Source of the DNA: Halobacteriales archaeon SW_10_66_29
GTDB lineage: Archaea; Halobacteriota; Halobacteria; Halobacteriales; Haloarculaceae
Reading direction: 5' to 3'
Assembly (NCBI GenBank): GCA_003022845.1
Contig: PXSF01000085.1
Location: forward strand, 1,345-38,289
Length of the DNA: 36,945 bases
Program-made: the position numbers and the translations under genes
Shown: in pieces, positions 1-36,945 of the stretch
How the letters are laid out: every line of letters starts with the position of its first letter
Position numbering within the stretch: position 1 is the first letter of the stretch
Notes under the pieces: generated by a model
The model's input: the letters and a program-made list of their open reading frames with translations, nothing else
The model's database searches: none
What the model was told of the DNA's origin: nothing

Positions 1-136
1 TTGTGGGCGTCGGCGCGCGCTGGCGAGCGTGCCCGGAGGGTCCGAGTTGACACCGGATGAGCATTCCCAGCGAGCCAGTACATCTGCGACAAACCCGGCA
101 CAGCAACAGACCACACCACCTGGCAATCGATTGCTC

Positions 137-142
137 TTTAAT
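137..142 (+). promoter_or_regulatory. TATA box of ileS
   Basis: TTTAAT lies 23-28 nt before the ileS ATG. That is the spacing expected if transcription starts at or next to the start codon, so a leaderless mRNA is likely. The rest of 1-164 shows no convincing gene. Confidence 0.6.
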
Positions 143-164
143 CCCAGCGCCAGATTGACAGCAT

Positions 165-3100
165 ATGAGCGAGGACTCCGGGCACCGGGAGTTCGGCGAG
201 GTGCCGGACCAGTACGACCCGCACGCAGTCGAGGACCGCATCTTCGAGTACTGGGACGAGGTCGACGCCTACGAGCGGACGGTCGACCACCGCGCCGACG
301 AGGAGACGTACTTCTTCGTCGACGGCCCGCCGTACACGTCGGGGTCGGCCCACATGGGGACGACCTGGAACAAGACCCTCAAGGACGCCTACATCCGGTA
401 CAAGCGGATGCAGGGCTACGACGTCACCGACCGGCCGGGCTACGACATGCACGGCCTCCCCATCGAGACCCGCGTCGAGGAGAACCTCGGCTTCGAGAAC
501 AAGAAGGACATCGAGGAGTACGGCGAGCAGAACTTCATCGAGGACTGCCGCGAATACGCCGAGGAGCAACTGGAGGGCCTCCAGGAGGACTTCAACTCCT
601 TTGGCGTCTGGATGGACTGGGACGACCCCTACAAGACGGTCACCCCCGAGTACATGGAGGCTGCCTGGTGGGGCTTTGCCAACGCCCACGACCGCGGCCT
701 CGTCGAACAGGGCAAACGATCCATCAGCCAGTGCCCGCGCTGTGAAACCGCAATCGCCAAAAACGAGGTCGAGTACGAGTCCGTTCACGATCCCTCCATC
801 TACGTCAAATTCCCGCTGCAGGACCGCGAGGGATCGCTGGTCATCTGGACCACTACGCCCTGGACCATCCCCGCCAACACGTTCGTCGCGGTCGACGGCG
901 ACGGCGAGTACGTCGGCGTCCGCGCCGAGGACGACGGGGAGGAAGAACTGCTGTACGTCGCCGAGCCGAAAGTCGAGGACGTCCTGGGTGAGGGGCGCTA
1001 CGACGACTACGAGGTCGTCGAGGAACTGTCGGGGGAAGAAATGGTCGGCTGGACGTACGAACACCCCTTCGCCGACAGCGTCGACCACCCCGGCGGCGAT
1101 GGCGCGTTCGAAGTCTACACCGCCGAGTACGTCGAAACCGAGGGCGACGGGACGGGGCTCGTCCACTCCGCGCCCGGCCACGGCGAGGAGGACTTCACCC
1201 GCGGGTCGGAGCTGGGCCTCGACATCTTCTGCCCGGTCGGGCCCGACGGCGTGTTCGACGAGCGCGCCGGCCCCTACGCCGGGTCGTTCGTCCGCGACGC
1301 CAACGACGACATCGTCGCAGACCTCGAAGACGCGGGCGACATGCTCGCCAGCGGCCACCTCGACCACGACTACGGCCACTGCTGGCGCTGCGATACCGGC
1401 ATCGTCCAGATCGTCACCGACCAGTGGTTCATCACCGTGACGGACATCAAGGAGGACCTGCTCGCCAACATCGAGGACAGCGAGTGGTACCCACAGGAGG
1501 CCCGCGACAGCCGTTTCACGGACTTCGTCGAGAACTCGCCGGACTGGAACGTCTCCCGGCAGCGCTACTGGGGCATCCCGATCCCGATCTGGCTGCCGTC
1601 CGAAACCGAGGACGGCGAAAGCGAGGCGCAAAGCGCCTCGGACAACTCGAGCGGGCAGACCCCGCGAGAACCGATCCAGTGGAGCGGCGACATGGACGAC
1701 GCCATCGTGATCGGCACGCGCGAGGAACTCGCCGACCGCGTCGACCAGGAGATCGATCCCGACAGCGTCGACCTCCACAAGGGCACCGTCGACGATCTGA
1801 CGATCACCGAGGACCGCACCGACGCGGCGGACGCCGCGGAGGAGGCCGTCGTCTACGAGCGCGTCCCCGACGTCTTCGACGTCTGGCTGGACTCCTCGGT
1901 CGCCTCGTGGGGAACGCTTGACTACCCCGAAAACGAGGAGCGCTTCGAGGAGCTGTGGCCCGCCGACCTCATCATGGAGGCCCACGACCAGACCCGGGGC
2001 TGGTTCTGGTCGCAGCTCGGCATGGGGACGACGGCGCTCGACCAGATTCCCTACGAGCGGGTGTTGATGCACGGCCACGCGCTGATGCCCGACGGGCGCG
2101 CGATGTCCAAGTCCAAGGACATCCTGATCGACCCCCACGAAGTGATCGAGAAGCACGGCGTCGACCCGATGCGCGGCTTCCTGCTGTCGGTCACGCCCCA
2201 GGAGGACGACATGCGCTTCTCCTGGGAGGGCGTCGGCACGGTGTCGCGGGACCTCAACATCCTCTGGAACGTGTTCCGGTTCCCGCTGCCGTACATGGAA
2301 CTGGACGGGTTCGAGCCCGGCGAGGCCGACCCCGCGAGCGTCGCGGGCGACCTGGAGACGGTCGACGAGTGGCTGCTGGCCCGCTACAACAGCGTCGTCG
2401 CCGGGATGACCGAGCACTGGGAGGCGTTCCACCAGGACAAGGCCCTCGAACTCCTGCGGGAGTTCATCGTCGAGGATCTCTCGCGGTTCTACGTCCAGAT
2501 GGTCCGCGAACGGATGTGGGCCGAGGAGGACAACCCCTCGAAGCTGGCGGCCTACCACACGCTGGCGCACGTCCTGGAGGGGATCGTCCGCCTGCTCGCA
2601 CCGTACACGCCGCTGGTCGCTGACGAGATCTACACGACGCTGGTCGGCGACGCCGGCTACGAGACGGTCCACATGTGCGACTGGCCCGAGGCCGACGACC
2701 GGTGGCTCGACGAGACGCTCGAAACCGACGTCGGCCTCCTGCGGGCGGTGGAGGAGGCGGGCTCGAACGCCCGCCAGCAGGCCGAACGGAAGCTGCGCTG
2801 GCCCGTCCCGGAGGTCGTTGTCGCCGCCGGCGACGACCGCACCGTCGAGGCGGTCCGCCGCCACCGCCGCCTGCTCGCCGACCGCCTGAACGCCGAGACG
2901 ATCGGCATCGTCGGGCCGGGCGAGAAGTGGGGCAAACTCCGTTACAGCGCCGAAGCCGACATGAGCAAACTCGGGCCGACCTTCGGCGACCGCGCCGGAG
3001 AGGTGATGCAGGCGATGAACGAGGCACGCCTGCCGGAGCCGACGCTGTCGGCGCTGGAGGACACACTCGACGACGTCCTCGAATCCGGCGACGACCTGAC

Positions 3101-3488
3101 CGCGGAGATGGTCGAGTTCGTCACCGAGACGCCCGAGGACGTCACTGCCGCACCGATCGACCGGGACGGCGAGGAGCACGGCGTCGTCTACGTCGACACC
3201 TCGCTCACGGAGGAAATCGAAAGCGAAGGATACGCCCGCGAGGTCATCCGCCGCGTCCAGGAGATGCGCAAGGACCTCGAACTCGACATCGAGGCCGAGA
3301 TCCGGGTCGACCTCTCGATCGACGACGACCGCGTCGCCGACCTCGTGGGGCGCCACGAGGACCTGATCGCCCGAGAGGTCCGGGCCGACAGCTTCGAGAC
3401 GGTCGAGGACGGCCACCGCCGCAAGTGGGAGGTCGAGGGCGTCGGAATGGAAATCGCCATCGAACCGCTCGCCGAAGCGACCGCCTGA
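165..3488 (+). CDS. ileS: Isoleucyl-tRNA synthetase
   Basis: Class I aminoacyl-tRNA synthetase that charges tRNA-Ile with isoleucine and hydrolyses mischarged Val-tRNA in its editing domain; cytoplasmic. The HIGH-type motif reads HMGT (residues 63-66), as is common in archaeal/eukaryotic IleRS, and the KMSKS loop reads AMSKSKD near residue 646. Two zinc-type Cys pairs are visible (CPRC, CWRC). At 1107 residues it is slightly longer than I expect, partly because of a hydrophilic stretch at about 483-510 (SETEDGESEAQS...) whose DNA contains a perfect 8+3+8 hairpin. The ATG start is supported by the TATA box 27 nt upstream. The next gene begins 29 nt after the stop without a clear promoter, so the two may be co-transcribed. 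The identity is secure. Confidence 0.97.
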   Translation: MSEDSGHREFGEVPDQYDPHAVEDRIFEYWDEVDAYERTVDHRADEETYFFVDGPPYTSGSAHMGTTWNKTLKDAYIRYKRMQGYDVTDRPGYDMHGLPIETRVEENLGFENKKDIEEYGEQNFIEDCREYAEEQLEGLQEDFNSFGVWMDWDDPYKTVTPEYMEAAWWGFANAHDRGLVEQGKRSISQCPRCETAIAKNEVEYESVHDPSIYVKFPLQDREGSLVIWTTTPWTIPANTFVAVDGDGEYVGVRAEDDGEEELLYVAEPKVEDVLGEGRYDDYEVVEELSGEEMVGWTYEHPFADSVDHPGGDGAFEVYTAEYVETEGDGTGLVHSAPGHGEEDFTRGSELGLDIFCPVGPDGVFDERAGPYAGSFVRDANDDIVADLEDAGDMLASGHLDHDYGHCWRCDTGIVQIVTDQWFITVTDIKEDLLANIEDSEWYPQEARDSRFTDFVENSPDWNVSRQRYWGIPIPIWLPSETEDGESEAQSASDNSSGQTPREPIQWSGDMDDAIVIGTREELADRVDQEIDPDSVDLHKGTVDDLTITEDRTDAADAAEEAVVYERVPDVFDVWLDSSVASWGTLDYPENEERFEELWPADLIMEAHDQTRGWFWSQLGMGTTALDQIPYERVLMHGHALMPDGRAMSKSKDILIDPHEVIEKHGVDPMRGFLLSVTPQEDDMRFSWEGVGTVSRDLNILWNVFRFPLPYMELDGFEPGEADPASVAGDLETVDEWLLARYNSVVAGMTEHWEAFHQDKALELLREFIVEDLSRFYVQMVRERMWAEEDNPSKLAAYHTLAHVLEGIVRLLAPYTPLVADEIYTTLVGDAGYETVHMCDWPEADDRWLDETLETDVGLLRAVEEAGSNARQQAERKLRWPVPEVVVAAGDDRTVEAVRRHRRLLADRLNAETIGIVGPGEKWGKLRYSAEADMSKLGPTFGDRAGEVMQAMNEARLPEPTLSALEDTLDDVLESGDDLTAEMVEFVTETPEDVTAAPIDRDGEEHGVVYVDTSLTEEIESEGYAREVIRRVQEMRKDLELDIEAEIRVDLSIDDDRVADLVGRHEDLIAREVRADSFETVEDGHRRKWEVEGVGMEIAIEPLAEATA
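1622..1640. repeat. Perfect inverted repeat inside ileS insert
   Basis: CGAGGCGC, loop AAA, GCGCCTCG. The hairpin sits in frame within a low-complexity acidic/serine stretch of IleRS and codes for about 6 residues (EAQSAS). Confidence 0.8.
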
Positions 3489-3517
3489 TCGCGCTCCGTC
3501 GAGAGTTCTCTCACACC

Positions 3518-4030
3518 ATGATTCGGGGATTCGACGACCAGGAGCCAACCGTCGCCGAGAGCGCGTACGTCGATCCGGCAGCGACGGTGATCGGGAACGT
3601 AACGATCGAGGCCGACGCGACGATCCTACCGGGCGCGGTGATCAGGGGGGACGGCGGCGGCGAGGTCGTGCTCAGGGAGGCAGCCAACGTTCAGGACAAC
3701 GTGACGATCCACGCCGACGCGCCGGGCGAGCGTGTCCTCCTGGAAGAGCACGCAGCCGTCGGACACAACGCCATCGTCCACAACGCGACCGTCGGCGCAC
3801 ACAGCCTCGTCGGGATGGGTGCGACGGTTCTCGACGGGGCGACCCTCGACCCGTACAGCGTCGTGGCGGCGAACAGTCTCGTCACCGAGGGGACGACCGT
3901 CGCCTCGGAGACACTCGTGGCTGGAACGCCCGCAGAACCCATCCGCGAGGGGCTCGACCGCGACGGCGATTTCTTCGAGACTGCCGCACACTACACCGAA
4001 CGCGTCGAAGGACTCACAAGGAGTAAGTGA
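3518..4030 (+). CDS. Gamma-carbonic-anhydrase-like hexapeptide-repeat protein
   Basis: A 170-residue left-handed beta-helix protein of the gamma carbonic anhydrase/PaaY/YrdA group. Hexapeptide periodicity is clear (ATVIGNVTIEADATILPGAVI). The residues that bind metal in Methanosarcina Cam have counterparts: His65 (NVTIH), His83 and His88 (VGHNAIVH, spaced by five), and R43, D45 and Q59 also match. The acidic loop of true Cam is absent, so carbonic anhydrase activity is possible but unproven. The ORF track begins far upstream inside ileS. I place the start at the ATG 29 nt after the ileS stop, where the beta-helix sequence begins. The 3' end overlaps the next start codon by one base. Confidence 0.88.
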   Translation: MIRGFDDQEPTVAESAYVDPAATVIGNVTIEADATILPGAVIRGDGGGEVVLREAANVQDNVTIHADAPGERVLLEEHAAVGHNAIVHNATVGAHSLVGMGATVLDGATLDPYSVVAANSLVTEGTTVASETLVAGTPAEPIREGLDRDGDFFETAAHYTERVEGLTRSK

Positions 4031-5430
4031 TGAGCGACAACGGATCGACGGGTCGAACTGGGGAACGTCTCGACAGGCGACGGTTTCTGCTGGGGGTCAC
4101 CTCGGCCGCGACGGTGGCGCTGTCCGGGTGTTCGGGCGACGACGAAGAGGACGACGGGTCGGAGTCGAACGGGCAGTCAGCGGAAAACGGCGAGACGGAC
4201 GACCTGCTGGTTACCTTCGAGCATCCGGATCGGGTGGCCGTCGACGAGCCGTTCGGGATGACGATCGGCGGGCTGCCGCCGAACGAGCGGGTCGACGTCC
4301 GATGGGGCGAATCCGATCGGGTCGCGACGACCACCGCGACCGTCGAGACGGACGCCGAGGGGACCGTCGACCTCACGGACGCCACGGTCGTCGACGGGGA
4401 CGTTCCGGCCGACCTCGACGTGCCGCTGTCCGTGGCGCTGATCCAGTTCACCGAGGATCAGACGTTCGGCTTCAGGAAGTCGGGTGCGGACTCGCTGGCG
4501 TACGGCGTCGACGTGGACGGCGAGGAAGTGGGGCGAACGGAGCTGACGCGCGTGTATCCGCCGGGGACGCCGGCTATCGACCTCCAGGAGGCGCACGAGA
4601 CGCTCGTGGGGCCCGTGTTCGAGCCGGTCGGCCGCGAGCGGGGGCCTGGCGTAATCGTGTTGCACGGCTCGGGTGGTTCGCCGTCGACGGGCGTCGCGGC
4701 TCAACTCGCCCTCAACGGGTACACGGCGCTTGCGTTGCACTACTTCGACGGCCCCGGGTTGCCCCAGGATCTGGTCGAGGTGCCACTGGAGTACGTCGGG
4801 ACGGCGATCGACTGGCTGCTCGACTACGAGACGACGACCGGCGAGCAGGCCGGGTTGCTGGGATACTCGAAGGGTGGCGAACTCTCCTTGCTCGCGGGGA
4901 GCCAGTACGAGGACGTCGGGGCGGTCGTCTCGATCGCGGGCAGCGGCGTGGTGTGGGCTGGCTTCGACGGCCGCGGACTCCCGGAGACCTCCTCGTGGTC
5001 GCTGGACGGCGATCCCGTCCCGTACGTTCCGTACGCACGGGACGGCTGGAACGAATCGGTCCTCCAGGGGTACCAGAACTCCTTCGACGAAGCCACCGAC
5101 GAGGAGCTCGAGGCGGCGACGATCCCCGTCGAGGAGATCGACGGCCGGGTGCTGCTCGTCACCGGCGGAGACGACCAGCTCTGGGATACCGAACGGTTCC
5201 ACGGGGTCGCGGCGGACCGACTGACTGGCGCCGATGGATCCGACTTCGAGCACCTGGTGTACGACGGCGCCGGTCACGGGATCGCCCCACCGTACTACCC
5301 CATCCGCCGGACGCTCGACTCCCCGTACGGGCCGCTCGGCGGGACGCTCGAAGCCAACGCCGAAGCCTCACACGGGCACTGGCCACACGTTCTGGAGTCG
5401 CTCGGCACGCTCGGGCCGGACGAGGGCTGA
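4030..5430 (+). CDS. Tat lipoprotein, BAAT/acyl-CoA thioester hydrolase-like
   Basis: A secreted, probably lipid-anchored alpha/beta hydrolase. The N-terminus has a twin-arginine motif (RRRFLLG) and a lipobox ending at Cys34 (LSGC), followed by an acidic spacer. Residues about 55-165 resemble the beta-sandwich domain of bile acid-CoA:amino acid N-acyltransferase/acyl-CoA thioesterases. Residues about 195-460 form the hydrolase domain, with a nucleophile elbow GYSKGG (Ser280), a candidate acid near GGDDQ and a candidate His416 in GAGHG. Ser at the nucleophile position suggests a hydrolase rather than a Cys-type N-acyltransferase. The substrate is unknown, and an extracellular location argues against CoA esters. 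I prefer the ATG at 4030 over the GTG at 4027 because AAGGAG lies six bases upstream and the ATG shares a base with the preceding TGA, which suggests translational coupling. Confidence 0.82.
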   Translation: MSDNGSTGRTGERLDRRRFLLGVTSAATVALSGCSGDDEEDDGSESNGQSAENGETDDLLVTFEHPDRVAVDEPFGMTIGGLPPNERVDVRWGESDRVATTTATVETDAEGTVDLTDATVVDGDVPADLDVPLSVALIQFTEDQTFGFRKSGADSLAYGVDVDGEEVGRTELTRVYPPGTPAIDLQEAHETLVGPVFEPVGRERGPGVIVLHGSGGSPSTGVAAQLALNGYTALALHYFDGPGLPQDLVEVPLEYVGTAIDWLLDYETTTGEQAGLLGYSKGGELSLLAGSQYEDVGAVVSIAGSGVVWAGFDGRGLPETSSWSLDGDPVPYVPYARDGWNESVLQGYQNSFDEATDEELEAATIPVEEIDGRVLLVTGGDDQLWDTERFHGVAADRLTGADGSDFEHLVYDGAGHGIAPPYYPIRRTLDSPYGPLGGTLEANAEASHGHWPHVLESLGTLGPDEG

Positions 5431-7206
5431 TCAGTCCGCACTACCGGGGGAGTCGACGGTCGCGAACCGGTCGAGGTTCTCCACCTCGGGGACGCGCTCG
5501 TAGGGGCGATCGACGACGATGTCACCGGCCCGGCCGCTCCCGAGGCCCGGAATGGCGGTGAGTTCGTCCATCGAGGCGCTGTTGACGTCGAGCGGATAGG
5601 GGACGCCGGTCACCGAGCGGTAGCCGTGGTCGGTAACCGCCACGTCGATCACCTCGCCCAGCGGGCGCTCGCCGGGCACCGCGACCAGCAGGGGGTACGT
5701 CCCCAGCTGGCGGCCGAACGTCTTGCCGTCCTGGTGGTATTCGAGGTGGACGTCTTCGAGCACCGTCCCCGGCGGCGCGACCCGCTGGAGCATCGGGTTG
5801 TCGATCTCCTCGCGGACCTCCCGTTTGTACTGCTTGAAGAGTTTTTTGTGCTCGTGGGCAATTTCCGCGCCGGTGTCGGACATCTCGGTGCCTTCGAAGG
5901 ACATTACTTGGCGGATGTTGACCCGGCGGAGGATCAGGCCGGCATCGTAGACGCGCTGGAGAAACCGACGGTTGTGCTCGAAGGTCTCCTCGCGCTCGCC
6001 CTGCAGGCCGTGGACGAGGTTGATACCCGGCAGCAGCTTCGGGAGTCCCTGGCCCGCGTCGTCACCGTACTGCGGCGCGTCGTCGGGGTCCTCGCCGGAC
6101 TCGCGGCTCCCGGCGCTCGCTCCTTCGGAGGTCCTCGGGTCGCTCGGACCTCCCGGCCGCCAGCCGGCCGCCTCGTTGACGATCTTCACCGCCCGGAAAC
6201 ACTCCTCGGCGGTGACGTTGAGGTTGTTCCGCTCCTGGACAACTGGATCGGCCGATTCGAGGCCGAACGCGGCGGTGTCGCCGGGCGTGTTGTGCTCGGC
6301 GATGATCCGGATCCCCTCCCGGGACTTCTCCGGCCACTCGACGACCGTGATCGGGTTCATGTTGTCGAGGTGCAGCGTCTCCAGGTCCGGGACGGCCTCG
6401 CGGATGCCGCCGTAGAGTTGCCGGAGTGCGTCGGGGTTCGGTGCCTCGCCGTCACCGCCGTACGCGAGGATGTCGGCCTGTCGACCGAGGCGGAAGTCCG
6501 TGACGCCGTGGTCGGCGAGCGCCGACACTTCGCCGATCACGGAGTCCGGCGACCGGAAGCTCGGGTCCGCGCCGTACAGCGGCTCCGTGCAAAAGGAGCA
6601 GCGGTAGGGACAGCCCCGCGAGGTCTCCATCTCGGCGATGATGTACTCGGGATGGTTGGGGTGCTGTTCGACGACGAACGCCCCCTTCTGCGCCCAGCGC
6701 GTAATCTCGTCGTTGTCGCGCATCCGGTCACCAAACCCCTCCAGGCCGCCGTGGACGAGGTCGTAGGCCGCCGCCTCGACGTCGCCCTTCGCGACGAAGT
6801 CGTAGTCGAGGTCGTCGCGCTCGGTCTCCTGGGCGCCGGCGTTCTCCTCGCCGACGCCGAAGCGGACCGGTCCGCCCATCAGCGTCGTCCCGTCGGCGGT
6901 CCAGGCGAGGCGCTTCACCTCGTCCGGCTCGGCGGGGGTTCCGCCGACGTACTTGCCGGGAACCGTCATGCCACCCACGTAGACCATGAGGTCGGCGTCC
7001 TCGACGTCACGCCAGCGCCGCTGCTCCTCCCGGAGGGCGTCGATGGTGTGGTACGTGATCCGCGCCTCGGGCACCCCGGCGTCGACCAGCGCGCCGGCGA
7101 CGTAGCGCGGATACGTCGAGATGTACGGCGGCACGCCGAAGTGGGCGGGCTCGTCGACGTAGCCGTCGACGATGGTGACCGAGAGCTCCGCGGGGTCCGC
7201 AGTCAT
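5431..7206 (-). CDS. Radical SAM protein with B12-binding-like N-terminus and C-terminal HhH
   Basis: A 591-residue member of a conserved archaeal radical SAM family of unknown reaction. The N-terminal 190 residues look like a cobalamin-binding-type Rossmann region. The cluster motif is CPYRCSFC (Cys199, 203, 206: CxxxCxxC). The C-terminus has a helix-hairpin-helix segment (SASMDELTAIPGLGSGRAG) of the kind that contacts nucleic acid, so an RNA or DNA substrate is conceivable. Residues about 350-385 form a hydrophilic stretch that I would not expect in the family; its DNA holds an 8-bp inverted repeat. The gene converges on the lipoprotein gene with no gap between the stops. The start is supported by a TATA-like box 25-31 nt upstream. 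Confidence 0.88.
   Translation of the reverse strand: MTADPAELSVTIVDGYVDEPAHFGVPPYISTYPRYVAGALVDAGVPEARITYHTIDALREEQRRWRDVEDADLMVYVGGMTVPGKYVGGTPAEPDEVKRLAWTADGTTLMGGPVRFGVGEENAGAQETERDDLDYDFVAKGDVEAAAYDLVHGGLEGFGDRMRDNDEITRWAQKGAFVVEQHPNHPEYIIAEMETSRGCPYRCSFCTEPLYGADPSFRSPDSVIGEVSALADHGVTDFRLGRQADILAYGGDGEAPNPDALRQLYGGIREAVPDLETLHLDNMNPITVVEWPEKSREGIRIIAEHNTPGDTAAFGLESADPVVQERNNLNVTAEECFRAVKIVNEAAGWRPGGPSDPRTSEGASAGSRESGEDPDDAPQYGDDAGQGLPKLLPGINLVHGLQGEREETFEHNRRFLQRVYDAGLILRRVNIRQVMSFEGTEMSDTGAEIAHEHKKLFKQYKREVREEIDNPMLQRVAPPGTVLEDVHLEYHQDGKTFGRQLGTYPLLVAVPGERPLGEVIDVAVTDHGYRSVTGVPYPLDVNSASMDELTAIPGLGSGRAGDIVVDRPYERVPEVENLDRFATVDSPGSAD
6127..6153. repeat. Inverted repeat inside the radical SAM gene
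   Basis: GGAGGTCC, an 11-nt loop, GGACCTCC. It lies in the in-frame hydrophilic stretch at about residues 351-360 (DPRTSEGAS). Confidence 0.75.
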
Positions 7207-7561
7207 ACGCCCCCGTAGACGCTGGATCCCTAAAACGCTCGCGGGTCGCGACTGTTTCGGTTTCGGGCGTTACCGAGGCGACCGATTGGACGATACCGCC
7301 CGGCGAGCTCGTCACAGCGGACTCGCTGCGTTCGCCCGTTCAGTCCGCACGGAGCGTGGAAGTCAGTGGCAGCGAAGAACGCCGAGTCACCGATCGAACC
7401 GCATTTCCCTCCATCTATTTTACACGTGGGATTTATATCCGTCGAAAGAATTAAATCGGGGATGCCCCGGCTGAGGGTTGGTCGACGCAACGGAAGCGTC
7501 GCCGCTATCGGGTGCTTTGTTCCGGAAAAGGTGGAAAACGGAGACTGGAAGTCCGTCGCGT
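7207..7561. other. 355-nt non-coding stretch with an AT-rich promoter-like island
   Basis: No supported gene. AT-rich DNA at about 7412-7456 contains ATTTATAT and TTAAAT. On the plus strand the first box sits about 27 nt before an ATG at 7462, but the peptide there is short, basic and runs antisense into the phasin-like gene. Small hairpins are present at CGGGG/CCCCG (about 7457-7470) and CGACGC/GCGTCG (about 7483-7501). The latter lies downstream of the phasin-like gene and may help end its transcript. A small RNA is possible but not shown. Confidence 0.4.
7231..7237 (-). promoter_or_regulatory. TATA-like box of the radical SAM gene
   Basis: On the minus strand GTTTTAG lies 25-31 nt upstream of the ATG at 7206, the position expected for a leaderless transcript. 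Confidence 0.45.
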
Positions 7562-8113
7562 TTACGCTTCGATGGCGTCGGCGGCCTGCTCGGAGACGTC
7601 GCGGATCTGGGCCTGCACGTCCTCGATCTGGTCCTGCAGTTCGTCGACCTGCTCGCCGACCTGGGCCGTCGCCTCGACGGACTGGGTCTCGATCTCCTCG
7701 TGGGCGTCGAGGAGGAGGTCGTACTGCTCCTCCAGCGCGGCGAGGAACTCGTCGCTGAGCTCGGACTGGGTGTCGATGCCGCCCTCGTACTCCGTCAGGA
7801 AGGTGTCGAAGGCGTCACTGTGGGTTTCGAGCAGCTCGTCGTAGCTCTCGTCGACCAGCTCGCGGAGTTCGTCGGTCGCGCCCGCGGCGCCGGGGATGTT
7901 CGCCTCCCAGGCGTCGAGCACGGTGTGGAACGCTTCCTGCTGGAGTTCGACGACCTTGCGCTGGGTCGACTCCGTCGCTTCGAGGCTGTCGAGTGTCGCC
8001 TCGTTGAGCCGCTGCTGGAATTCGACGCTCTGCTGGAGCGCCTGGTGGCTGCCTTCGACGGCCTGCCGCTGCAGTTCGAACGTCGCTTCGATGGGTGTCG
8101 TGTAGTCGGTCAT
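7562..8113 (-). CDS. Phasin-like helical coiled-coil protein
   Basis: A 183-residue, acidic, almost entirely helical and Gln/Glu-rich protein without Cys or membrane segments. The start (TTPIEATFELQRQAVEGSHQ) and repeated amphipathic helices resemble phasins, which coat polyhydroxyalkanoate granules. No PHA synthase or PhaJ-type gene lies in the window, so this rests on character rather than context. A general coiled-coil protein remains possible. The ORF track begins at 8170, but the upstream codons are unlike the rest, and a TATA box (CTTTATA, 8153-8147) would place the transcript start near 8123, about ten bases before the ATG at 8113. I therefore chose that ATG. The intergenic region shared with the halolysin gene carries phased TACCA repeats. 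Confidence 0.65.
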   Translation of the reverse strand: MTDYTTPIEATFELQRQAVEGSHQALQQSVEFQQRLNEATLDSLEATESTQRKVVELQQEAFHTVLDAWEANIPGAAGATDELRELVDESYDELLETHSDAFDTFLTEYEGGIDTQSELSDEFLAALEEQYDLLLDAHEEIETQSVEATAQVGEQVDELQDQIEDVQAQIRDVSEQAADAIEA

Positions 8114-8146
8114 TGTCGTTCTATCCCTACGTACACCCCCAATGTG

Positions 8147-8153
8147 TATAAAG
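8147..8153 (-). promoter_or_regulatory. TATA box of the phasin-like gene
   Basis: CTTTATA on the minus strand, 34-40 nt upstream of the chosen ATG, giving an expected leader of about 10 nt. Confidence 0.55.
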
Positions 8154-8164
8154 CTGTCGTCTCT

Positions 8165-8189
8165 TACCATCTAATACCATTCATTACCA
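8165..8189. promoter_or_regulatory. Three TACCA repeats at 10-bp spacing
   Basis: TACCA occurs at 8165, 8175 and 8185, one helical turn apart. The array sits 12-36 bp upstream of the phasin TATA box, where a haloarchaeal activator would bind. It is followed by AACAAC-GCAG-GTTGTT (8189-8204), a perfect 6-bp inverted repeat. No regulator gene is adjacent. Confidence 0.45.
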
Positions 8190-8317
8190 ACAACGCAGGT
8201 TGTTTCACCTGGAGTTCCGCTAATCGACCAGAGACGAGATTGGTTTGTACGCAGAGAAAGGCGATCTGCGTCGCTCTCACCCGTTAAAATTCTTCTCCGA
8301 TGACGGAAATAAAAAAA

Positions 8318-8326
8318 TTTTATATA
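8318..8326 (+). promoter_or_regulatory. TATA box of the halolysin gene
   Basis: TTTATATAT in an A/T tract, 23-31 nt before the ATG at 8349. This suggests a leaderless or nearly leaderless transcript. A 7-bp inverted repeat (ACGCAGA/TCTGCGT, 8249-8271) lies about 50 bp further upstream. Confidence 0.65.
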
Positions 8327-8348
8327 TCTGGGCTTAGCGGGTGGGAGT

Positions 8349-10220
8349 ATGCCGCAGGATGGCAAGGGCAGTGATACCAGATCTGTCTCACGACGCGACG
8401 TACTGAAAACGACCAGCGGCGCGATCGCGGCGGGCGTTGTTGCCGGAACGGCAGCGGCGACGGAGGACGGACGCGTCGAAGTCAACGTCGGCTTTTCGAG
8501 CGAGGTGGGCGCTCAGGCGGCACGCGACGCGGCCGTCAACACCAAACGGGAGTTCAAGTTCGACGCGATGACAATCGAGGTACCAAAAGAGGGGGTTGAC
8601 GCCCTGAAGAACAACCCGAACATCCGGTACGTCGAGGAGAACGGCGAGATGCACGCGCTGGCCCAGTCGACGCCCTACGGGATCGAGAAGGTCGGCGCCG
8701 ACGCCGCGATCAGCGAGGGCGAGACCGCCGACGGCGCCGACGTCGCGGTGATCGACACGGGGATCGACACGACTCACGAGGACCTCGAAGCCAACCTCGG
8801 GGAGGGCTGGGCAGCGAGCGCCGCGGCCTGTCAGGACGACTGCGACGGCGGCTTCTACTGTGACCCGAACGGCATCAGCAGCTGTAACACCGAGTGGGAC
8901 GACGACAACGACCACGGCACCCACTGCGCCGGCACGGTCGGTGCGATCGACAACGACACCGGCGTCGTCGGCGTCGCCCCGGACGTGACGCTGCACGCCG
9001 TGAAGGTGCTTGACTGCTGTGGCAGCGGCTCCTACGACGACATCGCGGCCGGCATCGAGTGGGCCGCCGATCAGGGGTACGGCGTCGGCAGCCTGAGCCT
9101 CGGTGGCGACGCCTCCTCGGTCGTCAAGGACGCCTGCGCGTACGCACGCGACCGTGGAATGCTGCTGGTCGCCGCCGCGGGCAACTCCGGCTCGTGCTCG
9201 GACTGTGTCAGCTATCCGGCCGCCTACGACGAGTGTATCGCAGTCAGTGCGACCGACGAGAACGACGATCTGGCCGACTTCTCCTCGACCGGGCCGGAGG
9301 TCGAGCTCGCCGCACCCGGCGTGGACGTGCGCTCGACCATCCCCCGGAGCGACTACACGAAGTTCAGCGGGACCTCGATGGCCTGCCCGCACGTGGCGGG
9401 TGCCGGTGCGCAGCTGATGGCTAATGGCAACAGCGCTTCCGAGGCCCGCCAGCAACTCAACGAGACCGCCGAGGACATCGGCCTCTCGAGCAACGAACAG
9501 GGCAACGGCCGCCTCGACGTCGCTGCCGCACTCGGGATCGACGACGGCAGCGGCGACGACCCCGCCGAACTCTCCGTCTCGACCGGCGACGCGACGAACG
9601 TCGGCGAGACGTCGGCGACGCTGAACGGGAGCCTGGACGGGCTCGGCGGCGCCGACAGCGCGGACGTGTACTTCGAGTGGGGCCAGTCCGGCGGCGACCT
9701 CTCGAACGTCACCAGCGCGGAGACGCGCTCCTCGACTGGCTCGTTCAGCGACGACATCTCCGGGCTCTCCTCGGACACCACCTACGAGTACCGCGCGGTC
9801 GCCGACGCCAGCGACGGCTCGTCGGTCACCGGTAGCACCCGGTCGTTCACCACCAGCAGCGGCAGTTCCTGCTTCATCACGACGGCGACTGCCGACGAGA
9901 CGAGCACGCTGAACTCGCTGCGCCGCTTCCGTGACGAGTCGATGTCGGCGACGCCGGTCGGCCGCGGCATGGTCGGGCTGTACTACCGGATCAGTCCGCC
10001 GATCGCCGAGACCCTGGAGCGCTACCCCGAGAGCCGGACCGCAAACACCACCCGGTCGATCGTCCAGGCCTGTGCGGACATCTCCGACGAGCAGGACGGG
10101 ACGGATTCGCGGCTCGAGAGCGCCTTCCTCGGCGTCGTGCTCACGCAGCTGTACATCGTGGGCATCCTCACGGCCGCGTTCGGCCACGCCGGCATCCGGA
10201 TGAAAGAACTGCTGGAGTGA
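8349..10220 (+). CDS. Halolysin-type subtilase with CFI-box C-terminal domain
   Basis: A secreted S8-family serine protease precursor of 623 residues. The order is: twin-arginine signal (SVSRRDVLK, about 1-38); I9 propeptide (about 42-105, ending VEENGEMHAL); catalytic domain with Asp136 (VIDTGID), His192 (HGTHCAG), oxyanion Asn279 (AAGNSG) and Ser343 (GTSMACPH); a fibronectin-III-like domain (about 405-502); and a roughly 115-residue C-terminal region starting SCFITTATA. That last region, with LRRFRD, YYRISPPIA and a final hydrophobic segment, matches the CFI-box C-terminal domain seen on otherwise unrelated secreted proteins. It may anchor or sort the enzyme. The catalytic domain has many Cys residues for a haloarchaeal protein (CQDDC, CDPNGISSC, CC, CSDC), so disulphides are likely. 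The protease call is firm; the role of the tail is inferred. Confidence 0.93.
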   Translation: MPQDGKGSDTRSVSRRDVLKTTSGAIAAGVVAGTAAATEDGRVEVNVGFSSEVGAQAARDAAVNTKREFKFDAMTIEVPKEGVDALKNNPNIRYVEENGEMHALAQSTPYGIEKVGADAAISEGETADGADVAVIDTGIDTTHEDLEANLGEGWAASAAACQDDCDGGFYCDPNGISSCNTEWDDDNDHGTHCAGTVGAIDNDTGVVGVAPDVTLHAVKVLDCCGSGSYDDIAAGIEWAADQGYGVGSLSLGGDASSVVKDACAYARDRGMLLVAAAGNSGSCSDCVSYPAAYDECIAVSATDENDDLADFSSTGPEVELAAPGVDVRSTIPRSDYTKFSGTSMACPHVAGAGAQLMANGNSASEARQQLNETAEDIGLSSNEQGNGRLDVAAALGIDDGSGDDPAELSVSTGDATNVGETSATLNGSLDGLGGADSADVYFEWGQSGGDLSNVTSAETRSSTGSFSDDISGLSSDTTYEYRAVADASDGSSVTGSTRSFTTSSGSSCFITTATADETSTLNSLRRFRDESMSATPVGRGMVGLYYRISPPIAETLERYPESRTANTTRSIVQACADISDEQDGTDSRLESAFLGVVLTQLYIVGILTAAFGHAGIRMKELLE

Positions 10221-10287
10221 CGACTGCGACCGGATCGACCGCTGATCGACGACTGCACACGCGGATCATGTTTCGGCTGGCACCCCC

Positions 10288-10402
10288 TGATAGTGATTGT
10301 TGTGACTCGTTACCGCCGTGTATTCGCCAGACGCCAGTTTCGGGCCGTGAAACCGCCGCTACTGCGATATGGTGCCGAAAATACTCACAACAATCACTAT
10401 GA
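10288..10402. mobile_element. MITE-like element with 16-bp perfect terminal inverted repeats
   Basis: ATAGTGATTGTTGTGA (10290-10305) is perfectly repeated in inverted orientation at 10385-10400. The imperfect match extends a few bases either side. About 80 bp without coding potential separate the arms. TGA flanks both sides (10288-10290 and 10400-10402) and could be a 3-bp target duplication. Size, structure and intergenic position fit a miniature inverted-repeat element. No transposase with these ends is in the window, so the parent family is unknown. A pair of regulator sites is a less likely alternative. Confidence 0.6.
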
Positions 10403-10453
10403 GCGGCTGTACTGGGCGACAGACCGATGTGACCGCAGCCCCAACTAGCACTG

Positions 10454-11422
10454 ATGGCGAGTGACTCAGACGACCGGTCCTCAGCCGCCCTGAGCACCGA
10501 AGAGCGACGCTGGCTCGAGCGCGTCCGCGCAGCTACGTCACTCTCACAGCTCCGGGAGATCACTGGCACCGACACCGATCACGACGCCTACATCGAGGCA
10601 AAGCCGACCTGGGAGCGGCTTCGGGGCCGCGAACTCGGCGAGCCCACGCCGTCCGAGGGGCTGCCGGGCGACCGGGTCGTCGTCGACAGCCAGCCGTTCC
10701 ACGTCCACGGCGTCACCCACGCCGACGCCGAGCCCGAACGGGAGTTCCTCCGGACCCACGTGAGCCAGTTCCTCGACCGGAACGCTGAGGTGCACTGCGA
10801 ACAGGGGATCCGGCCGATGTACTTCGAGGATTTCGATGCGGTTTCGGAGGCTGACGACTACCGGTGGGCGATGCACCACTGTCGGCGACTGGACATCAGC
10901 TCGCACATCGACGGCCTCATCGAGGAGACGTTCGACGAGGAGTCCCACGGCGTCACCGGGAACATCCGCTCGGCCGCCTCGCAGTTCCGCGAGGTGGCCT
11001 ACTCGCTCATCGAGTCGGGCGCCGACGTGTACGGCAAGACGTTCGCGGCCGCACTCGGCGACACCGCCTCGACGTTCCTGATGGACCACGAGCACCTCGC
11101 GACTGGCGAGGATTTCACTTCCCACGAACTGTCGAAAGCCGCCGCGGAGAACCCCGAGAAGCTGGTCGAACTCCAGTACTACTACAAGTGTGCCTTCCTC
11201 CCACAGCCGCTGGAGCGCGAGTGGCTCCGTCGTCACGACCACGAACTGGAGCTGTTCACCCACGCCCGCAACGAACGCATCGCGGCCTGGGCGCTGTATC
11301 ACACCGACGATGCCCCCGTCCACCTGATCGTCGGCGCCGCCCACCAGCCCGGCGTCTGCTACTATCTGCGGGCATACCGCGACGACGAGTGGGACTACGG
11401 CGAGTTCGAACTGGTCCCCTGA
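10454..11422 (+). CDS. TraB/TIKI-superfamily-like protein
   Basis: A 322-residue acidic protein without signal peptide or membrane span. It shows the widely separated motifs of the TraB/GumN (TIKI/EreA/ChaN) superfamily: an N-terminal HGVTHAD (His89) followed by an acidic VHCEQGIRP, a central RNERIAAW, and a C-terminal VGAAHQPGV (His297). In TIKI proteins equivalent residues bind metal and carry out hydrolysis. The middle is helical and lacks the usual hydrophobic anchor, so a soluble cytoplasmic form is likely. The substrate is unknown. It follows the MITE-like element, and I see no clear TATA box before it. The family link comes from motif spacing only. Confidence 0.6.
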   Translation: MASDSDDRSSAALSTEERRWLERVRAATSLSQLREITGTDTDHDAYIEAKPTWERLRGRELGEPTPSEGLPGDRVVVDSQPFHVHGVTHADAEPEREFLRTHVSQFLDRNAEVHCEQGIRPMYFEDFDAVSEADDYRWAMHHCRRLDISSHIDGLIEETFDEESHGVTGNIRSAASQFREVAYSLIESGADVYGKTFAAALGDTASTFLMDHEHLATGEDFTSHELSKAAAENPEKLVELQYYYKCAFLPQPLEREWLRRHDHELELFTHARNERIAAWALYHTDDAPVHLIVGAAHQPGVCYYLRAYRDDEWDYGEFELVP

Positions 11423-11518
11423 TCCCGGTCGTTGTCCCCACCGGGCCGGTCCAGGACGACCGTCCGTAGCGCTCCCTCCTTCCGTGTGTCGATCATGTGT
11501 CCCCTGGCCCGTTCGTTT

Positions 11519-11532
11519 CCAAAGTTCTTTGG
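11519..11532. promoter_or_regulatory. Operator-like inverted repeat before the 11557 gene
   Basis: CCAAAG-TT-CTTTGG, a perfect 6-bp inverted repeat, lies 25-38 nt upstream of the ATG and overlaps where the TATA/BRE should be. It could be a repressor site or simply the core promoter; no canonical TATA box is seen otherwise. Confidence 0.35.
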
Positions 11533-11556
11533 CTTTCCCGCCGTAAGCCGGGGGTG

Positions 11557-12255
11557 ATGGACGAAGCCGCGGCGACGCGTCGGGCAGCGCTCGACGCCGT
11601 CGAGGACGTCGAACCCGATCGGCTACACGAGCGGATCGCCGAACACGTGCAGGCCGGATCGATGGTCCCCGGTGTGCTGACGATTCTGAGCGTCCGCGCC
11701 GTCACCGACGGGGCGACGGGGGGCGCCAGCGCCGGCGACGATACCCTGCTGGACGCCGTCGAGCGGCGGGCGGCGGGCGTCCAGCTGATCTACGACGGCC
11801 TCCGGCTCACCCGACAGCTCTCCCACGACGAGCCCTGGACGACGGGCCACAAGGAAGCCGGCGACCTCGACGTGCTGGTCGCCGACGTCCTCGTCGCACG
11901 GGGCTTCTATCTCCTCTCGCGGACGACGGCAGCCACCACCGCCGTCGAGACGGTCCGCGCGTTCGGCCACGACCAGACCGTTCGCGAAACCCACGACGAC
12001 CCCGGACTGGACCGCAACCTCGAAGCCGACGTGGTCCGGCTGGCGATCGTCGCCGGCGCCGGTCTCCGCGAGACCGCACTCTCGCCGGGCGTCACCGAAC
12101 TCGCGGCGACGCTCGCAGGCGAGTTCGAAACCGACGCCGAGGCGGGGTTCGACGACGTCGAGCGCCTCGGGATGGAGACAATCGTCGACCGACTGGCCGC
12201 AGTCACGCCCGACACCGGGGTCGGCGAGGGGCTCACCACGTCGGTGGACGATTAA
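11557..12255 (+). CDS. Conserved haloarchaeal protein, all-helical (possibly DUF7114)
   Basis: A 232-residue soluble acidic protein. The sequence (SMVPGVLTILSVRAV, AGVQLIYDGLRLTRQL, DVLVADVLVARGFYLLSRT) is mostly alpha-helical and recalls polyprenyl-synthase-like helical bundles, but the Asp-rich DDxxD motifs of prenyltransferases are missing, so no enzymatic role is assigned. I recall similar haloarchaeal proteins under DUF7114, which I cannot verify here. The ORF track begins 20 codons earlier; I chose the ATG at 11557 because the upstream codons are not acidic and do not look conserved. It lies immediately before tRNA-Thr. Confidence 0.65.
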   Translation: MDEAAATRRAALDAVEDVEPDRLHERIAEHVQAGSMVPGVLTILSVRAVTDGATGGASAGDDTLLDAVERRAAGVQLIYDGLRLTRQLSHDEPWTTGHKEAGDLDVLVADVLVARGFYLLSRTTAATTAVETVRAFGHDQTVRETHDDPGLDRNLEADVVRLAIVAGAGLRETALSPGVTELAATLAGEFETDAEAGFDDVERLGMETIVDRLAAVTPDTGVGEGLTTSVDD

Positions 12256-12298
12256 ATCGAAACGTTCAAACTCAGTTCGGGGCTACGCTTTGGTGCGC

Positions 12299-12370
12299 GC
12301 CTGGGTAGCTTAGCGGTAAAGCGCGTCCTTGGTAAGGACGAGAGCCCGGGTTCAAATCCCGGCCTAGGCT
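12299..12370 (+). tRNA. tRNA-Thr (anticodon GGT)
   Basis: A 72-nt cloverleaf without encoded CCA. The acceptor stem GCCTGGG pairs with CCTAGGC (one G-T pair) and the discriminator is T. The anticodon arm is CGTCC-TTGGTAA-GGACG, with GGT at 12331-12333. The T arm carries GGTTCAAATCC. No intron. CGAAACGTTCAAA at about 12269-12281 could serve as BRE/TATA, and a TTTT run at about 12382 could end transcription. The basic ORFs covering this region are translations of the tRNA and are not genes. Confidence 0.96.
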
Positions 12371-12530
12371 TGGGACGCCTGTTTTCGGGAGTTTCAGCTC
12401 CTCTCCGTAGATCGAGTATGATCGGGGTGAACGGACGAGTACCCGGTGGGAAAGCCGGTACCCCGACGCAGCCACGCGATTTTGAGGAACAATCAGGCAT
12501 AAAATTGACTTTGGGAAACGCGTTCAGCGC

Positions 12531-12561
12531 CGGCGGTCGACGAGTTCCGCGCCGACCGCCG
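12531..12561 (-). terminator. Hairpin downstream of valS
   Basis: CGGCGGTCG and CGACCGCCG form a 9-bp stem with a 13-nt loop, beginning 12 nt past the valS stop on the minus strand. T-rich sequence follows about 20 nt later. It may help end or stabilise the valS transcript. The remaining 12371-12530 shows no gene. Confidence 0.4.
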
Positions 12562-12573
12562 CTGGGCCGACGA

Positions 12574-15225
12574 TCAGCCGACGATCACGACGGCGGTTTC
12601 GGTTTCGATCTCGAACTCGCCGTCGGCCACAACGAGCGTGTCGCCCTGCACCTCGAACTCGCCGTCCCCGATGGCGGCATCGATCGCACCGACGTCGTTG
12701 CCGAACTCCGGGCCGACCAGCGAGTAGTCCAGGTCGACATCGCTGATCTCCGTCGTGACGTCGGGTTCGCCGTCGAACGTTTCGATGGCGTCGGCGTGCA
12801 TCACGTCGGCGATGGCGTCGGCGAACCCGCCGACATCGCCGTACACCTCGACGCGGTCCAGTGTCTCGTTCAGCGCGAGGCCGTTCTCGGTCTTGTAGCG
12901 GCGCAGCGCCGAGATGGATTCCATCGCGGTCTCGCCGGCCGCGAGGTCAGCCTCGTACCCGCGGGCCGTCGGCCAGTCGGTCGTGTGCAGCGACTGCTCG
13001 CTGTCGTACAACCGATCGTGTAACTCCTCGGTGATGTGCGGCAGGAACGGCGCCCAGAGCTTCAGGAACGTCCGGTGTGCGGTGGCGAGCGCGTACTCCG
13101 TCGAGGGGTCGCCGCCGTCCGAGAGGCGCTGCTTGGCGATTTCGAGGTAGTCGTCGCAGAACGTCGCCCAGAAGAACGTCCGGAGTTCGTCCCGGGCCTT
13201 TGCGAACTCGTAGTTCTGGAAGCGGTCGGTGACCGACTCGACAGTCGCGTCGAGTTTCGCCAGCAGCCAGCGGTCGATGGCCGCCAGGTCGTCTGCGTGC
13301 GGGCGCTCGGGCTCGTCCTCGGGCGTGAGCTGGTCGACCAGCCGCGAGGCGTTCCACAGCTTCTGGAGCAGTCGCTCGCCGGCCTCGAGGTCGCCCTCGC
13401 GGTACGGGAAGTCGTCGCCGATGGAGGTCCCGGCAGCCCAGTAGCGGGCGGCGTCGACGGGGAACCCCGCGAGCACTTCGCGCGGCGAGATGACGTTCCC
13501 CCTGGAACTGGACATCGCCTCGCGGTTCTCGTCGAGCACCATCCCGTTGATCATCACGTTCTCGAACGGCACCTCGCCGGTGTGCTCGTAGCACTTCACG
13601 ACGGTGTGGAACAGCCAGAAGGAGATGATGTCGTGGCCCTGCGGCCGGAGCGTGAACGGGTACAGCTGGTCGCGCTCCATCGTGTACTCCTCCGCGTCGG
13701 GATCCCAGTCCCAGCCGGCGTTGATCAGCGGCGTCAGCGACGAGGTCGCCCACGTGTCGAACACGTCGGTTTCGGGCTCGAACTCCGTACAGCCACACTC
13801 GGGGCAGGCGTCGACGCCCGGCTCGTCCTCGATGGGTTCGACCGGCAGGCGCTCGCGGTCGGCGAGGATCACCTCGCCGCAGTCCGCGCAGTACCACACC
13901 GGGAACGGGATCCCCGAGTCGCGCTGCCGGGAGATACACCAGTCCCACTCTAACCCGTCGATCCAGTGCTCGTACCGCGAGAACATCTTCTCGGGGTACC
14001 AGTCCATCTGTCGGCCGGCCTCCAGGTACTCGTCGGTCCTGTCGAGGATCTCGACGTACCACTGCTCGGTGACGAGGTACTCGACCTCGACCTCGCAGCG
14101 CTCGTGGACCTGCACCGCGTGCTCGTGGTCGCGCGACTCCAGCAGGTAGCCCGCCTCGTCGAGGTCCTCGATGATCGCCTCGCGGGCCTCGCTGGTCGAG
14201 AGTCCCTCGTACTCGTCGGCGAGGTCGGTCATCGTCCCGGACTCGTCGATGGCGATCCGGAGGTCCAGGTCGTAGGCCTGGTACCACTCGATGTCGGTCT
14301 GGTCGCCGAACGTACAGCACATCACGATCCCACTCCCCGTTTCGAGGTCGACGCGGTCGTCCTCGATGATCGGCACCTCCTGGCCGAACAGCGGCACCCG
14401 CGCGGTGCCGCCGACGAGGTGCTGGTTCTCGTCGTCGTCGGGGTGGACGAACACGGAGACGCAGGCTGGCAACAGCTCCGGCCGCGTCGTCGAGATGGTG
14501 AACGCGTCACCCGTTTCGCCGGGACCGGCGTCGCCCTCGGGCGTCGAACCGTCGCCGTACTCGACGATCTCGAACGCGATGTCGTTGAACGAGGTGTGTT
14601 TGCGCTGGTCTTCCTGCTCGACCTGCGAGATGGCGGTCTCGCAGTCCGGACACCAGATCGTCGGCGCGCGCTGGCGGTACTCACGGCCCTTCTCGTAGAG
14701 ATCCAGGAAGGAGAGCTGTGAGATCCGCTGCACTCGGGGTTGGATCGTCTTGTAGGTGTTGTTCCAGTCGACCGAGACGGCCAGCGACTGGACGTCCTCG
14801 GTGAACGCCCGCTCGTAGTCCTCGCAGACGTTGCGGCACTTCTCCTGGAACTCCCGGCGGGAGAAGTCGCCGTGGTTGATCCCGAGTTCCCGCTCTGTCA
14901 GGCGCTCGGAGGCGATGCCGTTGTCGTCGTAGCCAAACGGGAAGTAGACGGCGTCGTCGTGCATCCGGTGGAAGCGGGCGACGAAGTCCTGCAGTGTGAA
15001 CTGGTAGAGGTGGCCCATGTGGAGGTTGCCCGACACCGTCGGCGGCGGCGTGTCGATGGTGTACTGGGTGTCGGCGTCGCCGTTCCTGTAGGCGTAGGTG
15101 CCTTCCTCGACCCACGTCTCCTGCCACCGGGGCTCGATGGCCTCGGGGTCGTATGCGCCCTCGATCGTCTGGTCGTCAGTCGATTCGCCCGTCCCGTCCT
15201 GTGGTGGTTCCTCTGTCTCGCTCAT
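12574..15225 (-). CDS. valS: Valyl-tRNA synthetase
   Basis: Class I synthetase charging tRNA-Val, 883 residues, cytoplasmic. The N-terminal DPEAIEPRWQETW and the HIGH motif HMGH (69-72) after TPPPTVSGNL are typical. The second signature reads AMSSSRGN near residue 570 rather than KMSKS, with both lysines replaced. Zinc-type Cys pairs (CPDC, and CADC...CPEC) and the tRNA-binding helical domain (WDWDPDAEEY to the HITEELHD region) are present. The first 22 residues are a disordered acidic extension. The ATG at 15225 is the first of the conserved frame. I see no nearby partner gene that explains its position. Confidence 0.96.
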   Translation of the reverse strand: MSETEEPPQDGTGESTDDQTIEGAYDPEAIEPRWQETWVEEGTYAYRNGDADTQYTIDTPPPTVSGNLHMGHLYQFTLQDFVARFHRMHDDAVYFPFGYDDNGIASERLTERELGINHGDFSRREFQEKCRNVCEDYERAFTEDVQSLAVSVDWNNTYKTIQPRVQRISQLSFLDLYEKGREYRQRAPTIWCPDCETAISQVEQEDQRKHTSFNDIAFEIVEYGDGSTPEGDAGPGETGDAFTISTTRPELLPACVSVFVHPDDDENQHLVGGTARVPLFGQEVPIIEDDRVDLETGSGIVMCCTFGDQTDIEWYQAYDLDLRIAIDESGTMTDLADEYEGLSTSEAREAIIEDLDEAGYLLESRDHEHAVQVHERCEVEVEYLVTEQWYVEILDRTDEYLEAGRQMDWYPEKMFSRYEHWIDGLEWDWCISRQRDSGIPFPVWYCADCGEVILADRERLPVEPIEDEPGVDACPECGCTEFEPETDVFDTWATSSLTPLINAGWDWDPDAEEYTMERDQLYPFTLRPQGHDIISFWLFHTVVKCYEHTGEVPFENVMINGMVLDENREAMSSSRGNVISPREVLAGFPVDAARYWAAGTSIGDDFPYREGDLEAGERLLQKLWNASRLVDQLTPEDEPERPHADDLAAIDRWLLAKLDATVESVTDRFQNYEFAKARDELRTFFWATFCDDYLEIAKQRLSDGGDPSTEYALATAHRTFLKLWAPFLPHITEELHDRLYDSEQSLHTTDWPTARGYEADLAAGETAMESISALRRYKTENGLALNETLDRVEVYGDVGGFADAIADVMHADAIETFDGEPDVTTEISDVDLDYSLVGPEFGNDVGAIDAAIGDGEFEVQGDTLVVADGEFEIETETAVVIVG

Positions 15226-15417
15226 GGCTGGTGTCTCCGGGTGTTTCGGCGGGCCGTCCGGGTCGCCTGTGCGAATCCGCGGGGGGCGTCCGCTCGTTCC
15301 CCCCGGCCCGTGAACAGTGCGCGCGTCGAGTGGTGGAGCTAGTGGGGCGAAACCGCCCCTACTACGGGTACGAAAACGGGCGTGGCAGCCACGCGACGCG
15401 CCATTACGTGTTACTGG
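15226..15417. other. Non-coding DNA upstream of valS with a strong hairpin
   Basis: No gene supported. TAGTGGGGCG-AAAC-CGCCCCTACTA (15340-15364) forms a long hairpin with one bulged base. It could be a terminator for the decayed gene to its right or a structured piece of remnant. No clear TATA box for valS was found. Confidence 0.35.
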
Positions 15418-15589
15418 TTACGTCGAACGGATTAACGACTTCGGTTTCGCTCGCCTCACGGAGGCTGCGGACCCACCGGAGCTACGGCGAGGAGTCGAGT
15501 CCGTAGCGTTCGTCGTCGCGAACGCCTGCTCGAAGGCGGCGTCGTAGTCGAAGCCGACCGGGACGATGTGGGTCTGATACCTGGTACAT
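15418..15589 (-). pseudogene. Remnant of a DUF6293/HFX_2341-type protein
   Basis: The minus strand encodes QTHIVPVGFDYDAAFEQAF, then unrelated sequence to a stop. THIVPVGFDYD is the typical N-terminus of a haloarchaeal family of CARF-like/HTH proteins (DUF6293), and as I recall YDYDAAFEQA occurs about 60 residues further on in the same proteins. The two pieces appear joined by an internal deletion. The likely start ATGTACCAG is followed by a near-duplicate GTATCAG, a 7-nt insertion that breaks the frame. A good TATA box (TTTATAAT, 15609-15602) remains upstream. The family link is from memory and moderate. Confidence 0.5.
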
Positions 15590-15647
15590 GGGACTGGCGT
15601 CATTATAAACCACCAGTGTTCCGACCCTCCGTAGCTCGAACCCGGAA

Positions 15648-16175
15648 CTACTGCTTGTCAGGGGTGGATTCGTGTCCGGATTGCGACTGGGAACGGTCAG
15701 AGTGATCGTCTCCCTCTGGATTCTCGTCGCTCGGTTCCCCGTCGTCCGCGCTGCCGTCGCCAGCTTCGATCAGATCGTCGAACTGCGACCGGTAATCGGG
15801 GCCGAGTAACCGCCTGGGTTCCTCCAGTAGCGTCTCGTACAGTTCCCGCTGGCGCTTTTTGCGCTCGTAGGCGCTATACCGGGCGACGCCCAGCAGGGCC
15901 ACTCCCACCACGATGGCGGGGACAGCCAGTATCGACAGCGGGAGGGGCTTGGTCACTAGGATGGCGATACCGGTGAACGCGACGAAGACTCCGAGACTCC
16001 CCCAGGCCAGCAGTGACAGAAGCGGCCGGGTCGTCCCGACCTCCTGGAAGTACTGCGCGTAGGGGTCGACGGTCTCGCGTTCCTCCGGTGTCAACTCCGC
16101 GAGGGACGATTCGAGTTTCTGCCCGCGGCGCTCGCTCACCGTGCTGAAAAGCACGTCCCAGAGCCGGCGGCTCAT
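15648..16175 (-). CDS. Small membrane protein with two transmembrane helices
   Basis: A 175-residue hypothetical. A cytoplasmic-looking N-terminal part (SRRLWDVLFSTVSERRGQ) precedes a two-helix hairpin (about LLSLLAWGSLGVFVAFTGIAI and LSILAVPAIVVGVALLGVA). A charged segment follows (YERKKRQRELYETLLEEP), then a disordered Asp/Glu/Ser-rich tail. I do not recognise the family. The ORF track starts at 16262, but TATA-like GTTATACAC lies 22-30 nt upstream of the ATG at 16175, which I therefore chose. Confidence 0.75.
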   Translation of the reverse strand: MSRRLWDVLFSTVSERRGQKLESSLAELTPEERETVDPYAQYFQEVGTTRPLLSLLAWGSLGVFVAFTGIAILVTKPLPLSILAVPAIVVGVALLGVARYSAYERKKRQRELYETLLEEPRRLLGPDYRSQFDDLIEAGDGSADDGEPSDENPEGDDHSDRSQSQSGHESTPDKQ

Positions 16176-16196
16176 GTAAAGCCTGTCGCGTTTCGA

Positions 16197-16205
16197 GTGT
16201 ATAAC
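16197..16205 (-). promoter_or_regulatory. TATA box of the membrane protein gene
   Basis: GTTATACAC on the minus strand, centred about 26 nt upstream of the ATG at 16175; suggests a leaderless transcript. Confidence 0.55.
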
Positions 16206-16279
16206 TGTGGGTGCCACGAAGAATCGTCGCGCTCGAACGAAACAGTATCGTCGCGGTGGCATCCTTCGCGAGGATCACG

Positions 16280-17350
16280 TCAAATCCGAGGTTCCTGTGA
16301 CTGCTGACCGCGAGCGGCGCTACATCCAGAAGCCTCGTCGTGAGCGCGTTTTCGCAGTTCCTCGTACAGCGCCACGAGGTCGTCGCCGACGGCGTCGAGC
16401 GTGAACTCCTCGGCTTTCTCCGCAGCGGCCGCGCCCAGGCGCTCGCGCTCCCCGGGGGAGTCACAGAGCCGCCGGAGCGGGGCCACGAACTGGTCGTCGC
16501 TTTTGAGACACTGCGCCCCGTCTTCCAGCCACTCGTAGGTGGGGATGTCGCGGATGACCGGCGGCTTGCCACAGGCCATCGCCTCCAGCAGCGCCATCCC
16601 CTCGTTCTCGTTTTTCGACGGCCAGAAGAACACGTCGCCGGCGGCGAACGCACCCCGGATGTCCTCCACGTAACCGGTGAACGTGCAGTTCTCGGGCGCC
16701 GCCCTGACGAGGCGGGTGGTCGCGCTGCTGCGGAGGAGGCGGTCGACCGTCCCGCCGCTGGGGTTGAGATAGCCGAACCAGACGAACTCGGTATCGGGCA
16801 TCCGCCGGGCGGTCTCGACGAACGTGCTCAGCCCCTTGCGCTCGATGACGTGGCCGACCATGAACACGACCGGCGGCTCCAGGTCGTAGCGGTCGAGGTA
16901 CTCCTCGCGGAGTCCAGCGTCGTCGAACCCCTCGATCTTGGCGGGGTCGAACCCGTTGCTGATGACGGTCTTGGGGACGTCGGCGTACGAGTCCAGCACC
17001 TCGCGATTGTGTTCGGAGGGGCAGACGATGTGGTCCGCCAGCGAGTACGCCCACGAGAGGTACGGTTCTGCGACGGTGGCGAGCGCGTCGAACCCACGGA
17101 AACTCTCCCTGAGGTCCGCAGCCGTCTGGTGGCCGTGGACCAGGACCGGCACGCCGGCCCCCCGTGCCCGTTTCGCGTAGTAAACCGACCGGGGACCCAT
17201 GTTGTTGAGATGCAGCAGATCGGCGTCGAGGATCGGGCTCGTCGTGTACTCGATGCCGGCCCGATCGAGGATCGTCCGCTGGTTCCGGACGGACTGGCGG
17301 TGCCCGCCCGTGATCTGTCGCTCCCACTCGAAGTAGTGGCTGACCAGCAT
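16280..17350 (-). CDS. Glycosyltransferase family 4 (GT-B)
   Basis: A 356-residue GT-B glycosyltransferase that probably moves a sugar from a nucleotide sugar to a lipid or glycan at the inner face of the membrane. The N-terminal half carries the acceptor-side Rossmann fold (LLHLNNMGP, VLVHGH). The C-terminal half has the family 4 elements: VISNGFD, VFMVGHVIERKG, CTFTGYV, and the E-x7-E region within NENEGMALLEAMACGKPPV. No membrane segments. The last 25 residues (ASGCSAARGQQSQ) look disordered. No other glycosylation gene is adjacent, so the product is unknown. TATA-like ATTTAAGT 26-33 nt upstream supports the start. Confidence 0.9.
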   Translation of the reverse strand: MLVSHYFEWERQITGGHRQSVRNQRTILDRAGIEYTTSPILDADLLHLNNMGPRSVYYAKRARGAGVPVLVHGHQTAADLRESFRGFDALATVAEPYLSWAYSLADHIVCPSEHNREVLDSYADVPKTVISNGFDPAKIEGFDDAGLREEYLDRYDLEPPVVFMVGHVIERKGLSTFVETARRMPDTEFVWFGYLNPSGGTVDRLLRSSATTRLVRAAPENCTFTGYVEDIRGAFAAGDVFFWPSKNENEGMALLEAMACGKPPVIRDIPTYEWLEDGAQCLKSDDQFVAPLRRLCDSPGERERLGAAAAEKAEEFTLDAVGDDLVALYEELRKRAHDEASGCSAARGQQSQEPRI

Positions 17351-17375
17351 CTACCCTTACTGCCGGCGAGCCCGT

Positions 17376-17383
17376 ACTTAAAT
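17376..17383 (-). promoter_or_regulatory. TATA box of the glycosyltransferase gene
   Basis: ATTTAAGT on the minus strand, 26-33 nt before the ATG at 17350. Confidence 0.5.
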
Positions 17384-17511
17384 CGTCGTCACTTGCTTCC
17401 GTCGTCCGGACCAGCCGGCTATTGCAACGAAGACTCGCTGATACAGTCGCTGGTGATCACGGCCGACAGTATGACCAGTAGATTGAACCTGCCGGGCAGT
17501 TAACGGGAACT

Positions 17512-18075
17512 ATGGACTCGACCTCCCGGGACGCAACGGTGCTGGTGGTCGACGACGAGGAGGCCGTTGCGGACGCCTACACCGCGCAGCTCGAGGGCGA
17601 GTACGAGACCCGCACGGCCTACAGCGGCAAGGAGGCACTGGAGACGGTCGACGACGGGGTGGACGTCGTCCTGCTGGACCGGCGGATGCCCGGCCGATCC
17701 GGGGACGAGGTGCTCGAACGGATCCACGAGCGGGGGCTGGACTGTCGGGTGGTCATGGTCACGGCAGTCGATCCGGACTTCGACATCGTCGACATGCCGT
17801 TCGAGGACTACCTCCAGAAGCCCGCGAGCCGGGAGGAGCTGTTTTCGGCCATCGAACAGCAGCTCGCAGCAACGGAGTACGACCAGCGCGTCACCGAGTA
17901 CATCGAGGTGACGACGAAACTCGGCCTGCTGGAACGGGAGAAATCCACGGTGGAACTGGAGTCGAACGACGACGTCGAGCGGCTCAGGGAGCGCAGCGAA
18001 CAGCTGCAGTCCGAACTCGACGAGGTCGTCGACCAGTTCGAGGACCCGGAAGACGCGTTCCGGGATCTGCTGTAG
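17512..18075 (+). CDS. Response regulator, receiver plus HalX domain
   Basis: A 187-residue haloarchaeal response regulator. The receiver domain (about 8-118) has the acidic pair at VVDDEE, the phosphoacceptor Asp56 (VVLLDRRMP), Thr84 (VMVTAVD) and Lys103 (YLQKPAS), so all key residues are intact. It is followed by a HalX domain (about 123-187), a helical segment found only in haloarchaeal regulators and thought to act in output. There is no DNA-binding domain and no histidine kinase gene nearby, so the partner kinase must be elsewhere. It precedes dnaG by 103 nt. Confidence 0.93.
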   Translation: MDSTSRDATVLVVDDEEAVADAYTAQLEGEYETRTAYSGKEALETVDDGVDVVLLDRRMPGRSGDEVLERIHERGLDCRVVMVTAVDPDFDIVDMPFEDYLQKPASREELFSAIEQQLAATEYDQRVTEYIEVTTKLGLLEREKSTVELESNDDVERLRERSEQLQSELDEVVDQFEDPEDAFRDLL

Positions 18076-18178
18076 GCCGGCCGTCCCGCCAGCTATTTCC
18101 GGACACCGCTTGTAGCATCGGCTGTCGTGAGTACACTCATGACGTCATCATCACCGCCCTTCACGGGGCAGTTCACCA

Positions 18179-19780
18179 ATGCTACATTCAGCGAAGTACC
18201 TCATTCACGCGGAGATCCGCACGAGCGGGGTGGTCGAGCGGAGTGACGTCGTCGGCGCCATTTTCGGGCAGACCGAGGGGCTGCTCGGCGACGAACTCGA
18301 TCTGCGCGACCTGCAGGAAGCCTCGAAGATCGGCCGGATAGACGTCGACATCGAGTCGGAGGACGGCCGCTCGTTCGGGACGATCACCATCGGGAGCGGC
18401 CTCGACCGGGTCCAGACGGCGGTCCTGGCTGCCGCCCTCGAAACGATCGAACGCGTCGGCCCGTGCCGTTCGGACTGCACAGTGACGGCGATCGAGGACG
18501 CACGCGCGGCGAAGCGTCGCGAACTCGTCGACAGGGCGACGGACCTGCTGACCGACCTCGAGGACTCGACGATGACCAGCGAGAACCTCGTCGAGGCGGT
18601 GCGCCAGCAGTCCCGCGTCGAGAACATCACCGAGTTCGAAGGCGTGCCCGCCGGCCCGCGGGTGGCCGACAGCGACGCCATCATCGTCGTCGAGGGCCGC
18701 GCGGACGTCCGCCGGCTGCTGCGCTTCGGCGTCAAAAACGCCGTCGCGGTCGAGGGGACGGACATCCCGGACGCGGTGGCACGATTCACCACGGAGCGCA
18801 CGACGACGGTGCTGCTCGACGGCGACCGGGGCGGCGACCTCATCCTCGAGGAACTCACCCAGGTCGGGAGCGTCGACTACGTCGCGTTCGCGCCCGCCGG
18901 CAAATGCGTGGAGGACCTGGACCGGTCGGCGATCATGTCCGCGCTCCGGAAGAAAGTGCCCTACGAGCAGGCGTTGGATGCAGACTCGCCGCGGGAGGCG
19001 TTCGCCCCGTCGAGCGATGCCGCCACCCGCCGGCAGGTCGAGGACGTCGTCGAGGGGGCTACCGATCCGACGCCGACGGGGTCCGGGCCGGTATCAGACC
19101 AGTCCGGGGTTGCCGGTGACAGCGAGCCGACTGACGACCTCGCGTCGGACGGCGAGGCGGCGTCCGGGCCCGGGGGAGTGGATCGCACTCACGCGGACGA
19201 TGGCGCTCCCGAGCCCGAACACCCTGTCGACCGCCCGGTCGACGAGCAGGAAGACGACTCCGCGGCCGGTGGGCCGCGGACCGCAGACGGTGGTGCCACA
19301 GCGGCCGACCCGACGACCGAGGAGCCGGCGAGTCCCGGAGAGCCCACGGCTGGGGACTCCGTGGACGCCGAGACGGACGGTGCGGCTCCGTCGGCGGCTA
19401 CCGGGACAGGTGAGACTCCCCCGGAGGCCGCGGAGCGAGGTGAGTCTTCGGAGTCCGACGGCGAGGCTGGCGGCCAGCCCACGACGTTGCAGGCTCACGT
19501 CGAGGCAGTCATCGGCGCGGGGAGCGGTCAGGCGAGGCTGCTCTCGGAGTCCTTCGAGGCGATCGAGGAGTGCGACGCCGAAGACGCCTTCGACGCGGTG
19601 GCGGACGCCGAGACGGTCCCGCACGTGCTCGTGATCGACGGGACTGTGACCCAGCGCCTCCTCGACGTGGCCGCCCAGCGCGGCGTCGGGCAGATCGTCG
19701 GCACCGAGGCAGGCGAGTTCGTCAAACAGCCGACCTCGGTCCGGGTGCTGACCGGCGAGGATCTCACGCTCCCGACGTAG
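18179..19780 (+). CDS. dnaG: Archaeal DnaG primase-like protein
   Basis: TOPRIM-containing DnaG homologue, 533 residues. In archaea this protein has RNA primer-synthesis activity in vitro and also associates with the exosome. The conserved N-terminus (TAKYLIHAEI-type, FGQTEGLLGDELDLRDLQ) leads to the TOPRIM fold with Glu172 (VVEGRADV) and the DGD motif at 214-216. Residues about 275-445 are a disordered linker rich in Asp, Glu, Pro, Gly and Thr, containing a 9-bp DNA palindrome. The conserved C-terminal domain (LQAHVEAVIGAGSGQARLL to the end) probably mediates binding to partners. The start ATG has no clear TATA box; a 10-bp palindrome ATGACGTCAT lies at 18139-18148. Confidence 0.95.
   Translation: MLHSAKYLIHAEIRTSGVVERSDVVGAIFGQTEGLLGDELDLRDLQEASKIGRIDVDIESEDGRSFGTITIGSGLDRVQTAVLAAALETIERVGPCRSDCTVTAIEDARAAKRRELVDRATDLLTDLEDSTMTSENLVEAVRQQSRVENITEFEGVPAGPRVADSDAIIVVEGRADVRRLLRFGVKNAVAVEGTDIPDAVARFTTERTTTVLLDGDRGGDLILEELTQVGSVDYVAFAPAGKCVEDLDRSAIMSALRKKVPYEQALDADSPREAFAPSSDAATRRQVEDVVEGATDPTPTGSGPVSDQSGVAGDSEPTDDLASDGEAASGPGGVDRTHADDGAPEPEHPVDRPVDEQEDDSAAGGPRTADGGATAADPTTEEPASPGEPTAGDSVDAETDGAAPSAATGTGETPPEAAERGESSESDGEAGGQPTTLQAHVEAVIGAGSGQARLLSESFEAIEECDAEDAFDAVADAETVPHVLVIDGTVTQRLLDVAAQRGVGQIVGTEAGEFVKQPTSVRVLTGEDLTLPT
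19259..19280. repeat. Perfect 9-bp inverted repeat in the dnaG linker
   Basis: TCCGCGGCC-GGTG-GGCCGCGGA, in frame within the disordered linker. A weaker 6-bp repeat (CCACGG/CCGTGG) follows near 19347-19367. Confidence 0.75.
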
Positions 19781-19816
19781 CTGTCAGCGAGTTCGAGGTG
19801 GCCGGCAGGCTCCTCC

Positions 19817-20257
19817 TCACCCGTCGTTCCCGGCGCCATCCAGCGGACGGCGCAGGATGACCCCGTCGCCGGCCTCGAAGTGATCCGCGACGTGCTCGAC
19901 CGGTTCGAAGCCGTGGCGCCCGTAGAACGCCCGGGCACGGTCGTCGACTACCCTGACGGTGACACGCAGTTCCTCGTGGTCGCCGAACTCCTCGACGATG
20001 GCATCGAGTAACAGGGAGCCGAGCCCTTCGCCCTGCCTGTCGGGGTGGATCGCCACCTCGGGCAGGTAGACGACCGAGTCGCCGTCGGCGATCGCGGCCG
20101 CGTACCCCACTGGTTCGCCGTCCTCGACGACGTACAGCGGTGGCGGCCCCTCCAGCGCCGTCTCCAGCAGCGCCGGCCAGGGCTCGGCGATCGCCGCCCG
20201 CTGGATCGCAAGCACCGCGCCACGGTCGGCCGGTGCTGCGGGGCGGACGTGGGGCAT
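19817..20257 (-). CDS. GNAT acetyltransferase, RimI-like
   Basis: A 146-residue GCN5-related N-acetyltransferase using acetyl-CoA; the acceptor is unknown. The N-terminal VRPAAPADRGAVLAIQRAA is motif C-like. The acetyl-CoA loop is PDRQGEGLGSLLL, close to the Q/RxxGxG/A consensus. The C-terminal ARAFYGRHGFEPVE is motif B. It starts 5 nt after the DUF92 gene ends, so the two are almost certainly one transcript. It converges on dnaG. Confidence 0.88.
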   Translation of the reverse strand: MPHVRPAAPADRGAVLAIQRAAIAEPWPALLETALEGPPPLYVVEDGEPVGYAAAIADGDSVVYLPEVAIHPDRQGEGLGSLLLDAIVEEFGDHEELRVTVRVVDDRARAFYGRHGFEPVEHVADHFEAGDGVILRRPLDGAGNDG

Positions 20258-20262
20258 GGGAG

Positions 20263-21618
20263 CTAGATCGAGAGGCCGACGGCAGTTGCGAGGGTGATAC
20301 CCATCACCGCCGCGGCAAGCGTCGCGAGGAAGTTCACGCCCTGGTTGCCGGTGACCCGTCCCTCGATCGTCGCGCCAAGCAGGCTGTCGACGGTCATGCC
20401 GACGGCGCTGGCCGCGACGACGCAGACAGCCCCCAGGGTGCCGACGGCATCGAACCCGACGAACGCGATGCCGGCGACCGTCAGCGCGCCCGCGAAGCCG
20501 GCGAGTTCCCCCTGCCAGGTGACGGCGCCGTCGGTCCCGGGATCGACCACCTCGAACGTCGTGATCAGCCGCGGGTTGTCGTAGAGGCCGCCGATCTCGC
20601 TGGACAGGGTGTCGGCCAGCGCGGCGCCGACGGCGCCCGCGAACGCGTAGAAGAACAGCGCTTCCGAGAGGCCGAGTCCGGAGACGAACTCGTGGGAGCT
20701 CGCGGCGGCGCCCAGCACCGCTACCAGCGCTACGAGGGAGTTCGCGAGGACGTTCCCGGTGCCGCGGGCACCCTCGTTCTCCTCGGCGATCCCCCGCTCG
20801 CGTTTGATCTCGTACCGGTACTTCGAGGAGAGGCCGCCGATGCCGAAGAAGGCGACGAGCATGAGAAACCAGCCGTAGTCGCCCAGGACAATAGTCAGCA
20901 GGCTCAGCAGGACGCCGGTCAGCATCCCCGCCAGCGAGGCGGTTTCCAGCGCGTAGGAGGCGTACCCGAGCAGCACGGTGACCGCCAGCGCGACGCCGAT
21001 GCGCGTCGCGGTGATCTCGACGGGGATGGCCGCAAACAGCCAGAGAACGAGGCCGACGCAGAGCATCACCAGCGCGTGGTCGCGCTCAAACAGCAGTTCC
21101 CGGAGCAGCGCGGCCAGCAGCCCGCCGCTCGCTGCGAGGAAGACGATCCTGGGCAGCGACACCGACGCCCCGGACAGTTCGACGGTAAACAGCTGTGCCG
21201 CGGTCGCTGCGATCACCCCACCGGCGACGAACCCCGCGGTAACGACGACGGTCCCCATCGAGACGGTCCTGGTGACCTGTCCCGCCAGGTTCCCCAGCGC
21301 GAGCAGGACGATGGTGCCGACGTAGACGTGGGCTGGCATTCCGAAGCCGACAGAGAGGATCGCCATCCCGGCGGCGGCCAGCGAGAAGCCGGCGAGGCTG
21401 TACAGCGTCCCGTCGCGCCGGTCGCCCGGCCGGGCGAACAGGTCGAACAGCGCGTGCTCCTCGTTGACGCTCAGCGCGAACACGGCGACGAGCAGAAACG
21501 GACCGATCGCCGCGACCGTCGCCAGCGCCGGCTCCTCGATCGAGACGACGAGCGGAGCCACCAGGGCTAACGACGCCACCGCAGCGAACGCTCCTGCCCG
21601 TCGGACAGCAGTTGTCAC
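20263..21618 (-). CDS. DUF92 family polytopic membrane protein
   Basis: A 451-residue integral membrane protein with about 12 hydrophobic segments. The C-terminal half has the DUF92/TMEM19 signatures GTGNVLANS, ADTLSSEIGGLY and GNQGVNFLAT. The plant member VTE6 is a phytyl-phosphate kinase, so an isoprenoid or polyprenol phosphate substrate is a reasonable guess. That suits the divergently transcribed UppS-like gene and archaeal lipid chemistry. The N-terminal half contains further spans and no soluble domain. The start is a GTG; a weak TAAGTAT sits 23-29 nt upstream. Downstream comes the GNAT gene. Confidence 0.85.
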   Translation of the reverse strand: MTTAVRRAGAFAAVASLALVAPLVVSIEEPALATVAAIGPFLLVAVFALSVNEEHALFDLFARPGDRRDGTLYSLAGFSLAAAGMAILSVGFGMPAHVYVGTIVLLALGNLAGQVTRTVSMGTVVVTAGFVAGGVIAATAAQLFTVELSGASVSLPRIVFLAASGGLLAALLRELLFERDHALVMLCVGLVLWLFAAIPVEITATRIGVALAVTVLLGYASYALETASLAGMLTGVLLSLLTIVLGDYGWFLMLVAFFGIGGLSSKYRYEIKRERGIAEENEGARGTGNVLANSLVALVAVLGAAASSHEFVSGLGLSEALFFYAFAGAVGAALADTLSSEIGGLYDNPRLITTFEVVDPGTDGAVTWQGELAGFAGALTVAGIAFVGFDAVGTLGAVCVVAASAVGMTVDSLLGATIEGRVTGNQGVNFLATLAAAVMGITLATAVGLSI

Positions 21619-21709
21619 TATCGGCGGTATTTCCCCACCGATACTTACAGTTTCCGAACACCGGCTGTGGCTGGGCCGCGGCTGTGGCGCTCTATCCGCA
21701 ACCAGAGTC

Positions 21710-21716
21710 GTTTAGG
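21710..21716 (+). promoter_or_regulatory. TATA-like box of the UppS-like gene
   Basis: GTTTAGG about 26 nt before the GTG at 21739. This supports that GTG over the earlier ATG at 21667 used by the ORF track. Confidence 0.45.
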
Positions 21717-21738
21717 GCCGTCGCCGGGAACGCCCGCT

Positions 21739-22305
21739 GTGGGCCTGTACGATCGGTACCTCGCTGCCCGGATCCGCCTCTCGGAGGCCGACCTCCCCGA
21801 AACGGTCGCCGTCGTGATCACGGAGCGTGACCTGCTGGAGTCGGGAGCGTACGGCACGCTGACCGACTTCCTCGGGTGGGCGTTCGGGTTCGGCGCCGAG
21901 CGCGTCGTCGTCTACGTCAGCGTGCTCGACGCGGAGGTAGTCCCGACGCTGCGGCGCGAACTGGAGTCGCTGGACTCCCCGCGGCCGGTCGCGGTGCGGT
22001 CGCCCGAGGACGAGGAGCGTGCGGACGCGCCAGTCCAGATCGGCATCGGCCTCGGCGGCAAACACGAGTTTGCGAACGCCGTCCAGGGGATCGCCGAGGA
22101 CGTCGCCGCGGGCGCGCTCGAACCGGAGATGATCACCGAGGAGGACGTCGAGCAGCGGCTGGTGTTCCCGACGGCGCCGGACCTGGTGATCAAGACCGGC
22201 GCCGAGCGCCTCTCGGATTTCATGATCTGGCAGTCCGTCTACTCCGAACTGCACTTCACCGACGTCAACTGGCGCAACTTCCGCCGCCGGGACTACCTGC
22301 GCGCG
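21739..22305 (+). pseudogene. UppS-like cis-prenyltransferase homologue, 3' end lost
   Basis: The protein matches cis-prenyltransferases (undecaprenyl/polyprenyl diphosphate synthases) best at its C-terminal part: DLVIKTGAERLSDFMIWQ, YSELHFTDVNWRNF, RRRDYLRA. The N-terminal catalytic motif with the DGNxR aspartate is not seen (VVITERDLLESG instead), so even the intact protein may be a non-catalytic paralogue comparable to eukaryotic NgBR. After RDYLRA the sequence stops resembling the family. The expected roughly 15 residues ending in an RxRRFG-like tail are missing, and the frame runs into SCCCRGRLG nonsense, ending at 22371. At that point the next gene's sequence begins in a different frame. 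The region looks like a deletion joint, real or from assembly. Confidence 0.75.
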
Positions 22306-23075
22306 TCGTGTTGCTGTCGGGGGAGGCTGGGGCCGGCGCCCGCGAGTTCGTCTACACGGCGGCGACGATGAACGGCCTCGCGAAGGACGGCCACGACCTG
22401 TTCGACCTCCACTACGGGGACCTCGCGCGGGACGCAGCGCTGCCCGAGGAGATCCACTACATCTCCTTTACGACCGACGAGGACAACCTGCGGCGGGAGA
22501 TCAAGATGACAATGGACGACGAGATCGTCGAGTCCGGGCTGTCGAACGTCCAGTTCAAGTCGCTCTCGCGGAACTACTTCCACATCAGCCCGGTGCCGCG
22601 CAACTGGTACGCCGAGGAGACGACCGACATCACGAGCCTGCGCAAGCGCCACGAGGATCGCGAGGGGCTGCTGACCGCGCTGGGCGACACGCTCAGCGAG
22701 CGGGCACCGGGGAACCTGGTCGTCGTCGACTCGCTGTCGGACCTCGCGGGCGCCGCCGGCGACACGATCCCCTGGGCGGACGTCAACTACCTCGTCAAGG
22801 GGATCGTGAAGGCCGCCCACAAGTGGGACGGGCTGATCCTGATCCCGGTCAACCACGAGACGCTGTCGGGAACGCAGCTCGGTCAGTTGATCGACAGCTG
22901 TAGCGGGACGCTCCGGTTCGAGTGGGAAACCGGCGGCAGCACCCGCGCCCGCACGCTCGTGGTCAAGAACTTCAGCGGCGTCCTCTCGACGATCGAATCG
23001 GAGAACATCGTGAAGTTCGAGACCGATCTCGGCGACGCCGGGTTCGACATCAGCGACGTGCGCAAGATCCGCTGA
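22302..23075 (+). pseudogene. KaiC/RAD55-like ATPase (HTR-like protein), 5' end lost
   Basis: From RVVLLSGEAGAGAREF onward this is a haloarchaeal RecA-fold protein of the KaiC/RAD55 type, known as HTR-like. It has a degenerate Walker A (SGEAGAGAREF, no GK), Walker B (NLVVVDSLSDL) and a family-like C-terminus (CSGTLRFEWETGG). About 25 N-terminal residues with a start codon should precede the first strand, but the DNA upstream is the UppS-like gene in another frame. The ORF at 21876-23075 is open only because the shifted frame lacks stops. A start inside the remnant (for example ATG at 22369) would remove the Walker A strand. HTR-like proteins were named from their occurrence near transducer genes; their function is open. 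Confidence 0.75.
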
Positions 23076-23106
23076 GCCCTATCGCAGACTGAAATAGACG
23101 GCAAAC

Positions 23107-23115
23107 GCTTAACTA
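23107..23115 (+). promoter_or_regulatory. TATA-like box of the 23138 gene
   Basis: GCTTAACTA, 23-31 nt before the ATG, suggesting that the 23138-24780 pair has its own leaderless promoter. Confidence 0.45.
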
Positions 23116-23137
23116 GCCAGTCACTCAAACACCGGTA

Positions 23138-24082
23138 ATGGCGAGTGAGTCGACCGAGGGGGGAACCGTGTCCGTCGATCTCCCGTCGGAGTTGCGCGAC
23201 TGGCTCGACGAACAGGCCGCCGAACTCGGCGTGGACCGCGACCAGCTCCTCGTTCAGGTAATTGGCGCGTACCGCACGACGGCCGAGTTCGACGACCACC
23301 TCGACGACGCGATCGACGAACAGGTCGCCGACGCGATCGACGAACAGGTCGCCGACGCGGTCCACGATACCCTCCCGGACGCGATCGACGACCACCTGGA
23401 CGACGCCCTCGCCGAACACCCGGACGACGGGACGATCGAGGAGCTCGCGTCGGCGGTCGAGGAGGAGCTCGCGTCGAACCTCGACGAGCAGATCGAGGCG
23501 ACGGTCCAGTCGATCCTCGCGGAGACGCTGGAGGACCAGCTCGCCTCGGGCGTCGAGGAGGAGTTCCAGGCCAAACTCGAAGACGTCCGCGAGCGGGTCA
23601 TCCAGGTCAAAAAGGAGACCGACGCGAAAGCCCCAGCGGACCACACGCACGAGGCGCTGGAGGGGGTCGCGGACCTCGAACAGCAGGTCGCGACCCTGGA
23701 GACGGAGCTGTCGGAGCTCCGGTCGGAGGTGGACGCGCTGGTGCCCGAACACGACGAGCAGATCGATGGGCTGGACGCCCGCCTGGGGGAGCTGGAAGAC
23801 CGGCTCCAGACCGTCGCGTGGGTCGTCAGCGACCTCCGGGAGGCCCACGAGTCCGGGAACGGCCTGGAGGCGGTCGAACGGATCAAACGCGCCGCCGCGA
23901 AGGCCGACATCGACCGCGCGAAATGCGAGAACTGCGGGAACGGGGTGACGCTGTCGCTGCTCACCGATCCGGCCTGTCCGCACTGCGACGCGACGGTGAC
24001 CAACGTCGAGGCCGACCCGGGGTGGTTCCGGAAACCGAAGCTCCGGGTCGCCTCCCAGCTCGAATCGGGTGAGCCCGAGTGA
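23138..24082 (+). CDS. RHH-like, coiled-coil and zinc-ribbon protein
   Basis: A 314-residue acidic protein of unknown function. The N-terminus (about 8-45, TVSVDLPSELRDWLDEQAAELGVD) resembles a ribbon-helix-helix or similar small DNA-binding fold. A helical region with octad-like repeats (DAIDEQVADAIDEQVADAVHD) follows, encoded by two exact 24-bp tandem copies. A long coiled coil (about 170-230, LEQQVATLETELSELRSEV) comes next. Residues about 262-285 hold a zinc ribbon (CENC ... CPHC). It might be a structural or chromatin-associated protein; this is inference. The stop overlaps the next gene's GTG by four bases, so the two are probably translationally coupled. Confidence 0.75.
   Translation: MASESTEGGTVSVDLPSELRDWLDEQAAELGVDRDQLLVQVIGAYRTTAEFDDHLDDAIDEQVADAIDEQVADAVHDTLPDAIDDHLDDALAEHPDDGTIEELASAVEEELASNLDEQIEATVQSILAETLEDQLASGVEEEFQAKLEDVRERVIQVKKETDAKAPADHTHEALEGVADLEQQVATLETELSELRSEVDALVPEHDEQIDGLDARLGELEDRLQTVAWVVSDLREAHESGNGLEAVERIKRAAAKADIDRAKCENCGNGVTLSLLTDPACPHCDATVTNVEADPGWFRKPKLRVASQLESGEPE
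23306..23353 (+). repeat. Two exact tandem copies of a 24-bp unit
   Basis: Unit GACGCGATCGACGAACAGGT+CGCC (24 bp) at 23306-23329 and 23330-23353, encoding DAIDEQVA twice. Diverged copies on both sides suggest growth by slippage. Confidence 0.85.
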
Positions 24083-24780
24083 GCGAGGACGACCCGTTCG
24101 AGGACCTGGACGAGGCCGTCGAGGACCGCGAGGGCGACCCGTTCGACAGCCTCGGGCATCCGGACGACGGGCCGGAGGGCGAGGAATCGGGCGATGACGA
24201 GGGCGATGACGAGGGCGATGACGAGACCGGTGGTGCAGCCGGGGAACGCGGCTCGAACGCCGGTGAAGCTGCCGGCGATGACGCGGAGTCCCGGTCACCG
24301 TGGGGTGAACCCCTGGAGCCGGACACCCCGGACGAGGTGAGGGAAAGCCGGTCGGGGAGCGCCTCGCGACCGGACGGCGAGGGTGAACAGCCCGCGATCG
24401 GAGAGGAGCCAGTAGTCGACGAGCACGCCGACGGCATCCGGGAGGAGCCGACAATCGACACCGGGCAGCACCGGGAGGGGGATCCCTTCGAGTCGATGGG
24501 CGACGCCTTCACCGAGATGGACATCGAGGGCGTCGACGCCGACGATGTCTGGCAGCGGCTCACCAGCGCCGAGGCCCGCGGTTCGGTCACCACGGAAGCG
24601 GAGCGCGCGTACGCCGAGGTGTCGAAACACAGCTACTGCGAGCAGTGCGAGTACTTCTCGGAGCCGCCGGAGATCGACTGCTCGCACGAGGGGACCGAGA
24701 TCGTCGAGTTTCTGGACGTGGACACCGTGCGCGTCGTCGACTGTCCCATCGTCGCCGAACGGAATGACCTCGAAGACTGA
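24079..24780 (+). CDS. Acidic disordered protein with C-terminal Cys/His motif
   Basis: A 233-residue protein that I do not recognise as a named family. The N-terminal two thirds are highly acidic and disordered, with repeats of DPFEDLDE/DPFDSLG/DPFESMGDAF character that look like short linear binding motifs. The C-terminus is folded and Cys-rich (YCEQCEYFSEPPEIDC then H and VVDC), a probable zinc site. It starts with GTG overlapping the TGA of the upstream gene (GTGA), indicating co-expression with the coiled-coil protein. A 12-bp DNA repeat (GATGACGAGGGC, about 2.75 copies at 24193-24225) encodes DDEG repeats. Its stop codon lies exactly at the edge of an IS200/IS605-like end, so its C-terminus may have been altered. 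Confidence 0.75.
   Translation: MSEDDPFEDLDEAVEDREGDPFDSLGHPDDGPEGEESGDDEGDDEGDDETGGAAGERGSNAGEAAGDDAESRSPWGEPLEPDTPDEVRESRSGSASRPDGEGEQPAIGEEPVVDEHADGIREEPTIDTGQHREGDPFESMGDAFTEMDIEGVDADDVWQRLTSAEARGSVTTEAERAYAEVSKHSYCEQCEYFSEPPEIDCSHEGTEIVEFLDVDTVRVVDCPIVAERNDLED
24193..24225 (+). repeat. 12-bp tandem repeat, about 2.75 copies
   Basis: GATGACGAGGGC in tandem, encoding DDEG units in the acidic disordered region. Confidence 0.8.
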
Positions 24781-25320
24781 CATCCTCCCAGGACTGAAGT
24801 CGTGGGGTTCCCCGCGCTCGGGGTCGGGCCGGCCATCGCACCCGGCAAAACGGTACGTGGGTCCGCCCCAGCCGACGGGGGCAAGCTTCCGCCGCGTGGG
24901 CGTACTCCGGTTCGTGCTCGGTACTTCGGCCCTTCGCAGGGTGTGGCGTGTTGCGTGCCCCGACAGGGACACGGTATCCGCTCGCACAGCGCCCGATACC
25001 GCATCGGGCGACCGTCCACGGTTTGAGCGTGGATGGACACGGGCCGTGCCATCGGCCTGCCTGTTCTTTCTGCCACGGTGAACAGGCTCGCACGCCGACG
25101 GGGTTGGATTAGTCGTGCCGTCACCCCATCCCGTGTTGCAGGGGCAGGGGTACTGTGAGCGCCGGATGGCGCGTGTCGGCGGGAAGGACCCCACTGTTTC
25201 CGGATTGGTTTCAGCGATTGAGTTACCCAACGTTCGACCCCGAACGGCCTAAATCCTGCGGTTGCGCCACCAAGCGCACGCGATTCACCCCACCACTGAA
25301 GGGGGTGGGCTCTCTCGCTG
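24779..25320 (-). mobile_element. IS200/IS605-like remnant or non-autonomous derivative, no intact ORF
   Basis: The left edge reads GACATCCTCCCAGGACTGAA followed by GTCGTGGGGTTC (hairpin 24787-24806, one mismatch). The right edge has CCCACC-ACTGAAGGG-GGTGGG (25289-25309). Both match the terminal hairpins, with a TTCAG loop on the minus strand, that end IS200/IS605/IS1341-type elements in haloarchaea, and both face the same way. The roughly 480 bp between show no TnpA or TnpB motifs in any frame but have several strong hairpins: GCCTGTTC/GAACAGGC, GCCCGAT/ATCGGGC and CCACG/CGTGG. It may be a decayed element, a MITE of this family or a structured RNA such as an orphan omega-RNA. The internal ORFs on both strands are not convincing. 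Confidence 0.55.
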
Positions 25321-25397
25321 CTCTCCCTGTATCGCCCCGCCGCGGCATTGCGCCCCCAGCCCCGGGCTTTTTGACTGATCCACCGGTACCGGCGAGC

Positions 25398-26459
25398 ATG
25401 TCCGAGGACTACTTCGAGCGGCTGGTCGACGAGGACGCGCTGGCCGATTTTCTCACCGACCGGCTCAGTCCTGCGGAGCGCTACAACGTCTGCCGGCACG
25501 AGCAGGGCCACTCGAACGAGACGCTGTTCGTCACCTGGGGCGACCGCGAACTCGTCGTCAGGCGGCCGCCGCCGGGCGAGACGGCCGAGACTGCACACGA
25601 CGTCCTCAGGGAGTACCGCGTGATCGACGCGCTGCAGGACACCGACGTTCCGGTCCCGCCGACGGTCACCGCGTGCGACGACCACTCGGTCATCGGCAGC
25701 GACTTCTACGTCATGGACCGCGTCGAGGGCACGGTTTTCCGCGACGAGGAGTCCGCGGCGTTCGCTACAGCCGACGCCCGCGAACGGATCGGGACCGAAC
25801 TCGTCGACACGCTCGCGGCGATCCACGACCTCGACCCGCAAGCGGTGGGGCTCGGCGACTTCGGCCGGCCCGCCGGCTACACCGAACGGCAGGTCGAACG
25901 CTGGGGCAAACAGCTCGCCTGGGCGTTCGAAGTGACGGCCGAGGAGCGCGAGGTACCCGAACTCGACCGCGTCGGCACCTGGCTCGACGAGCACTGTCCG
26001 GACTCGCATCCGCACGCTATCGCGCACGGCGACTACAAGCTCGACAATGTGATGTTCAGTGGGAACTCACCGGTCGAACTCGTCGCGGTGTTCGACTGGG
26101 AGCTGTGCACGCTCGGCGATCCGCGCGCCGACCTCGGGTGGATGCTCTCCGACTGGCGGGACGAGGGCGACCCGGAGCCGGCGATCGACCACCTCGCGAT
26201 GCGGTTCGTCGAACACCCCGACTACCCGACGCGGCAGGCACTGGTCGACCGCTGGGAGGAACAGACCGGTCTCGCGTTCGAACACGAGCGCTTCTATCGG
26301 GCGCTCGCCGTGTACAAACTCGCCGGCCTCGGCGAGATGTTCTTCCGCCGGTACCTGGAGGGCAACGCCGACGATCCGATGTACCCCGCGATGGAGGACG
26401 CCGTCCCGGCGCTGGCCGACCGCGCGCTCCGCATCATCGAGGGCGACGAACCGCTCTAG
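25398..26459 (+). CDS. APH-fold kinase, ACAD10/LvaA-like
   Basis: A 353-residue protein-kinase-like phosphotransferase. The catalytic loop is HGDYKLDNVMF (about residue 210) and the metal-binding segment is FDWELCTLGDPRADLGW (about 230). The N-lobe has ELVVRRPPPG with a candidate lysine replaced by Arg, and EYRVIDAL as the paired helix. This subgroup is close to the kinase domain of ACAD10/11 and to LvaA, which phosphorylates 4-hydroxyacyl-CoA, rather than to antibiotic kinases. An ACAD10/11-like dehydrogenase is encoded 620 bp downstream on the other strand, which fits that role. The ATG at 25398 follows a weak CTTTTTGA box at about 25365-25372. Its stop shares CTAG with the converging GNAT gene. 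Confidence 0.85.
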   Translation: MSEDYFERLVDEDALADFLTDRLSPAERYNVCRHEQGHSNETLFVTWGDRELVVRRPPPGETAETAHDVLREYRVIDALQDTDVPVPPTVTACDDHSVIGSDFYVMDRVEGTVFRDEESAAFATADARERIGTELVDTLAAIHDLDPQAVGLGDFGRPAGYTERQVERWGKQLAWAFEVTAEEREVPELDRVGTWLDEHCPDSHPHAIAHGDYKLDNVMFSGNSPVELVAVFDWELCTLGDPRADLGWMLSDWRDEGDPEPAIDHLAMRFVEHPDYPTRQALVDRWEEQTGLAFEHERFYRALAVYKLAGLGEMFFRRYLEGNADDPMYPAMEDAVPALADRALRIIEGDEPL

Positions 26460-27004
26460 TAGAGGCCGTCGTAGGCAGCGTAGTTCCACTCGTCGTCGAG
26501 GATGCCGTACCAGAGGGTGTCCTGATAGCCGCCGTCGATGAAGTGGCCGTCCCGGTGAGTGCCCTCGTGGGTAAACCCGAGCGATTCCAGCAGCGCCCGC
26601 GAGGCGTCGTTGAACTCGAAGACGCTGGCCTCGATGCGGTGGAAGCCGCGCTGGCGGAACCCGAAGTCGACCAGCATGCCGGACGCCGCCGAACCGTACC
26701 CCTGGCCCTGGTGGTCGGGTGCGATCCAGTAGCCCAGTTCGGCCCGCCGGGACTCCTTGATCGTGAGGCTCACCGTCCCGAGCGGCGTCTCGGCGTCCCG
26801 TGTCACCAGCAGTGTGATGTTGCCGTCGCCGCCGACGACCTCCTCGAAGAACTCCCGCTCCTGGGGCTCGTTGATCGGTTCCGCCCGGCCGATGCCGCGC
26901 CAGACCCCGGGGTCGTTCACTGCTTCCTGCAGGAACGGAATGTCCTCCTCTTCGATCGTCCGGAGCGATACCGCCTCGCCGTCCAGAAAGGCTGGGCCTG
27001 GCAT
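26456..27004 (-). CDS. GNAT acetyltransferase, RimJ/RimL-like
   Basis: A 182-residue N-acetyltransferase. The RimJ/L-type pattern is clear: LRTIEEEDIPFLQEAVNDP near the N-terminus, ELGYWIAPDHQGQGYGSAA as the acetyl-CoA binding motif (QGQGYG), then NDASRALLESLGFTHEG. The acceptor may be a protein N-terminus or small molecule and cannot be told from sequence. The ORF track begins much further upstream; I chose the ATG at 27004 because a TATA-like GTATTTTG lies 24-31 nt before it and the family similarity begins there. The gene converges on the kinase gene with a 4-bp overlap (CTAG) in which both stops are TAG. Confidence 0.88.
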   Translation of the reverse strand: MPGPAFLDGEAVSLRTIEEEDIPFLQEAVNDPGVWRGIGRAEPINEPQEREFFEEVVGGDGNITLLVTRDAETPLGTVSLTIKESRRAELGYWIAPDHQGQGYGSAASGMLVDFGFRQRGFHRIEASVFEFNDASRALLESLGFTHEGTHRDGHFIDGGYQDTLWYGILDDEWNYAAYDGLY

Positions 27005-27027
27005 ACGACGGGGTTCGGACACGGGGA

Positions 27028-27035
27028 CAAAATAC
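27028..27035 (-). promoter_or_regulatory. TATA-like box of the RimJ-type GNAT gene
   Basis: GTATTTTG on the minus strand, 24-31 nt before the ATG at 27004. Confidence 0.45.
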
Positions 27036-27077
27036 CTGTGTGAGGGATGATAGCAGGCGTCGCCTTCGAGGGAACGA

Positions 27078-28346
27078 TTACTGGCCGAAGCGCGTGACTG
27101 GATCGAGTTCGTCGGGGTCGGTCTCCTCGAAGACGTGGTCGGCGACGGTGCGGAGGTGGACCTCGTCGGCGCCGTCGACGATCCGGAACGCGCGGATGCT
27201 CTCGTAGAAGTCCGCCAGCGGCAGGTCCTTCCCGATGCCGTTGGCGCCACAGAACTGCAGCGCGGTGTCGACGGCCTCCTGGGTGACGTTGGCCGTGAAT
27301 ACTTTGCTCATCGAGACTTCCAGGCGGGCTTTCTCGCCGGCGGCGATGGCGTCGGCGGCCTGCCGGACGAGCGCCCGCGCGGCCTGGAGCTCGGTCTCGC
27401 GGCGCGCCAGTTCGAACCGCGGGTGCTGTTTGTCCGACAGCGGCGTCCCGAACGCCTCCCGCTCGTCGAGGTAGCTCCGGGCGACGGTCAGCGCGCGGGA
27501 CGCCATCCCCGAGAAGCGCATGCAGTGGGTGAGCCTCGCGGGCCCGAGTCGCTCCTGGACGTGCCTGAATCCTGCGCCTTCGGTCCCCAGCAGGTTCTCC
27601 TCGGGCACCCGGACGCCGTCGTACGTGATCTCGGCGTGGGTGCTGCCGATCGGGTCGCCGCCGAGGTGTGGAATGTCCCGCTCGATCCCGACGCCGTCGG
27701 CGTCGCTGGGGACGACGAACACCGAACAGCCCTGGTAGGGGTGGGCCTCCCCGTCGGTGCGGGCGAACACGAGCAGGACGTCGGCCTCCACGCCGTTGGT
27801 CGTCCACCACTTGTGGCCGTCGATGACCCACTCGTCGCCGTCCTTATCCGCCTCCGGCGGATCAGGGCTCGTCGAGCGTTGCTCGGCGGTGTCGCGCTCG
27901 GCCGTCGTCCGGATCATCTTCGGGTCCGACCCCGCGCCTTGCATCGGTTCTGTCATCGAGAACCCGGAAGAGATATCGCCCGCAACGAGCGGTTCGAGGT
28001 ACTCCGCCTTCTGGCGCTCGCTGCCGTGCATCTCCAGGAGGTGCATGTTGCCCTCGTCGGGTGCGTCGACCCGCATCGCGGTCGGGCCGAGCAGGCTCCG
28101 GCCGGCCTGCTCGAACGTCGGCAGCAGGTCGTCGAACGCGTACCCCATCCCCCCGTACTCCTCGCTGACCTGGGGGGCGTACACACCGTACTCCCGCGCC
28201 GCCTCGCGGAGGGCCTCGACGTCGTCCTCGGAGATGGTCGTCCCGCCCTCGACCTCGCGTTCCAGCGGGAGCACCACCTCGTCCATCAGCGCCCGCGCAC
28301 GCTCGGCCAGTTCCCGGGCCGCCTCGGAGTCGTCGAATCGGAACAC
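27078..28346 (-). CDS. Acyl-CoA dehydrogenase family, ACAD10/11-like
   Basis: A 422-residue flavoprotein of the acyl-CoA dehydrogenase fold. FAD and substrate motifs include FSMTEPMQGAGSDP and HKWWTTNG. It carries ACAD10/11-type features: LGPARLTHCMR, and DGADEVHLRT in place of the YEGTSEI seen in ordinary members (including the partial gene at 36520). In bacteria such proteins act with an APH-type kinase on 4-hydroxyacyl-CoA. Residues about 155-175 are an unusual hydrophilic insert (TAEQRSTSPDPPEADKD) with a DNA hairpin. The track begins at 28436, but TTTATT centred 27 nt before the GTG at 28346 and the start of family-like sequence there (VFRFDDSEAARELAERAR) favour the GTG. Confidence 0.88.
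   Translation of the reverse strand: MFRFDDSEAARELAERARALMDEVVLPLEREVEGGTTISEDDVEALREAAREYGVYAPQVSEEYGGMGYAFDDLLPTFEQAGRSLLGPTAMRVDAPDEGNMHLLEMHGSERQKAEYLEPLVAGDISSGFSMTEPMQGAGSDPKMIRTTAERDTAEQRSTSPDPPEADKDGDEWVIDGHKWWTTNGVEADVLLVFARTDGEAHPYQGCSVFVVPSDADGVGIERDIPHLGGDPIGSTHAEITYDGVRVPEENLLGTEGAGFRHVQERLGPARLTHCMRFSGMASRALTVARSYLDEREAFGTPLSDKQHPRFELARRETELQAARALVRQAADAIAAGEKARLEVSMSKVFTANVTQEAVDTALQFCGANGIGKDLPLADFYESIRAFRIVDGADEVHLRTVADHVFEETDPDELDPVTRFGQ
27846..27862. repeat. Perfect inverted repeat inside the ACAD gene insert
   Basis: ATCCGCC-TCC-GGCGGAT, in frame, encoding part of a hydrophilic insert at about residues 161-167. Confidence 0.75.
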
Positions 28347-28370
28347 ACCTCGTGGGTCGGCCCCGCCGGC

Positions 28371-28376
28371 AATAAA
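28371..28376 (-). promoter_or_regulatory. TATA box of the ACAD10/11-like gene
   Basis: TTTATT on the minus strand, centred 27 nt upstream of the GTG at 28346. This spacing decides the start codon. Confidence 0.6.
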
Positions 28377-28482
28377 TGTTCGACGGGCTGCGAACCTGCT
28401 CTGCCCAGGACGATTCTGCCGCAACGCCAGATACATTCCGGAGGCGGCCGTCCGGCGTCGGCCCTTTCCGCGACCGCAAAAC

Positions 28483-28489
28483 GGTTAAT
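28483..28489 (+). promoter_or_regulatory. TATA-like box of the pab operon
   Basis: GGTTAAT, 23-29 nt before the ATG of the pabB-like gene; suggests a leaderless first cistron. Confidence 0.5.
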
Positions 28490-28511
28490 CTCGGTCGACC
28501 TGCCTAGAAGC

Positions 28512-30005
28512 ATGGAACCGGAGGTCGTGACGACGTTCGAGTCCTTCGCCGCAGCGGCCGGGGGTGTTGCCCCCGGAGCACGCGTGCCCGTCGAGGTCCA
28601 CGTGACTGTCCCAGATCCGTTTCTCGCCTACCGGCGGGCGCGCGACGGGCCTGGCGGGGCGTCCCTCGCCACGACGGGCGGCCAGCCGGGGTGGGGTTAC
28701 TTCGGCGTCGACCCCGTCGAGACGCTCCCGGTCGACCCCGAGGACGGGTCCGCACTCGCTGCCCTCGCCGACTTCCTCGACGGCGAGTCGCTCAGTCGCG
28801 GCGAGTGCGACGTCCCCTACCCCTGCGGCGCCGTCGGCTGGCTCTCCTACGACGTCGCCCGGGAACTCGAGGAGCTCCCGGCCAGCGCCAGCCGCGACCG
28901 CGACCTCCCGCGACTACAGGTCGCCCGCTACGACGCCCTCGCCGCCTGGGAGGAGCCCCGCGGCGAGGAACTGACCCTCCGCGTGACTGCCTGCCCGCGG
29001 ATCGACGCCCCTGGCGAGGAGAACGCAGTCCGCGCTGCCTACGAGCGCGGCCGCGACCGGGCGCTCGCCCTCGCTGGCCGGGCCGTCGATGGCGACCCCT
29101 CGATCCCGGACCCGCCGGTCGCCGACGGGACGGGTGCCACCGAGTTCGAGAGCGACTGCACGCGTGCCGAGTTCGCGGCTCGCGTCGAGCAGGTCAAGGG
29201 GTACATCCGCGACGGCGACACCTTCCAGGCGAACATCTCCCAGCGGCTGCGCGCCCCCGCCGCAGTGCATCCGGTCGCGGCGTTCGACGCGCTGCGGGAA
29301 GTCAACCCCGCGCCTTACTCCGCGCTGCTCGAGTTCCCGGGCGTCGATCTGGTCAGCGCCAGCCCCGAGCTGTTGCTGGAACGTGAGGGCGACCGCCTCC
29401 TCACGGAACCGATCGCGGGCACCCGGCCGCGCGGCGAGACGGAGGCCGAGGACGAGCGCCTGGAGCGTGATCTCACGGCCGACGAGAAGGAGCGCGCCGA
29501 GCACGCGATGCTGGTCGACCTCGAACGCAACGACCTCGGGAAGGTCAGTGCGTTCGGCAGCGTCGACGTGACCGAGTACCGCCGCGTCGACCGCTACTCG
29601 GAGGTGATGCACCTCGTCTCGCTGATCGAGGGTCAGTTGCGCCCCGAACACGACCTGGAGGACGCCATCGGCGCGGTGTTCCCCGGGGGGACGATCACCG
29701 GCGCGCCCAAACCCCGGACGATGGAGATCATCGACGAGGTGGAGGCGACGCGGCGCGGCCCCTACACCGGCAGCGTCGGCATCTTCGGGTTCGACGACCG
29801 GCTGACGCTGAACATCATCATCCGGACGCTGGTCCGCTACGGCGACGAGTACCACCTGCGGGTCGGCGCCGGCATCGTCCACGACTCCGACCCCGAGCGG
29901 GAGTACGCCGAGACGCTCGATAAGGGTCGGGCGCTGGTCACTGCCGTCGACCGGGCGCTGGGCGAACGGGCCGACCTGCGCGTCCAGTCCGGAGGTGACG
30001 ACTGA
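28512..30005 (+). CDS. pabB: Aminodeoxychorismate (or anthranilate) synthase component I
   Basis: A 497-residue chorismate-binding enzyme that aminates chorismate with ammonia from its glutaminase partner. The C-terminal catalytic domain is complete: DTFQANISQRL, SASPELLLERE, PIAGTRPRG (about 300-308), DLERNDLGKV, FPGGTITGAPKPR, YTGSVGIFGF and RVGAGIVHDSDPE. PIAGT carries Ala where E. coli PabB has the nucleophilic Lys (PIKGT), so motif alone suggests TrpE. The operon, however, contains a class IV aminotransferase rather than trp genes, which favours p-aminobenzoate for folate-type cofactors. I call it pabB on context and keep TrpE as the alternative. The ATG at 28512 is supported by a TATA box; the ORF track starts far upstream in antisense DNA. 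Confidence 0.85.
   Translation: MEPEVVTTFESFAAAAGGVAPGARVPVEVHVTVPDPFLAYRRARDGPGGASLATTGGQPGWGYFGVDPVETLPVDPEDGSALAALADFLDGESLSRGECDVPYPCGAVGWLSYDVARELEELPASASRDRDLPRLQVARYDALAAWEEPRGEELTLRVTACPRIDAPGEENAVRAAYERGRDRALALAGRAVDGDPSIPDPPVADGTGATEFESDCTRAEFAARVEQVKGYIRDGDTFQANISQRLRAPAAVHPVAAFDALREVNPAPYSALLEFPGVDLVSASPELLLEREGDRLLTEPIAGTRPRGETEAEDERLERDLTADEKERAEHAMLVDLERNDLGKVSAFGSVDVTEYRRVDRYSEVMHLVSLIEGQLRPEHDLEDAIGAVFPGGTITGAPKPRTMEIIDEVEATRRGPYTGSVGIFGFDDRLTLNIIIRTLVRYGDEYHLRVGAGIVHDSDPEREYAETLDKGRALVTAVDRALGERADLRVQSGGDD
29991..29998 (+). promoter_or_regulatory. Shine-Dalgarno before pabA
   Basis: GGAGGTGA with 8 nt to the ATG at 30007. It decides between that start, a GTG at 29995 and a later ATG at 30037. 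Confidence 0.6.
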
Positions 30006-30006
30006 G

Positions 30007-30675
30007 ATGCCTCCCCACCCCGGAGACGCGTCCGGAATGCGCGTGCTCGTCGTCGACAACTACGACTCGTTCGCGTACAACCTCGTCCAGTACGTCGGCG
30101 AGGTGGTCACGACGGAGGAGTGGCTCGCGGGTACGACCGGCGAGGTGATCGTCCGCCGGAACGACGCTATCGCGCTCGACGACGTCGACGACATCGACCC
30201 CGACGCCATCGTCGTCTCCCCCGGGCCGGGAACGCCCTGGGAGGCCGGCGTCTCGATGCCGCTGTTCGCCGAGCGGTCGTACCCGACGCTGGGCGTCTGC
30301 CTCGGCCACCAGGCGCTGTGCGCCGCCAACGGCGCCCCGGTCGGCCACGCCGAGTCGGTCGTTCACGGCAAGACCTCCGACACCTCCCACGACGGCAAGG
30401 GCATCTTCGCGGGCCTGCCCGACCGGTTCGCTGTCGGGCGGTATCACTCGCTGGCCGTCGAGCGGCGCGGACTCCCTGACGCCCTCCAGGAAACCGCCCG
30501 GACGGAGGACGAGGAGGAAGTCGTGATGGGCGTCCGCCACGAGCGCGAGCCACACGTCGGCGTCCAGTTCCACCCCGAGAGCATCCTCACAGAGGGCGGC
30601 AAGCGACTCGTGGCGAACTTCCTCGACCGGTACGCGACAGCCCCGACGGCCGGGGCCGAGGGGAACGGAGGGTGA
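30007..30675 (+). CDS. pabA: Aminodeoxychorismate/anthranilate synthase component II (glutaminase)
   Basis: A 222-residue class I glutamine amidotransferase that supplies ammonia to the preceding component I. The triad is visible: nucleophile Cys near 98 (GVCLGHQAL), and His/Glu near 188-190 (QFHPESIL). The N-terminal VLVVDNYDSFAYNLVQYV and the oxyanion segment SPGPGTP are standard. It follows pabB by one base. The start at 30007 is chosen for its Shine-Dalgarno sequence, placing 10 residues before the first beta strand. As with its partner, a TrpG role cannot be excluded by sequence alone. Confidence 0.9.
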   Translation: MPPHPGDASGMRVLVVDNYDSFAYNLVQYVGEVVTTEEWLAGTTGEVIVRRNDAIALDDVDDIDPDAIVVSPGPGTPWEAGVSMPLFAERSYPTLGVCLGHQALCAANGAPVGHAESVVHGKTSDTSHDGKGIFAGLPDRFAVGRYHSLAVERRGLPDALQETARTEDEEEVVMGVRHEREPHVGVQFHPESILTEGGKRLVANFLDRYATAPTAGAEGNGG

Positions 30676-30677
30676 GG

Positions 30678-31550
30678 ATGGGCGACGACCTGCAGTACCA
30701 CGTCGACGGCGACCTCGTACCGGCGTCGGAGGCGACGGTGAACGTCCGCGACCGGGGGTTCATGTACGGCGACGCGGCGTTCGAGACGCTGCGGGTGTAC
30801 GGCGGGGTGCCGTTCGAGTGGGCGGCCCACGCTGCCCGCCTGCGCCGGACCTGCGAGACGCTGGGGTTCGCCGACGCCCTCCCGCCGGCCGCCGACCTGC
30901 GCGAGCGGGTCGCGGAGACCGTCGCCGCGAACGACCTGGCCGACGCCTACGCGAAGCTCTCGGTTACCCGCGGCGTCCAGCCGGGCAAACTCACACCCGG
31001 TGAGGAGGTCGACCCGACGGTCGTCGTCTACGTCTCGCCGCTCCCTCGCGCCGGCGTCGACGGCGAACGGGTCTGGGACGGGCCAGCCCGAGTCGCGACA
31101 GTCGACGCCGAGTCGGTGCCCGATTCCGCCGTGCCGGCCGACGCGAAGACGCACAACTACCTCGACGGGATCCTCGCACGCCTTCGGATCAGGGGGACCG
31201 ACTACGACGAGGCCCTCCGGCGGGACGCGGAGGGGTACCTCACCGAGGGGGCGACCAGCAACGTCTTTTTCGTCGAGGACGGCCGGCTGCTGACGCCGAC
31301 CGAGGAACTGCCGCTGCTGCCCGGCGTCACCCGGACGCTGGTGCTGGAACTGGCCGGGGAGGCGGACCTGCCGGTCGAGACGGGCCGGTACGGCCCCGAG
31401 CGCCTCCGCGAAGCAGACGAGGTGTTCGTCACGAACTCCACCTGGGAGATTCGGCCCGTCGAGCGGGTGGACGAAACGGCGTTCGACGTCGGCCCGGTGA
31501 CCCGCCGCCTGCAGCGGCTGTACGACGAGCGCGTCGAGGCCTGCTACTAA
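30678..31550 (+). CDS. pabC: Class IV aminotransferase, probable aminodeoxychorismate lyase
   Basis: A 290-residue PLP enzyme of fold type IV (branched-chain aminotransferase, D-amino acid aminotransferase and 4-amino-4-deoxychorismate lyase family). The PLP Lys is in ADAKTHNYLDGI (about 157), and the phosphate-binding and C-terminal motifs EGATSNVFFV and LPGVTRTLVLEL are present. As the third gene after pabB and pabA it most likely releases p-aminobenzoate from aminodeoxychorismate. KTHNYLD is also the branched-chain aminotransferase pattern, so IlvE-like activity is possible. GGAGG six bases before the ATG at 30678 supports that start over the GTG at 30672, which overlaps the pabA stop. Confidence 0.85.
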   Translation: MGDDLQYHVDGDLVPASEATVNVRDRGFMYGDAAFETLRVYGGVPFEWAAHAARLRRTCETLGFADALPPAADLRERVAETVAANDLADAYAKLSVTRGVQPGKLTPGEEVDPTVVVYVSPLPRAGVDGERVWDGPARVATVDAESVPDSAVPADAKTHNYLDGILARLRIRGTDYDEALRRDAEGYLTEGATSNVFFVEDGRLLTPTEELPLLPGVTRTLVLELAGEADLPVETGRYGPERLREADEVFVTNSTWEIRPVERVDETAFDVGPVTRRLQRLYDERVEACY

Positions 31551-31553
31551 GCA

Positions 31554-31599
31554 TCACTCGACGCGGAACGCTTGGGAGCGTCACTCGACGCGGAATGCC
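31554..31599. repeat. Partial tandem duplication at the 3' end of the HTH gene
   Basis: TCACTCGACGCGGAA followed by C/T and GC occurs at 31554-31571 and 31581-31598, a 27-bp period with one mismatch. The second copy is the last codons and stop of the HTH/Zn-ribbon gene (FRVE-stop); the first is an extra copy just downstream. Confidence 0.75.
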
Positions 31600-31871
31600 G
31601 GCTCCTCGACGTTCTCGCTTTTACACTCCGGGCAGCGGCTGGGTCGGTTGACGAGGTCGTCGAAGTCGTCGAACCCGCAGTCGGGACACTCCGGCGGTGC
31701 GACGAGCAGCGTCTCGTCGCTGTCCTCGAGCGAGCGGGCGATGTGCTGGACGTGGTCGAGCGCTTCGGCGCTCCGAATTTCGAACTCGCGGGCGAGCGCG
31801 CCGGCCGACAGCGTCTCGCCGCGCAGCCGATCCGTGATCCGTTCGCGCGTGGTCCGACTGGTCTCTCGCAT
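31581..31871 (-). CDS. Small HTH/zinc-ribbon transcriptional regulator
   Basis: A 96-residue conserved archaeal protein of the HTH-plus-Zn-ribbon type (COG3357-like). The N-terminal winged-helix-like part (TTRERITDRLRGETLSAGAL) is followed by a rubredoxin-like knuckle pair CPDC and CPEC spaced by about 15 residues. It probably binds DNA or contacts the transcription machinery, but targets are unknown. The ORF track extends it upstream to 32303; I start at the ATG at 31871, where the family sequence MRETSRTTRERI begins. It is divergent from the nucleotidyltransferase gene, leaving 82 nt for two promoters. Confidence 0.85.
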   Translation of the reverse strand: MRETSRTTRERITDRLRGETLSAGALAREFEIRSAEALDHVQHIARSLEDSDETLLVAPPECPDCGFDDFDDLVNRPSRCPECKSENVEEPAFRVE

Positions 31872-31924
31872 ACCGGACGCAGCGCGGCGAGGGACAAAGC
31901 TCTTGTTCCCGGGGGAAGGAAAGG

Positions 31925-31930
31925 GATTTA
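31925..31930 (+). promoter_or_regulatory. TATA-like box of the nucleotidyltransferase gene
   Basis: GATTTA, 24-29 nt before the ATG at 31954. Supports that start rather than the earlier one in the ORF track. Confidence 0.5.
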
Positions 31931-31953
31931 CCCCTGCCCGCGTTGGTTTCAGT

Positions 31954-32913
31954 ATGCACGCAGTCGTACTGGCTGGTGGGTACGCGACCCGGCTGTGGCC
32001 GGTGACGCGCAACCGGCCGAAGATGCTGCTCCCGGTCGGCGAACGAACCGTCATCGACCGGATTCTCGGCGAGCTCGAATCCGACGACCGCATCGACGAC
32101 GTGTACGTCAGTACCAACGAGCGGTTCGCCGACGACTTCGAGCGCCACATCGCGGACTCGGAGTTCGAGAAGCCACGGCTGAGCGTCGAGGAGACGATCG
32201 ACGAGGACGAGAAGCTGGGCGTCATCGGCGCGCTGGCCCAGCTCGTCGACCGCGAAGGGATCGACTCCTCGGACCTGCTGGTCGTCGCCGGCGACAACCT
32301 CATCAGCTTCGACCTCGCGACGTTCGTCGACTTCTTCGAGAGGAAGGGGACCGCGACGCTCGCCGCCTACGACGTCGGCTCCCGCAAGCGGGCCAGCTCC
32401 TACGGCCTGGTCGACCTCGACGGCGACGAGGTCGTCGACTTCCAGGAGAAGCCCGACGACCCGCCCTCGACGCTGGTCTCGATCGCCTGCTACGCGTTCC
32501 CCGCGGGCGACGTTCGCTTCGAGGAGTACCTCGACGGCGGCAACAACCCCGACGAGCCCGGCTGGTTCATCCAGTGGCTCCAGGACCACCGGCCGATCCA
32601 CGCGTTCACCTTCGAGGAGGCGTGGTTCGACATCGGCACGCCCGAGAGCTACCTCGACGCCGTCTCGTGGGCGCTCGACGGCCAGTCGGTCGTCGCGGCC
32701 GACGCCACCGTGGAGAACGCCGAGATCGGGGACAACGTCCACGTGATGGAGGGTGCGACGGTCGTCGACTCGACGCTTGACCGCTCGATCGTGTTCCCCG
32801 GCGCGACCGTCGAACGCGGCCACCTCCGGGACTCGATCGTCGACCGCGAGGCCACTGTCCGGGATATCGACCTCTCGGGCGCGCTCGTGGGCGCGCACAG
32901 TCAGTTGCTCTAG
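31954..32913 (+). CDS. Sugar-phosphate nucleotidyltransferase
   Basis: A 319-residue enzyme that makes a nucleotide sugar from a sugar 1-phosphate and NTP. The signature AGGYATRLWPVTRNRPK is at the N-terminus, with metal-binding VVAGDN and FDIGTPESYLDA further on. After about residue 235 there is a short left-handed beta-helix (VENAEIGDNVHVMEGATVV, SIVFPGATV), as in GlmU/RmlA-long and GDP-mannose pyrophosphorylase-like proteins. The sugar cannot be named from sequence: glucose 1-phosphate thymidylyl/uridylyl or mannose 1-phosphate guanylyl transfer are possible. The product could feed the glycosyltransferase encoded at 16280, though the genes are distant. Confidence 0.88.
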   Translation: MHAVVLAGGYATRLWPVTRNRPKMLLPVGERTVIDRILGELESDDRIDDVYVSTNERFADDFERHIADSEFEKPRLSVEETIDEDEKLGVIGALAQLVDREGIDSSDLLVVAGDNLISFDLATFVDFFERKGTATLAAYDVGSRKRASSYGLVDLDGDEVVDFQEKPDDPPSTLVSIACYAFPAGDVRFEEYLDGGNNPDEPGWFIQWLQDHRPIHAFTFEEAWFDIGTPESYLDAVSWALDGQSVVAADATVENAEIGDNVHVMEGATVVDSTLDRSIVFPGATVERGHLRDSIVDREATVRDIDLSGALVGAHSQLL

Positions 32914-32916
32914 CCT

Positions 32917-33063
32917 TCAACCACGCTTGCCCTCGAGTGCCTCCATTTTGTCGTCGCGTTCGACGTACTCGACGTCGTCCCTGGCGTGCAGCCGTTCGGC
33001 CGCGGCCTCGGTGTAGCGCCCGGCCACGACTGTTCTGACGCCCGAAACCCCAATAGTTGCCGG
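32917..33063 (-). pseudogene. Orphan subtilisin propeptide (I9) remnant
   Basis: The minus strand, in a frame not listed in the ORF track, encodes VVAGRYTEAAAERLHARDDV then EYVERDDKMEAL and stops five residues later. This is the C-terminal half of an inhibitor I9 propeptide; compare QVVAGWYTREQRERLRRHPA in the neighbouring subtilase. No start codon or N-terminal half can be seen, and no protease domain follows. It is most likely a relic of a subtilase gene. A short autonomous I9 inhibitor, perhaps starting at the GTG at 33027, is less likely because half the fold would be missing. Confidence 0.6.
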
Positions 33064-33118
33064 GCGACGGGACCCGTCCGTAGCCCCCCGATTATCAAAG
33101 ATTGTAGCGGCGGAGAAA

Positions 33119-33127
33119 AGTAAATAC
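33119..33127 (+). promoter_or_regulatory. TATA box of the 33151 subtilase gene
   Basis: AGTAAATAC, 24-32 nt before the ATG and preceded by GGAGAAAA, which could act as BRE. Suggests a leaderless transcript. Confidence 0.55.
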
Positions 33128-33150
33128 TCGCTGCCAGCCGACAGTCACCA

Positions 33151-36100
33151 ATGAGCGGTCGGGACAGCGTCGGGACCGATCCCGGCGCCCCGTCGAGTGC
33201 GGACGACCGGGCAGTAGACACCTCGCTCGCGCGCCGGGACGTCCTGAAAGGGCTGGCCGGCGCGGGAGCAGTCGCGTCCGGCGTCGCGGGTGCGGACCGG
33301 GTTGCCGGCCTCACTGGGGGCCGGCGCGGGCGGTACGTCGTCGGCGTCGATCCCGGGCACGAGGCAGCGGCCGAGGCGCACGCGCAGGCACAATCGACCG
33401 CGCTGTGGCTCCACCGGGAGATCGACCTCGGCGACGTCCGGCAGGTCGTCGCCGGGTGGTACACGCGCGAGCAGCGCGAACGCCTCCGGCGCCACCCGGC
33501 AGTGGCGTACGTCGAGCCGGAGCAGTTTCTCGAACCCCACCGCCCGACGCTATCGGATCCGGAGCCGACCGGCCACGGCGGGTACCCCTGGGGTATCGAG
33601 CGGATCGACGCCGACGCCGCGCACGCCGACGGGTACACCGGCGACGGCGCGGACGTCGTCATCGTCGACACAGGGAGCGATCCGGAGCACCAGAGTCTCA
33701 GCGCCAACGTGGGCGTCGGGGGCGCGTTCGGCGACGGTGACTGCGTCGAGACCGAGCGGCAGTTCGCAACGGTCGACTGCAACGCCGTCTGGGACGACGA
33801 TCAGTATCACGGCACGCACGTCGGAGGGACGGCGGCCGCAGTCGACCGAGCGCTCGACGACGACGCGAACCCGTCGGTCGACGTCGACCGGGTCGCGGGC
33901 GTCGCGCCCGAGGCGACGATCCACGTCGCGAACGTGTTCGAGTGGTTCGAGGACGGCAACCAGTGGGTTCCGCTGGCCCCGTCGTCGAACACCGCAGACG
34001 CGATCCGGTGGACCGCCGACCAGGGGTACGACATCGTCAACGCCAGCCTCGGCGGCCCCAACCCCACGACGGTCATCGAGGACGCGCTCGCGTACGCGGT
34101 GGGCCAGCACGACATCGTGTTCGTCAGTTCGGCGGGCAACGACGGCGAGGTCTGCGACCAGGACCCGCACAACGACGATCCCGACGACTGCGTCGGCTAC
34201 CCGGCGGCCTTCGCGGACGCCCTCGCCGTCGGCAACACCGAGCGCGACGACACGGTCAACCCCACGTCGTCCCGCGGCCCGGAGGTCGGGGTCGCCGCGC
34301 CGGGGACCGCCGTGCTCTCGGCGATTCCCGCACACCTGAAACGGGAGTCCGACATCGTCGACGGCGACCACTGGTGGCTCACCGGCACCTCGATGGCGTC
34401 CCCGCACGTCGCGGGCCTCGCCGCCCTGCTCACGGCCCACACTGACCTCCAGGGCAGCGACGAGATCAGGACGCGCATCCGCGAATCGGCAACTGATATC
34501 GGCGCCCGCGACGTCGAGTCCGGCGCCGGGCTGATCGACGCCGCGACGGCGCTGGACGGCTCGACGGCGTCGCTGTCGGTGGCGACGCTCCAGCCCAGCA
34601 GCGTCGGCCAGTCCGGCGCGACCCTGGAGGGCGAGTTACTGGAACTCGGCGGCGCCGACTCGGCCGACGTGTTCTTCGAGTACGGCCAGGAGGGGAGCGA
34701 CGACCAGCAGACCACGGAGCCCACGACCCTCGGGGAGACCGGGGAGTTCGAGGTCACGGTGACCGACCTCGACCCGGCGACGACCTACGCGTTCGCCGCG
34801 GTCGCCGAGACCGACGCCGGGACGGACACCAGGGAGGACGTGACGTTCACGACCGACGAGCCACCGCTGGCCGTCGAGACCGGGGAGGCGACCGCAGTCG
34901 GGCACACGAGCGCGACGGTGACGGCGGATCTCGTGGAGCTCGGCGCCAACGACACCGCCACGGTCAGCGTCGAGTACTGGGCCAGCGAGGGCGACGACAG
35001 CCAGGAGACGGAGTCCCGCGCGCTGTCGGAGGCCGGCACTGTCGAGGTCGAACTGACCGGCCTCAGGCAGGACACCGCCTACGGGTTCCGGGCGGTGGCC
35101 GACAGCGGGACCGAGACCGACGCCGGCGACACCGAAGCGTTCGCCACGCTGATCGAGGACGTCTCCCGGCCGACCGTCGATCGGACGGAGGCCGACAGCG
35201 CCACGTTCTCCCGCTGGGGCGACGGCTACCGGATCCGCGCGGCGGGGACGAGCCCCTGGCAGCGCCCGCGGGACCACCACGGCTACGGCGCCGTCTACGG
35301 CGAGGTCCAGGGCGACGTCGTCGTCCAGACGACGCTTGCTGGCTTCCGCGGCGACCACGACCTGCGGACGGCGGGGCTGATGGTGACCGACGACGTGCTC
35401 GGCGGGGGTGGCGTCGCCGGCGACCTGCTGTTGGCGGCCGAACCCGGGACCGGGCTCTCGCTCGCCGTCTACGACGACGACAGCCGCGAGTACGAGACGG
35501 TTGCCGCGGCATCACCGTCACTCGACGGCCCGCTCGACCTCCGGGTGACCAAGCGCGACAGCGAGTTCGTCGCCGAGTATCGCCGCCCCGTCGACGCGTC
35601 CTGGCAGCTCATCGGTAGCGTCACGGTCCCGGCGGCCGGGTTCACCCAGCACGCCGGCGTCTTCGCGACCGGCGGGCACGACACCGACCGGTGTGTCGCC
35701 GACTTCTCGGAGTTCCTGATCGGCGAGACCGGCGTCGCGCTGCTTCCCGCCGCACCGACCCTCCCACTCGACGTCGAGATGACGCTCGATCTCGTCGTCG
35801 AGAACGCCGACTGGGGCATCCGCTCGTATGCCGCGACGGTCGAAGTGGCCGACACGGACCCCCTGACCATCGAGGACGTGCGCCTGGCGGGCGACCCGGT
35901 GTACCAGTCGGTGAACGTGCGCCCGGACGGCAGCCGGGCGACGATCGAGGCCGGCATGGGCGAGTCCGGCCTCGAGGGCGGCGACGTCAGGATCGCCACG
36001 CTGACGGTCCGGACGCGAGGGGAGGGCACCGCCCCCGTCGACGTCCCCGAGGTCACCGTGGTCGACGACGCGACGACCGTTCCCTACGACGTCGTGTCAG

Positions 36101-36480
36101 TCGACGGCGCCGACGTCACGGTCGCCGAGGGCGTCGGACCGCCGCCCGTCGTCGGCACCGACCGGCCGAAGGACCTCGACGGCGACGGGCTGTACCGCGA
36201 CGTCACCGGCGACGGCCAGTTCACCGTCGCCGACGTCCAGGCCTTTTTCGAGCACCGCCACGACGACGCCGTCCTGAACAACGCCGAGTACTTCAACTTC
36301 GCCGGCAGCGACCCGCCCGAGGTCTCGATCGCCGACGTGCAGGTACTGTTCGAGGAGCTGGTCGCAAGCGATCCGGAGGTCGCCGCGGCGCTGGGACTCG
36401 ACGTGGACGACCCCGAAGACGTCGCCGACCTCTCGGCTGCCGACCTGGCACGGGCGCTGGAGAGCGACGACGCCGAGTAG
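33151..36480 (+). CDS. Large secreted subtilase with FnIII-, cohesin- and dockerin-like domains
   Basis: A 1109-residue S8 protease precursor. A Tat signal (SLARRDVLKGLAGAGA, about 25-50) and I9 propeptide (about 60-128) precede the catalytic domain with Asp173 (VDTGSD), His223 (HGTHVGG), Asn330 (SSAGNDG) and Ser414 (GTSMASPHV). Two fibronectin-III-like domains follow (about 475-570 and 572-668). A concanavalin/DUF1349-like beta-sandwich comes next (about 670-862, FSRWGDGYRIRAAG to CVADFSEFLIGE). A cohesin-like domain (about 865-1000) and a dockerin-like calcium repeat pair (DLDGDGLYRDVTGDGQFTVA ... FNFAGSDPPEVSIADVQ) sit near the end. Unlike the 8349 protein it has no CFI box. The protease call is firm; the accessory domains were identified by eye and suggest assembly into a larger extracellular complex or surface attachment. 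Confidence 0.92.
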   Translation: MSGRDSVGTDPGAPSSADDRAVDTSLARRDVLKGLAGAGAVASGVAGADRVAGLTGGRRGRYVVGVDPGHEAAAEAHAQAQSTALWLHREIDLGDVRQVVAGWYTREQRERLRRHPAVAYVEPEQFLEPHRPTLSDPEPTGHGGYPWGIERIDADAAHADGYTGDGADVVIVDTGSDPEHQSLSANVGVGGAFGDGDCVETERQFATVDCNAVWDDDQYHGTHVGGTAAAVDRALDDDANPSVDVDRVAGVAPEATIHVANVFEWFEDGNQWVPLAPSSNTADAIRWTADQGYDIVNASLGGPNPTTVIEDALAYAVGQHDIVFVSSAGNDGEVCDQDPHNDDPDDCVGYPAAFADALAVGNTERDDTVNPTSSRGPEVGVAAPGTAVLSAIPAHLKRESDIVDGDHWWLTGTSMASPHVAGLAALLTAHTDLQGSDEIRTRIRESATDIGARDVESGAGLIDAATALDGSTASLSVATLQPSSVGQSGATLEGELLELGGADSADVFFEYGQEGSDDQQTTEPTTLGETGEFEVTVTDLDPATTYAFAAVAETDAGTDTREDVTFTTDEPPLAVETGEATAVGHTSATVTADLVELGANDTATVSVEYWASEGDDSQETESRALSEAGTVEVELTGLRQDTAYGFRAVADSGTETDAGDTEAFATLIEDVSRPTVDRTEADSATFSRWGDGYRIRAAGTSPWQRPRDHHGYGAVYGEVQGDVVVQTTLAGFRGDHDLRTAGLMVTDDVLGGGGVAGDLLLAAEPGTGLSLAVYDDDSREYETVAAASPSLDGPLDLRVTKRDSEFVAEYRRPVDASWQLIGSVTVPAAGFTQHAGVFATGGHDTDRCVADFSEFLIGETGVALLPAAPTLPLDVEMTLDLVVENADWGIRSYAATVEVADTDPLTIEDVRLAGDPVYQSVNVRPDGSRATIEAGMGESGLEGGDVRIATLTVRTRGEGTAPVDVPEVTVVDDATTVPYDVVSVDGADVTVAEGVGPPPVVGTDRPKDLDGDGLYRDVTGDGQFTVADVQAFFEHRHDDAVLNNAEYFNFAGSDPPEVSIADVQVLFEELVASDPEVAAALGLDVDDPEDVADLSAADLARALESDDAE

Positions 36481-36519
36481 CCACTCATACGGTCGTTCTC
36501 AAACGGGGCCGCTGAGTAC

Positions 36520-36945
36520 CTACTCCAGCAGCTGGTCGGCGATGGTGTTGCGGAGTATCTCGCTGGTCCCCTCGTAGATCTCGTTGAGCTTGGCGTCGCG
36601 GTAGAACCGCTCGGCCGGAAAGTCCTTGGTGTAGCCGTAGCCGCCGTGGATCTGGATCCCCTCGTTTGCGACCTCGCGGGACACCTCGGAGGCGTACAGC
36701 TTCGCCTGGGCGGCCTCCTTGACGAACTCCTCGCCGCGCATCTTCCTGTCGGCGGCGAGGTGCATCAGCATCCGGGCGGCGTTCGTCTTCGTGTCCATGT
36801 CCGCCAGCTTGTGCTGGATCGCCTGGAACTCACTGATCGGCTGGTCGAACTGCTCGCGGTCCCCCGCGTACCCAAGCGCCTCGTCCAGTGCGGCCTGTGC
36901 GATCCCGACGCCGCGGGCGGCGATGGTGATACGGCCACCGTTGAG
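36520..36945 (-). CDS. Acyl-CoA dehydrogenase, C-terminal part (runs off the window)
   Basis: The last roughly 140 residues of a canonical acyl-CoA dehydrogenase, which oxidises acyl-CoA to trans-2-enoyl-CoA using FAD. Visible are [60 protein letters not shown] and the catalytic-loop region [11 protein letters not shown]. The ORF track lists only the part after an internal Met (36798); the frame is open to the window edge, so the start lies beyond 36945. It converges on the subtilase gene with 39 nt between the stops. The canonical YEGTSEI contrasts with the ACAD10/11-like protein at 27078. Confidence 0.93.

Follow-up and report, generated by a model that had tools for sequence, protein, structure and literature searches.

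The window analysed here, a stretch of 36,945 nucleotides from the genome of Halobacteriales archaeon SW_10_66_29 (contig PXSF01000085.1), contains side by side a gene of the UppS family and a gene for a RecA-fold ATPase-like protein of the KaiC/RAD55 (HTR-like) type. The former codes for a divergent paralogue of the cis-prenyltransferases, and both genes are cut where they meet (Table 1). The upstream neighbour of the UppS-like gene, transcribed divergently, encodes a DUF92 membrane protein. DUF92 includes the plant phytyl-phosphate kinases of the VTE6 type, and a role of the neighbour in isoprenoid phosphate metabolism is possible. The sister metagenome-assembled genome (MAG) G017 is collinear with the window in the DUF92/UppS-like region. 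Its alignment to the window on the other side runs on from the ATPase-like gene into a gene for a coiled-coil protein (G017:C84). A scaffold gap of 80 N (G000:C85 1265-1344) directly precedes position 1 of the window, whose left edge is itself a scaffold join.

Table 1. Features of the window, in window positions, and of the losses found on other contigs of the same genome, in contig positions.
Feature	Position	Strand	Basis
tRNA gene	12299-12370	+	Sole Rfam match in the window at the gathering threshold
DUF92 membrane protein gene, divergent upstream neighbour of the UppS-like gene	20263-21618	-	PF01940, 184.7 bits
UppS-like gene, divergent cis-prenyltransferase paralogue	21739-22305	+	PF01255, 66.8 bits; 97% identical to the intact L004 copy
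Out-of-frame breakpoint	22303-22304		Shared 2-bp GC; alignment to L004/G040:C18
KaiC/RAD55 (HTR-like) RecA-fold ATPase-like gene, no start codon	22305-23075	+	Alignment with 8 intact homologues
Out-of-frame tail of the UppS-like frame	22306-22371	+	ORF list, translation; no homology; TGA at 22369-22371
GTG in the ATPase frame, closest candidate for a replacement start beyond the join	22308-22310	+	Putative, from sequence
Coiled-coil protein gene, downstream of the ATPase-like gene	23138-24082	+	ORF list; collinear match in G017:C84
Losses of 64, 187, 152, 112 and 104 bp	G000:C22 5172-5564 (L162/L221; PriL, join near 5564); C2 ~5841 (thermosome subunit); C11 ~13445, ~14576; C24 ~913		

A preliminary description of the window had reported an out-of-frame junction between the two genes, with the UppS-family sequence running cleanly to RDYLRA and the homology to the ATPase starting in a different frame. 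Both observations hold: the UppS-like coding sequence extends from a GTG at 21739 to RDYLRA at 22305, and the first residues with ATPase homology are VVLLSGEAGAGAREF, read in the frame of 22305. An intact version of the locus, with both genes in identical order, is found in the MAG QS_4_62_28 (contig PXRO01000018; locus L004 on G040:C18). At DNA level, the window is 98% identical to it in the UppS-like gene and 95% identical in the ATPase-like gene. We use L004 as a near-identical second locus only, and not as evidence on the species it is named for, because just ~9 kb of contig C18 resembles this genome; for the same reason G040 with all its contigs was rejected as a background comparison. 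The alignment to L004 shows that exactly 184 bp (L004 2817-3000) are absent from the window. They comprise the last 13 residues of the UppS-like protein (LRDYQERQRRYGQ in L004) and its stop codon, a spacer of 72 bp, and the start codon and 22 further residues of the ATPase-like protein, which reads MERIPFGISRLDTTIGGGAPRGS at its start in L004. A single loss thus harms both genes, as had been suggested, and takes 13 C-terminal and 23 N-terminal residues where about 15 and about 25 had been estimated.

What remains of the UppS-like gene is 189 codons, and the missing residues include the C-terminal RXG motif. Beyond the join, its frame reads the non-homologous SCCCRGRLGPAPASSSTRRRR up to the stop codon. 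The C-terminal pattern of these proteins is RDYLRA..R.RR[F/Y]G, and the window copy alone lacks it; all 32 other UppS-like homologues that were recovered finish with R[F/Y]G and a single further residue. The ATPase-like gene has lost its first 23 residues, including the start, and runs to a TGA at 23073-23075. This N-terminus is kept in all eight other homologues. Because no relative combines a UppS-like protein ending at LRA with an overlapping start of the ATPase-like gene (0/32 UppS-like and 0/8 ATPase homologues), the junction reflects a loss and not a lineage-specific gene arrangement. The remaining parts of both genes have intact frames, evolve under purifying selection relative to L004, and carry no other damage (dS 0.049, dN 0.012, and dN/dS ~0.25, from few changes, for the UppS-like part; dS 0.164, dN 0.017, and dN/dS ~0.10 for the ATPase-like part). 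Given these intact frames and low ratios, no decay followed the event.

The preliminary description had attributed the loss to a deletion between short homologies of the GCGCG type. The bases shared at the breakpoint amount to two (GC). Because at least two bases match at 20% of random joins within the window (P 0.20), this overlap is at chance level and a homology-driven loss is not indicated. The 184 bp have no second copy in this genome, searches of which returned only chance matches of 17-18 bp, and no relative was found among viral contigs. A chimera of two strains meeting at the join was also considered. Identity to L004 is 97.6% on the left of the join and 92.9% on the right; the change makes no clean step, the first ~200 bp on the right being 99% identical, and this candidate was rejected.

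As to the product of the second gene, the Pfam KaiC model matches the intact L004 copy through N-terminal residues 5-40 only, and the ArlH model weakly matches the C-terminal half of the intact homologue. These two matches relate the protein to the RecA-fold proteins KaiC, RAD55, and ArlH. Unlike them, it lacks the Walker A lysine and stays below every curated cut-off. The window copy matched no Pfam family, and the residues lost at the join include the part by which Pfam recognises the protein. The Walker A motif GxxGxGK[ST] is absent from all nine sequences (the window and L004-L011), where the phosphate-binding loop reads GEAGAGAREF or, in one of the nine, GEAGAGAEEF. Because the lysine is absent from all of them, the product is probably not a conventional ATPase.

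One reading of the junction takes it as functional, i.e., as a fusion or as a frameshifted or translationally coupled pair in which recoding or restart yields working products; the preliminary description had also raised a fusion produced by a frameshift. Both reading frames do stay open, and the TGA of the UppS-like frame overlaps an ATG of the ATPase frame at 22368 (ATGA), which follows two other possible starts in that frame, the GTG listed in Table 1 and a TTG at 22311. Yet this ATG codes for a Met inside the ATPase-like protein that is partly conserved (TMNGL/VMNGL), and the overlap is therefore a by-product of the join. The arrangement is found in no relative. The two genes are not even neighbours in the other relatives examined, and G017, the closest of these, has them on two separate contigs. 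A fused product would also be devoid of the RXG motif and of the beginning of the ATPase core. The frameshift-made fusion is left without support, and working products from this junction, by whichever route, are scarcely credible.

Losses of the same kind recur in this genome. We compared 476 kb of it with 543 kb of the sister MAG G017, which gave 66 kb of alignment at 91.1% mean identity. A fixed rule counted clean losses from 20 bp upwards, provided that they fell within an open frame of 300 nt or more that carried a coding GC3 signature. This revealed six distinct out-of-frame coding losses of 47-187 bp, one of them in G017 (47 bp) and five in this genome (187, 152, 112, 64, and 104 bp, none a multiple of 3), i.e., a density in this genome of ~1 loss per 13 kb aligned. 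The intact counterparts in G017 encode a thermosome subunit, an ArsA/Get3-type ATPase, a ZigA/CobW-type GTPase, the primase large subunit PriL, and a GST-like protein (a name given from reading the sequence, which has no NCBIfam match). The sole match to PF04104 (PriL) in the genome stops exactly at one of these joins, and the C-terminus bearing the Fe-S cysteines continues in another frame beyond it. PriL is essential in archaea. Hence, a consensus sequence in which it is broken corresponds to no living genome. On average, 0.83 bases are shared at a join where chance alone would give 0.82, a result that is unfavourable to microhomology-mediated end joining.

Three pairs of finished Haloferax plasmids served as controls: gibbonsii versus lucentense (63 kb, 91.4% identity), gibbonsii versus alexandrinus (65 kb, 91.3%), and lucentense versus alexandrinus (79 kb, 98.6%). 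The same rule found no out-of-frame coding loss in any of the three comparisons. The clean indels were all multiples of 3, save one non-coding case of 20 bp. The contrast of six losses with none gives a binomial p of 0.001 when two control comparisons are pooled and of 0.018 against one control pair, values that are indicative rather than exact because the three control replicons are related to one another. The controls are also plasmids, from a different genus, and the sample is small.

These data bear on whether the loss is a real and recent deletion in the strain, by microhomology-mediated end joining or slippage, that inactivated both genes at once. The join is clean and single, and a de Bruijn assembler alone makes no joins on 2 bp. 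Halite endoliths, moreover, are exposed to DNA-damaging conditions. A microhomology-mediated end-joining pathway is known in Haloferax, and end joining that leaves deletions has been described in Haloferax volcanii (reviewed in PMC7776575). The focal loss resembles the latter in being a deletion with a 2-bp overlap, but differs from it in that the overlap does not exceed chance, and in that the density and the targets of the losses are incompatible with viability. Like events break the single-copy PriL, the thermosome, and others, and no living lineage could bear them at such a density. The conservation of the UppS-like C-terminus in all other sequences also counts against a real deletion. We consider it unlikely that the deletion took place in the organism, and very unlikely that it is both real and fixed in the strain, with one event having removed the NgBR-like RXG tail (see below) together with the start of a degenerate KaiC-like protein.

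The preliminary description had allowed for an origin either in the organism or in the assembly. We strongly favour the assembly because the losses recur across the genome, are always out of frame among its coding hits, break a single-copy essential gene, and are absent from the finished controls. Very probably, then, the junction is an assembly product and the organism carries both genes intact. Neighbouring contigs, or the two sides of a short coverage gap, would have been joined without the 184 bp between them, and the deposited sequence would consequently show two genes truncated out of frame. Since de Bruijn assembly alone does not account for a join on 2 bp, a scaffolding or gap-closing step must be assumed; the most likely one would be paired-end scaffolding in which the gap was underestimated and closed without Ns. 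Where gaps in these assemblies are filled with Ns, most of them are shorter than the corresponding distance in relatives: 25 N stand for 305 or 626 bp, 50 N for 225 bp, 53 N for 145 bp, and 24 N for 105-141 bp (in the better-covered alignments). Some overstate the distance (236 N for 166 bp and 56 N for 30 bp), all these distances varying with the alignment used. The predominance of understated gaps fits a scaffolder whose gap estimate can reach zero. The losses are also similar to the scaffold misjoins or local assembly deletions of short-read MAGs with scaffolds of the IDBA_UD type: they are clean and out of frame, remove tens to hundreds of bp, affect many contigs, and show no sequence preference at the join.

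A study of Atacama salt crusts at the sites Sw, Qh, and Qs produced IDBA_UD scaffolds from 100-base reads of a 600-1000 bp library (PMC5532433). The names of the relatives' MAGs (SW, QH, and QS) match these sites, and we infer that the genome of the window went through the same pipeline. If it does come from that study, its library underwent 13 cycles of PCR, which is relevant to a further reading, in which a minority or chimeric molecule (a population variant or a PCR/library chimera) was taken as the consensus. Such a molecule, being present in the reads, would explain a join with a 2-bp overlap, and near-relatives do differ from stretch to stretch, with identities from 80% to 100% across the 9 kb they share. 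It would, however, have to prevail in the consensus at numerous sites of the genome, and we regard this reading as highly improbable. The misjoin during assembly remains our preferred explanation of the junction.

Contig C18 of G040, on which L004 lies, has peculiarities of its own. The first ~9 kb of this 44-kb contig (PXRO01000018; L037-L039) are near-identical to positions 16355-25302 of the window, and the rest is not; G+C is 0.67 in the shared part and 0.625 in the remainder. The similarity stops at a repeat of ~120 bp (window ~25200-25320), which has several copies in G040. C18 looks as if it were itself chimeric or contained transferred DNA. One of its genes, for a glycosyltransferase, is short of 50 bp, out of frame, that the window has (16570-16618), and C18 further lacks 428 bp that make up most of a GNAT acetyltransferase gene present in the window (~19806-20223). 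These are losses of the same kind in another assembly.

The intact relatives of the UppS-like gene provide information on what the protein may do. Its PF01255 match covers the C-terminal half only, and in place of the catalytic DGNRR of the canonical enzyme, the paralogue has a sequence of the ITERDLL type. The motif [QM]DGNRR is present in 30 of 30 canonical UppS copies, and its catalytic Asp is lost in the paralogue. Conversely, the C-terminal RXG found throughout the 32 homologues of the paralogue is absent from the canonical copies. The fold is that of a cis-prenyltransferase according to an AlphaFold model (pLDDT 85), for which the top PDB matches are cis-prenyltransferases, including DHDDS. 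PDB chains of NUS1/NgBR align to profile positions 16-202, almost its full length, whereas those of bacterial UppS align to the C-terminal half only. The similarity to NgBR in sequence is weak (E 2e-5). Judged from these traits, the protein is a cis-prenyltransferase paralogue of haloarchaea and resembles NgBR/Nus1, the subunit without catalytic function.

Both kinds of UppS occur in 37 of the 40 haloarchaeal genomes searched, and in 23 of the 40 (e.g., L073, L072, and L074) the canonical and the UppS-like genes are convergent, tail to tail, and at most 3 kb apart. In human DHDDS/NgBR (6W2L, 6Z1N), the non-catalytic partner contributes the RXG by which the active site is completed (PMC7573591). 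The haloarchaeal pair is alike in that the paralogue has the fold and the C-terminal RXG without DGNRR, and its canonical, partner-like counterpart keeps DGNRR without the RXG. It differs from NgBR/Nus1 in the size of the paralogue, which has ~202 residues and no N-terminal extension ahead of the domain; the window copy differs further by having lost the RXG through the join. A heteromeric archaeal cis-prenyltransferase has been reported in Methanosarcina mazei (MM_0618/MM_1083, as cited in PMC8131916), and our search of the open literature found no paper describing the haloarchaeal pair as a heteromeric enzyme. By analogy with DHDDS/NgBR, the neighbouring canonical UppS and UppS-like proteins are a candidate heteromeric cis-prenyltransferase.

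If the join were real, it would have deprived the window protein of exactly the RXG motif, and the locus would offer a natural test of whether an archaeal heteromeric cis-prenyltransferase can dispense with its RXG-bearing subunit; a real and fixed deletion would mean that the glycosyl-carrier lipid of a halite archaeon is made without the normal arrangement of subunits. Under the assembly origin that we favour, this genome bin bears many short out-of-frame losses, as its sister bins probably do, and apparent pseudogenes, fusions, and truncated proteins in such bins should not be taken as biology before reads are mapped. A by-product of the analysis is the conserved pair of haloarchaeal genes resembling DHDDS/NgBR, which is widespread and whose candidate role as a heteromeric enzyme is directly testable.
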